From assembly GCA_005879315.1 (NCBI GenBank), contig VBLC01000073.1:1-52840 (forward strand): a stretch of DNA of 52,840 nt, in the 5' to 3' direction. Numbering within the stretch: position 1 is the stretch's first letter; the number at the start of each line of letters is the position of its first letter. This DNA comes from Deltaproteobacteria bacterium. GTDB lineage: Bacteria > Myxococcota > Myxococcia > Myxococcales > 40CM-4-68-19. This document shows positions 1-52,840 of this stretch, one piece after another. Both the position numbers and the translations under genes were made by a program. The notes below the pieces were generated by a model that was given only the letters and a program-made list of their open reading frames with translations, was not told where the DNA came from and made no database searches.

Positions 1-312
1 GAGGCGCTCGGCGACGTCTCACCCGCGCTGGTCTATCGGCGCTCGCCTCGACGCTACCCGCGCAAGCTGCTCAAGCCCGAACCTCCAGCCTGGCGCGAGG
101 CCTGCGACGTCGATCGCCACGGCTGCATCCGCTGGCGCAAGCAGAAAATCTTTGTCACCAGCGCCCTCTCCGGAGAAATCGTCGAGTTGGAAAGAACCGG
201 CGAGTGGACCTGGGAGATCCGCTTCCTCAATCTCGTCATCGCTGAGCTCGACGAGCGGAAGATCGACCGTGGAATCGTGATGAAGCGCAGACCTCAACTG
301 GCCGAGGTGTAA
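1..312 (+). CDS. IS481-type transposase, C-terminal part (cut by window edge)
   Basis: The frame is open from the first base to a TAA at 310-312 and gives 103 residues. The N-terminus lies outside the window. The segment ALGDVSPALVYRRSPRRYPR, followed by a short beta-rich tail (GCIRWRKQKIFVTSALSGE), is the usual end of DDE integrase-type transposases of the IS481/IS3 group. In that group an 'EALG.TPA..Y.PS.R.YP' motif closes the catalytic domain. The catalytic Asp/Glu residues would be upstream and cannot be checked, so activity is unknown. The stop codon falls inside the tandem repeat that marks the IS end. Confidence 0.8.
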   Translation, partial: EALGDVSPALVYRRSPRRYPRKLLKPEPPAWREACDVDRHGCIRWRKQKIFVTSALSGEIVELERTGEWTWEIRFLNLVIAELDERKIDRGIVMKRRPQLAEV

Positions 313-351
313 AGGATGTCTCTGGTCTGAAGTGTAAAGGATGTCTTTGGT
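307..351. repeat. Tandem direct repeat at the right end of the IS element
   Basis: A 20-bp unit, GTGTAAAGGATGTCTCTGGT at 307-326, recurs with one change (GTCTTTGGT) at 332-351, a period of 25 bp. The first copy overlaps the transposase stop codon. Repeated 'TGTnAnnnATGT' units at the ends are typical of IS481-type elements. The IS therefore probably ends close to 351, about 60 bp beyond the 3' end of hcmA. Confidence 0.6.
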
Positions 352-413
352 TGCTCACCGCAGAGAGCGGTCATGTCTGTGGGCTGGGACCTCGAGAGGT
401 CGTGAGATGCACT

Positions 414-2060
414 CTAGAAGACTGGCGTCTCGGTATACGTGCCGTGCACCTGCTTGAGGCGCGCGACGATCTCCCCCATCGTGGCGCGTGCCTTGACCAG
501 CTCGATGGTCACCGGCATCAGGTTGACCGCGGGATCTCGCGCTTCTTTTTCCATGCGGTCGAGGAGGGTCTTGACCTTCTCTTGATCGCGGCGCCGCTTC
601 AGCTCGCGGGTGCGTTCGATCTGCCGCTTCTCCGAGGCGGGATCGATCCGGTGGATCTCGATCCCCTCCTTCTTCGGCGGATCGACGTACTTGTTCAGGC
701 CGACGACGGGCAGCTCGCCCGACGCGCGCCCGCGCATCGTCTGATACGCCGTGTCGGCGATCTCGCGCTGGAAATATCCCTCTTCGATGGCCTTCACCGT
801 GCCGCCCATGCGCTGCACTTTGTCGAGGATGGCGAGGCAGCGGCGCTCGATCTCGCTGGTCAGCGACTCGAGAAACCACGACCCTCCCAGAGGATCGACC
901 ACCTGTGTCACGCGCGTCTCCTCCGCGATGATCTGCTGCGTGCGCAGGGCGATCTTCATCGCCTCCTCGCTGGGGATGGCATAGGCCTCGTCGAGGCCGT
1001 TGGTATGGAGGGACTGCGCGCCGCCCAGCACGGCGGCGAGCGCCTGCAGCGCGGTGCGCACGACGTTGTTCATCGGCTGCGGCTTGGTGAGCGTGGCGGC
1101 GGCTGTCTGGCAATGGAAGCGCAGCCGCATCGATTCCGGCTTGCGCGCGCCGAATCGTTCCTTGGCGATCCTCGCCCAGATGCGCCGGGCCGCCCGGAAC
1201 TTGGCGATCTCCTCGAAGAAGTCGTTCTGCGAGATGAAATAGAAGGCGAGCCGCGGCGCGAACTCGTCGACGCCGACGCCGGCCTTGGTCACCTCCTCCA
1301 GATACGCGATCGCATTGCACATGGTGAATGCGACTTCTTGCACGGCGTTCGCGCCGGCTTCGGAGATATGGTAGCCGCTGATGTTGATGGGGTTGTATCG
1401 CGCCATGTTGCGGGCGCAGTGGACGATCAGATCGCGGACGATGCGCAGCGAAGGGCGGATGGGGAAGATCCATTCCTTTTGCGCTTGATATTCCTTCAAG
1501 ATATCGGCCTGCACCGTGCCTGAGAGCTTGTTCAAATCGAATCCGCGCGACTGGGCATAGGCGACGTACATCGCGAGCAGGATCCACGCGGTCGGATTGA
1601 TGGTCATGGAGACGGAGATGCGCTCGAGATCGATCCCCTCGAAGAGCGCCGCCATGTCGTCGAGGCTGCAGACCGCGACTCCCTCGCGGCCGACTTCGCC
1701 CTCGGAGCGCGGGTCGTCGGAGTCGTAGCCCATCAAGGTGGGCATGTCGAAATCGACCGACAGCCCGGTCTGGCCTTGCTCGATCAAATAACGGAATCGC
1801 TTGTTGGTATCCTCGCCGGTTCCATAGCCGGCGATCTGCCGCATGGTCCATCTGCGGCCGCGATACATGGTTGGATAGGGGCCGCGGGTGAATGGATATC
1901 GGCCAGGCAGACCGATCTCCTCGAACGGAACCTGGTCCTCCGGCGTATAGACGCGCTTGACCGGAATGCCCGAGAGGGTCTCGTAGCGCTGCTGCGCCTC
2001 GGGCTGCTTGTGGAGAAACTCGGCCAGCTCGTGCTTTTCCCAGTCGTCGAGAAGGCTCAT
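414..2060 (-). CDS. hcmA: 2-hydroxyisobutyryl-CoA mutase-type large subunit (B12-dependent acyl-CoA mutase)
   Basis: 548 residues, the size of the large (substrate-binding) subunit of two-subunit coenzyme-B12 acyl-CoA mutases; the B12 domain is encoded separately (3460-3864). The region around residues 71-115 (WTMRQIAGYGTGEDTN, then SVDFDMPTLMGYDSD) is diagnostic. Methylmalonyl-CoA mutase has Tyr in RQYAGF and Ala in SVAFDLPT; here these are Ile76 and Asp103. From memory, 2-hydroxyisobutyryl-CoA mutase of Aquincola uses Ile90 and Asp117 at these places, and the spacing of 27 residues is the same. The predicted reaction is 2-hydroxyisobutyryl-CoA to or from 3-hydroxybutyryl-CoA. It is the last gene of a three-gene operon and its ATG overlaps the ligase stop by 4 bp. 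No MeaB-type GTPase chaperone is nearby. Exact substrate is inferred. Confidence 0.8.
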   Translation of the reverse strand: MSLLDDWEKHELAEFLHKQPEAQQRYETLSGIPVKRVYTPEDQVPFEEIGLPGRYPFTRGPYPTMYRGRRWTMRQIAGYGTGEDTNKRFRYLIEQGQTGLSVDFDMPTLMGYDSDDPRSEGEVGREGVAVCSLDDMAALFEGIDLERISVSMTINPTAWILLAMYVAYAQSRGFDLNKLSGTVQADILKEYQAQKEWIFPIRPSLRIVRDLIVHCARNMARYNPINISGYHISEAGANAVQEVAFTMCNAIAYLEEVTKAGVGVDEFAPRLAFYFISQNDFFEEIAKFRAARRIWARIAKERFGARKPESMRLRFHCQTAAATLTKPQPMNNVVRTALQALAAVLGGAQSLHTNGLDEAYAIPSEEAMKIALRTQQIIAEETRVTQVVDPLGGSWFLESLTSEIERRCLAILDKVQRMGGTVKAIEEGYFQREIADTAYQTMRGRASGELPVVGLNKYVDPPKKEGIEIHRIDPASEKRQIERTRELKRRRDQEKVKTLLDRMEKEARDPAVNLMPVTIELVKARATMGEIVARLKQVHGTYTETPVF

Positions 2061-3463
2061 GACGTCCCTTTCCGGTAGAGGTCGCGGTCGTCGATCACCC
2101 GCCGCGCTTTGAATTCGGTCCTGGGCAGCTCGCCCTCGCGCACCAGCTCCAGGCGCGGCCGCACGCCCAGCCGCGCCTGCAGACGCTCGCGCATGACCTT
2201 CTCGATCTCCGCGCGGCGTGGCTCGTGCGCCTCCGCGATCTCGGCGCGGACGAGCAGCTCGTCCATCGCTTCCTTGCGCGAGATGATGATCCGGAACTCG
2301 CCCCCGAATCCCTCGATGGCGCGGAGCACGTCTTCGATGGCGGCGGGATAGATGTTCTCGCCGCGCACGATGAACATGTCGTCGATGCGGCCATAGATCC
2401 CCTGCGGCAGCCGCGGATAGGTGCGGCCACAAGAACAGGGCGCGAACGTCCACCGCGTCAAGTCTCCGGAGAGGAACCGGATCATCGGCTGTGAAGTCCG
2501 CTCCAGGTGCGTGTAGACGAGCGTGCCTTCGCCGCCGTCGGGCACCGGCAAGAAATCGCGCGGGTCGCAGACCTGGGTGAAGACGATGTCCTGCCACAGG
2601 TGCATCCCTTTGCGCTCGAAGCATTCGCCGTCGGTCATCCAGGGCGACATCTCCGCCGTGCTGCCCATGTCGATGCAGGCGCCGGCGAAGGTTTCCTCGA
2701 TCAGTTTCTTGGTGGCGGGAATTCCCGCGCCGGGCTCGCCGGAGAAGAAGAGGATGCGGAATCCTAGATTGCGCGGGTCGATCCCCTCGCGCCGCGCGGT
2801 GTCCGCGAAATGGAGAGCATAGGAAGGCGTTCCATAGAAGGCGGTGGGCTTCATCTGCTGCGCCCATTGCACCGCCATCAACGTCTGCCCCTGGACCCCC
2901 GCGCCGAAGGGGAATGCAGTTGCGCCCAGGCGCTCCACGCCGGCCAGCGCTCCCCACGACCCCATGTACAGAGAGAAGAACGAACAGATGAGAACGAGAT
3001 CGCCCGGCCGGATGCCCGCGCCCCAGAGGATGCGCGCATGGGCCTCGCCGATGCGCTCCCAATCGTCTCGCCCGAGGCCGAAGACGGTCGGCCGGCCGGT
3101 GGTGCCGCTGGTGCCGTGGATGCGCGCCACCTGGGAGGGCTCGATGCAAAGATGGTCGCCATAGGGCGGGTGCGCCGCTTGCGACTCGCGCAGCTCACTC
3201 TTCTGCACCACCGGAAAGCGCGCCAGATCGTCGAGCGACCGCAAGGTCTCGGGCGAGACGCCAGCCGCCTGCCATTTGCGCCGATAGAAAGGGCTCCTTT
3301 CCCAGGCGTAGCGGACCTGCGCGCGCAGTTTGTCGAAGATGATCTTCTCCAGCTGCGCCCGGGGAGCGCATTCGATCTCGGGAAACCAGTATTTCTCGCC
3401 GGGCGCCGGCCGATAGGCGCGGTCGAGCCGCGGCGGCCAGACCGAGAGATCGATTCCCTTCAT
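2057..3463 (-). CDS. PaaK-like AMP-forming acyl-CoA ligase, probably 2-hydroxyisobutyrate--CoA ligase
   Basis: 468 residues of the phenylacetate-CoA ligase (PaaK) branch of adenylate-forming enzymes. The ATP phosphate loop TSGTTGRP is at residues 118-125. The central part has GSTAEMSPW and the A8-like region has [17 protein letters not shown], followed by the small C-terminal domain. Start and stop both overlap the neighbouring genes by 4 bp (ATGA), so the ligase is translationally coupled to both mutase subunits. In the characterised 2-hydroxyisobutyrate pathway a PaaK-like ligase forms the CoA ester that the mutase isomerises, so this is the most economical role here. The acyl pocket cannot be read reliably by eye; another short or branched hydroxy acid remains possible. 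Confidence 0.75.
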
Positions 3464-3864
3464 TGCGCGCGCGCAGCGGCGAGATCGCGCACGCGGTTGA
3501 CGATCACGTCGGGTGCAGTGTCCTGGGGAAAGACGTCGGCCACGCCCAGCTTGCGCAGCTCGGGGATGTCCTCGTCGGGGATCACGCCGCCCACCACGAC
3601 TGCGATGTCTCCCGCGCCTTGCTTGCGCAACAGGTCCACCACCTTGGGCACCAGCGTCATGTGCGCGCCGGAGAGGATGCTGATCCCGATCACGTCGACG
3701 TCCTCCTGCACGGCGGCCGAGACGATCTGCTCGGGCGTCCGGTGCAGGCCGGTGTAGACCACCTCCATGCCCGCGTCGCGCAAGACGCGCGCCACCACTT
3801 TGGCGCCGCGGTCGTGGCCGTCGAGGCCAGCCTTCCCCACCAATACTCGGACCGGAGCGGCCAT
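3460..3864 (-). CDS. hcmB: Acyl-CoA mutase small subunit, cobalamin-binding
   Basis: 134 residues, a stand-alone B12-binding Rossmann-type domain. The motif LDGHDRG at residues 14-20 is DxHxxG, with His17 as the expected lower cobalt ligand. The later S-I-L-S-G and VVVGGVIP stretches are the other nucleotide-tail contacts of this fold. The ATG at 3864 is preceded by GGAGGT at good spacing, so this start is preferred over an upstream in-frame extension. First gene of the hcmB-ligase-hcmA operon. It pairs with the large subunit at 414-2060 to form the active mutase. Its ATG lies in CCATGG, whose other strand gives the ATG of the truncated dehalogenase-like frame. Confidence 0.85.
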
Positions 3865-4519
3865 GGCCGATACCTCCGCGCCGAAGATATCGCTGTGCGC
3901 AAAGGCAGGCCAAGTGGCCCGCGCTTCATGCAGGCTTCCGCACACTCCTGCGGCCGCGCTCGCCGCGATCCTCGGCGCGCCCGCGATCGATCTATTCGCC
4001 GAATGGCGCAAGGCGCAGATCGAGCGCACCTGGGAGCTGAACCGCCGCGGCGAATTCGAGCCTTTCGATCGCGTGACGGCTTCGGCACTGCAGAAGGTTG
4101 CTCCGCGGCTCGAGGCAGCGACGCGCGCGCGACTCTGCGAAGCGTGGCTGACGGTGCCTGCCTACGCCGATGCGGAGGCTGCGTTGCGCTCCCTCGGCCA
4201 GGAACGCTGCGCGGTGCTCTCCAACGGGACGGAGGCGATGATCCGCAGCGCCCTCTCCGCTGCGCGCCTTCCCATCGCGACGGTTCTCAGCGTCGATCGA
4301 GTGCGCGTCTACAAACCCGACCCGCGCGTCTGTGCGCTCCTCGATGCGCTGGCGCCGAAGGAGCGGACGCTCTTCGTCAGCTCCAACGGCTGGGATGCCG
4401 AGGGGTGCAAGCGCGACGGGCGGACCGTGGCCTTCATCGACCGCGGCGGAGCCGGGCCTGCGCTGCCGCCCGACCTGCGCGTGGCCTCCTTGTCGGAGCT
4501 CGCCTCACGCGCGCAGTAG
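3863..4519 (+). pseudogene. Type II haloacid dehalogenase-like protein lacking its N-terminal catalytic motif
   Basis: From about 3970 the translation follows 2-haloacid dehalogenases (HAD superfamily, type II): [17 protein letters not shown], then AVLSNGTEAMIRSAL, SVDRVRVYKPDPRV and FVSSNGWDAEGCKRDG. These give motif II (Ser), motif III (Lys in YKPDPRV) and motif IV. The N-terminal FDAYGTLFD box, which supplies the nucleophilic aspartate, is absent from all three forward frames between 3840 and 3970. That space is occupied by the start and ribosome-binding site of hcmB on the other strand. The simplest reading is a gene that lost its 5' end. The start given (ATG 3863) is only the first in-frame ATG in this area. 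The 3' end overlaps the livF stop by 15 bp (convergent). Confidence 0.6.
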
Positions 4520-5203
4520 CACCAGGTTCTCTTCGGCGCGCGCGCGCCATTCCTGCGAATCGCCGGCGAAGGCGATGCGGCCTTTGACGAGGATGAGATG
4601 GCGGTCGCCGAGCTCGAGCAGCGGGCGCACTTCCTTGTCGACGACGAGGGTGGCGGTCCCCTCGGCGCGCAGGCGGCGCAGCACCGACCAGATCTGCCGG
4701 CGCACCAAAGGCGCCAGGCCCTCGGTAGCGCCGTCGAGGATGACCAGCTCGGGATTCGTCATCAGCGCGCGGCCGATGCTGAGCATCTGCTGCTCGCCGC
4801 CCGAGAGCTGCGAGCCGAGGTGGTGCAGCCGCGCGCGCAGCGAAGGAAAGAGATCGAGCACCGCCTCCGGCGTCCAGCGCCCCGGCCGCGCCGCGACCGT
4901 GAGATTTTCTCGCGCGGTGAGCGTCGGGAAGATGCCGCGCCCCTCGGGGATGAGCGCAATTCCCTCCTGCGCGATCCGGTGCGGCGGCAGCCCCGTGACG
5001 ATCTTGCCGCGCACGCGCACTTCCCCGGCCCGCGGCGGCGTGAGCCCGAGCAGGCTGCGGATGGTGGTGGTCTTGCCCATCCCGTTGCGGCCCATCAGGG
5101 TGACGCACTCGCCGGGCAGGATGCGCAGGTCGATGCCGTGCAGCACATGGCTTGCGCCGTAATAGGTGTGCAGGCCGGTCGCCTCGAGCAGGGGGACGGT
5201 CAC
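4505..5203 (-). CDS. livF: Branched-chain-amino-acid-type ABC transporter ATPase LivF (first importer)
   Basis: 232 residues with a GTG start overlapping the livG stop (GTGA). Walker A is GRNGMGKTT (38-46), the signature is QLSGGEQQ (132-139), and the D-loop region reads LDGATEGLAP. The Walker B aspartate is Asp157, but residue 158 is Gly where the catalytic Glu normally sits (codon GGC at 4730-4732). The C-terminal VVDKEVRPLLELGDRH type marks the subfamily usually annotated as 'LivF-like, VDK'. Last gene of the livK-H-M-G-F operon. Its partner LivG keeps the Glu, so the ATPase pair may be asymmetric. Substrate is not fixed by sequence. Confidence 0.85.
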   Translation of the reverse strand: MTVPLLEATGLHTYYGASHVLHGIDLRILPGECVTLMGRNGMGKTTTIRSLLGLTPPRAGEVRVRGKIVTGLPPHRIAQEGIALIPEGRGIFPTLTARENLTVAARPGRWTPEAVLDLFPSLRARLHHLGSQLSGGEQQMLSIGRALMTNPELVILDGATEGLAPLVRRQIWSVLRRLRAEGTATLVVDKEVRPLLELGDRHLILVKGRIAFAGDSQEWRARAEENLVLLRA

Positions 5204-5934
5204 GGAGCGTCGCTTCCCAGATATGCCTCGCGCACTCTCTCGCTCTGGCGAATGAAGTCGGGCGCGCCGGACTCGAGCACCCGGCCGTCGACCAGCACGG
5301 TGATGGTGTCGGCGATGGAGAAGACCGCGTCCATGTCGTGCTCGACGAGGACGATGGTGTGGCGTCTCGCCAGCTCTTGCAGGAGCGCAACGATGCGCTG
5401 CGCCTCGTCGTGGCCGAGCCCGGCGAGCGGCTCGTCGAGGAGGAAGATCTGCGGATCGGTCGCGAGGATCATCCCGATCTCCAGCTGGCGCTGCTCTCCA
5501 TAGCTGAGCTGGCGCGCCCTCACGCCGGCGCGCTCCGCGAGGCCGCACGTCGCGAGCGCGCGCCGGGCGCGCTCCGCAACTCGGGCGGAGGGGAAGACCA
5601 GCGTGCGCGCGCGGGAATGCGACGCCAACCAGACGCACTCGCCGCAGCTCAGCTCGGCAAAGACGTTGGCGCTCTGGTAGCTGCGGGCGATGCCCAGCCG
5701 GGAGATGCGATCGGGCGTCGCGCGCGTCAGCTCCTGGCCGCGAAAAAAGACGCGGCCGGAGGTGGCGCGCAATTCGCCGGAGAGCAGATTGAGAAAGGTC
5801 GACTTGCCCGCGCCGTTGGGCCCGATCACGGCATGAACGCGGCCTTCCGCGAAGGAGAGGGAAACTCCGTCGACCGCCGCCAGCGCGCCGAAGCGGCGGG
5901 AGAGGTCGCGAGTCTCGAGCAGCGCCTCAGGCAC
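5200..5934 (-). CDS. livG: Branched-chain-amino-acid-type ABC transporter ATPase LivG (first importer)
   Basis: 244 residues from a GTG start inside the end of livM (8-bp overlap). Walker A GPNGAGKST is near residue 38. The signature is LSYGEQRQLEIG, Walker B is FLLDEPLAGL with the catalytic Glu present, and the H-loop is in VLVEHDMDAVF. This is the LivG/BraF type, which sits on the cytoplasmic face and pairs with LivF. The order livK-livH-livM-livG-livF is the canonical importer operon. Confidence 0.9.
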   Translation of the reverse strand: MPEALLETRDLSRRFGALAAVDGVSLSFAEGRVHAVIGPNGAGKSTFLNLLSGELRATSGRVFFRGQELTRATPDRISRLGIARSYQSANVFAELSCGECVWLASHSRARTLVFPSARVAERARRALATCGLAERAGVRARQLSYGEQRQLEIGMILATDPQIFLLDEPLAGLGHDEAQRIVALLQELARRHTIVLVEHDMDAVFSIADTITVLVDGRVLESGAPDFIRQSERVREAYLGSDAP

Positions 5935-6835
5935 GGCGCGCCTCGAGCAGGCCCGCCACCCCTCGGGGCAGGAAGAGAACGACGGCGATGACCACCGCGC
6001 CGATGATGGCCGTCCAATGCTCGGTGAGACGCTCACCCTGCTGCTGCAAGAGCGCCAGCAGAAGCGCGCCCAGCGCCGGACCGTGGAGCGTTCCTTTGCC
6101 GCCGAGGAGCACCGTCATCAGGACCAGCCCGGACTCGCGCCAGCCGAAGAGGGCGGGATTGACGAACCCGTACAGGTTTGCGTCGAGATATCCGGCCAGA
6201 CCGGCGAGCGATCCGGCCAGGACGAAGGCCGCGAGCAGGTATTGCCGCGTCGGAAATCCGAGCGAGCGCATCCGTTGCTCGTTGCCGCGGATGCCGATGA
6301 GCACCCGGCCGAAGGGAGAGCGGAGCAAGAGGAGGAGAAACGCGAAGACGGCGACGAGCGCGATCCAGATGGCATAGTAAGCGGCGATGGGATTGCTCAA
6401 CGGCCGCAGCGCGACATAGAGGCCGTCCGACCCGCCGAACCAGGGCGCGTCGTTGAGGAAGTAGTAGAGCATCTGCGTGAACGCCAGCGTCACCATGATG
6501 AAATAGACGCCCGCGGCGCGCAGGCTGAGCCAGCCGATGATCAGCGCACCGGCTGCCGCGCCGGCCATGCAGATGGGGAGCGTCAGCGCCATCTGCGCGA
6601 GCTGATAGCGGTTGCTCAGGCCGGCGAGAAGATATGCGCCGAGGCCAAAGAAGGCGGCGTGCGCGAGGCTGACCAGCCCGGCGAAGCCGACCAGCAGATC
6701 GAGACTCATCGCGAAGATTCCGCCGATCATCGCCTTGCCGAGAAATTGCATCCAGAAGCGGTCGCCGCTCGCCGGCACCGCCGCCAACGCCAGCGCGCCG
6801 AGCGCGAGAAACAGCCGCGCCCGTGAGGAGATCAT
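5927..6835 (-). CDS. livM: ABC transporter permease LivM (first importer)
   Basis: 302 residues with about eight hydrophobic segments. It contains the LivM signature region around GYLDANLYGFVNP and the EAA-type cytoplasmic loop RSLGFPTRQYLLAAF that docks on the ATPases. The start ATG at 6835 overlaps the livH stop (ATGA). An N-terminal positively charged stretch (ISSRARLF) precedes the first membrane helix. It forms the channel with LivH. Confidence 0.9.
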   Translation of the reverse strand: MISSRARLFLALGALALAAVPASGDRFWMQFLGKAMIGGIFAMSLDLLVGFAGLVSLAHAAFFGLGAYLLAGLSNRYQLAQMALTLPICMAGAAAGALIIGWLSLRAAGVYFIMVTLAFTQMLYYFLNDAPWFGGSDGLYVALRPLSNPIAAYYAIWIALVAVFAFLLLLLRSPFGRVLIGIRGNEQRMRSLGFPTRQYLLAAFVLAGSLAGLAGYLDANLYGFVNPALFGWRESGLVLMTVLLGGKGTLHGPALGALLLALLQQQGERLTEHWTAIIGAVVIAVVLFLPRGVAGLLEARRA

Positions 6836-7707
6836 CGCGCCTGCGCCTCTCCGAAGAGGCCCTGCGGGCGGAAGATGAGGACCGCGGCCATCACCGCATA
6901 GACGATTGCGCTGGAGATGCTGGGAAGGAGCACTTTGCCGAAGGTGTCGGCGATGCCCACCAGCATCGCGCCGGCGAAGGCCCCTTTGATCGACCCGATG
7001 CCGCCGATGACCACCACCACGAAGGAGACGACGAGCACGCTCTCGCCCATGCCGGGGAAGACGGTGGTGAGGGGCGCGGCCAGCATGCCGGCCAGCGCGG
7101 CCAGCGCCGTTCCGATGCTGAAGAGGACGGAGAAGAGGCGCCGCACGTCCACGCCCAGCGCCTCGAGCATTTCTCCATTGCTCGCGCCGGCGCGCACGCG
7201 CATGCCAAATCGCGTGCCGAGGATGATCTGACGCATTCCGATGGCGATGCAGAGGCAGGCGATCGAAGTGAAGATGCGATAGGCGCCCCAGGTCTGCATT
7301 TCGCCCAGCGAGACCGTCCAGTCGAGCGCGCGCGGGGCGGGTACGCCGTGGACGTCGTTGCCGAAGAGCGTCCGCTGCAGCTCGTTGAAGAGCAAGACCA
7401 GGCCATAGGTGAGCAAGACCTGGGAGAGGTGGTCGCGGCGATAGAGTCTCGAGATGGCGAAGCGCTCCACCGCCCAGCCGAGGGCGAGCATCACCGGCAC
7501 GCCGAGCAGCACCGCCCAGATCAGTCCGCCGGTGCGCTCCGCCAGCCACCAGGCGAGATATGCCCCCAGCATGTAGAAGGAGCCGTGCGCGAAATTGAGG
7601 ACGCCGAGCACGCCAAAGACCAGCGTCAGGCCGCTCGCGACGAGAAAGAGCAAGAGCCCGACTTCGATCCCATTGAGCAGCTGCAGGGCAAAGAGCGAAA
7701 GCGTCAT
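6832..7707 (-). CDS. livH: ABC transporter permease LivH (first importer)
   Basis: 291 residues of almost continuous membrane segments. Hallmarks are FGVLGVLNFAHGSFYMLGAY near the N-terminus and VVVVIGGIGSIKGAFAGA in the C-terminal half, both typical of LivH/BraD permeases. It overlaps livK upstream and livM downstream by 4 bp each, so all five components appear to be translated from one mRNA. Confidence 0.9.
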   Translation of the reverse strand: MTLSLFALQLLNGIEVGLLLFLVASGLTLVFGVLGVLNFAHGSFYMLGAYLAWWLAERTGGLIWAVLLGVPVMLALGWAVERFAISRLYRRDHLSQVLLTYGLVLLFNELQRTLFGNDVHGVPAPRALDWTVSLGEMQTWGAYRIFTSIACLCIAIGMRQIILGTRFGMRVRAGASNGEMLEALGVDVRRLFSVLFSIGTALAALAGMLAAPLTTVFPGMGESVLVVSFVVVVIGGIGSIKGAFAGAMLVGIADTFGKVLLPSISSAIVYAVMAAVLIFRPQGLFGEAQAR

Positions 7708-8882
7708 TTCCCCAGGTTGCAGCCGGCGGCGGGATCCTCGGCGCCCTTCTGTGCCACTCCGAGGACCACCTGCTGGCCGCCTTTCACCTGGCGCAGGTAG
7801 ATGTCCTGGACGGGATTGTGCGCCTTTGAGAATCGGAAGGCGCCGCGCGGGCTGTCGAGCCGCACCGACTCCAGCGCGGCGATCAATTCCTTCTGCGCGC
7901 CGGTATCTCCCTTTACTTTGTCGAGCGCCTGGGCGAGCGCCTGGATTGTGTCCCAACCGGCGACGGCATAGACGTCGGCGTCCCGCGCGGTGGCCTTCTT
8001 GAAGGCCTCGCGAAATTTCTTGTTGGCGGGGTTGTCGAGAGTCTCCGCGTAGTGGAGCGTGGTCTTGATCCCTTCGGCCGCGGGGCCGGCCGCGCCGAGC
8101 ACGCCTTCGGTGAGGAACCCGCTGCCGTAGAGGGGAATCTTCCCCTTGAGGCCGGCGTCGGCGTAGTCCTTGACGAACTTCGCGGCTCCCGCGCCGGCGA
8201 AGAAGACGAAGACGGCGTCGGGCTTGAGCGATGCGATCTCCGACAGATTCGCCTGGAACTCGGTGTTGGGGAAGGGAACGGCGATCTCCTTCACGATCGA
8301 GCCGCCGCCTTTCGAATACCCTTCCTTGAAGGCGGCCATCGACTCCTGGCCGAAGCTGTAGTTCCAGAACATCAGGATCGCCTTCTTGTGGCCCGCCTTG
8401 AGCATCACCTCAGCGCAGGGATAGGACACCTGCCAGTTGGAGAAGGAGGTACGGAAGACGTTGGGGGCGCAGAGCGTGCCGGTGACGGCTTGCGCGCCAG
8501 CGTTGGTGACGATGGTCAGGGTCTTCTCCTGCCGGACGATTTGCATCATCGCCATCGCCACGCCGGAGTGGACGGGGCCGGTGAGGATGTCGACCTTCTC
8601 GCCCACCACCAGCCGGTTGACGTTGCCGGGCGCCTTGGCGGGATCAGACTCGTCGTCGACCTGCACCCATTCGATCTCGCGGCCCCCGAGCTTGCCGCCG
8701 TGCTCGCGTGCGGCGAGCTTCATCGCGTCGGCGATGTTGACGCCGAGCGCGGCATAGGTGCCCGAGAAGGGGAGCAGGAGGCCGATCTTCAGCTTGGCGC
8801 CGGCGGCGGCGCGCGCGCGGGGCGCCGCCAGCGAGCCGGCCGCGAGCGCAAGGAGCGAACGGCGGCTGAGGGAAGCGGACAT
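7704..8882 (-). CDS. livK: ABC transporter periplasmic substrate-binding protein (LivK-type)
   Basis: 392 residues. An N-terminal export signal (SRRSLLALAAGSLAAPRARA) with twin arginines precedes a periplasmic-binding fold of the leucine/amide-binding type. Features are KIGLLLPFSGTYAALG at the mature N-terminus and VAGWDTIQALAQAL near the C-terminus. The paired RR could route it through Tat, but no strict SRRxFLK motif is present. ATG at 8882 has GGAGGT upstream. First gene of the operon, consistent with a promoter in the 99-bp gap before it. Related proteins bind amino acids, aromatic acids or short amides, so the ligand is open. Confidence 0.85.
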   Translation of the reverse strand: MSASLSRRSLLALAAGSLAAPRARAAAGAKLKIGLLLPFSGTYAALGVNIADAMKLAAREHGGKLGGREIEWVQVDDESDPAKAPGNVNRLVVGEKVDILTGPVHSGVAMAMMQIVRQEKTLTIVTNAGAQAVTGTLCAPNVFRTSFSNWQVSYPCAEVMLKAGHKKAILMFWNYSFGQESMAAFKEGYSKGGGSIVKEIAVPFPNTEFQANLSEIASLKPDAVFVFFAGAGAAKFVKDYADAGLKGKIPLYGSGFLTEGVLGAAGPAAEGIKTTLHYAETLDNPANKKFREAFKKATARDADVYAVAGWDTIQALAQALDKVKGDTGAQKELIAALESVRLDSPRGAFRFSKAHNPVQDIYLRQVKGGQQVVLGVAQKGAEDPAAGCNLGK

Positions 8883-8981
8883 CGCGAAACCTCCGGTCGA
8901 GGTGCGCTGCCGCGGGGGAGGAAAACAGGTCGCGCCGCTCCCGTCAAACCGCTCGCTCGAGCCGGCCTGCGAAGAAATGGC

Positions 8982-10064
8982 TCACAGGTCGAACACCGCG
9001 GAAGCCGCCAGCACCAGGACCAGCGTCACCACCGTGATGGAGAGCTCGGCCAGCGCGCCGACCACGAAGGGGCGCAAGCCCTGCCGCTTCAGCTCGCGGA
9101 AGTCGGTCTTCAGTCCGACGCCGGCGAAAGTGAGCAAGAACGCCCAGCGCGAGAGGTTGGCGAGGCTGGCCATCTGCTGCGGCTGGAAGGCGCCGGCGGT
9201 GGCCAGCGCCGAGACGAAGAGGAACCCGAGCACGAACTTGGGGAATTTCTGCCAGACGAAGGCAGCCTTGCTCTTGACCTCGTGCGCCTGTCCCCGCGAC
9301 GCCCAGTAGAGCGCGTAGGCGAGGACGACGAAGCCGATCATCGCGTTGCGCGTCGACTTGGTGAGCACCGCCACCTTGCCCGCGGCGTCGGAGAAGATGG
9401 CGCCGGCGGCCGCCGCCTCCGCGGTGTTGTCGACCGCGAGCCCCGCCCAGAGGCCGAAGGATCGGTCGCTCATGTGCAGGAGGTGGCCGATGGCCGGATA
9501 GGCGAACAATCCGAAGGCTCCCAGCGCGAGGATCGCCGCGATGGCGAAGGTCGCGTCGTCATCGTCGGCCTCGATGGCGCCCTTGGCGGCGATGATGGCG
9601 GAGACGCCGCAGATCGAGGAGCCGATGGCGAGCAGGCTGGTGAGCTTGGGCTTGAGCCGGAACCAGCGGCCGATCACAGTCATGATGGCGATGGCGACCA
9701 CCAGCTCGATGCCCACCAGCAAGAGGGAGATGCGGCCGAGCTTGAGGACGTCGCCGAGGAGAAATCGCGCGCCGAGCAGCACGATGCCGGCCTTGAGCCA
9801 GAAATCGTAGGTGGCGATCCCCGGCTTGAAGATCTGCGGCACGCCCACGGTGTTGGCGACGATCAGGCCGAAGACGATGGCCCAGAGCACGTACTCGATC
9901 TGCGGCAGCGCCAGATGGTGCGCCTTGCCGTAGTCGCGCAAGAGCTGCTCGGCGAGCTTGCCGGCGTAGCCGAGGGCAACGAGGAGGGCCACGCCGGGCA
10001 GAAGGCGCAGCACGCGGCGCGGAATCGCCAGTGGAAGGGGTTCGATCGCGATCGCTTCGCTCAT
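8982..10064 (-). CDS. YeiH-family membrane protein (putative sulfate/sulfite exporter family)
   Basis: 360 residues with ten or so hydrophobic segments of the YeiH (UPF0324) family. Conserved-looking blocks include GIVLLGARFLLGD, GSSICGVSAIIAAKG (family signature with CGxSAI) and GLAVDNTAEAAAAG. YeiH proteins are annotated as putative sulfate exporters, but transport data are thin. The position matters: it is the last gene of an operon with siroheme synthesis and sulfite/nitrite reductase, starting 7 bp after a 34-aa membrane peptide. That favours an inorganic sulfur or nitrogen oxyanion as substrate. Confidence 0.8.
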   Translation of the reverse strand: MSEAIAIEPLPLAIPRRVLRLLPGVALLVALGYAGKLAEQLLRDYGKAHHLALPQIEYVLWAIVFGLIVANTVGVPQIFKPGIATYDFWLKAGIVLLGARFLLGDVLKLGRISLLLVGIELVVAIAIMTVIGRWFRLKPKLTSLLAIGSSICGVSAIIAAKGAIEADDDDATFAIAAILALGAFGLFAYPAIGHLLHMSDRSFGLWAGLAVDNTAEAAAAGAIFSDAAGKVAVLTKSTRNAMIGFVVLAYALYWASRGQAHEVKSKAAFVWQKFPKFVLGFLFVSALATAGAFQPQQMASLANLSRWAFLLTFAGVGLKTDFRELKRQGLRPFVVGALAELSITVVTLVLVLAASAVFDL

Positions 10065-10071
10065 GGAATGA

Positions 10072-10176
10072 TCACCAGGGGATGTTCGGGAGGATTCCCG
10101 CCTTCACCAGTACGACCGCCGCGAGAGCGGCGATCACGGCCCACCAGTCGTGAGAGATCCGGCTTCGGTTGCTCAT
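10072..10176 (-). CDS. 34-aa single-span membrane peptide in the sulfite reductase operon
   Basis: A short frame from ATG 10176 to TGA 10072 encodes 34 residues: a basic, polar head (MSNRSRISHDWW), one hydrophobic span (AVIAALAAVVLVKAG) and a short tail ILPNIPW. An AGAGGA ribosome-binding site overlaps the upstream reductase stop at a spacing of about 8. The frame sits exactly between the reductase stop (10189) and the permease ATG (10064), leaving 12 and 7 bp. This placement, the good ribosome-binding site and the clean helix argue for a real gene. It could be a small accessory subunit of the YeiH-type permease. Function unknown. Confidence 0.6.
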   Translation of the reverse strand: MSNRSRISHDWWAVIAALAAVVLVKAGILPNIPW

Positions 10177-10188
10177 TGTCTTGATCCT

Positions 10189-11898
10189 CTAAGCGGCGCA
10201 TTCGCCTTCAGTGGTTTCGACAGCAAAGGACTTGTCCTCGCCGAGGTCGACGAAGTCTTCCGGCCTGGCGTCCTGCGGCTCGAGCTTGTCCAGATCGGCG
10301 AGGAGCGCCCGCACTCGCTCCGGCTCGAGGCGGGCGAGGAATGCTTCCGGCGCTTCGCCGGCGCTGCCTTCCTGCGCGTAGAGATCGATCAGCCGCGCGA
10401 CCGCCTGCGGCACGCGCCGCGCCGGAAGCTTGGCGGCGAGCCGCCCGAACTGCGCCTGCTCCGTTCCGAAACCGCCGCCGAGATAGAGATGGTATTGCGG
10501 CACGGCCCGGCCACCGACCTTGCGCACGGAGCCCTGCAGGCCGATGCCCGCCACGTAATGCTGGCCGCAGCCGTTGGGACAGCCGGAGATCTTGATCGAG
10601 AGCGCGTCGGCGCGGCCCTCCAGCGAGCGGGTCAGCTCGGCGGCCATGCCGCGCGAAGCGGTCACCGCCAACCGGCAGGAGTACGCGCCGGGGCAGCTCG
10701 TCACGTCGGCGGCGGTGCGCGCGCCGGGGAGCGCGAGCCCCGCGGCGTCGAGAGCGGCGTGCAGCGACGCGAGATGCTGGCGCGGGACGAAGCGGAGGAG
10801 AAGATTTTGCTCCAGCGTGGTGCGCACCTCGCCTTCTTCGCTGAACTCCTCGGCGATCTCCGCCAGCGCGAGAAGCTGGGCGGAGGTGAGATCGCCGAGC
10901 AGCAGGCGGACGGTGACGGCGACGCGGTCGGGCTGCCGCTGGACGCGCACGTTGGTCGCGGCGAACTGCTCGAAACCGGGCCGCGGCGTCCTGGTGCGCG
11001 GCGCGACCTCACGGCGCGGCGGGGGAGGAAGCGGCTCGGCGGCGATGTCGATCTGTTCGCGCTCGCGCCGGTACTCGGCGAGGAACGCCTCCGGCCCGAT
11101 CGCCTCGATGACGAACTTGAGCCGCGCCTTGTGCTTGTTCTTGCGATCGCCGGTGCGGTTGAAGACGCGCACCACCGCATCCGCGACGGCCAGCACCTCT
11201 TCGGCAGGGACGAACTCGTGGGCGAGGATCCCGTTGCGGCGCAGGGTGGAGAGGCCGCCGCCGATGGTGACGCGGAATCCGCGCTGGCCATCGCGCACGC
11301 GGGCGAGAAAGCCGATGTCGTTGAAGGAGGCCCCGACGCAGTCGTGGCCGCAGCAGCCGCCGAAGGCGATCTTGAACTTGCGCGGCAGCGTGGAGGAGAG
11401 CGGGCCGCGCAAGAGATGGCGGCTGACGGCCTCTGCCCAGGGCGTGGCGTCGAAGGGCTCGAGCGCGGAGGCCCCCGAGAACGGGCAGGTGGTGACGTTG
11501 CGAACCGAGTTGCCGCAAGCCTCGCGCGTGGTCAGGCCGGCGCTGGCGAGCACGGCCAGCGCCTCGCTGCTCTCGCCCAGCGGAATGAAATGGAACTGGA
11601 TGTTCTGCCGGGTGGTGAGATGGCCGCGGCCGGTGGAGAAGCGGTCGGCGACCTCGGCAAGTGCGCGCAGTTGCCGCGGGGCGAGGATCCCTTGGGGAAT
11701 CTTCACCCGCACCATCATCGCCTCGCCTTCCTGGCGCTGGCTGTAGACCCCGTTGACCAGGCGGAATGCCTTCCAGGCGTCGGCGGAGATCTCGCCGCGC
11801 TCGTAGCGGTCGAGAGTCTCGATGAATGCGTCGAGGTCTTTCTCCTCGGCGAAGCCGAGGCGCGCGCGGCCGAGCGTGCGGGAATCGAGCAACGTCAT
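10189..11898 (-). CDS. Assimilatory sulfite/nitrite reductase (siroheme and 4Fe-4S hemoprotein)
   Basis: 569 residues with the two-fold repeated nitrite/sulfite reductase architecture: ferredoxin-like half-domains with TTRQNIQFHF in repeat 1 and TTLEQNLLLRF in repeat 2. The iron-sulfur/siroheme cysteines are in TSCPGAYSCRL and SGCPNGCGQHYVAG in the C-terminal half. This is the ferredoxin-dependent type (NirA/Sir/CysI-like); sulfite versus nitrite cannot be settled by eye. ATG at 11898 overlaps the uroporphyrinogen methyltransferase stop. Two siroheme genes directly upstream supply its cofactor. Cytoplasmic. Confidence 0.85.
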   Translation of the reverse strand: MTLLDSRTLGRARLGFAEEKDLDAFIETLDRYERGEISADAWKAFRLVNGVYSQRQEGEAMMVRVKIPQGILAPRQLRALAEVADRFSTGRGHLTTRQNIQFHFIPLGESSEALAVLASAGLTTREACGNSVRNVTTCPFSGASALEPFDATPWAEAVSRHLLRGPLSSTLPRKFKIAFGGCCGHDCVGASFNDIGFLARVRDGQRGFRVTIGGGLSTLRRNGILAHEFVPAEEVLAVADAVVRVFNRTGDRKNKHKARLKFVIEAIGPEAFLAEYRREREQIDIAAEPLPPPPRREVAPRTRTPRPGFEQFAATNVRVQRQPDRVAVTVRLLLGDLTSAQLLALAEIAEEFSEEGEVRTTLEQNLLLRFVPRQHLASLHAALDAAGLALPGARTAADVTSCPGAYSCRLAVTASRGMAAELTRSLEGRADALSIKISGCPNGCGQHYVAGIGLQGSVRKVGGRAVPQYHLYLGGGFGTEQAQFGRLAAKLPARRVPQAVARLIDLYAQEGSAGEAPEAFLARLEPERVRALLADLDKLEPQDARPEDFVDLGEDKSFAVETTEGECAA

Positions 11899-12653
11899 CG
11901 TGCACCTCCAGAGAGAGCCGCGGGCGCGGCAAGCCTTTCCAGCTGCGCGGCGACGTCGACGGTGGCGCCGACGACGAGGACGCCGGGCGCGCCGCTGTCG
12001 ACGTCGGCGCGGCCCAGCTTCGCCAAGGTTCCGCGCCAGGTGTGCGCTTCGCGTCTCGAGGCGGAGAGCAACACCGCTGCCGGCGTTCGCGCGCTCCATC
12101 CGCCAGCGAGCAGCGCCGTGGCGATGGCGGCGCGAGAGCCGAGGCCCATCAGCACGACCACCGTCGCCGCGCCGGGCGGCAAGGATTGCAGTGCCGGCCG
12201 CCATGCCTCGGGAGCATGGCCGGAGACGACCAGGAAGGCGGAGGCGAGGCCGCGGTGGGTGAGGGGGATTCCGCTCAGCGCCGGCGCGGCGAAGGCGGAG
12301 GAGACGCCGGGGACGATCTCGCAGGGCACTCCGGCGGCGGCAAGCGCGAGAGCTTCTTCTCCCCCGCGGCCGAAGACGAACGGATCGCCGGACTTGAGAC
12401 GCACCACGCGCTCGCCGCGGCGGGCATGGCGGATGAGCAGCGTCTCGATGGTCCGCTGCTCGATGGAAGGACGGCCGGCGCGCTTGCCGACGAAAGCGAA
12501 GCGCGCCTGCGGCGCGTGAGCGAGCGCGGCGCGGTCGACGAGCGCGTCGTAGAAGACGATGTCGGCTTCGCGCAGACGCGCCACTGCGCGGAGCGTGAGC
12601 AGCTCGGGATCGCCCGGGCCGGCACCGACGAGGGAGACAAATCCGCGCGTCAT
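11895..12653 (-). CDS. cobA: Uroporphyrinogen-III C-methyltransferase
   Basis: 252 residues of the SUMT/CobA family. The SAM-binding start is VSLVGAGPGDPELLTLRA; later motifs are VRLKSGDPFVFGRGGEE and PGVSSAFAAPALSGIPLTHR. It adds two methyl groups to uroporphyrinogen III to give precorrin-2, the first step toward siroheme. Both ends overlap neighbours by 4 bp. With the downstream reductase and upstream dehydrogenase it forms a siroheme-supply unit. The B12 needed by the mutase at 414-3864 shares this step, but no further cobalamin genes are present here. Confidence 0.9.
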   Translation of the reverse strand: MTRGFVSLVGAGPGDPELLTLRAVARLREADIVFYDALVDRAALAHAPQARFAFVGKRAGRPSIEQRTIETLLIRHARRGERVVRLKSGDPFVFGRGGEEALALAAAGVPCEIVPGVSSAFAAPALSGIPLTHRGLASAFLVVSGHAPEAWRPALQSLPPGAATVVVLMGLGSRAAIATALLAGGWSARTPAAVLLSASRREAHTWRGTLAKLGRADVDSGAPGVLVVGATVDVAAQLERLAAPAALSGGAR

Positions 12654-13195
12654 CGCTGCAGCTCCTGAAGGGCGCGCAAGAGGGCCGGCCGCCGCTCGCC
12701 GGGCGGCGCCGTCTTGCGCAGGTTTTCGGCGAGGTCCAGCCAGCTGCCGATCTCGTTGGGCAAGAGCCGTTCGAGCGCCTGTCGGAGAAGAGCGGCGAAT
12801 GCCGGAGCGCGGCCGCCGGTGGAGACGGCCACGATGACGTCGCCCTTGCGCACCACGCCCCCGAGAAAGACGCTGGCGGCGTCGCGATCGTCGGCAGCGT
12901 TGAGGAAGATGCGCCGCTCGAGCGCTGCGGCTGCCACCTGCCGGTTGATCTCGGGCGGCGCGGCGGCGACGGCGAACCATTTCCCGTCGAGATCCGCCGG
13001 CTCGAAGGCGCGCTGGAGGAGTTGCACGCCCGGGCGGCGCAGCTCGCTGCCGATCTGCGGCGCGACGACGGTGACCCCCGCTCCAGCGGCGAGCAGCGCC
13101 GGGAGCTTGGCGGCGGCGACGTTGCCTCCGCCGACGAGAAGGACGGCGCGGCCCTGGAGGCGAAGAAAGGCGGGGAACAGATCGACGGAAGGCAC
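12650..13195 (-). CDS. Precorrin-2 dehydrogenase / sirohydrochlorin ferrochelatase (CysG N-domain, Met8-like)
   Basis: 181 residues starting at GTG 13195 with an AAGGAG box about 9 bp upstream. The N-terminus has an NAD-binding GGGNVAAAKLPALL motif followed by VTVVAP, and then the FLNAADDRDAASVFLGGVVRKGD block typical of the CysG N-terminal/Met8 family. It oxidises precorrin-2 to sirohydrochlorin and usually also inserts iron. It is shorter than Met8 but the normal length for bacterial stand-alone forms. First gene of the five-gene siroheme-reductase-permease operon. Confidence 0.85.
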   Translation of the reverse strand: MPSVDLFPAFLRLQGRAVLLVGGGNVAAAKLPALLAAGAGVTVVAPQIGSELRRPGVQLLQRAFEPADLDGKWFAVAAAPPEINRQVAAAALERRIFLNAADDRDAASVFLGGVVRKGDVIVAVSTGGRAPAFAALLRQALERLLPNEIGSWLDLAENLRKTAPPGERRPALLRALQELQR

Positions 13196-13304
13196 GGCTC
13201 CTGGCTCCTTTGCACGGACGGGAACTGCATCGCAGTCCAGGTGCGCCGGAGCTCAGAGCTGATGGGGCTTGGTTCGCCTCAGGCTCGCGCGCGCACGCGG
13301 CTCG

Positions 13305-13387
13305 AACAGCCGGTGCAACGACAACACGCGCAAGCCAATGGGGCGAACATGGTCAAAACTGCTAACAGCCGGTGCGCGAGCTGTCAA
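13305..13387 (-). promoter_or_regulatory. Possible promoter/operator region for the siroheme-reductase operon
   Basis: On the minus strand a TTGACA (13387-13382) is followed after 17 bp by TAGCAG, a weak -10. The 12-mer GCACCGGCTGTT occurs twice in the same orientation, at 13375-13364 and 13316-13305, 59 bp apart; the first copy abuts the putative -10. This could be a regulator site. No known riboswitch fold was recognised in the 223-bp gap. Confidence 0.3.
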
Positions 13388-13418
13388 GCGACAGCGGCGA
13401 AATGCGCGATCGGCGTCG

Positions 13419-14660
13419 TCATTTCCACACGCGCCGGTCGTCGAGCCGCGGAGCGCCCGGCGGCACGCTGCCGATGCGGACCTCGCCGCGGATCTTCACC
13501 GCCTCGCGCAGCGCCTCGGAAAGCTTCGCGGCGTCGAGCGATGTGCCCTGGGCAAGCTCGACGGTGTATTCGAGGCGATCGTGGTGCTCCTCGCGCGTCA
13601 CCACCGCCTGGAAGCGCGCCACCGCGGGAAATCCCTTCATCGCCTCTTCGATCATGCTGGCGCGCACGAACATGCCCCGGACCTTGATCGCGTCGCCGAC
13701 GCGGCCGAGAAGTCCCTTGAGCTTCGGCGCGGTGCGCCCGCAGGGACAGGGTCCCGCTTCGGCGGCAAAGGCGCTGACGTCGCCGGTGGCGAAGCGGAGC
13801 AAGGGATAGTCGGCGTCGAAAGTGGTGCCCACCACGTGGCCCGCCTCGCCGGGCGCGGCGGGCTTGCCCGTCTCCAGATCGAGAATCTCGACGATGCACT
13901 CCGGCTGCAGATGCATCCCATTCTTTTCCGGGCACTCATAGGCCAGCACGCCGAGGTCGGCGGTGGCATATCCCTGCAGCACGCGAATGTTGAAGCCGGT
14001 CTCGAGCTCGCTGCGCAGCGATTCGGGAAGCATTTCCGCCGTGGCGAACGCCACCTCGATGCTCAGAGGCAGGTTCAATTCGCGCCCGCGGTGGAGCAGG
14101 GTGCGAAGGAAGCTGGGCGTGCCGGCATAGCCGGTGGCGCGGACGTGCGAGGCGACTGTGACTTGCAGATCGGTCGATCCGGTGCCCGCCGGAATGACGA
14201 CGCAGCCGAGGCTGCGCAATCCGGCGTCGAGCATGAATCCGCCGGGCGTCAGGTGGTAGGAAAGCGTGTCGACGACGATGTCGCCGGCGCGAAATCCCGC
14301 CGCGGCGAATGCCATCCTGAACCGCCAGTAATCATCGGCGGAGCCTTGCGGCACAAAGGTGGGTCCGGGCGAAGCATGGATGCGCTGCAGCCGGCCTCCG
14401 ACGAGCAGCCCCGCCCAGGGCGGGTCCGCGGCCTGCAGCGAGGCGAGCGCGTCCTTGCGAGTGACGGGAATGCGCAGCAGATCGTCGAGCGAGCGCACAT
14501 CCGCTGGCCGCAAGCCGGCGCCGTCGAGCGCGCGCCGCACCGCCGGCGCCTTCTCGTACGCGGCGGCGACCGTGGCGCGGAGCCGCTCCAGAAGCCAGGC
14601 GCGATGCGCCGCGCGATCGAGCATCTCGAGCTTGCGGTCGAACACGCTGCTCGGACGCAT
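13419..14660 (-). CDS. PaaK-like adenylate-forming protein with altered ATP loop
   Basis: 413 residues related to phenylacetate-CoA ligase: GYATADLGVLAYECPEKNG in the middle, RFATGDVSAF and the cysteine pair PCPCGRTAPKLKG, then KVRGMFVRASMIE entering the C-terminal domain. The family phosphate loop (SSGTTGKP) is missing. At residues 96-106 the sequence reads ASPGPTFVPQG instead, so ATP handling may differ. It lies 11 bp downstream of livF2, last in an operon with a second Liv importer and another AMP-forming ligase. ATG at 14660 has AGAGGAG upstream. Possibly a CoA ligase for the imported acid, or a non-ATP-using relative. Confidence 0.75.
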   Translation of the reverse strand: MRPSSVFDRKLEMLDRAAHRAWLLERLRATVAAAYEKAPAVRRALDGAGLRPADVRSLDDLLRIPVTRKDALASLQAADPPWAGLLVGGRLQRIHASPGPTFVPQGSADDYWRFRMAFAAAGFRAGDIVVDTLSYHLTPGGFMLDAGLRSLGCVVIPAGTGSTDLQVTVASHVRATGYAGTPSFLRTLLHRGRELNLPLSIEVAFATAEMLPESLRSELETGFNIRVLQGYATADLGVLAYECPEKNGMHLQPECIVEILDLETGKPAAPGEAGHVVGTTFDADYPLLRFATGDVSAFAAEAGPCPCGRTAPKLKGLLGRVGDAIKVRGMFVRASMIEEAMKGFPAVARFQAVVTREEHHDRLEYTVELAQGTSLDAAKLSEALREAVKIRGEVRIGSVPPGAPRLDDRRVWK

Positions 14661-14670
14661 CGCTTCTCCT

Positions 14671-15456
14671 CTACGACAGCCAGCGCTTGCGCCGGCGGTA
14701 GGACTTGATCGCCTTGTAGCTCTTCTTGCCGCCGCCGCTCAGATAGAACTCCTTCACGTCCTCATTGCTCTTCAGCTTCTCCGGCTCACCCTCGAGCACG
14801 ATGTGCCCGCCCTCCATGATGTACCCGAAATGCGCGATCGAGAGCGCGAGGTTCGCATTCTGCTCGACGAGGAGGAAGGTCGATTTCTCCTCCCGATTGA
14901 TCCGTCCGATGATGGCGAAGATCTCCTGCACGAGCAGCGGCGAGAGCCCGAGCGACGGCTCGTCGAGCAGGATCAATTTCGGCCGCGCCATCAGCGCGCG
15001 GCTGATGGCGAGCATCTGCTGCTCCCCTCCCGAGAGATATCCGGCCAGCCGCCCGCGGAGATCGCGCAGCCGGGGAAAATAGTTGAAGCACATCTCCCGA
15101 TCGCGCTGCAGCTCCGCGCGGTCGTGCCGGGTGAACCCGCCCATGGTGATGTTCTCGTCGACGGTGAGGTCCTCGAAGACGCGGCGGCCTTCCATCACCT
15201 GGAAGATGCCGCGGCGGACGATCTTCTCCGGCGGCAGGTCCTCGATGCGCTGGCCTTCGAACTCGATCGCGCCGTCGGTGACCTCGCCCTCTTCGGCCTC
15301 GAGCAGCCCGGAGATGGCCTTGAGCGTCGTGCTCTTGCCCGCGCCGTTGGGGCCGAGGAGGGCGACGATCCGCCCTGAAGGGACCTGGAGCGACAGTCCC
15401 TTCAGGACGAGGATGACGTCGTCGTAGATGACTTCGACGTTCTCCAGGCGGAGCAT
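14671..15456 (-). CDS. livF: ABC transporter ATPase LivF (second importer)
   Basis: 261 residues, slightly longer than usual because of a basic C-terminal tail (KSYKAIKSYRRRKRW). Walker A is GPNGAGKST, the signature YLSGGEQQMLAISRAL, Walker B ILLDEPSLGLSP with catalytic Glu, and the switch region is LVEQNANLALSIA. It starts 5 bp (15456 versus 15461) after the binding-protein stop. Unlike livF of the first operon, the Walker B motif is intact. Confidence 0.9.
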   Translation of the reverse strand: MLRLENVEVIYDDVILVLKGLSLQVPSGRIVALLGPNGAGKSTTLKAISGLLEAEEGEVTDGAIEFEGQRIEDLPPEKIVRRGIFQVMEGRRVFEDLTVDENITMGGFTRHDRAELQRDREMCFNYFPRLRDLRGRLAGYLSGGEQQMLAISRALMARPKLILLDEPSLGLSPLLVQEIFAIIGRINREEKSTFLLVEQNANLALSIAHFGYIMEGGHIVLEGEPEKLKSNEDVKEFYLSGGGKKSYKAIKSYRRRKRWLS

Positions 15457-15460
15457 CTGA

Positions 15461-16633
15461 TCAGAGTCCGAGCCACTCCGGCTTGCGAGTCATGTCGTAC
15501 TCCTTCACTTTCACCAGCTTGCCGCCCTTGATGATGTAGATGGGGGTCTTGGTGGAAGGCCGGTGATCGGTCGCCGTATAGGTGACCGGATTGGTCAGTC
15601 CTCCAAGATCGAAGTCCTTGAAGGTTTCCAGGGCCGCCTTCACGCCGGGGCCATCGAGCTTGTTCGCCTTGTCGGCCCGCTTGAGCGCCTCGCTCCACAC
15701 CAGCACGTAGGTCCAGCCGCGCACGTAGATGGCGTCATGGGTGTCGTCGGGATGGTTCTTCTTGTGGAAATCCACCAGCCGCTTCATCCCCGGCACGTTT
15801 TCTCCGAAAGGAACGTGCGGCACCACGCCCGTGACGCCCTCCGCGGCTTCTTTGGCCACGGCCAGAAGCGACTCGCTGAATCCATATGGATTGCTGCCGA
15901 ACTTGATGTTCAATCCCAGCTTCTTCGCATCCTTGAGCACCGTGGAAACGCCGGTCGTCGTCACGTTGATGTAGACGTAATCGGCGCCCTTCTGCTTGGT
16001 GTTGAGGAGCTGGCTGGTAGCGTCCTGGAAGACGCCGGGCAGCACTTCCTCGTCGACCAGATCGATGCCCTTCTCCTTGCAGAACTGCCGGCCCGCTTCC
16101 ATTGGAGACTTTCCATACGCGTTGTCGCCGTAATAGAAGGCGACACGCGGATTGCGCGATGTGTCCTTCCAGTCGTCCTTCACCCAGCTGAGCCAGGCGC
16201 GGAGCTGGTCGGAATAGCTGGGAGCGACGAAGAAGTTGTAGGGCGTCTTGGAGGGATCGGTCAGGTGCGCGGAGAACGAGGCCGAGATGTAGGGGATCTT
16301 GTCGGCGTTGACCTGCGTCTTGAGCTGCTCGGTGTCGCCCGTGCCCCAGCCGTTGATCATGATCACCTTGTCGTCGCCCACCATGCGCTTGTAGGCGGCG
16401 ACGGCCTCCGGCATCTTGTATCCGTAATCGACGTCGAAGAGGCGGATCTTCTTTCCATTGATTCCGCCATTCTCGTTGGTCCATTCCACGCCGTCGCGCA
16501 CTCCCTTGGCGAAGGACTTGCCCACGTCGGAAGTGACGCCGGTCAGATCGAAGAGCCCGCCCACCCTGATCTCCTGGGCGGATGCGGCGCCAGCTGCTAC
16601 CACCGCGAGGATTGCAGCACGAAGGAACGTCAT
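15461..16633 (-). CDS. livK: ABC transporter periplasmic substrate-binding protein (second importer)
   Basis: 390 residues. A Sec signal peptide (TFLRAAILAVVAAGAASAQ) gives a mature N-terminus EIRVGGLFDLTG. This is followed by the amide/branched-chain amino acid binding fold, with YISASFSAHLTDPSKTPYNF and VAFYYGDNAYGKS. A full AAGGAGGT ribosome-binding site precedes ATG 16633. It lies between livM2 and livF2. Relatives in operons with acyl-CoA ligases are usually linked to aromatic or fatty acid uptake, but the ligand here is unknown. Confidence 0.85.
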   Translation of the reverse strand: MTFLRAAILAVVAAGAASAQEIRVGGLFDLTGVTSDVGKSFAKGVRDGVEWTNENGGINGKKIRLFDVDYGYKMPEAVAAYKRMVGDDKVIMINGWGTGDTEQLKTQVNADKIPYISASFSAHLTDPSKTPYNFFVAPSYSDQLRAWLSWVKDDWKDTSRNPRVAFYYGDNAYGKSPMEAGRQFCKEKGIDLVDEEVLPGVFQDATSQLLNTKQKGADYVYINVTTTGVSTVLKDAKKLGLNIKFGSNPYGFSESLLAVAKEAAEGVTGVVPHVPFGENVPGMKRLVDFHKKNHPDDTHDAIYVRGWTYVLVWSEALKRADKANKLDGPGVKAALETFKDFDLGGLTNPVTYTATDHRPSTKTPIYIIKGGKLVKVKEYDMTRKPEWLGL

Positions 16634-16644
16634 TTGTACCTCCT

Positions 16645-17685
16645 TCAATAGGAGAATGGATACAGTTTCCAATACGCCTTGATGCGATGCCAGCGGGCCG
16701 CCATGCCGTCGGGCTCGAAGATGAGAAAGAGGACGATGGCAAGGCCGAAGACCCCCAGCTTGAGCGAGGCGAAGAGTTGCACCAGCCCGGGGAACGAGCC
16801 GGCCAGGGCGCCGGTGAGGAGCCGCAGGGCCTCGGGCAGCAAGGTGATGAAGATCGCGCCCAGCACCGAGCCGAGGATGCTGCCCAGCCCGCCGATGATG
16901 ATCATTCCGAGCTGATCGATGGCCACGCCGAGCGGGAAGTTTTCCGGGCTGATGATTCTTGCCTGATAGGCGAGCAATGAACCGGCCACGCCGACGTAGA
17001 AGGAGCTGACGGCGAAGGAGAGCAGCTTGTGGCGGAAGACGGCCACGCCCATCACTTCGGCGGAGATGTCCTGGTCGCGGATGGCGACGAAGGCCTTGCC
17101 CACCCGCGTGCGGAAGAGGTTCTTGGCGAACCAGAGCATCGCGACGGTGGCGGCGAGAATGGGGAAATAGAGCTTGCGGTCCTCGTCGAAGGCGTAGCCG
17201 AACAGCTTCGGCGGATCGATGCCGATTCCATTGACCCCGCCGGTCATCGATTCCCAATGGACGACGGTGAATTCGACGATGAAATGCGCAGCCAGGGTGG
17301 CGATGGCGAGGTACAGACCCTTGAGCCGCAGCGAAGGAAAGCCGAAGATCATGCCGACCAGGGCGCTGATCAATCCCGAGGAGGGCACCGCGATGAGAAA
17401 GGGCACCCCCCGAGCGGTCAGCGCCGCGGTGGAGTAGGCGCCGACCGCGAGGAAGGCCGCGTTGCCGAGCGAGATCTGCCCGGTGAACCCGGTCAGGATG
17501 TTGAGCCCGGTCGCCGCGATCACCGCGATGCCGATGCGATTGGTCACGTCGAGCCAATAGCCGGTGGCGAGGAGGGGGAGGAGGACGAGAAGCACGAGGA
17601 GCGCGGCCAGCAGCCCGCGCGCGAGCGCCGAGTCGAAGATCGCCATGTCCTCGGCATAGGTGGTGCGGAAATCGCCGCAGCGCAA
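16645..17685 (-). CDS. livM: ABC transporter permease LivM (second importer)
   Basis: 346 residues when started at TTG 17685, which has a strong GAGGAGG box 5 bp upstream overlapping the livH2 stop. The alternative ATG 17646 (MAIFDSALARG) has only a weak ribosome-binding site. Typical LivM blocks are GLNILTGFTGQISLGNAAFLA, AIRDQDISAEVMGV (cytoplasmic EAA loop) and LGMIIIGGLGSILGSVLGA. About eight to ten membrane helices. It pairs with the LivH encoded just upstream. Confidence 0.85.
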   Translation of the reverse strand: MRCGDFRTTYAEDMAIFDSALARGLLAALLVLLVLLPLLATGYWLDVTNRIGIAVIAATGLNILTGFTGQISLGNAAFLAVGAYSTAALTARGVPFLIAVPSSGLISALVGMIFGFPSLRLKGLYLAIATLAAHFIVEFTVVHWESMTGGVNGIGIDPPKLFGYAFDEDRKLYFPILAATVAMLWFAKNLFRTRVGKAFVAIRDQDISAEVMGVAVFRHKLLSFAVSSFYVGVAGSLLAYQARIISPENFPLGVAIDQLGMIIIGGLGSILGSVLGAIFITLLPEALRLLTGALAGSFPGLVQLFASLKLGVFGLAIVLFLIFEPDGMAARWHRIKAYWKLYPFSY

Positions 17686-17695
17686 ACCGGCCTCC

Positions 17696-18583
17696 TCAGA
17701 CGCGCTCGATGCGCACCTTGCCGAACAGTCCGTAGGGCTTGACCATGAGGATCAAGACCAGCACGACGAAAGGCGCCACTTCTTTCACTCCGCCGCCGAA
17801 ATAGGGATCGAGATAGCCGCCGGAGAGGTTTTCCAATACCCCGATGATCAATCCGCCCAGGATGGCGCCGCCGATGCTGTCGAGGCCGCCGAGGATCACC
17901 ACCGGCAGCGCCTTCATTCCGATCACCGCCAGGGATCCGTCCACTCCGCCGCGCAGCGCGCCGAGCAGGACTCCGCCCAGCGCCGAGACCACCGCGGCGA
18001 TGCTCCAGGAGATGGCGAAGATGTGCTTCACCGAGATGCCCATCGAGAGCGCCACTTGTTGGGAGAAAGCGGTGGCGCGCATGGCGACGCCGACGCGCGC
18101 GAAGCGGAAGAAGAGCGTGAAAGCCAGGAGCAGCACCGCCGAGCTGACCACGCTGAAGAGATACCCGCGCGAGACCGGCAGAGGGCCGATCTGGATGGGA
18201 GAGCTCTCGAAGAGCGCCGGAAAGGGATGGGTATCGGTGCCCCAGATGCCCTGCACGATGGCGCGCAGGATGCTGGAGAGGCCCAAGGTCACCATGATGA
18301 CGGAGATGATCGGCTCACCGATCATCGGCCGGAGCACCAGCCGCTCCATCAAGAGGCCGAGGAGGGTGGCGCTGACCACGGTGAGCCCCAGCGCAACCAG
18401 CAAAGGAACGCGCGCATTCTCGAGGATGGCGAGAAAGAAATAGGCGCCGATGAGGAGGAACTCTCCCTGGGCGAAATTGAGCACGCCGCTCGACTTGTAG
18501 ATGATGACGAACCCGAGCGCGACCAGCGCATAGATGCTTCCGACCACCAGGCCGTTGATGGTGAGCTGGAGAAAGAAATCCAT
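17696..18583 (-). CDS. livH: ABC transporter permease LivH (second importer)
   Basis: 295 residues. SSGVLNFAQGEFLLIGAYFF near the N-terminus and VVILGGLDSIGGAILGGLIIG in the C-terminal half are the LivH signatures. Around seven to eight membrane helices. The ATG shares a base with the stop of the acyl-CoA synthetase gene (TAATG), so the permease is translationally coupled to it. Confidence 0.9.
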   Translation of the reverse strand: MDFFLQLTINGLVVGSIYALVALGFVIIYKSSGVLNFAQGEFLLIGAYFFLAILENARVPLLVALGLTVVSATLLGLLMERLVLRPMIGEPIISVIMVTLGLSSILRAIVQGIWGTDTHPFPALFESSPIQIGPLPVSRGYLFSVVSSAVLLLAFTLFFRFARVGVAMRATAFSQQVALSMGISVKHIFAISWSIAAVVSALGGVLLGALRGGVDGSLAVIGMKALPVVILGGLDSIGGAILGGLIIGVLENLSGGYLDPYFGGGVKEVAPFVVLVLILMVKPYGLFGKVRIERV

Positions 18584-20469
18584 TACAGGGCCCTCACCGC
18601 CAGGTCGGCCTGGATGCGCGCTCTCTTGCCGTCCTGGAAGCGGATCTCGGTGTCGATGGCGATGTGGTCGGCCTCGCCGTAGAGAGCGGAGATGATCCCC
18701 TCGTATCTCTTTTCCACGAAGGCGCGGCGCACCTTGCGGGTGCGGGTCAGCTCCTCGTCGTCCGCGTCCAGCTCTTTGTAGAGCAGGACGAACTTGCGGA
18801 TGCGCGCCGCTTTCGGGAGCGTCTCGTTGACCTGGTCGATCTCCTTCTGCACGAGATCGTAGGCCTCGCGCTTGGAGGAGAGATCGGTGTAGGTCGTATA
18901 GGAGATCTTTCGTTTCTCCGCCCATTTCCCCACCGTGCTGCTGTCGATGCAGACCAGCGCGGCGAGGAAGGGACGATTCGTTCCGACGACGACGGCTTCC
19001 TTGATGTAGGGAGAGAACTTGAGGCGGTTCTCGATGAACTGCGGGGAGAAGCGCGTGCCGTCCGCCAGGCTGAGGACGTCTTTCAGTCGATCGAGCACGA
19101 CCAGGTGTCCGTCCTCGTCGATGTGGCCGGCGTCGCCGGAATGCAGCCAGCCGCCCTCGAGGGTCTCGCGCGTCGCTTCCTCGTTCTTGTAGTAGCCGGC
19201 GAACACCGCGCCGCTGCGGGAGAGGATCTCGCCGCGCTCGTTGATGCGCAGCTCGGTGCCGGGGATGGGCTTGCCCACGGTGTGGAAGCGGATGTCGTCG
19301 GCGCGGTGGATGCAGGAGATGCCGCTGATCTCCGTCTGCCCGTAGATCTGCCGGAGCGGAACTCCGATGGCGTGGAAGAAGCGAAAGACGTCGGGACCGA
19401 GCGCTGCGCCGCCGGTGGAAGCGCTGCGCAGGCGGCTCACTCCCAGCCGATCTTTCAAGGCGCGGAAGAGGAGCAGCCAGGCAAGTCCGTAGAGCGCGCG
19501 CCAGAGCAGGGTCGGCTTCTCCCGATTGAAGCGGAACTCCGCCAGCCGATATCCGACGGTCATCAGCCGCTCGTACATGAACCGCTTGAACGGCGTGGTG
19601 TCCATGATCTTCACCTGCACCATCGAGGTGAGGTTCTCCCAGAACCGGGGCGGCCCGAAGAGGCTGTGCGGGCCGATCTCGCGGATGTTCTCGGCGCTGG
19701 TCTCCGGCTCCTCGGGGAAATTGATGGTGAACCCGAAGGAGAGCGCGGTCGCGACCGACATCATCTGCTCGCCGATCCAGGCCAGCGGCAGGAAGGAGAC
19801 GAACTCGTCGTCCGCGAAGCGCTCGTCGACCTGCGCGAGGCTGCCCGCCATGGTGAGCAGATTGCGGAAGCAGAGCATGGCTCCCTTGGGGAAGCCGGTC
19901 GTGCCGGAGGTGTAGCAGATCATCGCCAGGTCTTCGCCCTGGCCGCGCGCGACGCTCTCGGCGAAGCGGGCTTGCTCCATCTGGCGGCCCCGCGCCTGCA
20001 CCGACTCGAACGACATCAGCAAGGGATGCTTGTATCCGCGCAGTCCGCGCGGATCGGAATAGATCACGCCTTTGACTTTGGGCAGGCGATCGATCATGTC
20101 GAGGATCTTGTCGACCTGTTCCTGGTCCTCGGCGACGACGAAGACGGCATCGGAATGATCGATGACGTAGGCAACCTCGTTGAGGTTGGAGTCCTGGTAG
20201 AGGCCGACCGAGGCTGCGCCAGCGGCCTGCGCAGCCAGCTCCGCCATCACCCATTGCGGCCGGTTGTCGCCGAGGATGGCCACCTTGTCGCCGCGAGCGA
20301 GGCCCAGGCTGACCAGTCCGAGCGAGAGCTCGCGGACGGCATCGCGATACTCGCGCCAGGTGGTGGTGTGCCAGATGCCCAGCCTCTTCTCGCGCAGGGC
20401 GACCTTGTCGGGATGCCGCCCGGCGTTGCGCTCCAGCAATTTGGGAAAGGTGTCGAAGGCGGGCTCCAT
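18583..20469 (-). CDS. Long-chain-type AMP-forming acyl-CoA synthetase
   Basis: 628 residues of the long-chain acyl-CoA synthetase (FACS) branch. The phosphate loop is YTSGTTGFPKG, the A5 region IYGQTEISGISCIHR, then SGDAGHIDEDGHLVVLDRLKD and a C-terminal domain with LTRTRKVRR. A hydrophobic segment (LYGLAWLLLFRAL) is common in this subfamily and may help it sit at the inner membrane. The gene is embedded in the importer operon between livG2 and livH2, suggesting that the substrate is CoA-activated on entry. Start ATG 20469 shares one base with the livG2 stop. Confidence 0.85.
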   Translation of the reverse strand: MEPAFDTFPKLLERNAGRHPDKVALREKRLGIWHTTTWREYRDAVRELSLGLVSLGLARGDKVAILGDNRPQWVMAELAAQAAGAASVGLYQDSNLNEVAYVIDHSDAVFVVAEDQEQVDKILDMIDRLPKVKGVIYSDPRGLRGYKHPLLMSFESVQARGRQMEQARFAESVARGQGEDLAMICYTSGTTGFPKGAMLCFRNLLTMAGSLAQVDERFADDEFVSFLPLAWIGEQMMSVATALSFGFTINFPEEPETSAENIREIGPHSLFGPPRFWENLTSMVQVKIMDTTPFKRFMYERLMTVGYRLAEFRFNREKPTLLWRALYGLAWLLLFRALKDRLGVSRLRSASTGGAALGPDVFRFFHAIGVPLRQIYGQTEISGISCIHRADDIRFHTVGKPIPGTELRINERGEILSRSGAVFAGYYKNEEATRETLEGGWLHSGDAGHIDEDGHLVVLDRLKDVLSLADGTRFSPQFIENRLKFSPYIKEAVVVGTNRPFLAALVCIDSSTVGKWAEKRKISYTTYTDLSSKREAYDLVQKEIDQVNETLPKAARIRKFVLLYKELDADDEELTRTRKVRRAFVEKRYEGIISALYGEADHIAIDTEIRFQDGKRARIQADLAVRAL

Positions 20470-21233
20470 CACGCTTCCGCCCCCAGATACGCGAGCTGCA
20501 CCTCGCGATTGCCGCGCACGAGGGCCGGCTCGCCCTCGGCGATCTTCTTGCCGAAGTTGAGCACGTAGATGCGATGGGAGAGATCCATCACCACTCCCAT
20601 GTCGTGCTCGATCATCAGGATGGAGGTGCCCTTCTCCTCGTTGACGTCGAGGATGAAGCGGGCCATGTCCTCTTTCTCCTCGGCGTTCATCCCCGCCATC
20701 GGTTCGTCGAGGAGGAGAAGCTTCGGCTCGAGCGCGAGCGCCCGGGCGAGCTCGACGCGTTTCTGCAAGCCATAGGGCAAGGTATGGACTATTTTCTTGC
20801 GGATATGCTCGATCTCGAGAAAGTCGATGATCTCCTCGACCACGCGGCGCTGCGCGATCTCCTCGCGCCGGCCGGGGCCGTAATAGATCCCCCCGGCGAG
20901 AACTCCCGTCTTCTGGCGGAAGTGGCGGCCGATGAGAAGGTTGTCGAGCACCGTCATCCCCTTGAAGAGCGCGATGTTCTGGAAGGTGCGCGCCAGGCCC
21001 AGCCGGGTGCGCGCCGCGGGCGCGAGGCGCGTGATGTCCTGGCCCTCGAAGTGGATGCGGCCCACCAGGGGGCGGTACACGCCGCTCACGCAGTTGACCA
21101 GGCTGGTCTTGCCAGCGCCGTTGGGCCCGATGATGGCCACCAGCTCGCCCGCCCCGACCTGCACGCTGACGTCCTGGAGCGCATAGACGCCGCCGAAGCG
21201 CAGGGAGACTTGCGCGATCTCGAGGCGCGCCAT
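20469..21233 (-). CDS. livG: ABC transporter ATPase LivG (second importer)
   Basis: 254 residues. Walker A GPNGAGKTSLVN, signature PYGLQKRVELARALA (the variant LPYGxQKR typical of LivG), Walker B LLLDEPMAGMNAEE and the H-loop in LMIEHDMGVVM. First gene of the second importer operon. The start at 21233 has no clear ribosome-binding site. In-frame residues continue upstream, so the start may lie further up in the gap before ilvD. Confidence 0.85.
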   Translation of the reverse strand: MARLEIAQVSLRFGGVYALQDVSVQVGAGELVAIIGPNGAGKTSLVNCVSGVYRPLVGRIHFEGQDITRLAPAARTRLGLARTFQNIALFKGMTVLDNLLIGRHFRQKTGVLAGGIYYGPGRREEIAQRRVVEEIIDFLEIEHIRKKIVHTLPYGLQKRVELARALALEPKLLLLDEPMAGMNAEEKEDMARFILDVNEEKGTSILMIEHDMGVVMDLSHRIYVLNFGKKIAEGEPALVRGNREVQLAYLGAEA

Positions 21234-21305
21234 GAATGGACGCTGCAATACCAGACTGTCGTCGGAGGCGACAAGCCGTGACGCGCTGGAGGAGCCTGGA
21301 GAGCC

Positions 21306-22979
21306 ATGACGAATGATGCAAAGCACAAGAGCCGCACGCTGACCGAAGGTCCCGACCGGGCGCCCGCGCGCTCGATGCTCAAGGCCATCGGCTTCAGCGC
21401 CGAGGACCTCGCCCGGCCGCTGGTCGCGGTGGCCAACACCTGGACCGAGACCATGCCCTGCAACTTCCATCTTCGCCGCCTGGCGGAGAAGGTGAAGGAG
21501 GGCATCCGCGCCGCGGGCGGCACGCCCATGGAGTTCAACACCATCTCCATCAGCGACGGCGTCACCATGGGCACCGAGGGGATGAAGGCCTCGCTGGTGA
21601 GTCGCGAGATCATCGCCGACTCGATCGAGCTGGTCTGTCGCGGACATCTCTTCGACGCGGTCGTCGCGCTGGTCGGCTGCGACAAGACCATCCCCGGCGC
21701 GGCGATGGCGCTCTTGCGCCTCGACCTCCCGGCGCTGCTCCTCTATGGCGGATCGATCGCGCCGGGGAAGTTCGCCGGCAAGGACATCACCATCCAGGAC
21801 GTGTTCGAGGCGGTGGGAGCACATGCGGCGGGAAGGATCTCGCTGCAGACGCTGAGGCAGATCGAGGAGTCGGCTTGCCCCGGCGCGGGAGCATGCGGCG
21901 GCCAGTTCACCGCCAACACCATGGCTCTCGCCACCGAGGTGCTCGGTCTCGCGCCGGTCGGCTATGCCACCATTCCCGCGGAGGACGCGCGCAAGGACGA
22001 AGCTTCGCGCGCGGCCGGCGCCCTGGTGATGGAGCTGCTCCGGCGCAGCGCGCGGCCCCGCGCCACCGTGGGCCGTTCTTCTTTCGAGAACGCCATCGCG
22101 ACGGTGGCGGCGAGCGGCGGATCGACCAACGCCGTCCTTCATCTGCTGGCCATCGCGCGCGAGGCGGGCGTGCCACTGGAGATCGGCGACTTCGACGCCA
22201 TCAGCAAGCGGACTCCGCTGATCGCGGATCTCAAGCCCGGCGGCCGCTTCGTAGCGGTGGACTTCGACCAGGCGGGCGGGACGCCGCTCTTCATGAAGCG
22301 GCTGATCGATGCGGGCTTCGTGCAGGGTTCGGCGCGCACGGCCGACGGGCGATCGTGGAGCGAGCACGCCGCCACGGCCCGCGAGAATACCGGACAGGAA
22401 GTGATCGTGCCGGTAGCGCGGCCGCTCAGCCCGAGCGGAGGCCTGGTGATCCTGCGCGGGAACCTGGCGCCCGACGGATCGGTGGTGAAAGTGGCCGGCC
22501 ATGTGCGACCGCGCCACCGCGGGCCGGCACGCGTCTTCGATCGCGAAGAGGACGCCTTCGCAGCCGTGCGCGAAGGGCGCATCGTCGCGGGCGACGTGGT
22601 GGTCATCCGCTATGAAGGGCCGCGCGGCGGGCCCGGCATGCGCGAGATGCTCGGGGTCACGGCTGCCCTGGTCGGCCGCGGGCTGGGCGAGTCGGTGGCG
22701 CTCCTCACCGACGGCCGCTTCAGCGGCGCGACGCGCGGTCTGATGGTCGGACACGTCGCGCCGGAAGCTTTTTCCGGCGGGCCCATCGCCGCGCTGCGCG
22801 ATGGCGACATCGTCTCCATCGACGTCGAGGCGCGCCGGGTCGACTGCGAGCTCACCGCCACCGAGACGGCCGCGCGCCTGCGCGACTTCAAACCGCCCCC
22901 GCCCCATTACAAGAGCGGCGTGTTCGCAAAATACGCGGCGCAAGTCTCTTCCGCGTCGCAGGGGGCGGTCACGCAATAA
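21306..22979 (+). CDS. ilvD: Dihydroxy-acid dehydratase
   Basis: 557 residues, normal for IlvD. Iron-sulfur ligands are Cys52 (MPCNFHL), Cys125 (VGCDKTIPG) and Cys197 (GACGGQFTANTM). SDGVTMGTEGM and LTDGRFSGATRG are the substrate/Mg and C-terminal signatures. It converts 2,3-dihydroxy-isovalerate and -methylvalerate to the 2-keto acids in valine/isoleucine synthesis. It is divergent from the second importer operon, with a GGAG box before ATG. Sugar-acid dehydratases share the fold, but length and motifs favour IlvD. Confidence 0.85.
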   Translation: MTNDAKHKSRTLTEGPDRAPARSMLKAIGFSAEDLARPLVAVANTWTETMPCNFHLRRLAEKVKEGIRAAGGTPMEFNTISISDGVTMGTEGMKASLVSREIIADSIELVCRGHLFDAVVALVGCDKTIPGAAMALLRLDLPALLLYGGSIAPGKFAGKDITIQDVFEAVGAHAAGRISLQTLRQIEESACPGAGACGGQFTANTMALATEVLGLAPVGYATIPAEDARKDEASRAAGALVMELLRRSARPRATVGRSSFENAIATVAASGGSTNAVLHLLAIAREAGVPLEIGDFDAISKRTPLIADLKPGGRFVAVDFDQAGGTPLFMKRLIDAGFVQGSARTADGRSWSEHAATARENTGQEVIVPVARPLSPSGGLVILRGNLAPDGSVVKVAGHVRPRHRGPARVFDREEDAFAAVREGRIVAGDVVVIRYEGPRGGPGMREMLGVTAALVGRGLGESVALLTDGRFSGATRGLMVGHVAPEAFSGGPIAALRDGDIVSIDVEARRVDCELTATETAARLRDFKPPPPHYKSGVFAKYAAQVSSASQGAVTQ

Positions 22980-23016
22980 GCGCGCGCCGCCGGCGAGGAC
23001 GGGGTAACCTCGGAGC

Positions 23017-23763
23017 ATGCACCTGCGGCAGCTGCTCTCTTCCGCAAACAAGACCCGCCACCTGGTCGTCGTCTGCGTCGGCGGCCTGGCAGCTGCCGCC
23101 ACACAATCGCTGGCGGTGCTGGGGATCGGCGCCTTGGCCTACGGCGCGCTGGTCGCGATCGACGCGCTCAGCTCGCCCGAGCTCGAGGAGGAACCGCGCC
23201 TGCCCAAGCCGCGGAAGGTGACCGACTGGGCCGCCCGCCGCGCGGTGGAGTCGATGCTGGCAGCACGCCGCGAGCTGGACCATGTGCTACAGCGCAGCTC
23301 GGATTCGGTGCGGCGGTATTCGGGGATGGCGCTCGCATCGGTGCCCGAGCTGGAGGCGCGCGCCGCCCAGCTGGTGCGGCGCGCCTGCGAGCTGGGCAGT
23401 TTCCTCGACGCCGTGAACATTGAGACGGTGCGGCGCGAGCGCGACGATCTGAGCCGCAAAGCCGCCACCGCTCGCGACCCGCAGGCCCGAGCGCAGTTCG
23501 AGGAGGCCTCCGCCTCCTGCGAGGCGCGGCTGCGGACGCTCCATGAGCTGGCGGAGGCGCGCGAGCGTCTCGAAGGGCATCTCTCGCGGCTGGTCGCGAT
23601 CTACGAGTCGCTGCCAGCGCGAATCGTCCACCTGCGCACTCTCGACGCGCAGGCCGCCGACAGCATGTCTGGCACCGTCAATCAGGAGCTGGATCGGCTC
23701 AACAGCGAAATGGGTGCGTTCGAGCAGTCGCTCAAGGAGCTTTCCACCCGGGTGCCGGGATGA
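23017..23763 (+). CDS. Membrane-anchored coiled-coil protein of unknown function
   Basis: 248 residues. A short basic start (LRQLLSSANKTRH) leads into one or two hydrophobic segments (LVVVCVGGLAAAATQ and LAVLGIGALAYGALVAI), then a long charged, Ala/Glu/Arg-rich helical region (about residues 70-245) predicted to be coiled coil. Its last two-thirds resembles the C-terminal half of the protein at 38120-39142: a shared run of a proline, 'RA..L..R..ELG', 'R.+L..KAA.A.D..AR..+..A', then 'RER+.A.L.R'. The two look like paralogues. It starts 37 bp after ilvD. No enzymatic motif seen. Confidence 0.65.
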   Translation: MHLRQLLSSANKTRHLVVVCVGGLAAAATQSLAVLGIGALAYGALVAIDALSSPELEEEPRLPKPRKVTDWAARRAVESMLAARRELDHVLQRSSDSVRRYSGMALASVPELEARAAQLVRRACELGSFLDAVNIETVRRERDDLSRKAATARDPQARAQFEEASASCEARLRTLHELAEARERLEGHLSRLVAIYESLPARIVHLRTLDAQAADSMSGTVNQELDRLNSEMGAFEQSLKELSTRVPG

Positions 23764-23784
23764 ATGGCAAGCCGAGCCAGCTGA

Positions 23785-24708
23785 TCACGATGTGGTCGCG
23801 GACCGTGGCCGCGCATTGAGGCGCGCTCGAACGATCAACATCGCGCCGAACCAGCCGAAGTAGAAGGAGAGCAGCGCGAGGGCCGAGGCGACCACCGCCG
23901 CGCTGGGGAAGCCGGCCCGGTAGAGCACGACGAAGAGGTCGAGGGAAAATCCCGGGCCGAGGAGTGCCAGCGCGAGGAGAACCATCCGGCTGGCGAAGGT
24001 GCAGAAGCGCTCGGTGTCTTCGCCCTGCTCGACGATGCGGTGGTAGGCGGCGGGCGCCATCAACACGATGGTGGCCAAGGCGATGAACGCCAGGCTGATG
24101 AAGTGCACGACGCGCACCCAGCCCGGCAGCGTCTCGAAAGTGTTCATCAGGACCATCGCCAGCTGGAAGCCGAGCAGCGCCTGGGCGCCGGGGATCACCA
24201 CCCGCGACTCGGTGAGCACTTGCACGATGCGGTGCTGGAGAGGGGTCTTCTCCATCTTCTCCTCCGGCTCGCGGTGGGGCTTGTGCGAGCGGTGCGCGAA
24301 ATGGCCGTACCAGAAGGCGAGCGCCGCCACCAAAGTCGCCGCAGCCGCGGCCGCCCCTCCGGCAGGGCCGAGGATCCGATCGCCGGCGACGCCGACGTCG
24401 AGCGCGAGCGAGATGCCGAAGGGCAAGAGCGCCGCGCGCATCACCGTCATCACGAAATGGTGGAAGCGCTCGGTGTCATGTCCTCTCTCGACGATGCGGT
24501 GCCGGGCTGCCGGCAGGAAAAGCAGGCCCAGGGTCAGAAGCAGCGCGGCGAGTCCGCCGATCTCGCAGGCGCGGTCGGCGGCGGGCAGGCGCTCGAACCC
24601 CTGCTCGAAGAAGGCGCGGTACTGAAACCCGAGCAGCACCTGTGAGCCGAGCACCAGGATGCGCACTTCGTCGAGCGAGTTCTTCACTTTCGCCGGCAGA
24701 TCGGGCAT
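23785..24708 (-). CDS. DUF6328-family membrane protein with internal duplication
   Basis: 307 residues built from two copies of the same unit, about residues 8-105 and 160-260. Matching segments are LGSQVLLGFQYRAFFEQGFERLP and PGAQALLGFQLAMVLMNTFETLP, and then AARHRIVERGHDTERF and AAYHRIVEQGEDTERF. Each unit has about four membrane helices and the H-R-I-V-E-x-G-x-D-T-E-R-F loop. A charged linker (HFAHRSHKPHREPEEKMEK) joins the halves. DUF6328 proteins are normally a single unit, so this is a tandem fusion. Function unknown. Convergent with the gene at 23017-23763. Confidence 0.7.
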   Translation of the reverse strand: MPDLPAKVKNSLDEVRILVLGSQVLLGFQYRAFFEQGFERLPAADRACEIGGLAALLLTLGLLFLPAARHRIVERGHDTERFHHFVMTVMRAALLPFGISLALDVGVAGDRILGPAGGAAAAAATLVAALAFWYGHFAHRSHKPHREPEEKMEKTPLQHRIVQVLTESRVVIPGAQALLGFQLAMVLMNTFETLPGWVRVVHFISLAFIALATIVLMAPAAYHRIVEQGEDTERFCTFASRMVLLALALLGPGFSLDLFVVLYRAGFPSAAVVASALALLSFYFGWFGAMLIVRARLNARPRSATTS

Positions 24709-24787
24709 CCGGCGAAAATCTGATCACCCGGGGGCGGGGCGGCATGGCCGGCCGTCTGGTAGAAGTCGGCGGCGAAGGAGGCGCGAG

Positions 24788-25942
24788 ATGGACGTCGAGC
24801 AGCTGATCGCCTGGGACTCCCTGCTCACCGATGAAGAGCGGCTGGTGCGCAGCACGGTGCGCAGGTTCGTCCAGGAAAAGTGGATGTCGCGCATCGTCGC
24901 CGATTACGAGGCGGGACGATTCGCGGTCGAATTGATCCCCGAGCTGGCGCGGCTCGGCCTGCTCGGCGCGAATCTCGAAGGCTACGGCTGCGCCGGGATG
25001 GGCTCTCTCGCCTACGGTCTCGCGCTGCACGAGCTGGAGGCCTGCGACTCCGGGGTCCGCTCCTTTGTCTCCGTGCAGACCAGCCTCGCCATGTTCGCCA
25101 TCTGGAAATTCGGCTCGGAAGCGCAGAAGCAGAAGTGGCTTCCGGAGATGGCGGCGGGGCGCGCCATCGGTTGCTTCGGACTGACGGAGCCGGAGCATGG
25201 CAGCGATCCCGGCGGCATGGAGACCAAGGCGCAGCGCGACGGATCGGGATGGACCCTCAGCGGGCGCAAGCTCTGGATCACCAATGCGCAGCTGGCGCAC
25301 CTAGCCATCGTCTGGGCCCGCGGGCCGGACGGGATCGCCGGCTTCATCGTCGAGCGCGATCGGCCGGGCTTCGCTTCCGGGGACATTCCCCACAAGCTCT
25401 CGATGCGCGCCTCGGTCACCGGGGCGCTCTTCTTCGACGGCGTCCACTTGCCCGAGGAGAACCGCCTGCCCGCCGCGCAGGGGCTGAAGGCGCCGTTGGC
25501 CTGCCTCGACAACGCGCGCTTCGGAGTGGCGTGGGGAGTGCTCGGCGCCGCCCGCGCCTGCCTGGAGATCGCGCTCGGCTACACCCGCGAACGCAAGCAG
25601 TTCGACGCGCCCATTGCCGCCAAGCAGCTGGTGCAGGCCGAGCTGGCCGACGTCGCCTCCGAGGTGGTCAAGGCCTCCTTGCTCTGCGTCCACTTCGCGC
25701 GGCTGAAGGAAGCAGGCAAGCTGGACCCGGTGCACACCAGCCTGCTCAAGCGCAACAACTGCCGCATCGCCCTGGAGGCGGCCCGACGGTGCCGCGCGCT
25801 GCTCGGCGCCAACGGCGTCGCCGGCGAATTCCATGTCATGCGGCATGCGGCGAATCTGGAGTCGACCTTCACCTACGAAGGCACCGACCAGATACACACC
25901 TTGTCGATCGGCCGCGCGCTGACGGGCTTTAGCGCCTTCTAG
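24788..25942 (+). CDS. gcdH: Glutaryl-CoA dehydrogenase-type acyl-CoA dehydrogenase
   Basis: 384 residues with the full acyl-CoA dehydrogenase fold. CFGLTEPEHGSDPGGMETKA is characteristic of glutaryl-CoA dehydrogenases, as is the early SVQTSLAMFAI segment. The catalytic base is Glu364 in TYEGTDQIHTLSIGRALTG; GCDHs have YEGTHDIH, so His is replaced by Gln one place over. It oxidises and usually decarboxylates glutaryl-CoA to crotonyl-CoA at the end of lysine, tryptophan or aromatic breakdown. ATG 24788 is preceded by AGGAGG. Stands alone, convergent with a small DUF983 gene. Confidence 0.8.
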   Translation: MDVEQLIAWDSLLTDEERLVRSTVRRFVQEKWMSRIVADYEAGRFAVELIPELARLGLLGANLEGYGCAGMGSLAYGLALHELEACDSGVRSFVSVQTSLAMFAIWKFGSEAQKQKWLPEMAAGRAIGCFGLTEPEHGSDPGGMETKAQRDGSGWTLSGRKLWITNAQLAHLAIVWARGPDGIAGFIVERDRPGFASGDIPHKLSMRASVTGALFFDGVHLPEENRLPAAQGLKAPLACLDNARFGVAWGVLGAARACLEIALGYTRERKQFDAPIAAKQLVQAELADVASEVVKASLLCVHFARLKEAGKLDPVHTSLLKRNNCRIALEAARRCRALLGANGVAGEFHVMRHAANLESTFTYEGTDQIHTLSIGRALTGFSAF

Positions 25943-26270
25943 AATTGAAGTAGTTGAACGAGATCGCCAGCGCCTTGCGCACCGGCATCGTCAAGCCATA
26001 GAGAGCGAGGGCGCCGAGAACCAGGCCGACGCGGTAGGCCTCGAGATTTCGCGGGGGCAGCGTGATGAGGACGACGAAGCAGAGGCCGGTGAGAAAAGCC
26101 GTGCTCAAGTACATGAACGCGAGCGACTCGCCCCGCGGATCGTAGAGGTGCCCGCAGCTCGGGCAGGATCGGTGTTCCGTATAAGTCCACCAGCGCTTGA
26201 AGATCGGGCCCTCGCCGCAGCTCGGGCAGCGCAGGCGGAATGCGCGGCGGATGAGTTGCGAGATCACCAT
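25929..26270 (-). CDS. DUF983-family zinc-ribbon membrane protein
   Basis: 113 residues. The N-terminal RCPSCGEGPIFKRWWTYTEH and SCPSCGHLYDPRGES give two CxxC pairs spaced as in DUF983 proteins, followed by two membrane helices. The final segment is basic (FNSRRR). Its 3' end overlaps the dehydrogenase by 14 bp, convergent. ATG 26270 lacks a strong ribosome-binding site. DUF983 members are often near cytochrome oxidase assembly genes, but none is seen here. Function unknown. Confidence 0.7.
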   Translation of the reverse strand: MVISQLIRRAFRLRCPSCGEGPIFKRWWTYTEHRSCPSCGHLYDPRGESLAFMYLSTAFLTGLCFVVLITLPPRNLEAYRVGLVLGALALYGLTMPVRKALAISFNYFNSRRR

Positions 26271-26331
26271 GCGCTTTGGACGCTCGAGGCCGCCTGCGAG
26301 ATTCGCGCCCACGTCTGCTAGCCTTGCCGGC

Positions 26332-27483
26332 ATGCGGCAGGTCGAGGTGGTCATCGTCGGCGCGGGAGTGGTCGGCGCCAGCGTCGGCTGGCACCTGCGG
26401 CAGCTGGGTGTCCGCGACGTCCTTCTGCTGGAGCGCGAGAGCGCCGTCGGCCTGGGCAGCACCGGCCGCGCGACCGGAGGCTTCCGCGCGCAGTTCGGCA
26501 CGGAGATCAATGTCCGCCTCTCGCTGCTGTCGCGCGAGAAGCTGCTCCGCTTTTCCGACGAGACCGGGGTCGATCCGGGGCTCGCGCAGCGCGGATATCT
26601 CTTCATCGCCGGGAGCCGCGAGCATCTCGCGCAGCTCGAGGCCGCACAGCGCATCCAGCGCGCGGCCGGTCTGACGGAGGCGCGGATGATCAGCGCCTCC
26701 GAGATCGCGCAGATCAATCCTCATGTCGACGTCGGCGGCGCTTGCGGCTCGGCTTTCTGCCCCAGCGACGGTTTCATTCGCCCGCTGGAGATCCTCCGCG
26801 GATATCTGCGCGACGCGAACGTGCGCACGGGCGCGCGCGTGGTCGGGCTGCGGCGCGGGCGCTCGGGACGGATCGAGTCGTTGCGCACGCAGGACGAGGA
26901 GATTTCCGCCGGCTGCGTGGTCGACGCTGCGGGCGCCTGGGCCGGGGAGGTTGCGCGCCTCGCGGGCGTGGACGTGCCGGTCGCGCCGTTGCGCCGGCAG
27001 GTCGGCTCGACCGTGCCCTGCGACGCGCTGCCTGCGGAGATGCCGATGACGGTGTGGACCGAAGACGCCTTCCACATCCGGGTGCGCGACGGGCGTGTCC
27101 TTCTCGTCTGGCCGACGCCCGGCGATCCGCGCGACCCATGGTCGACGGCCGTCGATCCCGAGTGGCTCGCGCAAGTCGCAGCGAAGGCGAAGGCGCGCGT
27201 GCCTCGCCTTGGGCCCGTCGCCGTCGATCCTGCCCGGTCGTGGGCCGGCCTCTACGAGATGTCGCCCGACAAGCATGCGCTGCTCGGGCGCGCGGCGGAG
27301 TGCGAGAATCTCTTTCTCGCCAACGGCTCCTCTGGGCATGGCGTGATGCACGCGCCGGCGTTGGGGCAGCTTCTGGCGGAGATCATCGTCCACGGCGAGG
27401 CGCGCTCGCTGGACGTGCGGGCGCTGCGACCGTCGCGCTTCGTCGAAGGCGAGCCCAACGTCGGCGCCGCCGAGATGCTCTAA
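26332..27483 (+). CDS. FAD-dependent amine/amino-acid oxidoreductase (DadA/SoxB-like)
   Basis: 383 residues. N-terminal dinucleotide motif VVIVGAGVVGASVGWHL, then GSTGRATGGFRAQFGTEIN (FAD-contacting, as in sarcosine oxidase/DAO-type enzymes), a central CVVDAAGAWAGEVARLAGV, and the C-terminal LFLANGSSGHGVMHAPALGQ that closes the FAD site. The family oxidises C-N bonds of glycine derivatives, D-amino acids or proline-like compounds; the substrate is not identifiable. ATG 26332 is chosen because it directly precedes the FAD motif. Divergent from the DUF983 gene. Confidence 0.8.
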   Translation: MRQVEVVIVGAGVVGASVGWHLRQLGVRDVLLLERESAVGLGSTGRATGGFRAQFGTEINVRLSLLSREKLLRFSDETGVDPGLAQRGYLFIAGSREHLAQLEAAQRIQRAAGLTEARMISASEIAQINPHVDVGGACGSAFCPSDGFIRPLEILRGYLRDANVRTGARVVGLRRGRSGRIESLRTQDEEISAGCVVDAAGAWAGEVARLAGVDVPVAPLRRQVGSTVPCDALPAEMPMTVWTEDAFHIRVRDGRVLLVWPTPGDPRDPWSTAVDPEWLAQVAAKAKARVPRLGPVAVDPARSWAGLYEMSPDKHALLGRAAECENLFLANGSSGHGVMHAPALGQLLAEIIVHGEARSLDVRALRPSRFVEGEPNVGAAEML

Positions 27484-27696
27484 CCCCAATGCTGATCAGT
27501 TAGCGCGTTGACCTGGGCGTTGACGTTCACGTTGACGTGAGGGTGGACGGCGACGGCGACGTGAACCTGGCCGTGGACGCGCACATTCTCCCGCTCACCG
27601 TGCAAAGCGGGAAGACCGCTCGGCCACGTCGCCGTCGCCGTCGCCGTCAAGGTCAACGACAACGATCACTCCCACGTCAACCTCAACGCATTGGGA
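27484..27696. repeat. Imperfect inverted repeat of GTTGAC/GACGGC hexamers filling a tail-to-tail gap
   Basis: The gap between two convergent stop codons is a long imperfect palindrome. CCCAATGC at 27485-27492 is mirrored by GCATTGGG at 27688-27695. Inside are variants of GTTGAC/GACGTT and GGCGACGGCGACG on the left, and CGTCGCCGTCGCCGTC and GGTCAACG on the right. The tip is TCCCGCT (27589-27595) with AGCGGGA (27606-27612). Its place between converging genes suggests a two-way transcription terminator or a decayed repetitive element. No gene seen. Confidence 0.6.
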
Positions 27697-28938
27697 TTAG
27701 AAGAGCCGTTCGGCGGCCGCGGTGCCCGAGCGCACCACATCGGGAACGCTGACCCCATCATAGGCCGCGCCGGCGAGCTCGACGGGCGGCAATCCACGCA
27801 AAAGCTCCCGCGCGGCGCTCACGCGTGCGCCGTGGCCGGGCGAGTACTGTGGGATCGCCAGCGGATGGCGCACGATGCGCAGATAATTCGGATCCCGCCT
27901 GATGCCGAGCGTCTTCTGCAGATCGCCGCAAACTGCAGCGACCAAGCCCGCGTCGGAAAGCGCCGCTCGCTCGGGATGCTGCGCGCCGCCGCAGATCGCC
28001 GTGAGCAAGGCGTGTCCTTCGGGGGCGCGGCCGGGGAGCATCGAAGAAGGAAAGAGCGTACCGATGCCGTGCAAGGTCCCATCAGCGTCGAGCATGCCGA
28101 AGCCGCGCGGCAAGCCGTTCTCGCGGAAGCCGAGATGAACGACTGTCACGGGCGCAGAGGAGAAGGCGCGCAGGGCCGCTACCAGCCGAGGGGCAAACTC
28201 GCCCGCCAGGACGGCCGCGGCCGCGGAGGGAACGGCGAGCACGGCGGCCTCGAAGCGCTCCGGCTTCGCATCGACGTAGACGTCCCACTCTCGTCCCGCG
28301 GGCGCGAGCTTTTTGACCTCGGCGCCGAGGCGCAGATCCAGCTTCGCCGCCGTCGCTTCCGCCAGCGTTCCCAGCCCGCGCCGCAGCGACCATAGCCCCG
28401 GTCCCCGCCGGCGCAAGGCGCCGAGCAGGATCGATCTCGTCCGCGAGAGCCCGGGGAAGGCCTCGCGCGCGGAGAGCTGCGCCGGATCGCCTGCATAGAC
28501 TCCGGCCGCCAGTAGCGTTGCGGCGAGCGATCCCGCGCGCCTGCCGAAGCGAGCCACGAGAAACTCGCGCAGCGAGGTGTCCTCGCGTGGCGGCCTCGCC
28601 AGAAGCGGCTCGAGCAGCGCGCGCGGGATTCCCGCGGAGAACAGGAGCCGCAGCGAGGGTGCGCGCAGGACCCGCCCGCGCAAGTGCACGAAGCGTGTCG
28701 CCGGCCCGGAGGGCCGCACGACCTCCGCGCTCAACTGCGTCGCCTCGAGCAGCGCGTCGAGCGGCCGGGAGAGAAAGTGCGGTCCATCTTCGCTGAGCCA
28801 GCCGTCTTCGCTGCGGCTCTTCACCTTCCCGCCGGGCTGCGCTTCCGCCTCGAAGACCACCGCATCTGCGCCGCGCCGCGAGAGCGCCAGCGCGCAGGAC
28901 AGGCCGGCCATTCCTCCGCCGATGACTGCCACCCGCAT
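27697..28938 (-). CDS. hemY: Protoporphyrinogen oxidase (HemY-like)
   Basis: 413 residues. The FAD-binding start is VAVIGGGMAGLSCALALSRR, followed by GGKVKSRSEDGWLSEDGP (oxidase GG-R motif). A mid-protein AAGVYAGDPAQLSAREAFP block is characteristic of oxygen-dependent protoporphyrinogen oxidase. The C-terminal AGAAYDGVSVPDVVRSGTAAAE supplies the last FAD contacts. It converts protoporphyrinogen IX to protoporphyrin IX in heme synthesis. No other heme gene is adjacent. Slightly shorter than the 460-470 residues common for the family. Confidence 0.8.
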   Translation of the reverse strand: MRVAVIGGGMAGLSCALALSRRGADAVVFEAEAQPGGKVKSRSEDGWLSEDGPHFLSRPLDALLEATQLSAEVVRPSGPATRFVHLRGRVLRAPSLRLLFSAGIPRALLEPLLARPPREDTSLREFLVARFGRRAGSLAATLLAAGVYAGDPAQLSAREAFPGLSRTRSILLGALRRRGPGLWSLRRGLGTLAEATAAKLDLRLGAEVKKLAPAGREWDVYVDAKPERFEAAVLAVPSAAAAVLAGEFAPRLVAALRAFSSAPVTVVHLGFRENGLPRGFGMLDADGTLHGIGTLFPSSMLPGRAPEGHALLTAICGGAQHPERAALSDAGLVAAVCGDLQKTLGIRRDPNYLRIVRHPLAIPQYSPGHGARVSAARELLRGLPPVELAGAAYDGVSVPDVVRSGTAAAERLF

Positions 28939-28988
28939 CGGCGCTCAACTTGCCTCGAATGAAGCGCGGACGCGAGCGCCCTCCCGTC

Positions 28989-29867
28989 TCAAGCCATGAA
29001 ATTCGGCGCCGGTATGTTGCTGCCGTTCATCACCGGACCCACCGGAACATAGGGCGGCGCGAAGGTCGGTATGGGCCCCTGGCCGAGGCAGTTCGTCACC
29101 AACTGCGAGGCGACCCAGATGAGAAATCCGATCGAGAGCGCCTGCGCGATGGAGGCGTGCAGCGCGTTGTAGTGCTTCTCGGGATCCTTCTTCTTGAGAC
29201 CTCCGTCGAGCGCATCGTCCATCTCCTGGGTCATCGCGGAGGGCGTGATGATGTCGCTCACCTTCGCTGACGGGCAGGCGATCAGCGGAACGGGAATGTT
29301 GGGCGTCGGCGGAGCCATCGGCCCAGGAAAGGCGGCGAAGAGCGGATAGAGCGGCAGGCCGGGGATCATCACCTGGTCCTGCCAGTTCTTGAAGCAGGTG
29401 GAGACGCCCTTCGCCACCGCGTCGCGGTGCTTGGCCATGTTGCCGGTGAAGGAGGCCACCATCGGCGCGTTCTTGATGTTGCTCTCCAGCGGCGGCCCGC
29501 TCAGGCAGCCCGGCGTGCCGATGGCGGAGGGCCCCATGATCTTCAGGTCCTTGAACATGGCCTGCAGCTTCCACATGTTGTGCGAGAACTGCACGGCATC
29601 CAGCATTGCGTCGTGAAAATCCTGGAAGTCCTTTCCGATCTTGTTGCAGGTCTTCTGCTGATGGGAATAGCCGGGCTTCTGCGGCTGGAGGAAGGGGATG
29701 GGGATCTGGTTGGGCGCCACCGGCGAGCCATCGCTGTCGGGGTCGCGATCCTTGTAATACTTGTTGGAGAAGCCGTCGCCGCTGGCCGCCTTGGCCGTGG
29801 GCAGCTTCAGGCCCGCGGACATGAACTTGAGGTGGCCGAGGATCTTGATGACGCTCAGCGTGCCCAT
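28989..29867 (-). CDS. Uncharacterised Pro-rich protein with a C-terminal hydrophobic helix
   Basis: 292 residues; no family recognised. It lacks a signal peptide. It has repeated short I-P-x-P runs (PNQIPIPFLQP, NIPVPLIACP, PIPTFAPPYVPVGP), several cysteines (CNKIGK, TPGCLSG, STCFKNW, IACP, NCLGQG) and one hydrophobic segment near residue 245 (IAQALSIGFLIWVASQLV). Composition is less GC-driven than its neighbours, with more Lys, Asn, Met and Phe. This resembles structural components of phage-tail-like or secretion machines, but that is only a guess. It is probably co-transcribed with the upstream coiled-coil gene at 29923-30429, 55 bp away. Confidence 0.6.
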   Translation of the reverse strand: MGTLSVIKILGHLKFMSAGLKLPTAKAASGDGFSNKYYKDRDPDSDGSPVAPNQIPIPFLQPQKPGYSHQQKTCNKIGKDFQDFHDAMLDAVQFSHNMWKLQAMFKDLKIMGPSAIGTPGCLSGPPLESNIKNAPMVASFTGNMAKHRDAVAKGVSTCFKNWQDQVMIPGLPLYPLFAAFPGPMAPPTPNIPVPLIACPSAKVSDIITPSAMTQEMDDALDGGLKKKDPEKHYNALHASIAQALSIGFLIWVASQLVTNCLGQGPIPTFAPPYVPVGPVMNGSNIPAPNFMA

Positions 29868-29922
29868 CCGGACGCCCCCCGCGCGGATGCGCAGCAGTTT
29901 ACCATTCTCGAATGGCGGAGAC

Positions 29923-30429
29923 CTACTGCTTCTTGCCCCGGCCGAGGGTCGGGTCGCGCCGCAGATTTTCGATCGTCTCCTTCAGCTCGGGCACGTTGAG
30001 CGCCTCGAGCTTCTGGATGGTCGCCTCCACCTGCTTGCGCGTCTCGGCCGCGAGCTTCGAGTCGGCGGCTTGCTTCGCCGCCAGGCGCTCGATCTCGCGC
30101 GGGTCGACCCTGGGCATCTCCTTCGACCACATCCTCGACTGGCTGTCGCGCAACGTCACCATCTCGACGCCCACGCCGGTCTGCTCGGCGATGCGCTCGC
30201 GCTGCTCCGGCGTGAGCAGCACGCGAACCTCCTCGCCGCCGGCGTCGGCTGGCGCGAGCGCAGCCATCAGGCCGCGCGCCATCTGGTCCAGCTGGGCGGC
30301 GCGCTCCTGAATCCTGTTCGCCATCGCCAGAACGCGCTGCGGGTCCGTCTCCTCGGCGAGCTCCGCCGCGAGCCTGGCCGCCTCGGCCTGCTTGCGCTCG
30401 ATCTCCTCAAGGTCCGCCATGAGCGCCAT
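29923..30429 (-). CDS. Small coiled-coil protein of unknown function
   Basis: 168 residues from ATG 30429, or 165 from ATG 30420; neither has a convincing ribosome-binding site. The whole protein is charged and helical: an N-terminal Glu/Ala/Arg coiled coil (residues 5-50), a middle segment LLTPEQRERIAEQTGVGVEMV, and a C-terminal coiled coil ending in LRRDPTLGRGKKQ. No signal or membrane helix. Probably cytoplasmic and possibly a partner or chaperone of the protein encoded downstream at 28989-29867. Confidence 0.6.
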   Translation of the reverse strand: MALMADLEEIERKQAEAARLAAELAEETDPQRVLAMANRIQERAAQLDQMARGLMAALAPADAGGEEVRVLLTPEQRERIAEQTGVGVEMVTLRDSQSRMWSKEMPRVDPREIERLAAKQAADSKLAAETRKQVEATIQKLEALNVPELKETIENLRRDPTLGRGKKQ

Positions 30430-30446
30430 GTTATGTCAGAAGGCCC

Positions 30447-30863
30447 ATGGCGCCGAAGTACTTCGACACCTCGCCGTTCGGGCCGCCCTCCGCGCAGGGC
30501 AGGATCTGCGAGCTCTATCGCGCCCTGGCCCGCGGCAAGTTCGCCGCGCTGCCGGAAGGTCTCTCGCGCGCCGAGGCGGAGGGGCTCGATCGCTATTTGC
30601 TGGCGCGGCTGGAGTTGGAGCGCGAGGAGCGGCGCATGCATTTCGGCGCGCTGGCGCTGACGGCGGTGCTGTTTTTCCTGCTCTTGCCGCCGGTCCTGGC
30701 GGAGGGTTTCCGCAATGGCTTGCTCGATGCCATGGCGCTGCTGCTTTTCGCGCTCTTGGCCCCCTACCTGTTCGTTTATTTCAATTACGAGAATCGCGTG
30801 CGGGCGATGAGCGACGCGCACTTGCGGCTCCTGGAAAGAGAGTTCCTCTCCGACGACAGGTGA
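30447..30863 (+). CDS. Small two-helix membrane protein
   Basis: 138 residues. A polar N-terminal 65 residues (with YRALARGKFAALPEGLSRAEAEGLDRYLLARLE, likely helical) leads to two membrane segments (LALTAVLFFLLLPPVLAEG and LLDAMALLLFALLAPYLFVYF) and a charged tail. No recognised family. Divergent from the coiled-coil gene, 17 bp between start codons. Function unknown. Confidence 0.6.
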   Translation: MAPKYFDTSPFGPPSAQGRICELYRALARGKFAALPEGLSRAEAEGLDRYLLARLELEREERRMHFGALALTAVLFFLLLPPVLAEGFRNGLLDAMALLLFALLAPYLFVYFNYENRVRAMSDAHLRLLEREFLSDDR

Positions 30864-30998
30864 GGGAAGCGGCGCGCCCTCCGCGCGAACGGCGCTGCGC
30901 CACTTGGGAATTGCTCTTCTGCGTCCGTCCTCTGCAAAACCGGAGATGTTTCCGGTGCGAGGCAATTTGCTGCATGGAAAATTGGCGGGCGGTTTGCT

Positions 30999-31658
30999 GT
31001 GACCTTGTTCATGGCGCTGCGACTTCGTTATTTGATCGACACTCCGCGGCACCTCCTCGAGCATGTCCATGTCGTCGACGGGGCGGGCTATTTTTTCTTT
31101 CCCGCCGCGGCGAGCCCCACGGGCGTGCCGGTCTGTCTCTGGTTGGACTTCAGCGCCACCGGTCAGGGGGCGCTGCTGCGCGGCTGGGTGTGGGCGCGAC
31201 CCAAGGGCGGGCTGTGGCTGGAGCTGCCCGGGGCGGCGCGGACGATCGGGCAGATGGAGAGATCCGCGCCGCGACTCCATCTGCGCATCGCCTGTGAGCA
31301 GCTGGTGCTGGCCGAGGCCGAGTACCGCCCGGCGATACTCTGCCGGTTGCGTGACGTCAGCCTGGACGGGGCGCGGCTGGCGGCGATGCCCGCCGACGCC
31401 GGGACAGTGGGCGCGCGGATCCGCATTGCGCTGCCGGAGGCGAGCGCGGCGGGGACGCAGCTCGAGGCCTTCGGCAGGGTGATCTGGGTTTCGGCTGCGG
31501 AAGTCGGAGTGCGCTGGAACTTGAATGACGGCCGCTCGCGGGACGCAGTGGCGCGGCTGGTCGAGATCGCCGACGAGGAATGGCTCGGAGCTCGCGCGGC
31601 CGCGCATCCGCGCAGCTGCCGCTGTGCAGCGAGAGAACCCGAGCTGCGCCTCGCCTAA
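30999..31658 (+). CDS. PilZ-domain protein (probable c-di-GMP receptor)
   Basis: 219 residues with a YcgR-like layout. An N-terminal beta-rich part (residues 1-85) precedes a PilZ domain. The expected ligand motifs are visible: RLHLR (RxxxR) near residue 91 and DVSLDG (DxSxxG) near residue 125. The tail ends in a Cys/Arg-rich stretch (HPRSCRCAAREPE). Likely binds cyclic di-GMP and affects motility or envelope functions. Start is GTG 30999 or ATG 31011. A small ACCGGA/TCCGGT hairpin lies in the leader at 30939-30956. Confidence 0.75.
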   Translation: MTLFMALRLRYLIDTPRHLLEHVHVVDGAGYFFFPAAASPTGVPVCLWLDFSATGQGALLRGWVWARPKGGLWLELPGAARTIGQMERSAPRLHLRIACEQLVLAEAEYRPAILCRLRDVSLDGARLAAMPADAGTVGARIRIALPEASAAGTQLEAFGRVIWVSAAEVGVRWNLNDGRSRDAVARLVEIADEEWLGARAAAHPRSCRCAAREPELRLA

Positions 31659-32117
31659 CTTGATATTGGATCGCCCTGACGCCGCCGCTCACCGCGGGGG
31701 CCCCGGCTCGCCGCTGCACTCGCCGCGCGCTCGAAGTTCGTAATGTCGTTTGACTGTCCGGTGCGGCTCGCTAAGACGGCTCGCCGAAACCCCCGCGGCT
31801 GTCGCAGCGGCTATCCGTCGACTCGAGTACCGCGCGCCGGCGCGAAGTTCTCCAGACGCAGTTCGGAATGACGCGGACGGATCGGCTATAGCGGGGATCG
31901 AGCAAGGGGCGAAAGCGCGACGTTCTCGATAATGCGGGACTCGATCAACAGACAGCCGCTGCGATAGCCGTGGGGGTTCCGGTGAGCCACATTAGGAGCC
32001 GCCTCGCGAAACTCTGCTGCGCACCACAAAACTCCGGTCCGCGGCGACGCCGTGGCGAGCTGGGACCCCCGCGGTGAACGGCGGCGTCAGCCGAGATCCA
32101 ATATTCGGCGGCCGCGG
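31659..32117. repeat. Very large imperfect palindrome filling a tail-to-tail gap
   Basis: The entire gap between the PilZ stop (31658) and the glgX stop (32118) is one palindrome centred near 31883. Outer arms 31663-31727 and 32040-32104 match as inverted repeats (ATATTGGA, CTGACGCCGCCG, CACCGCGGGGG). Inner arms 31778-31828 and 31939-31988 also match (AACCCCC, TCGCAGCGGCT), and nearly all differences are transitions. Arm length is about 166 bp with a spacer of about 110 bp and no length change between arms. No protein gene is convincing. Possible roles are a two-way terminator, a structured RNA, or a non-autonomous mobile element. Confidence 0.75.
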
Positions 32118-34238
32118 TTAGTCCACGCACCTGAAGACGACGATGGCCCTCGCCTTTACTTCGACCTCGTCGCCCGCCTTCAGCGGCTCCCCGTCGATCG
32201 ACCGGCGCAACTGCGGCAAGGACCCGCTCGCCGTGTCGAGCGCCCTCACCCATTTCAGCCCGAACTGCTGCGGGGGCAGCTTGAACGGCAGCGGCTCGTG
32301 GTGCGCATTGAAGACCGTGTAGAAGCTGTCGTCCTCGATCCTCTCGCCGCGCTCGCTGGGCCGGGCGATGGCCGCCCCGTTGAAGAACACGCCGAGCGAC
32401 TTGGCAAAGCCGGCCTGCCAGTCCTCCTCGCTCATCTCTTTTCCCTGCGGCGTGAACCACGCCAGATCCTTCACGTCGGTGCCGTGGATGGGCCGGCCGT
32501 GGAACCAGCCGCGCCGGTGGAAGATGCGGTGCTCGGCGCGCAGCTTGACGAGCGCGCGGGTGAAGTCGAGCAGCTCCCGGTCGACGTGCTCCCAGTCGAA
32601 CCAGGAGATCTCGTTGTCCTGACAGTAGCCGTTGTTGTTGCCGCGCTGGGTCCGGCCCATCTCGTCGCCGCCGAGAAGCATCGGGACCCCTTGCGAAAGA
32701 AAGAGAGTCACGAGGAAATTGCGCTGCTGCTGGGTGCGCAGCGCGAGCACCGCCGGGTCCTCCGTCGGCCCCTCTGCCCCGCAGTTCCAGGAGCGGTTGT
32801 TGCTCTCCCCGTCGCGGTTCTCCTCGCCGTTCGCCTCGTTGTGCTTCTCGTTGTAGGAGACCAGGTCCCGCAGGGTGAAGCCGTCGTGGGCGGTGATGAA
32901 GTTGATCGAGGCATGCGGTCGCCGGCCGGCCGAGGCGTAGAGGTCGGACGAGCCGGTGAAGCGGAAGGCGAACTCCCCCAGCTTCGATGGCTCGCCGCGC
33001 CAGTAGTCGCGCACGGTATCGCGAAACTTTCCATTCCACTCCGACCATTCCGGGGGAAAGTTGCCGACCTGGTATCCCCCCTCGCCCACGTCCCACGGCT
33101 CGGCGATGAGCTTGACCCGCGAGACCACCGGGTCCTGCTGGATGAGATCGAAGAATGCGCTCAGCCGGTCGACCTCGTGCAGGCCGCGCGCCAGCGTCGC
33201 CGCGAGATCGAAGCGGAATCCGTCGACGTGCATCTCCTGGATCCAGTAACGCAATGAATCCATCAAGAGTTGCAATACATATGGATTGCGCATGTTCAAT
33301 GAATTGCCGGTGCCGGTATAATCCATGTAATAGCGCGGCTCGTCAGGCTTGGTCCGATAATAGGCGGTGTTGTCGATGCCTTTGAATGAAAGCATCGGGC
33401 CCAGATGATTTCCCTCGGGCGTGTGGTTGTAGACGACGTCGAGCAACACCTCGATGCCGGCCTTGTGCAGCGTCTTCACCAGCACCTTGAACTCCTGCAC
33501 TTGCTCGCCCCGCTGGCCGCGGCTGGAATATTCGTTGTGGGGAGCGAAGTAACCGATCGAATCGTATCCCCAATAGTTCCGTAATCCTTTCTCCAGCAAA
33601 TGCTGTGAATGGACGAACTGGTGCACCGGCATGAGCTCCACCGCGGTGACGCCCAATTCCTGCAGATGCGCGATGGCCGCGGGCGAGCCGAGACCCGCAT
33701 ACTTGCCGCGCTGGTCCTCGGGCACCTCGCGATGGCGCTGGGTGAATCCTTTGACGTGAGCTTCGTAGACGACGGTCTCGTGCCACGGCGTCTGCGGCGG
33801 ACGGTCGTCGCTCCAATCGAAAAAAGGATTGGTCACGACCGAACGAGGCATGAAAGGCGCGCTGTCCGAATTGCTCAGGACGAGATCGCCTTCGTTCAGC
33901 TTGTAGGGATAGATGGCCTCGTCCCAGCGCGGCAAGCCCTCGATCGCTCGCGCATAGGGATCGAGCAAGAGCTTGGCTGGATTGCAACGATGCCCTTGCT
34001 CTGGCGCCCAGGGCCCGTGGACGCGATAGCCGTAGCGCTGCCCGGGCTCGATGCCCGGCGCGTATCCGTGCCAGACGAAACCGGTGCGCTCGGGCAGGTC
34101 GACCAGCTGCTGGTTGCCGGCGGCGTCGAAGAGGCACAGCTCGATCCGCGTTGCCACTTCGGAGAAGAGGGCGAAGTTGGTCCCGGCGCCGTCGTATTGC
34201 GCTCCGAGAGGATAGGCGCGACCGGGCCAGAGTTTCAT
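32118..34238 (-). CDS. glgX: Glycogen debranching enzyme GlgX
   Basis: 706 residues, the usual length. An N-terminal CBM48-like domain (AQYDGAGTNFALFSEVA) precedes the GH13 barrel. Catalytic residues are Asp344 in GFRFDLA (nucleophile), Glu380 in AEPWDVGEGGY (acid/base), and the Asp of TAHDGFTLRDLV. The loops NEANGEENRDGESNNRSWNC and GRTQRGNNNGYCQDN are GlgX/isoamylase hallmarks. It cleaves alpha-1,6 branches of phosphorylase-limit glycogen in the cytoplasm. No other glycogen genes lie nearby. ATG 34238 has GGAAGG immediately upstream. Confidence 0.95.
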   Translation of the reverse strand: MKLWPGRAYPLGAQYDGAGTNFALFSEVATRIELCLFDAAGNQQLVDLPERTGFVWHGYAPGIEPGQRYGYRVHGPWAPEQGHRCNPAKLLLDPYARAIEGLPRWDEAIYPYKLNEGDLVLSNSDSAPFMPRSVVTNPFFDWSDDRPPQTPWHETVVYEAHVKGFTQRHREVPEDQRGKYAGLGSPAAIAHLQELGVTAVELMPVHQFVHSQHLLEKGLRNYWGYDSIGYFAPHNEYSSRGQRGEQVQEFKVLVKTLHKAGIEVLLDVVYNHTPEGNHLGPMLSFKGIDNTAYYRTKPDEPRYYMDYTGTGNSLNMRNPYVLQLLMDSLRYWIQEMHVDGFRFDLAATLARGLHEVDRLSAFFDLIQQDPVVSRVKLIAEPWDVGEGGYQVGNFPPEWSEWNGKFRDTVRDYWRGEPSKLGEFAFRFTGSSDLYASAGRRPHASINFITAHDGFTLRDLVSYNEKHNEANGEENRDGESNNRSWNCGAEGPTEDPAVLALRTQQQRNFLVTLFLSQGVPMLLGGDEMGRTQRGNNNGYCQDNEISWFDWEHVDRELLDFTRALVKLRAEHRIFHRRGWFHGRPIHGTDVKDLAWFTPQGKEMSEEDWQAGFAKSLGVFFNGAAIARPSERGERIEDDSFYTVFNAHHEPLPFKLPPQQFGLKWVRALDTASGSLPQLRRSIDGEPLKAGDEVEVKARAIVVFRCVD

Positions 34239-34296
34239 CCTTCCAACATTTCGACGGTAGGCCGCCGGCGCAACCGCTCCGCGGGCCATTTCGTCC

Positions 34297-34866
34297 TCAA
34301 GCGTGCTTCCGCTTCCGCAGCAGCCGCCTTTTGAACAGAGGCGGCGCGATGAGGATCGCCGCCATGGTGGCGGCGACCGCGATCTCCAGCCAGCGCACCT
34401 CGTGGGCCAGCCTGGTGGAGCGACCGAAGAGGTAGCCGAGGCCGACGAGCAGGGCGATTTCGATCGTGCCGACGGCGCCGTTGATCAAGATGAAGCGGAG
34501 CGCGGGATATTTCGAGGCCCCGATGGCCAGATAGACGGGCCCGCGCAAGGCCACGAGAAAGCGGCCGAGGAGAATGGCGCGATAGCCGTGCTGCTTCACC
34601 AGGCTCTCGCCCCAGTCGCGCAGTTCCGGCGAGACGACGCGCTGGCCGAGTCGCGTGCGCAAGAGCGCCGGCAGGAAGGACCTGCCGATCAGATAGGTGG
34701 TCGTGTCGCCCGCCATCACCGCCGACCAGGAGGCGAGCCAAGCTGCCCAGAGCGGGAGCGCGCCGGAATGCGCCAGCCAGCCCGCGCCCAGAAGCGTCAG
34801 CTCCTCCGGCAGCGGCAGCACCAGGGTGGAGAGGACGGCGAGGAAGATCGCCACCGCGGCGGTCAT
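34297..34866 (-). CDS. DedA-family membrane protein
   Basis: 189 residues with about five hydrophobic segments. The DedA/SNARE-associated signature is present: EELTLLGAGWLA near the start, and GRFLVALRGPVYLAIGASK with the conserved R-x-x-x-x-x-R-x-P pattern. DedA proteins act in lipid carrier flipping and envelope homeostasis. The C-terminus is basic (FKRRLLRKRKHA). It lies 58 bp upstream of glgX on the same strand. Confidence 0.8.
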   Translation of the reverse strand: MTAAVAIFLAVLSTLVLPLPEELTLLGAGWLAHSGALPLWAAWLASWSAVMAGDTTTYLIGRSFLPALLRTRLGQRVVSPELRDWGESLVKQHGYRAILLGRFLVALRGPVYLAIGASKYPALRFILINGAVGTIEIALLVGLGYLFGRSTRLAHEVRWLEIAVAATMAAILIAPPLFKRRLLRKRKHA

Positions 34867-34924
34867 GGGCGGCGACCTTAGTCAGAAAATGTGTTTGCCC
34901 GCGACCTCGCGGTAGAAAAGGAGC

Positions 34925-35827
34925 ATGAAGAGGACCCTGCTCGCGGGATTGATGCTGATCTCGTTTTCGGCCTCGGCCGACTGGGTGCTCATCCAGCCTC
35001 ATGCCGGCTCGACCCTGAAGTCGCGCGAGAGCAAGAAGGACGAGAAGCTCACGCTGCCCCAGGGCCCCATCGAGGCCGGCGGAAAGCCTGCCCGGTCGAT
35101 CCAGCTGCGGGGCAAAGTGGGGCGGCTGGTCTGGAAGAATCCGAAGGGCAAGTCGACCCAGGAGCTCTACGACTCGTATGCGCAAGAGCTCGCCAAGGGA
35201 GGGTTCAAACCGCTCTGGGCCTGCGCGGGAAAGGAATGCGGCTCGGCGATGGAAGTTCCGCTGCTTGGCAGGGTCCCTTCTTCGGCAGAGGCGCACTACG
35301 CGATCGCGCAGCTGGTGCGCCGCGAACAGGGCGACGCCTTCGCCGCGCTGCAGGTGGCGCCGGCGGAGACCACGCTGCTGCTCATCGAGGTGAGCGCCAC
35401 GCCCGAGCAGAACGAGTTGGCCGTCCGCGAGGCGGTGGCAGCGGCCAGCAAGGTGACGCAGCCGGCGCTCGCCGACGCGCTCGCTCGCGACGGCCACGTC
35501 GCGCTCGGCGACATCCTCTACAAGCCCGGCGAGGTGGCGCTGCGGCCGGAGGCGGCCTCGGTGGTGAAGCAGATCGCAGCGCTGCTCGACAAGGACTCGG
35601 CCCTCAAGCTCTACGTCGTCGGACACACCGACTCGCAGGGTGAATACGCGCACAACGTCGCGCTGTCGAAAAAGCGCGCCGACTGGCTGTTGAAAGAGCT
35701 GGCCAGGCAGGGCGTGGCGAAGAGCCGGCTCAAGGCCGATGGAGTGGGGCCGCTCGCGCCCGTCGCGCCCAACGAGACCGATGAGGGCCGGTCCCGCAAT
35801 CGGCGCGTCGAGCTCGTCAAGCAGTGA
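34925..35827 (+). CDS. OmpA-like cell-envelope protein with DUF4892-type N-domain
   Basis: 300 residues. A Sec signal (KRTLLAGLMLISFSASA) without a lipobox cysteine, a DUF4892-like domain of about 150 residues, and a C-terminal OmpA/MotB peptidoglycan-binding domain from about residue 190. That domain has LYKPGEVALRPEA, VVGHTDSQGEYAHNVALSKKRA and NETDEGRSRNRRVEL, and the diaminopimelate-contacting Asp and Arg of this domain are present. Periplasmic or outer-membrane protein tethered to the wall. Divergent from dedA. Confidence 0.75.
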   Translation: MKRTLLAGLMLISFSASADWVLIQPHAGSTLKSRESKKDEKLTLPQGPIEAGGKPARSIQLRGKVGRLVWKNPKGKSTQELYDSYAQELAKGGFKPLWACAGKECGSAMEVPLLGRVPSSAEAHYAIAQLVRREQGDAFAALQVAPAETTLLLIEVSATPEQNELAVREAVAAASKVTQPALADALARDGHVALGDILYKPGEVALRPEAASVVKQIAALLDKDSALKLYVVGHTDSQGEYAHNVALSKKRADWLLKELARQGVAKSRLKADGVGPLAPVAPNETDEGRSRNRRVELVKQ

Positions 35828-35893
35828 GGCCTGAGCACATCTCACGACTCGTCGAGGTTCAACTCCACAAACGTAGCCGCTAAGCGGCCGCGG

Positions 35894-36694
35894 CTAGCGG
35901 CTGCGCCTGCGCGCAAGGAATGCGCGCTTCGCCCGCGCGCCGCGCTTCTCCAGCAGCGGCCGCAGCGCGCGGGTGAGCGCCGGCGAGAGATATCCGAGCA
36001 TCGCCAGCTTTCCCGAGAGCCAGGGCAGGGCGACCTCCGCGCTTCTCTCCTCCAGGCAGCGCAGCACCACGTCCGCGACCTGGTCCGCGCTGCTCAACGG
36101 CTGCGAGAAGGTGGCGTCAGCGATCTTCTCGGCCTCCTCGCCGAAGAAGCCGGTGTCGACTGGCCCGGGCGAGACGACCGAGACGCCGATGCCGCGCTCC
36201 TCGAGCTCGTCGCGCAGCGCGCGGGAGAAGGCGCGCAGGCCTGCCTTGCTGGCGCCGTAGGCGGCCTGGAACGGCATCGGCACCATTCCGGAGAGGCTGG
36301 CGACATTGACGATGTTGCCGCCCGCGCGGAGGAGCGGGATCGCGGCGCGGCAGAGCACGATCGGCGCGGCGAGGTTGACGGTGACCATCTCGGCGAGCGC
36401 GAGCGGCTCGACCGCGAGCACCGGACCCCGATGGTGCACCCCGGCGTTGTTGACGACGATGTCGAGCGCGCCCAGCCGATCGACCACGCGCTGCGGCAGC
36501 GCGGCGAGCTTGGGCAGGTCCTTGACGTCGAGCGGGAACGGCTCGCCGCCGACCTGCGCGGCGGCTTCGCGGAGCGCCTTCTCGGTGCGGGCCACCATCG
36601 CCACTTTCGCGCCTTGCGCGGCAAGCTTGCGCGAGACGGCGAGGCCGATGCCCGAGGAGGCGCCCGTCACCAGTGCGATCTTCCCTGCGAGCAC
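35894..36694 (-). CDS. Short-chain dehydrogenase/reductase
   Basis: 266 residues, classical SDR. TGASSGIG (residues 10-17) binds the nucleotide and Arg in VARTEKAL suggests NADP(H). NNAG, a Ser in NVASLSGMV and YGASK complete the catalytic set. A hydrophobic, basic C-terminal tail (LRPLLEKRGARAKRAFLARRRSR) is longer than average and may attach to membranes. Substrate unknown; convergent with the OmpA-like gene. Confidence 0.8.
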   Translation of the reverse strand: MLAGKIALVTGASSGIGLAVSRKLAAQGAKVAMVARTEKALREAAAQVGGEPFPLDVKDLPKLAALPQRVVDRLGALDIVVNNAGVHHRGPVLAVEPLALAEMVTVNLAAPIVLCRAAIPLLRAGGNIVNVASLSGMVPMPFQAAYGASKAGLRAFSRALRDELEERGIGVSVVSPGPVDTGFFGEEAEKIADATFSQPLSSADQVADVVLRCLEERSAEVALPWLSGKLAMLGYLSPALTRALRPLLEKRGARAKRAFLARRRSR

Positions 36695-36759
36695 GGACCT
36701 CTCCTAGCAGATCTTCAGCCGCGGGCGCGCGTTGAACCTTGCACCCCGGAGGTTCGCCC

Positions 36760-38115
36760 ATGCGCCGCACTCTGCTTCTCGTCGTCCTGGCCGCTGCCAC
36801 GCTCGCCGCTGCTGCCGTCGCCGCGCTCCTGCGCCCGCCCGCCGTGACCAGGCCGCCGTCCCGGCCCGTCGCCGCCGGCGCGCTGCGGCTCTCGACACAG
36901 CTCGATCGGCGCTTCCTTCCCGAGCAGGGCGGAGGCGAGGCGTATCTGCAGATCGATCTCGTCGCCGGCGGCGAGCGGGGCGATGAGCGCCGCGTGCCAG
37001 TCAATGCCGTGATCATCATCGACCGCAGCGGCTCGATGTCGGGCGCAAAGATCGAGCGCGCGCGCGACGCCGCGCGAGCGCTGGTCGACGCGCTCGGCGA
37101 GCAGGATCGGCTCGCCATCGTCGAATTCTCCAGCTCGGCGGCGGTCGCGCTGCACTCGACGCCCATGACTGCCTCGGCGCGGGAGCGGGCGCTCTCGGCC
37201 ATCGCCGCCCTCTATGCGGGAGGTGGAACCAACATGTCGGCCGCCTTCGACGCCGCCGCGCCGGAGCTTCAGCGCGGCCGGTCGCCCGAGCGGGTCGACA
37301 AGGTCTTCCTCGCTTCCGACGGCGAGGCGAACGAAGGCATCCACGACCGGCGCGGTCTTCTCCAGGTCGCCCAGCGCGATTTCGGTCCGGCCACGGTCTC
37401 CACCTTCGGCATCGGCGAGGACTACGACGAGGACTTGATGTCTGCCTTGGCGGCGCAGGCGGGCGGCCGCGCGCGCTACATCGACTCGCCCGAGATCTTG
37501 CCGCGCGCTTTTCAGGGCGAGCTGAGCCGCGCGAAGAGCGCCGTGGCCCGCGACGTGCGGGTCCGCGTCAGCGGGCTGGCCGGCGTGAGCGTCGAGCGCG
37601 TGCTGGGATATCCGTCCGACGGCGGCTGGGTGCGCGTCCCTGATTTCGCCGCCGGCGAGGAGCGACGGGTGTTGGTCAAGCTCTCCGTGCCCAGCGGCCG
37701 CGGCATCACGGACCTGGCCGCGGTCGAGCTGCAGTTCGAGGACGCAGCGGGCGCGCAAGAGCGCGCGCGGTCGGTGGCGCAGGCGACTTTCACTTCCGAC
37801 CGCGGCGAGCTTGCCCAGGCGCCCACGGCGGCGGCGGTCGAAGGCGCGAAAGCGGAGATGGCCGAGCTGGCCGAGAAGGCAGCGCGCTTGCAGGAGGAAG
37901 GCCGGCGCGCGGAGGCCAAGGCGCAAGTGGACCAGCTCAAGCACATCGCCGTCCAGGCCGCGGCTGCCACCCCGGCCGAGGCGACGGCACTCGCCAGAGC
38001 GGCCAACGAGTACGACGGCGAGGTGAGCGCCATCTCGGGCCGCGGCAGCGCCGCGAGCAAGAAGCTGAAGGAGAGGACGTTCGACGCGGTGCGCGCGCCG
38101 GTCGCCGGCTGGTGA
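36760..38115 (+). CDS. Exported von Willebrand factor type A domain protein
   Basis: 451 residues from ATG 36760, preceded by GGAGGT at 8-bp spacing. An N-terminal membrane anchor or signal (RRTLLLVVLAAATLAAAAVAAL) leads to a vWA domain at about residues 80-260. The MIDAS metal site is intact: DRSGSMSG (DxSxS), the Thr of GGTNMS and the Asp of ASDGEAN. A beta-rich domain follows, then a C-terminal Ala/Glu-rich helical region. YfbK-like bacterial vWA proteins share this plan. It is followed 4 bp later by a membrane coiled-coil gene, so the two probably work together at the envelope. Confidence 0.75.
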   Translation: MRRTLLLVVLAAATLAAAAVAALLRPPAVTRPPSRPVAAGALRLSTQLDRRFLPEQGGGEAYLQIDLVAGGERGDERRVPVNAVIIIDRSGSMSGAKIERARDAARALVDALGEQDRLAIVEFSSSAAVALHSTPMTASARERALSAIAALYAGGGTNMSAAFDAAAPELQRGRSPERVDKVFLASDGEANEGIHDRRGLLQVAQRDFGPATVSTFGIGEDYDEDLMSALAAQAGGRARYIDSPEILPRAFQGELSRAKSAVARDVRVRVSGLAGVSVERVLGYPSDGGWVRVPDFAAGEERRVLVKLSVPSGRGITDLAAVELQFEDAAGAQERARSVAQATFTSDRGELAQAPTAAAVEGAKAEMAELAEKAARLQEEGRRAEAKAQVDQLKHIAVQAAAATPAEATALARAANEYDGEVSAISGRGSAASKKLKERTFDAVRAPVAGW

Positions 38116-38119
38116 CGCC

Positions 38120-39142
38120 GTGGACGTGCGCTTCGACGATCACGCGGCGTTTCAGCGCGCGGCGGCTTGGGCGGCTCTCGGTGGAGCTGCGCTCGCCGCC
38201 GTCGCGCCGCTCCCGGTAGCTGCGGCGGGAGCTGCTATCGCGATCGCGTTCCGGCCGGGAGCTCGAAGGCGGCGCCTGGTGGTCGCGAGTGGCTGCGCTG
38301 CCGCAGCGGGAGCGGCGCTCGCGCTGCCCGCGGCGGTGTGGCCCTGGGCGCTCTCTGGGGCCTTCTTTGCGCTGGTTCTTGCTTCGGCGCGAGCAGAGGC
38401 GCCTGCCTCCGCACGCGCCGTCGCGGTGGCGCTCTGCGCCGCGATCGCCGTGGTCGCGGCTCACACCTTGCCGGCCGCCGCGCTCGCTCTTTCGCAGGCG
38501 CTTCCGCGCGCGCTGGCAGATGTCGCGGCGGGCGGTGCCCTCGGGCTCTGGCTTTCGCTCGCCGCTGCGCCGCTGCACATTTCCATGGGCGCCGATCCGG
38601 TCGAGGGCAGGCTCTCTGCGCTGCGGCCCTCGCTCAACGCCGAGCTGCGCGCGCTGGCCGAACGCGCCGCTGCCGCCCGCCGGGGAGCAACCCACGAGCT
38701 GCCAGCCGGAGCGCGGGCCGACTTGCGCGGGCTGCTCGATTCTCTGGCGCTCGCCGCGCTCGATCTCGCCTCTCGCGCATCCGAGCTGGGCCGCGCCGCA
38801 CCAGCCTCGCTGGAGAATGATCTGAAAGCGCGCAACGCCGCGCTCGCCAAGAACGCCGCGGCCGCCGACGACGAGCGGGCCCGGCAGAGCTACTTGCGCG
38901 CCGCAGAGGCGCTGGAGGGCCAGCTCGAGCACCTGCGCCGGGTGCGCCGCGCGCGCGAACGCGTCCTGGCCCGGCTGCACGAGGAGGTCGCCAATCTCGA
39001 GCGCGCCCGTTTCTCCCTCACGCTCTTGCACGGCGGAGACGATGCAGTCGAGCTCGATCTGCTGCACGAGCGGCTGCAGCACGGCGCCGTGGCCTGCGAG
39101 AGCGAGGAAGATCTGACGGTTTCGCGCCCGGTGCTAACCTGA
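38120..39142 (+). CDS. Multi-span membrane protein with C-terminal coiled coil
   Basis: 340 residues from GTG 38120. Residues 10-155 are mostly Ala/Val-rich membrane segments (four to six). Residues 165-330 are charged, helical and predicted coiled coil (LAKNAAAADDERARQSYLR, RRARERVLARLHEEVANLE). This half resembles the protein at 23017-23763. It lies 4 bp after the vWA gene and 4 bp before the methyltransferase gene, forming a three-gene operon. No known family recognised. Confidence 0.65.
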   Translation: MDVRFDDHAAFQRAAAWAALGGAALAAVAPLPVAAAGAAIAIAFRPGARRRRLVVASGCAAAAGAALALPAAVWPWALSGAFFALVLASARAEAPASARAVAVALCAAIAVVAAHTLPAAALALSQALPRALADVAAGGALGLWLSLAAAPLHISMGADPVEGRLSALRPSLNAELRALAERAAAARRGATHELPAGARADLRGLLDSLALAALDLASRASELGRAAPASLENDLKARNAALAKNAAAADDERARQSYLRAAEALEGQLEHLRRVRRARERVLARLHEEVANLERARFSLTLLHGGDDAVELDLLHERLQHGAVACESEEDLTVSRPVLT

Positions 39143-39146
39143 GGGC

Positions 39147-39914
39147 GTGCCCGACCCTTGGGATCCCCGGCAGTACGATCGCTTCCGCACCGAGAGGGCG
39201 CAGCCCTTCCGCGATCTGCTCGCACTGGTCCAGCCGCGGCCCGGGATGCGCGTGGTCGATCTCGGCTGCGGCACGGGCGACATGACGCTCGAGCTGCACC
39301 GCGAGCTCGGAGCGCGCGAGACGCTGGGCATCGACGATTCCGCCTCGATGCTCGCCAAGGTGCCGCGGGCGGAGGGGCTGCGCTTCGAGCAGCTCGACAT
39401 CGCGAAGTTCGCGCCCGCGGAGCCCTTCGATCTCGCTTTCTCCAACGCCGCGCTGCACTGGGTGCCCGACCATCCCTCGCTGTTGCGCAGGCTCACGCGC
39501 GCGCTGCGGCCGGGCGGGCAGCTCGCCATCCAGATGCCGATGAACGACGACCACCCTTCGCACCAGACGGCCTTCGAGCTGGCGCGCTCGCCGGAGTTCC
39601 GGCGGCTGCTTCACGGCTTCGAGCGCCGGGCAGAGCTGCTCGAGCCGGCGCAGTATTCCTCGTGGCTGCACAAGCTCGGCTTCGTCCGCCAGCAGGTGCG
39701 GTTGCAGATCTACGCGCATCTTCTGGAGAGCCGCGAGCAGGTGATCGAGTGGGTGCGCGGGGCGCTCTTGACCGACTACCAGAAGCGGCTTGCGCCGGCC
39801 GACTGGGAGCGCTTCCTGCGCCGCTACCGTGAGCTGCTCTTGCCGCAGCTCGACGACGAGCGACCGTTTCTCTACACCTATCCGCGCATTCTCATCTGGG
39901 GAGAGCTGCCCTAG
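39147..39914 (+). CDS. tam: Trans-aconitate 2-methyltransferase-like SAM methyltransferase
   Basis: 255 residues from GTG 39147. WDPRQYDRFRTERAQPFRDLL at the N-terminus matches the Tam pattern. The SAM motif is VVDLGCGTGDMTLEL, with LGIDDSASML (acidic residue for ribose) and FSNAALHWVPDH, which is typical of Tam. The C-terminal cap carries YPRILIWGELP. Tam methylates trans-aconitate formed by spontaneous isomerisation in the citric-acid cycle. Other small-acid methyltransferases share this outline. Confidence 0.65.
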   Translation: MPDPWDPRQYDRFRTERAQPFRDLLALVQPRPGMRVVDLGCGTGDMTLELHRELGARETLGIDDSASMLAKVPRAEGLRFEQLDIAKFAPAEPFDLAFSNAALHWVPDHPSLLRRLTRALRPGGQLAIQMPMNDDHPSHQTAFELARSPEFRRLLHGFERRAELLEPAQYSSWLHKLGFVRQQVRLQIYAHLLESREQVIEWVRGALLTDYQKRLAPADWERFLRRYRELLLPQLDDERPFLYTYPRILIWGELP

Positions 39915-40112
39915 AACGTGCTCGTCCTCGTGCTCGTTTTCGTGTCTCGATGGTCGAGCTCGTGCTCGTGCTCCTCTTCGTGCCCGAGTGTCGAGCTCGT
40001 GCTGGTGCTCCTTTTCGTGCCCGATCTCGAACGAGCCCCGAGCACCCGCACGGGCACGACGCCGAGCGCCAAAAACGAGCTCGAGCACGAGCACGGCAGT
40101 ACCGCGCCGCGG
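39915..40112. repeat. Hexamer-based inverted repeat (CGTGCTCGT/ACGAGCACG) in a tail-to-tail gap
   Basis: The left arm from 39917 is made of degenerate GTGCTC/GAGCTC units. CGTGCTCGTCCTCGTGCTCG is mirrored by CGAGCTCGAGCACGAGCACG just before 40096, and the flanking TTTT/AAAAA also mirror. Middle units (GTGCTGGTGCTCC, GAGCACCCGCACGG) carry the symmetry inward. It separates the methyltransferase stop from the PomX-like stop. A fold-back RNA from either strand is expected, so a two-way terminator role is plausible. No gene seen. Confidence 0.65.
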
Positions 40113-40982
40113 TCAGCGCAGCCCGGTGATGCGGGTGCGCGCCTCTGCCAGCGCGCGATGGATCTCCTCCAGCGCGCTGCGGCTCTGGGCGGCCTCGTCG
40201 ACCTCGGCGGCTGCGGCGACGAGCTGTTCGGCGAGGCGGTCGCGCTCGCCGTGCGCAGCCGATGCCTCTGCTCGCGCGTCGTCGCGCTCCTTCGCGCGCA
40301 GCTCGAGCTCCGCGGAAAGGCGCCCCATGGCCTCGCGGGCCTGCGCAGCTTCGCCGCGAGCGCGCTTCGATTCCTCGGCAGCGGCGGCCGAGCGCCCTTT
40401 CTCCTCGCGCAGCTCGCGGGAGAGGCGCGCCACTTGCGCGAGAGCGCCGTCGCGCTCCGCCTGGAGCAACTCCACTTCGGCGAGCAGGTCGCGCGCGGCG
40501 GCGGCGCGCTTCTCCACTTCGACGGCGAGCTGCTGCGACTCGGCCTTCTGCTCCCGCGACTCTTCCGCGGCCGCGCGCAGAGCACCGAGAGCGGCGTCGA
40601 GATCGGACTTGAGCCGCGCGTTGGCGTCGGCTGCGCGGGAGAGCTCGCCGGTGAGCTCGCGAGCGAGATCCGCGACTTCGGAGGCGGCGCCGCGCTTCGG
40701 CGGTGCGGCGGGCTGCGGCTCGAGCAGGCTGCGGGCCTGGGCGATGCGCGCCGCGCGGGCAGGAGGCGGTACGGCAGCAGCTCGCGGCTTCGGTTCAGGC
40801 GTGACGACGGGCTCTTCGCGCGGCGCAATTTCGGGCGGTGCGACGGCGCCGCCGTTCACCGGAGCATCGGCCGCGAGAGGCGAGCTCTCCTCCTGCTGCG
40901 CAAGGGCGAGGTCGTCCATCGCCCGGCTGAGCCGCACGCGGGGTCGTGCCTTGGGCAGGTTTTCCTCGAAGCCGCGCTTCAT
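40113..40982 (-). CDS. pomX: PomX-like coiled-coil protein (division-site positioning)
   Basis: 289 residues. The N-terminus MKRGFEENLPKARPRVRL is short and very basic, followed by a Pro/Ala-rich linker (to about residue 90) and a long C-terminal coiled coil (about 95-285). From memory, the first 22 residues of Myxococcus PomX stimulate the ATPase PomZ through Lys13 and Arg15; here Arg13 and Arg15 stand at those places. The ATG overlaps the ParA-like gene by 4 bp, and gene order HEAT protein-ParA-coiled coil matches pomY-pomZ-pomX. It is shorter than Myxococcus PomX (about 400). Expected role: cytoplasmic scaffold of the complex that marks midcell. Confidence 0.7.
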   Translation of the reverse strand: MKRGFEENLPKARPRVRLSRAMDDLALAQQEESSPLAADAPVNGGAVAPPEIAPREEPVVTPEPKPRAAAVPPPARAARIAQARSLLEPQPAAPPKRGAASEVADLARELTGELSRAADANARLKSDLDAALGALRAAAEESREQKAESQQLAVEVEKRAAAARDLLAEVELLQAERDGALAQVARLSRELREEKGRSAAAAEESKRARGEAAQAREAMGRLSAELELRAKERDDARAEASAAHGERDRLAEQLVAAAAEVDEAAQSRSALEEIHRALAEARTRITGLR

Positions 40983-41965
40983 CGTCCGCTCTCCACCGCC
41001 TTGAGGCGCACCGGTTCGCCGATGCGCTCGCGGATCTCGTCGAGCACCGCCTGGATGTCCTGAGCGCCCTTGCTCTCGGGATCGAAGGCGAAGATGGGAA
41101 TCCCTTCGCTCGAGGCCTGGGCGAACTTGGTGCATTGCCGGATGACCTGCTTGAGCAGGAATTCCGAGTAATGCTTCTCCAATGCCTCCCTTGCCTCTTT
41201 CGCGATCTTGTAAGTGGCATTGTAGGCATTGATGACGATGAAGATCTGATCGAGCACGTGCTCGAGGTCCTCCTCGAGCGACTGCACCGTCTCGAAGAGC
41301 AGCTTCAATCCATGAAAGGAGAGGAAGTCAGCCAGGACCGGAACGATGAGATCGTGCGCGGCCATCAATGCATTGAGGTTGAGCAGCCCGAAGGAAGGCG
41401 GAGCGTCGAGCACGGCATAGTCGTAGTTGCTCTCCACTTCCTTGAGCACGTTGCGCAAGCGGAACTCGCGCGCCGCCAGCGGCATGAGGGAGAGATCGAT
41501 GGTGCTCATCGAGAGGTTGGAGGGCACCAGGTCGAGGCCCGGCATGCTGGTGCGCACGATGACGTGTTCCAGCGGGGTCTTCTTGATGATGGCGTCGAAG
41601 AGCGTCCGCTCGGCCTCCTCGCCGGTGATGCCCAGGCACTTGGAGGCATGACCCTGCGAGTCGAGATCGATCATCAGCACCCGATGGCCCATTTCCGCCA
41701 GACGGAAGGCGTAGCTGCTCGAGACGCTGGTCTTGCCGGTGCCGCCCTTGAAGTTGAGGAAGAGCTGCTTGCGCATCGGCCGGCGCGGGGGCGTCCGGCC
41801 CAGCGCGTGGCGGGCGGCGGCGAGGTCTTGCAGCGAGTAGAGGGTCTTCTGCGCTGGAGCGATGCTCGACTTGACCGCGCCGCGCTCCTCGGCCTCGGCC
41901 AGCTCGTGGGGCGAAAGGCCGAGCACCTCGGCGAAGCGGCGGACGGAGTAGCGGATCTGCTCCAT
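40979..41965 (-). CDS. pomZ: PomZ-like ParA ATPase
   Basis: 328 residues. An N-terminal 60 residues look like a MerR-type helix-turn-helix (YSVRRFAEVLGLSPHELAEAE). The ParA core has a deviant Walker A, KGGTGKTS at 73-80, the A' aspartates in IDLDSQGHASK (Asp100/Asp102), and Walker B in YDYAVLDAPPSFG. ParA proteins bind DNA nonspecifically as ATP dimers. In the Pom system the ATPase moves the PomX/PomY cluster over the nucleoid to midcell. No ParB gene or parS-like site is seen, which argues against plasmid-type partition. Confidence 0.8.
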   Translation of the reverse strand: MEQIRYSVRRFAEVLGLSPHELAEAEERGAVKSSIAPAQKTLYSLQDLAAARHALGRTPPRRPMRKQLFLNFKGGTGKTSVSSSYAFRLAEMGHRVLMIDLDSQGHASKCLGITGEEAERTLFDAIIKKTPLEHVIVRTSMPGLDLVPSNLSMSTIDLSLMPLAAREFRLRNVLKEVESNYDYAVLDAPPSFGLLNLNALMAAHDLIVPVLADFLSFHGLKLLFETVQSLEEDLEHVLDQIFIVINAYNATYKIAKEAREALEKHYSEFLLKQVIRQCTKFAQASSEGIPIFAFDPESKGAQDIQAVLDEIRERIGEPVRLKAVESGR

Positions 41966-43308
41966 CAGGCGTTCCCCTCCGCGGCCACCAGCCGCTTGCC
42001 GCGCCGGCCGATGCGCCGGGCCGAAACGAGCCGCGCCGCGATCGCCACCGCTTCCGGTTCGGGCACGCCGAGCCGCTCTCCCAGCTCGGCTTCGCTCAGG
42101 CCGAAGATCGCCGACTGGACGGCGAGGATGGCGTCGCCGGCGAGATCGCGCACGGGCTCCTCCGGAGGCGGCGGCGCTTCGCGGCAGGCGGCCTCGGCGG
42201 CGGCGCGCACCGAAGCGTCCGCGTCGTGCGCCAGTCGCGCGAGAAGATCGGCGAGCCCTTCGGCCGCGGCCAGCGCGGCGGCGCGGCGGCGCACGGCAGC
42301 GGCTTCATCGAGGGCGGCAGCGTCGATCGCGGCGCGCGCGCGCGATGGGACCGTGCAGAGCGCTTCGACCGCCGCCAGCCGCACCAGCGGCGGCTCCGGG
42401 GAAGATTGCAGCTGCGCAACGATGTCCGCCGCTCCCTCGCCCCCGCAAGCCACCAGCGCTCGAGCCATCTGTGCGCGTGCCTTGGCATCGGTCTCACCGG
42501 CGAGCGTGCTGGCGAGCAGCGGCGCGGCCGCCGGCATCGGCAGCGCGGCGAGATGGCGCGCGGCCTGCTCGCGCCGCGCAGGGTCACCGGAGGAGAGATT
42601 GCGCAGGCACTGGTCGGCGAGCGCGCGCGCGGCGGCCCCCGAATCCTTGGGGGCGGCGACCTCCGGCAGCGCAGCGCCGATGCGTCCCTCGCTCCAGAGC
42701 TTGCGCGCCTCCTGCACCGGCTCGGGCTCACGCCGCTGCGGGCCCCCGACCGAATCGATGGGCGGCGGCGGCGCGATCCCTGCTTTCGCGAACTGCTCGT
42801 CGCAGCGTTGCTGGCGCTCGCGCAGCGCAATCACCTCTCCCCGCAGCTCGCTGATGAACTTCGCCAGCGCGGCCGGGGCCTCGTCTCCCATGCGCGCCTG
42901 CTCGATCATCTCGGTCAGCCAGCGATCCCGCTCGGCGCGGCCGTGATCGAGCTGGCGGCGCGCTTCCTCAAGCTCGGCCTGCAGCCGCATGGCGCGATCG
43001 CGCTCCGCTGTTGGCGATTGCATCTCGACGGCTGGACCCGCGGGACGGGCGAGGAGCGACGCCAGCCGTACGCGCTCAGCTTCCAGCTCGGCAATCTGGC
43101 GCCGGGCGATTCTGACTTCCTCGTGTGCGGCGCGCGCCTGGCCCTCTGCGCGCACCCGCTCCTGGTTGGCCGAAACGCAGCGCGACTGGGCCGCGGTCAG
43201 CTCGGCCGCGAGCTCCGACATCCGCCATTCGAAGAAGACGATCTTCTCCAACGCGGCGCGCAGCAGCTCGGCGGGAGCTGGGGTGTGCTGCGCGGGTGCT
43301 TCGGCCAC
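41965..43308 (-). CDS. pomY: PomY-like protein: coiled coil plus HEAT-like repeats
   Basis: 447 residues. N-terminal coiled coil (about 10-190), a proline-rich joint (IAPPPPIDS), then HEAT-type helical repeats (about 225-370) with recurring 'AR..AA..L.....A...L...L....D...R...A.AL', and a small C-terminal winged-helix-like domain (ELGERLGVPEPEAVAIAARLV). PomY of Myxococcus combines a coiled coil with HEAT repeats. It differs here in lacking the long proline-rich C-terminal tail. Its TGA shares a base with the pomZ ATG (TGATG). Expected to help recruit FtsZ. First gene of the operon. Confidence 0.65.
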   Translation of the reverse strand: MAEAPAQHTPAPAELLRAALEKIVFFEWRMSELAAELTAAQSRCVSANQERVRAEGQARAAHEEVRIARRQIAELEAERVRLASLLARPAGPAVEMQSPTAERDRAMRLQAELEEARRQLDHGRAERDRWLTEMIEQARMGDEAPAALAKFISELRGEVIALRERQQRCDEQFAKAGIAPPPPIDSVGGPQRREPEPVQEARKLWSEGRIGAALPEVAAPKDSGAAARALADQCLRNLSSGDPARREQAARHLAALPMPAAAPLLASTLAGETDAKARAQMARALVACGGEGAADIVAQLQSSPEPPLVRLAAVEALCTVPSRARAAIDAAALDEAAAVRRRAAALAAAEGLADLLARLAHDADASVRAAAEAACREAPPPPEEPVRDLAGDAILAVQSAIFGLSEAELGERLGVPEPEAVAIAARLVSARRIGRRGKRLVAAEGNA

Positions 43309-43367
43309 GGCGCCCCTTTCGAGCGCTTTTGACGAAGGCCAGCGTCCGGATCGAGCGCTCGCCAGGC

Positions 43368-43396
43368 ACAGTATCTTGAGTGGATCGATCGGTCAA
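43368..43396 (-). promoter_or_regulatory. Possible sigma-70-type promoter for the pom-like operon
   Basis: Reading leftward, TTGACC (43396-43391), a 17-bp spacer and TACTGT (43373-43368) lie about 60 bp upstream of the PomY-like ATG. Match to TTGACA/TATAAT is partial. The remaining DNA between 43309 and 43709 holds two hairpins and no convincing gene. Confidence 0.35.
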
Positions 43397-43413
43397 GTTA
43401 CTCGATCGAGGGC

Positions 43414-43440
43414 AAAAACACGGGGCGCGAGCGGCGCCCC
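43414..43440 (-). terminator. Rho-independent-type terminator upstream of the pom-like operon
   Basis: On the minus strand GGGGCGC-CGCTC-GCGCCCC is followed by GTGTTTTT. A 7-bp GC-only stem with a 5-nt loop and a T-run fits an intrinsic terminator for transcripts coming from 43710-44792. It would insulate the pom-like operon, whose candidate promoter starts just downstream. Confidence 0.55.
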
Positions 43441-43655
43441 CCGGCTCCGCCCGCGCCCCGCTTTGCCTGCGCCGCTCCCCAGCAGCGCCGACCCCCCGAC
43501 TGTCCCGGCGCTCCCCCCGAAGTCGCCGGCAACCCCCCGCGACCAGAATCGGCGACGGCATGCCGTCGTCATCCGGGAATGGAGCAATCGGCATGCCCGC
43601 CCGCATGCGGGGCGCAGCCGTGCGCTGGTCGACGGCACCGAGCGATCTCTTTGAG

Positions 43656-43677
43656 AAAATGCGGAAAATTCTTTCCG
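43656..43677 (-). terminator. Possible terminator directly after the inositol-phosphate-synthase-like gene
   Basis: On the minus strand CGGAAA-GAAT-TTTCCG is followed by CATTTTC, starting 33 bp past the stop at 43710. The stem is only 6 bp and the T-run is short. Confidence 0.35.
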
Positions 43678-43709
43678 AGCTGAGAGAAAAAAAGGGCGCC
43701 GGATGCGGA

Positions 43710-44792
43710 CTATGCCGCCTCGCGGCTCGCGCGTTCAGCCAAGGCCGGCAGCTCAGCGCGCAGGCGAGCGCGCCTCTCGGCGAGAGTGGCCGCTGCGGCT
43801 TCCCGCGGCGTTCCGGAGCCGAGCGGGGCGGCGAAGAGCGCGTCCATCCAGTCCTGAGCGCCGCTGCGGCCGGCGCGAATGGCGAGCTCGATCAGGAGCG
43901 CTGCGTCGAGGGCCCGCGCGGCGAGATGGAGCGCGACTTGCCCGCGCAGCTCGATGGAGAGCTCGAGGGCGCCGCCCGCCCACGCCTCGGCGCGGCCGAT
44001 TTCTTGGGTGCGGTCGGCGCCGCCCCAGGTGCGCGCGCCGCGTTCCTCCGCGCGCGTGCTCAGCGACGCCGAGCCCGTCAGGTGCAGCCCCTCGGCAGCG
44101 AGCGCTTGCGACAAGGCCTCGCGCAAGGTCGCATCCGGCCCGAGAAGGCCCGTTCCGGCGATGGGAAGATTTCTCTCCGCGAAGAGCGCTGAGATTCCTG
44201 GAGAGCAGAGCGCCGCATCGCGCCCGGCGCCGATGAAGGCGAATCCCGCCTGCGCGGCGGCAGCGGCATAGACCAGGCCGGGCGTCACCCAGTCCGCGCC
44301 TTTCTCCAGCGCCGACCAGACTTCCTCGGCAGTGAAGCCAGGTTCGCCCTCCGGCGGCGGAGCGCCAGGCAGCGTGCAGACCACGACGCCCCGCGCGCAG
44401 CGGTGATGAGCGAGAAAGCCGCGGAGGTCCTCGGCCAGTGCATCGGAGAGGTGGCGGCGAGTCGGCGCCTGCCGTCCGCCGACCATGGCGCGCACCGCGC
44501 GGAGCTGTGGCCGCAGCTCGTCCACCAGCGAACGATCGAGCACACCCGCCCGGACGGTGGCGCGGTAGGCATCGTCCTCGCGCAATTCGAAGGCGCCGAG
44601 GGAGAGGTCGCCCAGCCCGGCGAGCGGCGCCAGGTCGCGCAGAGCGAAAAACCCTCCTGCGCGGCCTGCTCCGCCGCCCTCCACCAGGCTTCCGAAGGGA
44701 TGGACCAGATGCTCGCGCGCAGCCAGCACGCCCGAGACGAGCGAGCTGCCGACCGCTCCCAGGCCGACCACGACGAGGCCCGTCCCCTCCAC
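43710..44792 (-). CDS. Inositol-3-phosphate synthase-like protein
   Basis: 360 residues from GTG 44792, which has an AGGGGGAA box upstream. An in-frame ATG at 44867 would add 25 residues without a ribosome-binding site. The NAD motif LVVVGLGAVGSSLVSG is followed by LVHPFGSLVEGG. The later PIAGTGLLGPDATLREALS corresponds to the phosphate-binding GDD.KSG region of myo-inositol-1-phosphate synthases in altered form. The DWMDALFAAPL segment and general layout fit the family, which turns glucose-6-phosphate into inositol-3-phosphate. Divergence at the key loop leaves the exact reaction open. Confidence 0.6.
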   Translation of the reverse strand: MEGTGLVVVGLGAVGSSLVSGVLAAREHLVHPFGSLVEGGGAGRAGGFFALRDLAPLAGLGDLSLGAFELREDDAYRATVRAGVLDRSLVDELRPQLRAVRAMVGGRQAPTRRHLSDALAEDLRGFLAHHRCARGVVVCTLPGAPPPEGEPGFTAEEVWSALEKGADWVTPGLVYAAAAAQAGFAFIGAGRDAALCSPGISALFAERNLPIAGTGLLGPDATLREALSQALAAEGLHLTGSASLSTRAEERGARTWGGADRTQEIGRAEAWAGGALELSIELRGQVALHLAARALDAALLIELAIRAGRSGAQDWMDALFAAPLGSGTPREAAAATLAERRARLRAELPALAERASREAA

Positions 44793-44929
44793 CGTTCCCC
44801 CTGTAGGGCCGCCAAGTAGCCTACCGCCTGCCGCGGCTGAAGCCCCCCAAGGGTTTGCAGTGGCCATGCCATTGTCAATGCGCCGCGCGCGGGGTAGAAA
44901 GCCGCTCCTTTTCGCGGAGCAGACCCTTC

Positions 44930-45241
44930 ATGGCCGAGAAGACCAGCGAACGCCGCAAGACCCAAGCGCCTGAGCCGAAGGGCGCCTCGGGAAACAAGTG
45001 CAGCATCGAGGGCTGCAAGCGCGCCTATCAGGCGAAGGACTACTGCTTCTTCCACTACGACAAATGGAAGAACGGCGAGCTGCCCAAGGCCCGCTACAAG
45101 ACCTGCAACAAGGAAGGCTGCCTGAAGAAGGTCGTCGCCCACGGCCTCTGCGCCGAGCACCAGAAGAAGAAGGGCGAGGCGCCCGCCGCCGCCGCCCCGG
45201 CCCCAGCCGCTCCCCCAGCTCCCGCAGCTCCCGCAGCGTAA
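44930..45241 (+). CDS. Small zinc-knuckle protein with tandem CCCH motifs and Pro/Ala tail
   Basis: 103 residues. Two copies of C-x4-C-x9-C-x2-H: Cys24/Cys29/Cys39/His42 and Cys59/Cys64/Cys74/His77, an exact 35-residue period, each with an EGC core (CSIEGC, CNKEGC). The pattern resembles the WRKY19-like zinc fingers of plants. The N-terminus is Lys/Arg-rich and the C-terminus is a Pro/Ala string. Likely a nucleic-acid-binding zinc protein; no function is known to me. It converges on trmJ with only 2 bp between stops. Confidence 0.7.
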   Translation: MAEKTSERRKTQAPEPKGASGNKCSIEGCKRAYQAKDYCFFHYDKWKNGELPKARYKTCNKEGCLKKVVAHGLCAEHQKKKGEAPAAAAPAPAAPPAPAAPAA

Positions 45242-45243
45242 CT

Positions 45244-45930
45244 TCAGCGCAGGCGAGTCCGCTCGAGCTGCGCCACGGCGGCGAGGAGCATCTCCACTTC
45301 TCGCCGCGTCGGTTGCGCGCGCCGCAGCAGCGCGAGCAACTCGTCGAGGGCGAGATCGGGCTGCTGCGGATTGAGAAAGCCGATCCCGAGCAAGAGCGCG
45401 CGGCAGCGCGATCGCAGGAGCTGCAGCAGCTGCTCGTCGGCGAGCGCCTCTGTCTCGAGCGGCGGCGGCGTCGCGCCGCGAGCCTTGAGCACTTCGTAAC
45501 CGAAGACCATCACCGCCTGCGCGAGATTGAGCGAGCTCTTCTGCGCTGTCGGGATGATGGCGATGGCGCTTGCCTGGCGAAGCTCGCGATTGCCGAGGCC
45601 ACGCACTTCGTCGCCGAAGACCAGCGCGCAAGGTCCAGCGGCGGCGAGCAGCCGCGCCGCCGCAGCTTCGGGCGAGAGCGCGCCGGCCACCGGTCGGCCG
45701 GTGGTCATCACCACGTCGGTGCAGTCGGCCAGCGCTTCCTCGAGCGTGCGCACCACGCGCATCTTCTCGAGCACCTGATCCGCGCCGGCGGCCAGCTTCG
45801 CCGCCTGCGCGCGGTCGAAGCCGAGCGGCTCGACCACCCACAGCTCGCCCGCCCCGGTGTTCGCCAGCGCGCGCGCCGCGGCGCCGATGTTCTGTGAGCT
45901 GCGCGGCCGGTGGAGGACGAATTTGATCAT
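45244..45930 (-). CDS. trmJ: SPOUT-family RNA 2'-O-methyltransferase (TrmJ-like)
   Basis: 228 residues. The three SpoU motifs are present: LHRPRSSQNIGAAARALANTG (motif 1), LVFGDEVRGLGN (motif 2) and IPTAQKSSLNLAQAVMVFGYE (motif 3). The N-terminal start MIKFVLHRP and a helical C-terminal tail match TrmJ, which methylates ribose 32 of tRNA; other TrmH-family targets cannot be excluded. Divergent from purC. Confidence 0.75.
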   Translation of the reverse strand: MIKFVLHRPRSSQNIGAAARALANTGAGELWVVEPLGFDRAQAAKLAAGADQVLEKMRVVRTLEEALADCTDVVMTTGRPVAGALSPEAAAARLLAAAGPCALVFGDEVRGLGNRELRQASAIAIIPTAQKSSLNLAQAVMVFGYEVLKARGATPPPLETEALADEQLLQLLRSRCRALLLGIGFLNPQQPDLALDELLALLRRAQPTRREVEMLLAAVAQLERTRLR

Positions 45931-45976
45931 CGGCGCTCCGCGTTCAGCTATCTTGCGCCGCTCCGGAGGGCTGGCA

Positions 45977-46942
45977 ATGCCACGCGATGAATTGCTTCAG
46001 GCGCAGCTCCCTTTCACCCTGCGCGAGGCCGACTTCCCCGGGCTCGGTTCGCTCTACCGCGGCAAGGTGCGCGACAACTTCTCCAAAGGCGATCGGATCG
46101 TGATGATCACCACCGATCGCCTGAGCGCCTTCGACCGGGTGCTCACGACCGTGCCTTTCAAAGGCGAGCTGCTCAACAGCCTGACCGTCTTCTGGTTCGA
46201 CAAGACGAAGGACGTCGCGCCCAACCACATCCTCGACGTCCCCGACCCGAGCGTCCTCGTGGTGCGCAAGCTGACGCCGCTCGCGGTGGAGATGGTGGTG
46301 CGGGGGTACCTGACCGGATCTTTGTGGCGCGACCATCAGGCGGGCAGAGGCGCGCAGGCTTACGGGATCGACCTCCCCAAAGGATTGCGCAAGGACGAAA
46401 AGTTGGAGAAGCCGATCCTCACTCCCAGCACCAAGGAAGCCGTCGGCAAGCACGACCAGCCCATCTCTCCCCAGGAGCTCGTGGCGCGCGGGACCCTGAC
46501 CCAGAAGCAGTGGGACGCGATGGCACGGATGACGCTCGATCTCTTCTCCGCCGGCCAGGCGTGGGCAAGGAAGCGCGGCCTCATTCTCGTCGATACCAAG
46601 TATGAATTTGGAACCGATCCCCAGGGGAAACTCTGGGTCATCGACGAGATCCACACTCCCGACTCGAGCCGCTACTGGATCGCCGAGGGCAGCGAAGAGC
46701 GCTTCCGCAAGGGCGAGGAGCAGCAGATGCTCGACAAGGAATTCTTCCGGCAATGGCTCATCCGCGAGCGGAACTATCAGGGGGAAGGGCCGGCGCCGCA
46801 GATCCCCGACCAGGTGCGCGCGCAGCTGGCGGGAAAGTACCTCGAGCTGGTGGAGAAGCTGACCGGGACGGCGCCGGATCTGAACGTGGGCGATACGCGC
46901 GCCCGCATCGAGAAGGCGCTCAAGGCCAAGCGCTACCTGTAA
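45977..46942 (+). CDS. purC: Phosphoribosylaminoimidazole-succinocarboxamide synthase
   Basis: 321 residues, the longer SAICAR synthetase form. Signatures are SLYRGKVRDNF, ITTDRLSAFDRVL, EMVVRGYLTGSLWRDHQ and ILVDTKYEFGTDPQGKLWVIDE with the D-E-I-H-T-P-D-S-S-R-Y-W block. It joins CAIR and aspartate with ATP in purine synthesis. ATG 45977 has GGAGGG at 7-bp spacing. No other purine gene nearby. Confidence 0.95.
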   Translation: MPRDELLQAQLPFTLREADFPGLGSLYRGKVRDNFSKGDRIVMITTDRLSAFDRVLTTVPFKGELLNSLTVFWFDKTKDVAPNHILDVPDPSVLVVRKLTPLAVEMVVRGYLTGSLWRDHQAGRGAQAYGIDLPKGLRKDEKLEKPILTPSTKEAVGKHDQPISPQELVARGTLTQKQWDAMARMTLDLFSAGQAWARKRGLILVDTKYEFGTDPQGKLWVIDEIHTPDSSRYWIAEGSEERFRKGEEQQMLDKEFFRQWLIRERNYQGEGPAPQIPDQVRAQLAGKYLELVEKLTGTAPDLNVGDTRARIEKALKAKRYL

Positions 46943-47010
46943 CAAAGGGAAACATTGATGAAACTGCGGCGCAAACCGCCCCCCGTACTCGATCGGCAAG
47001 GAGGCAACAC

Positions 47011-47472
47011 ATGAAGAAAGGGATTCTCATCGCCGCCGGGGCGCTGACCGTCGCCCTCGTCGCTGGAGCAGCCTACGCTGCCATGGGGCGGCACGGCCAC
47101 GGCGTCAAGATGATGGAGAACATGATTTCCAACCGCGTCGAGGACGCGGCCGACTTCATCGAGGCCACGCCGCAGCAGCGGGAAGTGATCGAGAGCGCCA
47201 AGCAGGAAGTCTTCAAGACGCTGGAGGCCGGCGCCGCCAACCGGCAGGCCCACGCGGGCGAAGTGCTCAGCCTGCTCAGCCAGGACTCCGTCGACGCCAG
47301 CCAGCTCAATGCGCTGGTCGACCAGAAGGCGGACCAGATGCGCGCGGTCGGCCACACCATCGTCGCGCAGGTGGTCAGGGTGCACGACGCGCTCACCAAG
47401 GATCAGCGGGCGAAGCTCATCGACCACCTGAAAAAGAAGCACGCGCGAGCGCTCCAGATGCACAATGAGTAG
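47011..47472 (+). CDS. Spy/CpxP-like periplasmic protein
   Basis: 153 residues. A signal peptide or anchor (KKGILIAAGALTVALVAGAAYA) is followed by a helical, His/Met-containing mature protein (MGRHGHGVKMMENM, ATPQQREVIESAKQEV, LTKDQRAKLIDHLKKKH). The LT..Q...+..L motif spacing resembles Spy/CpxP/ZraP periplasmic stress chaperones. AAGGAGG precedes ATG 47011. It begins an operon with a response regulator (2-bp gap) and a sensor kinase. CpxP-type proteins often bind and restrain the sensor, which would explain the linkage. Confidence 0.7.
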   Translation: MKKGILIAAGALTVALVAGAAYAAMGRHGHGVKMMENMISNRVEDAADFIEATPQQREVIESAKQEVFKTLEAGAANRQAHAGEVLSLLSQDSVDASQLNALVDQKADQMRAVGHTIVAQVVRVHDALTKDQRAKLIDHLKKKHARALQMHNE

Positions 47473-47474
47473 AA

Positions 47475-48155
47475 GTGATCCGCGCGCTGCTCATCGAAGA
47501 TGATCGCAAGCTGGCCCTGCTGCTCGAGGAGTTCCTCGGGCAGCACGGCGTTGCGGCCACGGTGGCCCAGGACGGCGTCGTGGCCTTGCAGCATTTGTCG
47601 AGCAGCAGATTCGACATCCTTTTGCTCGACCTGATGCTGCCGGGGATGGACGGCCTCACCCTGACCCGCCGCATCCGCGAGCGCTGGAACACGCCGCTCA
47701 TCATGGTGACGGCGCGCGGAGACGACGCGGACAAGATCGTCGGGCTGGAGCTGGGCGCGGACGACTACCTGGCCAAGCCTTTCAATCCGCGCGAGCTCTT
47801 GGCGCGAATCCGCGCGGTGCTGCGGCGGATGGAACCGAACGAGCAGGAACGCTTCAAGAGCGGCGGCCTGCTGATCGATTATGCCTCCCGCGAAGTGACG
47901 GTGGAGGGGCAACGCCAGAGCCTCACCGCTCACGAGTACGAGCTCCTCGTCGCGCTGGCGCGCAATGCCGGCCGCGTGCTCACCCGCGATCAGCTGCTCG
48001 AGCAGATGAAGGGAGAGGCGGCCGACGAAGCTTTCGATCGATCGATCGACGTGCACGTCTCGCGGCTGCGGCAGAAGATCGAGCAGGACCCACGCCATCC
48101 GCGCTACGTGAAAACCGTGCGCGGCGCGGGGTATCTTCTGGCGCGGGAGTCATGA
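47475..48155 (+). CDS. OmpR-family response regulator (CpxR-like)
   Basis: 226 residues from GTG 47475. Receiver domain: acidic pair Glu8-Asp9-Asp10, phosphoacceptor Asp52 (ILLLDLMLPGMDG), Thr in VTARGD, Lys in DDYLAKPF. C-terminal OmpR winged helix: LTAHEYELLVALARNAGRVLTRDQL and DRSIDVHVSRLRQKIE. Partner of the kinase at 48159, which starts 3 bp later. Likely controls the operon and envelope-stress genes. Confidence 0.9.
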   Translation: MIRALLIEDDRKLALLLEEFLGQHGVAATVAQDGVVALQHLSSSRFDILLLDLMLPGMDGLTLTRRIRERWNTPLIMVTARGDDADKIVGLELGADDYLAKPFNPRELLARIRAVLRRMEPNEQERFKSGGLLIDYASREVTVEGQRQSLTAHEYELLVALARNAGRVLTRDQLLEQMKGEAADEAFDRSIDVHVSRLRQKIEQDPRHPRYVKTVRGAGYLLARES

Positions 48156-48158
48156 GCG

Positions 48159-49451
48159 GTGGTGCGCCGCCTCTATCTTCGTCTCTATCTCGCTTTCCTC
48201 GGCGTGCTGGTCGCGGTCGTCTCGGTGATCGCGGCGGTCAACGTCTTCGTCGGCCGGCCTGTCGGCTGGCGAACGGGTCCGCACATGGCGAGGCACGTCG
48301 CCCGCCTGCTCCCCCCGATCGAGCGGCGCGACAACTTGCAGCGGGTGGTGGCCGAGATCCACGACGAGCTGGGGGTCGACGTCGAGGTCCGCTCGCTCGA
48401 GGAAGGAGTGGTGGCTTCCGCCGGTACTCCCATCGCCGCCGACGAAAATGCGCTGGCCAAGGCGCGCCGCGAACCCGGCTGGCTGGGGCGGGGAATCGTG
48501 GGCGGGCCCGTCCGCGGCGCTCCGGGCGCGGTGGTGCTGGCGCGGCTGCCCATCCCGGAGAACGCCGAGCGCACCGCGGCGCTGCGCGTGCTGCTCATCC
48601 TTCTCGGCATCCTGGTGGTCTCGCTGGCGCTGGTCTATCCCCTCTCGCGGTCGATCACGCGGCCGCTGGAGAAGCTGACTGCGGTGGTCCAGGCATACGG
48701 CCGCGGCAACCTGGAACAGCGCTCGGGGCTGGGTGGTCTCAAGGACGAGGTCGGCCAGCTGGCGCGCAGCTTCGACGAGATGGCCGACCGCGTGCAGAAG
48801 ACGCGGCAGGCCGAGCGCGAGCTGCTCGCCAACGTCTCGCACGAGCTGCGCACTCCGCTGGCGCGCATCAAGGTGGCGATGGAATTGATCGGGCCGCAGG
48901 ACGAGAGCGTGAAGAGGCGGCTCGCCGCCGTCGAGGAGGAGGTGGACGAGCTCGACCGCCTCATCGGCGACGTGCTCACCGCGACGAGGCTCGACGTCGC
49001 CGCGCTTCCGCTGCACAAGATCAAGCTCAAGGCGAACGACCTGATCGAGAAGGCGCGCCGGCGCGCGGTCCCCCTGCCCATCGAAGCCCGCGTCGAGCCG
49101 GATCTGGTCATCGAGGCCGACGAAGCGCTGCTCTCGCGCGCGCTCGACAACCTGCTCGACAACGCCCGCAAGTACGGAGAAGGCTCGCCCATCGAGGTGG
49201 AGGCGCGGCGCGAAGGTGGGCACGCGATCGTCGCGGTGCGCGACCGCGGCCCGGGAATTCCCGCCGGGGAGCTGGCCTTCGTCTTCGATCCTTTCTACCG
49301 GGGCGAGGGTGCGCGGGCCCGGGCGAGCGGCTTCGGCCTCGGCCTCGCGCTGGCACGGCGAGTGGCCGAGGCCCACGGCGGCGGGGCGAGAGCGATCAAC
49401 GTCGACGGCGGCGGCGCCCGCATCGAGCTCTGGCTGCCGCTCGAGAGCTGA
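48159..49451 (+). CDS. Membrane sensor histidine kinase (CpxA-like)
   Basis: 430 residues from GTG 48159. TM1 about 8-30, a periplasmic sensor part of about 110 residues, TM2 about 141-162, then HAMP. HisKA follows with His228 in NVSHELRTPLARIK, then HATPase with DNLLDNARKYGEG (N box), RDRGPGIP (G1) and FGLGLALARRVAEAHGG (G2). It ends in IELWLPLES. Cognate of the preceding regulator; the Spy-like protein upstream suggests envelope or metal stress sensing. A 27-bp stretch of its 3' end recurs at 50190-50216 with 25 matches. Confidence 0.9.
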   Translation: MVRRLYLRLYLAFLGVLVAVVSVIAAVNVFVGRPVGWRTGPHMARHVARLLPPIERRDNLQRVVAEIHDELGVDVEVRSLEEGVVASAGTPIAADENALAKARREPGWLGRGIVGGPVRGAPGAVVLARLPIPENAERTAALRVLLILLGILVVSLALVYPLSRSITRPLEKLTAVVQAYGRGNLEQRSGLGGLKDEVGQLARSFDEMADRVQKTRQAERELLANVSHELRTPLARIKVAMELIGPQDESVKRRLAAVEEEVDELDRLIGDVLTATRLDVAALPLHKIKLKANDLIEKARRRAVPLPIEARVEPDLVIEADEALLSRALDNLLDNARKYGEGSPIEVEARREGGHAIVAVRDRGPGIPAGELAFVFDPFYRGEGARARASGFGLGLALARRVAEAHGGGARAINVDGGGARIELWLPLES

Positions 49452-49470
49452 CTCCATCAATTCGCCAGAT

Positions 49471-49560
49471 TCGTGCTCGTGCTCGCGCTCGTCGTCGTGC
49501 TCGATTTCGAGCTCGAGCTGGTGCTGGCGTTCGTTCGGGATTATCGAGCTCGTTCTTGTG
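49471..49560. repeat. Hexamer repeat, left arm (CGTGCTCGTGCTCGCGCTCG)
   Basis: A run of degenerate GTGCTC/GAGCTC units directly after the kinase gene. Its inverse (GAGCACGAGCACGAGCTC) occurs at 50086-50156, on the far side of the uncharacterised gene 49568-50092. The same units form the palindrome at 39915-40112. Confidence 0.6.
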
Positions 49561-49567
49561 CGCGTCG

Positions 49568-50092
49568 TCAGGGCGGGTCAACGAGATCAAGGCGAATCCG
49601 CGTCAGTTGACCAAAGCGCAGCACGGCGCTCTGGCGCGCCTGAGGGTCGCTCGGAGACGGCTGACACTGAAGGCTATGAATGTCCGAGCAGTTCATAGCT
49701 GCATTACCCGAGACGTCGATCCAAGCAGCCGCAGTGAAAGGGATGTCGACGCGTTCACCGTCGCCGTAGCAAGTGGCGCTGCCCGATTCGACCGCAATCA
49801 AGAATCGAATCGAAGCGCCGGTGCTCCCGATGAATAGCGAACGACCGCCGTCGTCGCTCGCGACACGTAGGTACGCGGTGCCCGACTTCGACCCAGTGTA
49901 GCTGATGACCCTTTCGAGGCAGGTCTGGGTCCTTCCACCACATGAAGGAAGACCGCCAATGGCGATGCCAAATATCAAAGACGATGTATCTAAGAGGATT
50001 CGGCAGGCTTCCTCCTGATGGCAACGCAATGATAGCGCTGAGGGCGCACTCCGCCAGAGGGCATACTTCTTCGACGTCGACGCCACGAACAA
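49568..50092 (-). CDS. Uncharacterised beta-rich protein, possibly a 5'-truncated lipoprotein gene
   Basis: 174 codons open from a TTG at 50092; no ATG lies in the first 130 codons, so the true start is uncertain. The segment LIFGIAIGGLPSCGG looks like a short lipoprotein signal with Cys in a lipobox-like setting. Downstream, ISYTGSKSGTAYLRV, GSATCYGDGERVDIPF and AAWIDVSGN read like beta strands of a sandwich domain. The C-terminus QSAVLRFGQLTRIRLDLV is repeated almost exactly in the fragment at 52144-52476. Lower GC and different codon use than its neighbours suggest separate ancestry. Hexamer repeat arms flank it. No family recognised. Confidence 0.4.
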   Translation of the reverse strand: MFVASTSKKYALWRSAPSALSLRCHQEEACRILLDTSSLIFGIAIGGLPSCGGRTQTCLERVISYTGSKSGTAYLRVASDDGGRSLFIGSTGASIRFLIAVESGSATCYGDGERVDIPFTAAAWIDVSGNAAMNCSDIHSLQCQPSPSDPQARQSAVLRFGQLTRIRLDLVDPP

Positions 50093-50156
50093 AAACGAGC
50101 TCAGGCACGAGCACCATGTCGGGCACCATATCGAGCACGAGCACGAGCTCGTTCTT
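50086..50156. repeat. Hexamer repeat, right arm (GAGCACGAGCACGAGCTC)
   Basis: Degenerate ACGAGC/GAGCAC units, inverse of the arm at 49471-49560. It lies at the 5' end of the uncharacterised gene and just before the duplicated kinase 3' end. Confidence 0.6.
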
Positions 50157-50180
50157 GATCGATCGGCCTCGTTCTAAGGC

Positions 50181-50216
50181 CGGGGCGCGGAGCTCTGGCT
50201 GCCGATCGAGAACTGA
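50181..50216 (+). pseudogene. Remnant of a histidine-kinase 3' end
   Basis: GAGCTCTGGCTGCCGATCGAGAACTGA at 50190-50216 matches 25 of 27 bases of the kinase terminus at 49425-49451. Both read ELWLP-x-E-x-stop, preceded by a GC-rich GGCGC/GGGGCGC stretch. No coding match was seen upstream of it. A leftover of a duplicated or recombined kinase tail. Confidence 0.5.
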
Positions 50217-50293
50217 GGGGGCGCGTGGCCTGAGTGGTGTTGCGTTCCGGCGCGGCGTAGACTCGCCGGCCTTCACCGACGGATGGGGGGCCC

Positions 50294-51529
50294 ATGCTGA
50301 TCGAACATCGTTCCTCGCAGTGGATTCACCGCTTCGCCCGGACTTATGGATTTCCGCTGCTGACCGCGGCAGCCATCGCCGCTCCGGCGGCGGCCGAGAC
50401 ATGCCTGTCGCCCTACATCAAAGTGCTTCGCCAACCCGAGAAAGTGCTCTACCTCTGGTCGCTGCCCGCCGAGGCAGGCAAAGGCCGCGACGCGCTCCTG
50501 GTCATCGACACCAATATCGCCTCTTCGACCTACGGCCGGGTGATCAGACGCGTCGAGGTGGGTTCGGCCGGCAACGAGGCCCACCACATGGGCTACACCG
50601 ACGACCGCCGGCGCATCTGGGCCGCGAGCCTGAACTCGAACCGCTTCTTCATCTTCGACGTCTCCGATCCGATGCAGCCGAAGCTCGCCCGCACCCTCGA
50701 CGACGTGGTCAAGACGACCGGCATGACCGGCCCGCACACGCCCTACGCCATTCCCGGCCGCATGCTGGTCTCGATGGCGTCGGGCAAGGACGGCACCGGC
50801 CCCGGCGGCCTCGCCGAGTTCACCGACGACGGCGAGTTCGTGGCCAGCTACCCGACGCCCGACCACACTTACGAGCAGGTCATCAAGCCCGAGTTCAACA
50901 AGATGCTCACCTCGAGCTGGATGTCCCAGAAGATGTTCATGACGCCCATGTCGAAGTGGGACCCGAGCGACTTTTCCGACACGATCCAGGTCTGGGATTT
51001 CAAGGCGCGCAAGATCACCCAGCAGCTCAAGGGCGACAAGGTGATGCTCGCGGTGCGCTGGGCGCTCAAGCCCGGCGCGAACTACGGCTTCTCCATCTCC
51101 AACGGCGGCAACAGCATCTGGCGCTTCCAGATGCAGCCCGACGGCCAGTTCACCCTCACCAAGGCCGCCGATCTTCCCGGCTGCGCGCCGGGCGATCTGC
51201 GCCAGAGCCCCGACGACAAGTTCGTCTACGTGAGCTGCATTGCTGGCGCGCAGATCCAGGCCTGGGACATCTCCGATCCCGAGCACATCAAGCTGCACGA
51301 CACCATCCAGGGCGTGGTGCAGCCCAACATGATGCACGTCACCTACGACGGGAAGCGGCTCTACTTCACCAATTCGACGCTCACCAGCGTGGACTTCTCC
51401 CGACGCTACCAGCTGACGCTCATCCAGATCGGCCCCGACGGGCGGATGAAGCAGGATCCCAACTTCGGCATCGACTTCAGCAAGCTGGCGGGCGGCGGGA
51501 TCCGTCCCCACGACATGCTCCTCAACTGA
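50294..51529 (+). CDS. mtoX: Methanethiol oxidase / selenium-binding protein 56 family, exported
   Basis: 411 residues. An export signal (WIHRFARTYGFPLLTAAAIAAPAAA) precedes a beta-propeller of the SBP56 family: CLSPYIKVLRQPEKVLYLW, GNEAHHMGYTDDRR, VMLAVRWALKPGANYG, MMHVTYDGKRLYFTNS and the C-terminal GGGIRPHDMLLN. Bacterial periplasmic members are copper-dependent methanethiol oxidases (methanethiol to formaldehyde, sulfide and peroxide). They are often linked to SCO/SenC copper chaperones, as here (5 bp downstream). Several His residues (HH, MMH, PHD) are candidate copper ligands. Start ATG 50294 has only a G-rich upstream stretch. Confidence 0.75.
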   Translation: MLIEHRSSQWIHRFARTYGFPLLTAAAIAAPAAAETCLSPYIKVLRQPEKVLYLWSLPAEAGKGRDALLVIDTNIASSTYGRVIRRVEVGSAGNEAHHMGYTDDRRRIWAASLNSNRFFIFDVSDPMQPKLARTLDDVVKTTGMTGPHTPYAIPGRMLVSMASGKDGTGPGGLAEFTDDGEFVASYPTPDHTYEQVIKPEFNKMLTSSWMSQKMFMTPMSKWDPSDFSDTIQVWDFKARKITQQLKGDKVMLAVRWALKPGANYGFSISNGGNSIWRFQMQPDGQFTLTKAADLPGCAPGDLRQSPDDKFVYVSCIAGAQIQAWDISDPEHIKLHDTIQGVVQPNMMHVTYDGKRLYFTNSTLTSVDFSRRYQLTLIQIGPDGRMKQDPNFGIDFSKLAGGGIRPHDMLLN

Positions 51530-51534
51530 AAGGC

Positions 51535-52125
51535 ATGCGCCGGGCGCTCATCGCCGCCGCGTGTCTCGGGGTCCTCGCCCCTGCGCGGGCCGAGGAGGGG
51601 ATTTCGACGTCGCCGACGCCGCGGCTCAACGTCATCCGGAAGGCGGCCGACTTCGAGCTTCTCGACACGCACCGGGAGCGGCTGCGGCTCTCGTCGCTGC
51701 GCGGGCGGGTGGTGTTGCTGTCGTTCATCTTCACCACCTGCTCGTCGGCGTGCCCGATCGTCTCGTCGCGGATCGCGGGGCTGCGGCAGGATCTGAAATC
51801 GCGCGGGCTCGTTCCCGACAAGGTGCAGCTTCTTTCGGTGACGGTCGATCCGCTGCGCGACGATCCCCAGGCGCTGGCGGGCTACGCCGAGGGATTCCAG
51901 GACGACGCGAGCTGGCGCTTTTTGCGCGAGGAACCGGCGCGGCTCGCGCCGGTGCTCGCCTCGTACGGCGAATGGGTCCGGCCGGCGGAGGGAACACTCG
52001 ACCATCCGGCTCGCGTCTATCTGATCGACGGCCGCGGTCGCGTGCGGGAGATCTATAGCCTGGAGTTTTTCAGCCGCGCGCAGGCGCTCATCGACATCGC
52101 CACGCTGCTCGCAGAGAAGGGCTGA
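51535..52125 (+). CDS. SCO1/SenC-family copper chaperone
   Basis: 196 residues with a Sec signal (RRALIAAACLGVLAPARA). Thioredoxin-like fold with the copper site Cys69/Cys73 in FTTCSSACPIV, and the third ligand His in TLDHPARVYLIDG. LLSVTVDPLRDDPQAL is the usual SCO strand-loop. It lies 5 bp after mtoX, so its likely client is that copper enzyme rather than cytochrome oxidase, of which there are no genes here. The Cys at residue 10 could also make it a lipoprotein, but the context is not a clear lipobox. Confidence 0.85.
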   Translation: MRRALIAAACLGVLAPARAEEGISTSPTPRLNVIRKAADFELLDTHRERLRLSSLRGRVVLLSFIFTTCSSACPIVSSRIAGLRQDLKSRGLVPDKVQLLSVTVDPLRDDPQALAGYAEGFQDDASWRFLREEPARLAPVLASYGEWVRPAEGTLDHPARVYLIDGRGRVREIYSLEFFSRAQALIDIATLLAEKG

Positions 52126-52143
52126 CAGCCGCGCGAGAACCCA

Positions 52144-52476
52144 TCAGGGCGGGTCAACGAGATCAAGACGAATCCGCGTCAGTTGACCGAATCGCCGCAC
52201 GGCGCTTTGGTGCGCCTGAGGTTCGCTCGGAGATGGCTGGCACTGAGGGCTGAGTACGCTGGGCGAACAGTTCGCAGCACCAGTACCCGACACGTCGATC
52301 CAGGCAGTCCCGGAAAAGGGGATGTCGATTGGATTGCCGGCGCCGAAGCAAGTGACGCCGCCATTCTCAACCAGTATTAGGGCTTGAATCGATGGCTGGG
52401 GCCCAGCGATAGAGAACGAACGACCGCCGTCGTCGCTTAGGACTCTTAAGAGCCTGTAACAAAACCCTGACCCGGT
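52144..52476 (-). pseudogene. Second, broken copy of the uncharacterised beta-rich protein
   Basis: The minus-strand frame ending at TGA 52144 reads SDDGGRSFSIAG, then GGVTCFGAGNPIDIPF, TAWIDVSGTGAANC and QSAVRRFGQLTRIRLDLV. It follows the protein at 49568-50092 residue by residue. The frame is closed upstream by an in-frame TGA at 52479-52477, so only the C-terminal part remains. The last 44 bases of the two copies differ at one position; the rest is much more diverged. Same orientation as the first copy, with the mtoX-SCO pair between them. Confidence 0.55.
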
Positions 52477-52569
52477 TCAAACAACCATGTACCCATCTCA
52501 CATACTCCGCTCAACCGTGACGCCCATTTCGACCTCCATGCCGTGTCGCGCCGTGGCGGACGACGACAG

Positions 52570-52840
52570 TCAGTAGTACCGCCGGTGGTAGGTCAGCGCG
52601 AACACAATCGGCAGCGCGACGAAGATGCTCAGTGCGAGTGCCGGAGCGAGGAACGCGCATGCGATCCCCAGCAGCGCGACAATCAACTGAACACCGAAAC
52701 GCCGCACAATGTAGCGTCGTTGGCTGACTGTAGGTTGTTCTGTGATGTGAGAATGGTCCGCGACGAACCACACACCTGCCAGCGTCGACGTACAAGCGGC
52801 GAGATTGGCACCATAAATTGCGAGCGCCACCGGCGCGAGA
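52570..52840 (-). CDS. TMEM175/DUF1211-like channel protein, C-terminal part (cut by window edge)
   Basis: The frame runs from the right edge to TGA at 52570. The readable 90 residues hold LAPVALAIYGANLAACTST, a polar stretch with a histidine pair, SQRRYIVRRFGVQL and two hydrophobic helices (VALLGIACAFLAPALALSIFV and the final PIVFALTYHRRYY). This matches the second half of a TMEM175-type (DUF1211) potassium channel repeat: helix 4 'APV.LYG.NL', then an Arg-rich loop and helices 5-6. The N-terminal FSDGI-type filter would be outside. The DNA at 52477-52569 shows nothing. Confidence 0.55.
   Translation of the reverse strand, partial: LAPVALAIYGANLAACTSTLAGVWFVADHSHITEQPTVSQRRYIVRRFGVQLIVALLGIACAFLAPALALSIFVALPIVFALTYHRRYY

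Follow-up and report, generated by a model that had tools for sequence, protein, structure and literature searches.

A probable compact orthologue of the PomXYZ operon in an uncultured member of the Myxococcales

Results

Gene organisation of the locus

Three open reading frames lie on the minus strand of the window (the whole 52,840-nucleotide stretch analysed here) between positions 40113 and 43308, as the initial annotation had described; all features below are on the same strand. The first gene, pomY (41965..43308), has a GTG start and encodes a protein of 447 aa with a coiled coil, HEAT repeats and a winged helix-turn-helix (wHTH) domain, identified from its match to Myxococcus xanthus PomY, a Pfam HEAT_2 match (E = 3e-8) and an AlphaFold2 (AF2) model. 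The second, pomZ (40979..41965), encodes a ParA-type ATPase of 328 aa (Pfam AAA_31/ParA, E = 2e-46), identified from its identity to M. xanthus PomZ and its supported position in the PomZ clade. The third, pomX (40113..40982), encodes a protein of 289 aa with an N-terminal peptide (NPEP), an A/P-rich linker and a coiled coil. Its best match is M. xanthus PomX, and synteny and a shared C-terminal segment agree with this assignment. The stop and start codons of pomY and pomZ overlap by 1 nt (TGATG) and those of pomZ and pomX by 4 nt (ATGA), which makes the translational coupling proposed earlier plausible; the M. xanthus operon does not share this gene overlap.

No ParB, chemotaxis or microcompartment genes were found among the ten flanking proteins scanned. 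PADLOC matches to PomZ and PomY were weak and partial (23–26 bits, each covering a small part of a long model). The source genome encodes FtsZ, and a search of it did not find MinC. An array of tandem repeats (39917–40024; 6-base CGTGCT and 37-base units) lies in the gap that separates the end of pomX from a methyltransferase gene.

Comparison with Myxococcus xanthus and distribution among relatives

The system used for comparison is PomX/PomY/PomZ of M. xanthus (PMC7993993, PMC10307791, PMC13170346), with the operon of strain AM003 (L080) as reference. This operon has the order pomY-pomZ-pomX and encodes proteins of 697 aa (PomY), 319 aa (PomZ) and 404 aa (PomX); its PomZ agrees with all 22 of the 22 residues quoted in PMC13170346. 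The window operon has the same gene order and each of its proteins matches its own counterpart best, with 64% identity for PomZ, 30% for PomX and 31% for PomY (E = 8e-35), although low-complexity composition inflates the scores of PomX and PomY. At this level of identity, the case for orthology of these two proteins depends mainly on synteny and the presence of the NPEP and gD motifs (gD being the terminal wHTH domain of PomY).

The same order recurs across families f1–f9, and together with the N-terminal peptide of gene 3 it is found in practically all families of the order, which argues that the cluster is not a chance arrangement. Of the 116 good genomes of the class, 110 contain PomZ. On contigs of sufficient length it is nearly always preceded by PomY and followed by a PomX with an NPEP. 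Three genomes of the class that are at least 95% complete (G013, G019 and G145) lack a PomZ match at E 1e-60, possibly reflecting true absence. The window's own family consists of soil MAGs, 13_1_40CM_4_68_19 among them.

Co-occurrence of the Pom proteins has been reported in Cystobacterineae (PMC7993993). Outside the class but within the phylum, NPEP-bearing PomY-PomZ-PomX cassettes were seen in G152 (L161), G161 (L162) and G163 (L141), and further ones in three named MAGs of uncertain placement (L133, L134 and L140). PomY of G152 contains gD, while the PomY proteins of G161, G163, L133, L134 and L140 appear to be without it.

PomZ phylogeny and conserved sites

A phylogeny of PomZs and the other ParAs of the same genomes placed the window ATPase with M. 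xanthus PomZ in a single PomZ clade (support 100/99), apart from Soj-like ParAs and a second ParA group. The clade was retained (SH-aLRT 99) in a second tree, built after removal of three sequences on long branches, of which two were fragments that had been mis-translated or misplaced. Grouping with chromosome partition ATPases, which would have spoken against the PomXYZ-like reading, was thus not observed; the ParC/PpfA chemotaxis ParAs lie outside the sample of these trees. On these trees a chromosome partition ParA was rejected as the pomZ product, and membership of a ParABS system was rejected on the position outside the Soj/ParA clade and the lack of ParB among the flanking proteins scanned. 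Chromosomal ParA/Soj proteins share the ParA ATPase fold and about 30–36% identity with the window PomZ, but form a separate clade and are missing most of the Pom pocket residues.

The deviant Walker A motif KGGTGKT (41729..41749) is invariant in our alignment (A2), and the DNA-binding Lys268 is retained, as in M. xanthus. The residues of the NPEP-contact pocket are kept, the only changes being V229I and L242I. In the pocket proposed to receive the alpha5 helix of PomY, seven of eight residues are kept in PomZ of the window family (position 147 is Ser). Among 58 PomZs that pair with a PomY lacking alpha5, seven of these eight positions likewise show conservation of at least 97%, so that alpha5 is not required for the pocket to be conserved.

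PomX retains its N-terminal peptide

PomX begins with MKRGFEENLPKARPRVRLSRAM (NPEP, residues 1–22; 40917..40982), and an NPEP-like start follows PomZ in 39 of 41 relative genomes. The initial annotation had placed Arg13 and Arg15 at the activator positions. Both arginines are present; however, the activator residues of M. xanthus PomX are Lys13 and Arg15 (PMC7993993), as is also seen in the AM003 sequence, so that position 13 carries Arg in place of Lys with the charge kept. PomX of the window family is best conserved in NPEP, with a mean pairwise identity of 89% over residues 1–18 compared with 31% for the linker and 59% for the coiled coil. The coiled-coil region (residues ~100–289; 40116..40685) was delimited from alignments with M. 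xanthus PomX and within the family, and the C-terminal segments ALEEIHRALAEAR / ALESVHRALSQAT are common to both proteins. The window protein therefore has the features of a PomX, namely an NPEP with positively charged residues 13 and 15, a disordered linker and a coiled coil. It is indeed short, as had been noted (289 aa against 404 aa in M. xanthus), with a shorter linker, and in two species of the family PomX has shrunk to 205–223 aa.

PomY is compact and ends in the standard winged helix

PomY has the layout of its M. xanthus counterpart, with a coiled coil, a shorter HEAT region and a gD wHTH. The N-terminal coiled coil (residues ~12–175; 42784..43275; AF2 helices at 12–87, 98–139 and 144–175) contains the conserved start LLRAALEKIVFFE, which is common to M. 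xanthus. The HEAT region (residues 225–377; 42178..42636) is predicted by AF2 to form ten helices, about five repeats, whereas M. xanthus PomY has seven, and it aligns only to residues 226–368 of AM003 PomY. A search for solved structures close to PomY by sequence returned none.

The linker that follows (residues 378–388; 42145..42177), delimited by AF2 and by alignment with M. xanthus, comprises about 14 residues compared with about 200 in M. xanthus (210 in AM003), which leaves no alpha5 helix, and the alpha5 motif was not found in it. The whole protein is 447 aa long, against 682 in M. xanthus (697 in strain AM003). Automatic linker-length values for G005 and G007 were excluded as artefacts. 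A sister family (G015; L052/L072) is equally compact, with a PomY of ~440 aa, a 7-residue linker, gD and a PomX of 298 aa, but its PomZ is 67% identical to that of the window and its gD is nearer to the usual LRG type. The short linker may be the outcome of a loss or ancestral, and the disordered arm of PomY may have expanded later in other families instead of having been lost from the window family.

The terminal domain (residues 389–442; 41983..42144), modelled alone, is predicted as three helices followed by two strands (H-H-H-E-E; pLDDT 93.5). It matches the gD profile, of which the M. xanthus gD sequence is itself one row, and is recovered at E = 6e-16 in a search of its own genome. Foldseek matches include Listeria MarR (2qww), a Burkholderia O-methyltransferase (3mcz) and T4 MotA (1bja), all of which are also among the five best matches published for gD of M. 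xanthus (PMC13170346). These common matches suggest, at the level of predicted models, that the winged helix is an inherited PomY domain. The initial annotation was right that PomY ends in a winged-helix-like domain but had listed it as a departure from the known protein; we rejected it as a novelty, as a terminal winged helix of the same H-H-H-E-E fold is a standard domain of PomY (PMC13170346).

The gD core is absent from five of the eleven recovered operons of the family, all in the window's genus (L043, L059, L045, L046 and L047, in G001, G002, G004, G005 and G006, respectively). The deletion is in-frame, with a junction in which ..AAL is joined to RLVLEGG-type ends. The shared junction and a single change on the tree look like one event. 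No convincing free-standing gD was found in these five genomes, the one weak match being in G002 (E = 0.003).

Discussion

A compact Pom operon and its probable function

We estimate a probability of roughly 0.88 that this cluster is the orthologous pomY-pomZ-pomX operon of an uncultured member of the Myxococcales and that its function is the Pom cycle at mid-cell. ParA phylogeny, synteny, the PomX N-terminal peptide and the comparison with M. xanthus AM003 all agree on this sequence-based assignment, which bears out the PomXYZ-like cluster that was first proposed. The suggestion of a compact variant also holds in outline, in that the system is shortened, but for other reasons than those given: the winged helix is standard, and the real differences are the absence of the intrinsically disordered region (IDR) with alpha5, a HEAT region with about two repeats fewer and a PomX linker of reduced length.

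By analogy, PomX coiled coils would form a scaffold that recruits PomY through its coiled-coil and HEAT parts, and the resulting cluster would be tethered by nucleoid-associated PomZ dimers in their ATP-bound form. Stimulation of PomZ ATP hydrolysis by the PomX NPEP would then move the cluster to mid-nucleoid, where it would promote formation of the FtsZ ring. Mid-cell positioning by the window PomXYZ is what we infer from this likeness.

Which protein activates PomZ?

Among ParA/MinD systems the Pom system of M. xanthus is unusual in having two ATPase activators. Loss of either residues 496–623 (the IDR with alpha5) or residues 624–682 (gD) leaves M. xanthus PomY unable to stimulate PomZ, and the IDR/alpha5 piece and gD are each inactive alone (PMC13170346). 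Alpha5 is described in only nine PomY orthologues and the IDR is called variable (PMC13170346). In our dataset the alpha5 motif VQAALVAM occurs only in some of the Myxococcaceae, close relatives having less strict versions of it, and PomY of most families compared lacks an IDR with alpha5, so that its absence from the window protein is not disqualifying for a PomXYZ system. Many PomYs without alpha5 instead have a RVAV(V/L)E motif 24–31 residues ahead of the gD core, which may be a counterpart of alpha5. Strict matches number 12, where shuffled regions would be expected to give 0.5. Carriers, Anaeromyxobacter among them, include L036, L040, L041, L104, L108 and L129, among others. The PomY linker of the window family has neither motif.

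Applied to the window clade, the M. xanthus deletion data would predict PomX as the sole activator of PomZ. Given the absence of the IDR and alpha5, and of gD in five sisters, we put it at about even odds that PomY here activates PomZ weakly or not at all (AAP activity) and that PomX is the main activator. The broader proposal, that the whole family has a natural single-activator Pom system in which PomX alone drives PomZ and the alpha5 pocket is conserved for another reason, we hold tentatively, at a little under even. Another part of PomY could still bind in the pocket.

A serious though less probable alternative is accordingly that this orthologous PomXYZ has kept two activators, with PomY acting on PomZ through a different element (gD with the linker, the HEAT repeats or the coiled coil) in that pocket. 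Such an activity would fit the pocket conservation in PomZs with alpha5-less partners, the retention of gD in the window PomY and the RVAV(V/L)E motif in other PomYs that lack alpha5, but the pre-gD linker of about 14 residues contains neither motif, the five sisters have lost gD and yet keep the PomZ pocket, and gD of M. xanthus has no activity by itself (PMC13170346).

Other explanations for the operon

ParA/MinD ATPases serve many cargoes, and gene 2 has generic ParA family matches, as would be expected if the operon positioned chemoreceptors, a carboxysome, a plasmid or the chromosome with unrelated coiled-coil adaptors resembling PomX and PomY. We regard this as highly improbable, as the ATPase groups with the PomZs and not with chromosomal ParA, one partner carries the Pom-specific NPEP and the other the PomY-specific gD, and the neighbourhood scanned contains no ParB, chemotaxis or microcompartment genes. 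That the operon is degenerating and its function gone in the window clade, as the shortened PomY and PomX, the loss of gD in some species and the PomX of 205–223 aa in two might suggest, is scarcely credible given three open frames in every f1 genome from which the operon was recovered, identities within the family of 89% for NPEP and 80–88% for PomZ with the catalytic motif intact, and a deletion common to several species, which fits a stable variant.

Implications for the Pom system

The operon is, as judged from its sequence, a compact variant of the known PomXYZ system, with mid-cell positioning as its presumed role. The PomZ pocket is conserved also in lineages without alpha5, which makes conservation a weaker argument for alpha5 binding. 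Compact orthologues in which the activating region described for PomY is missing to a graded extent (no alpha5, no IDR, no gD) form a natural deletion series, which bears on the purpose of the second activator and on what binds the conserved pocket of PomZ.
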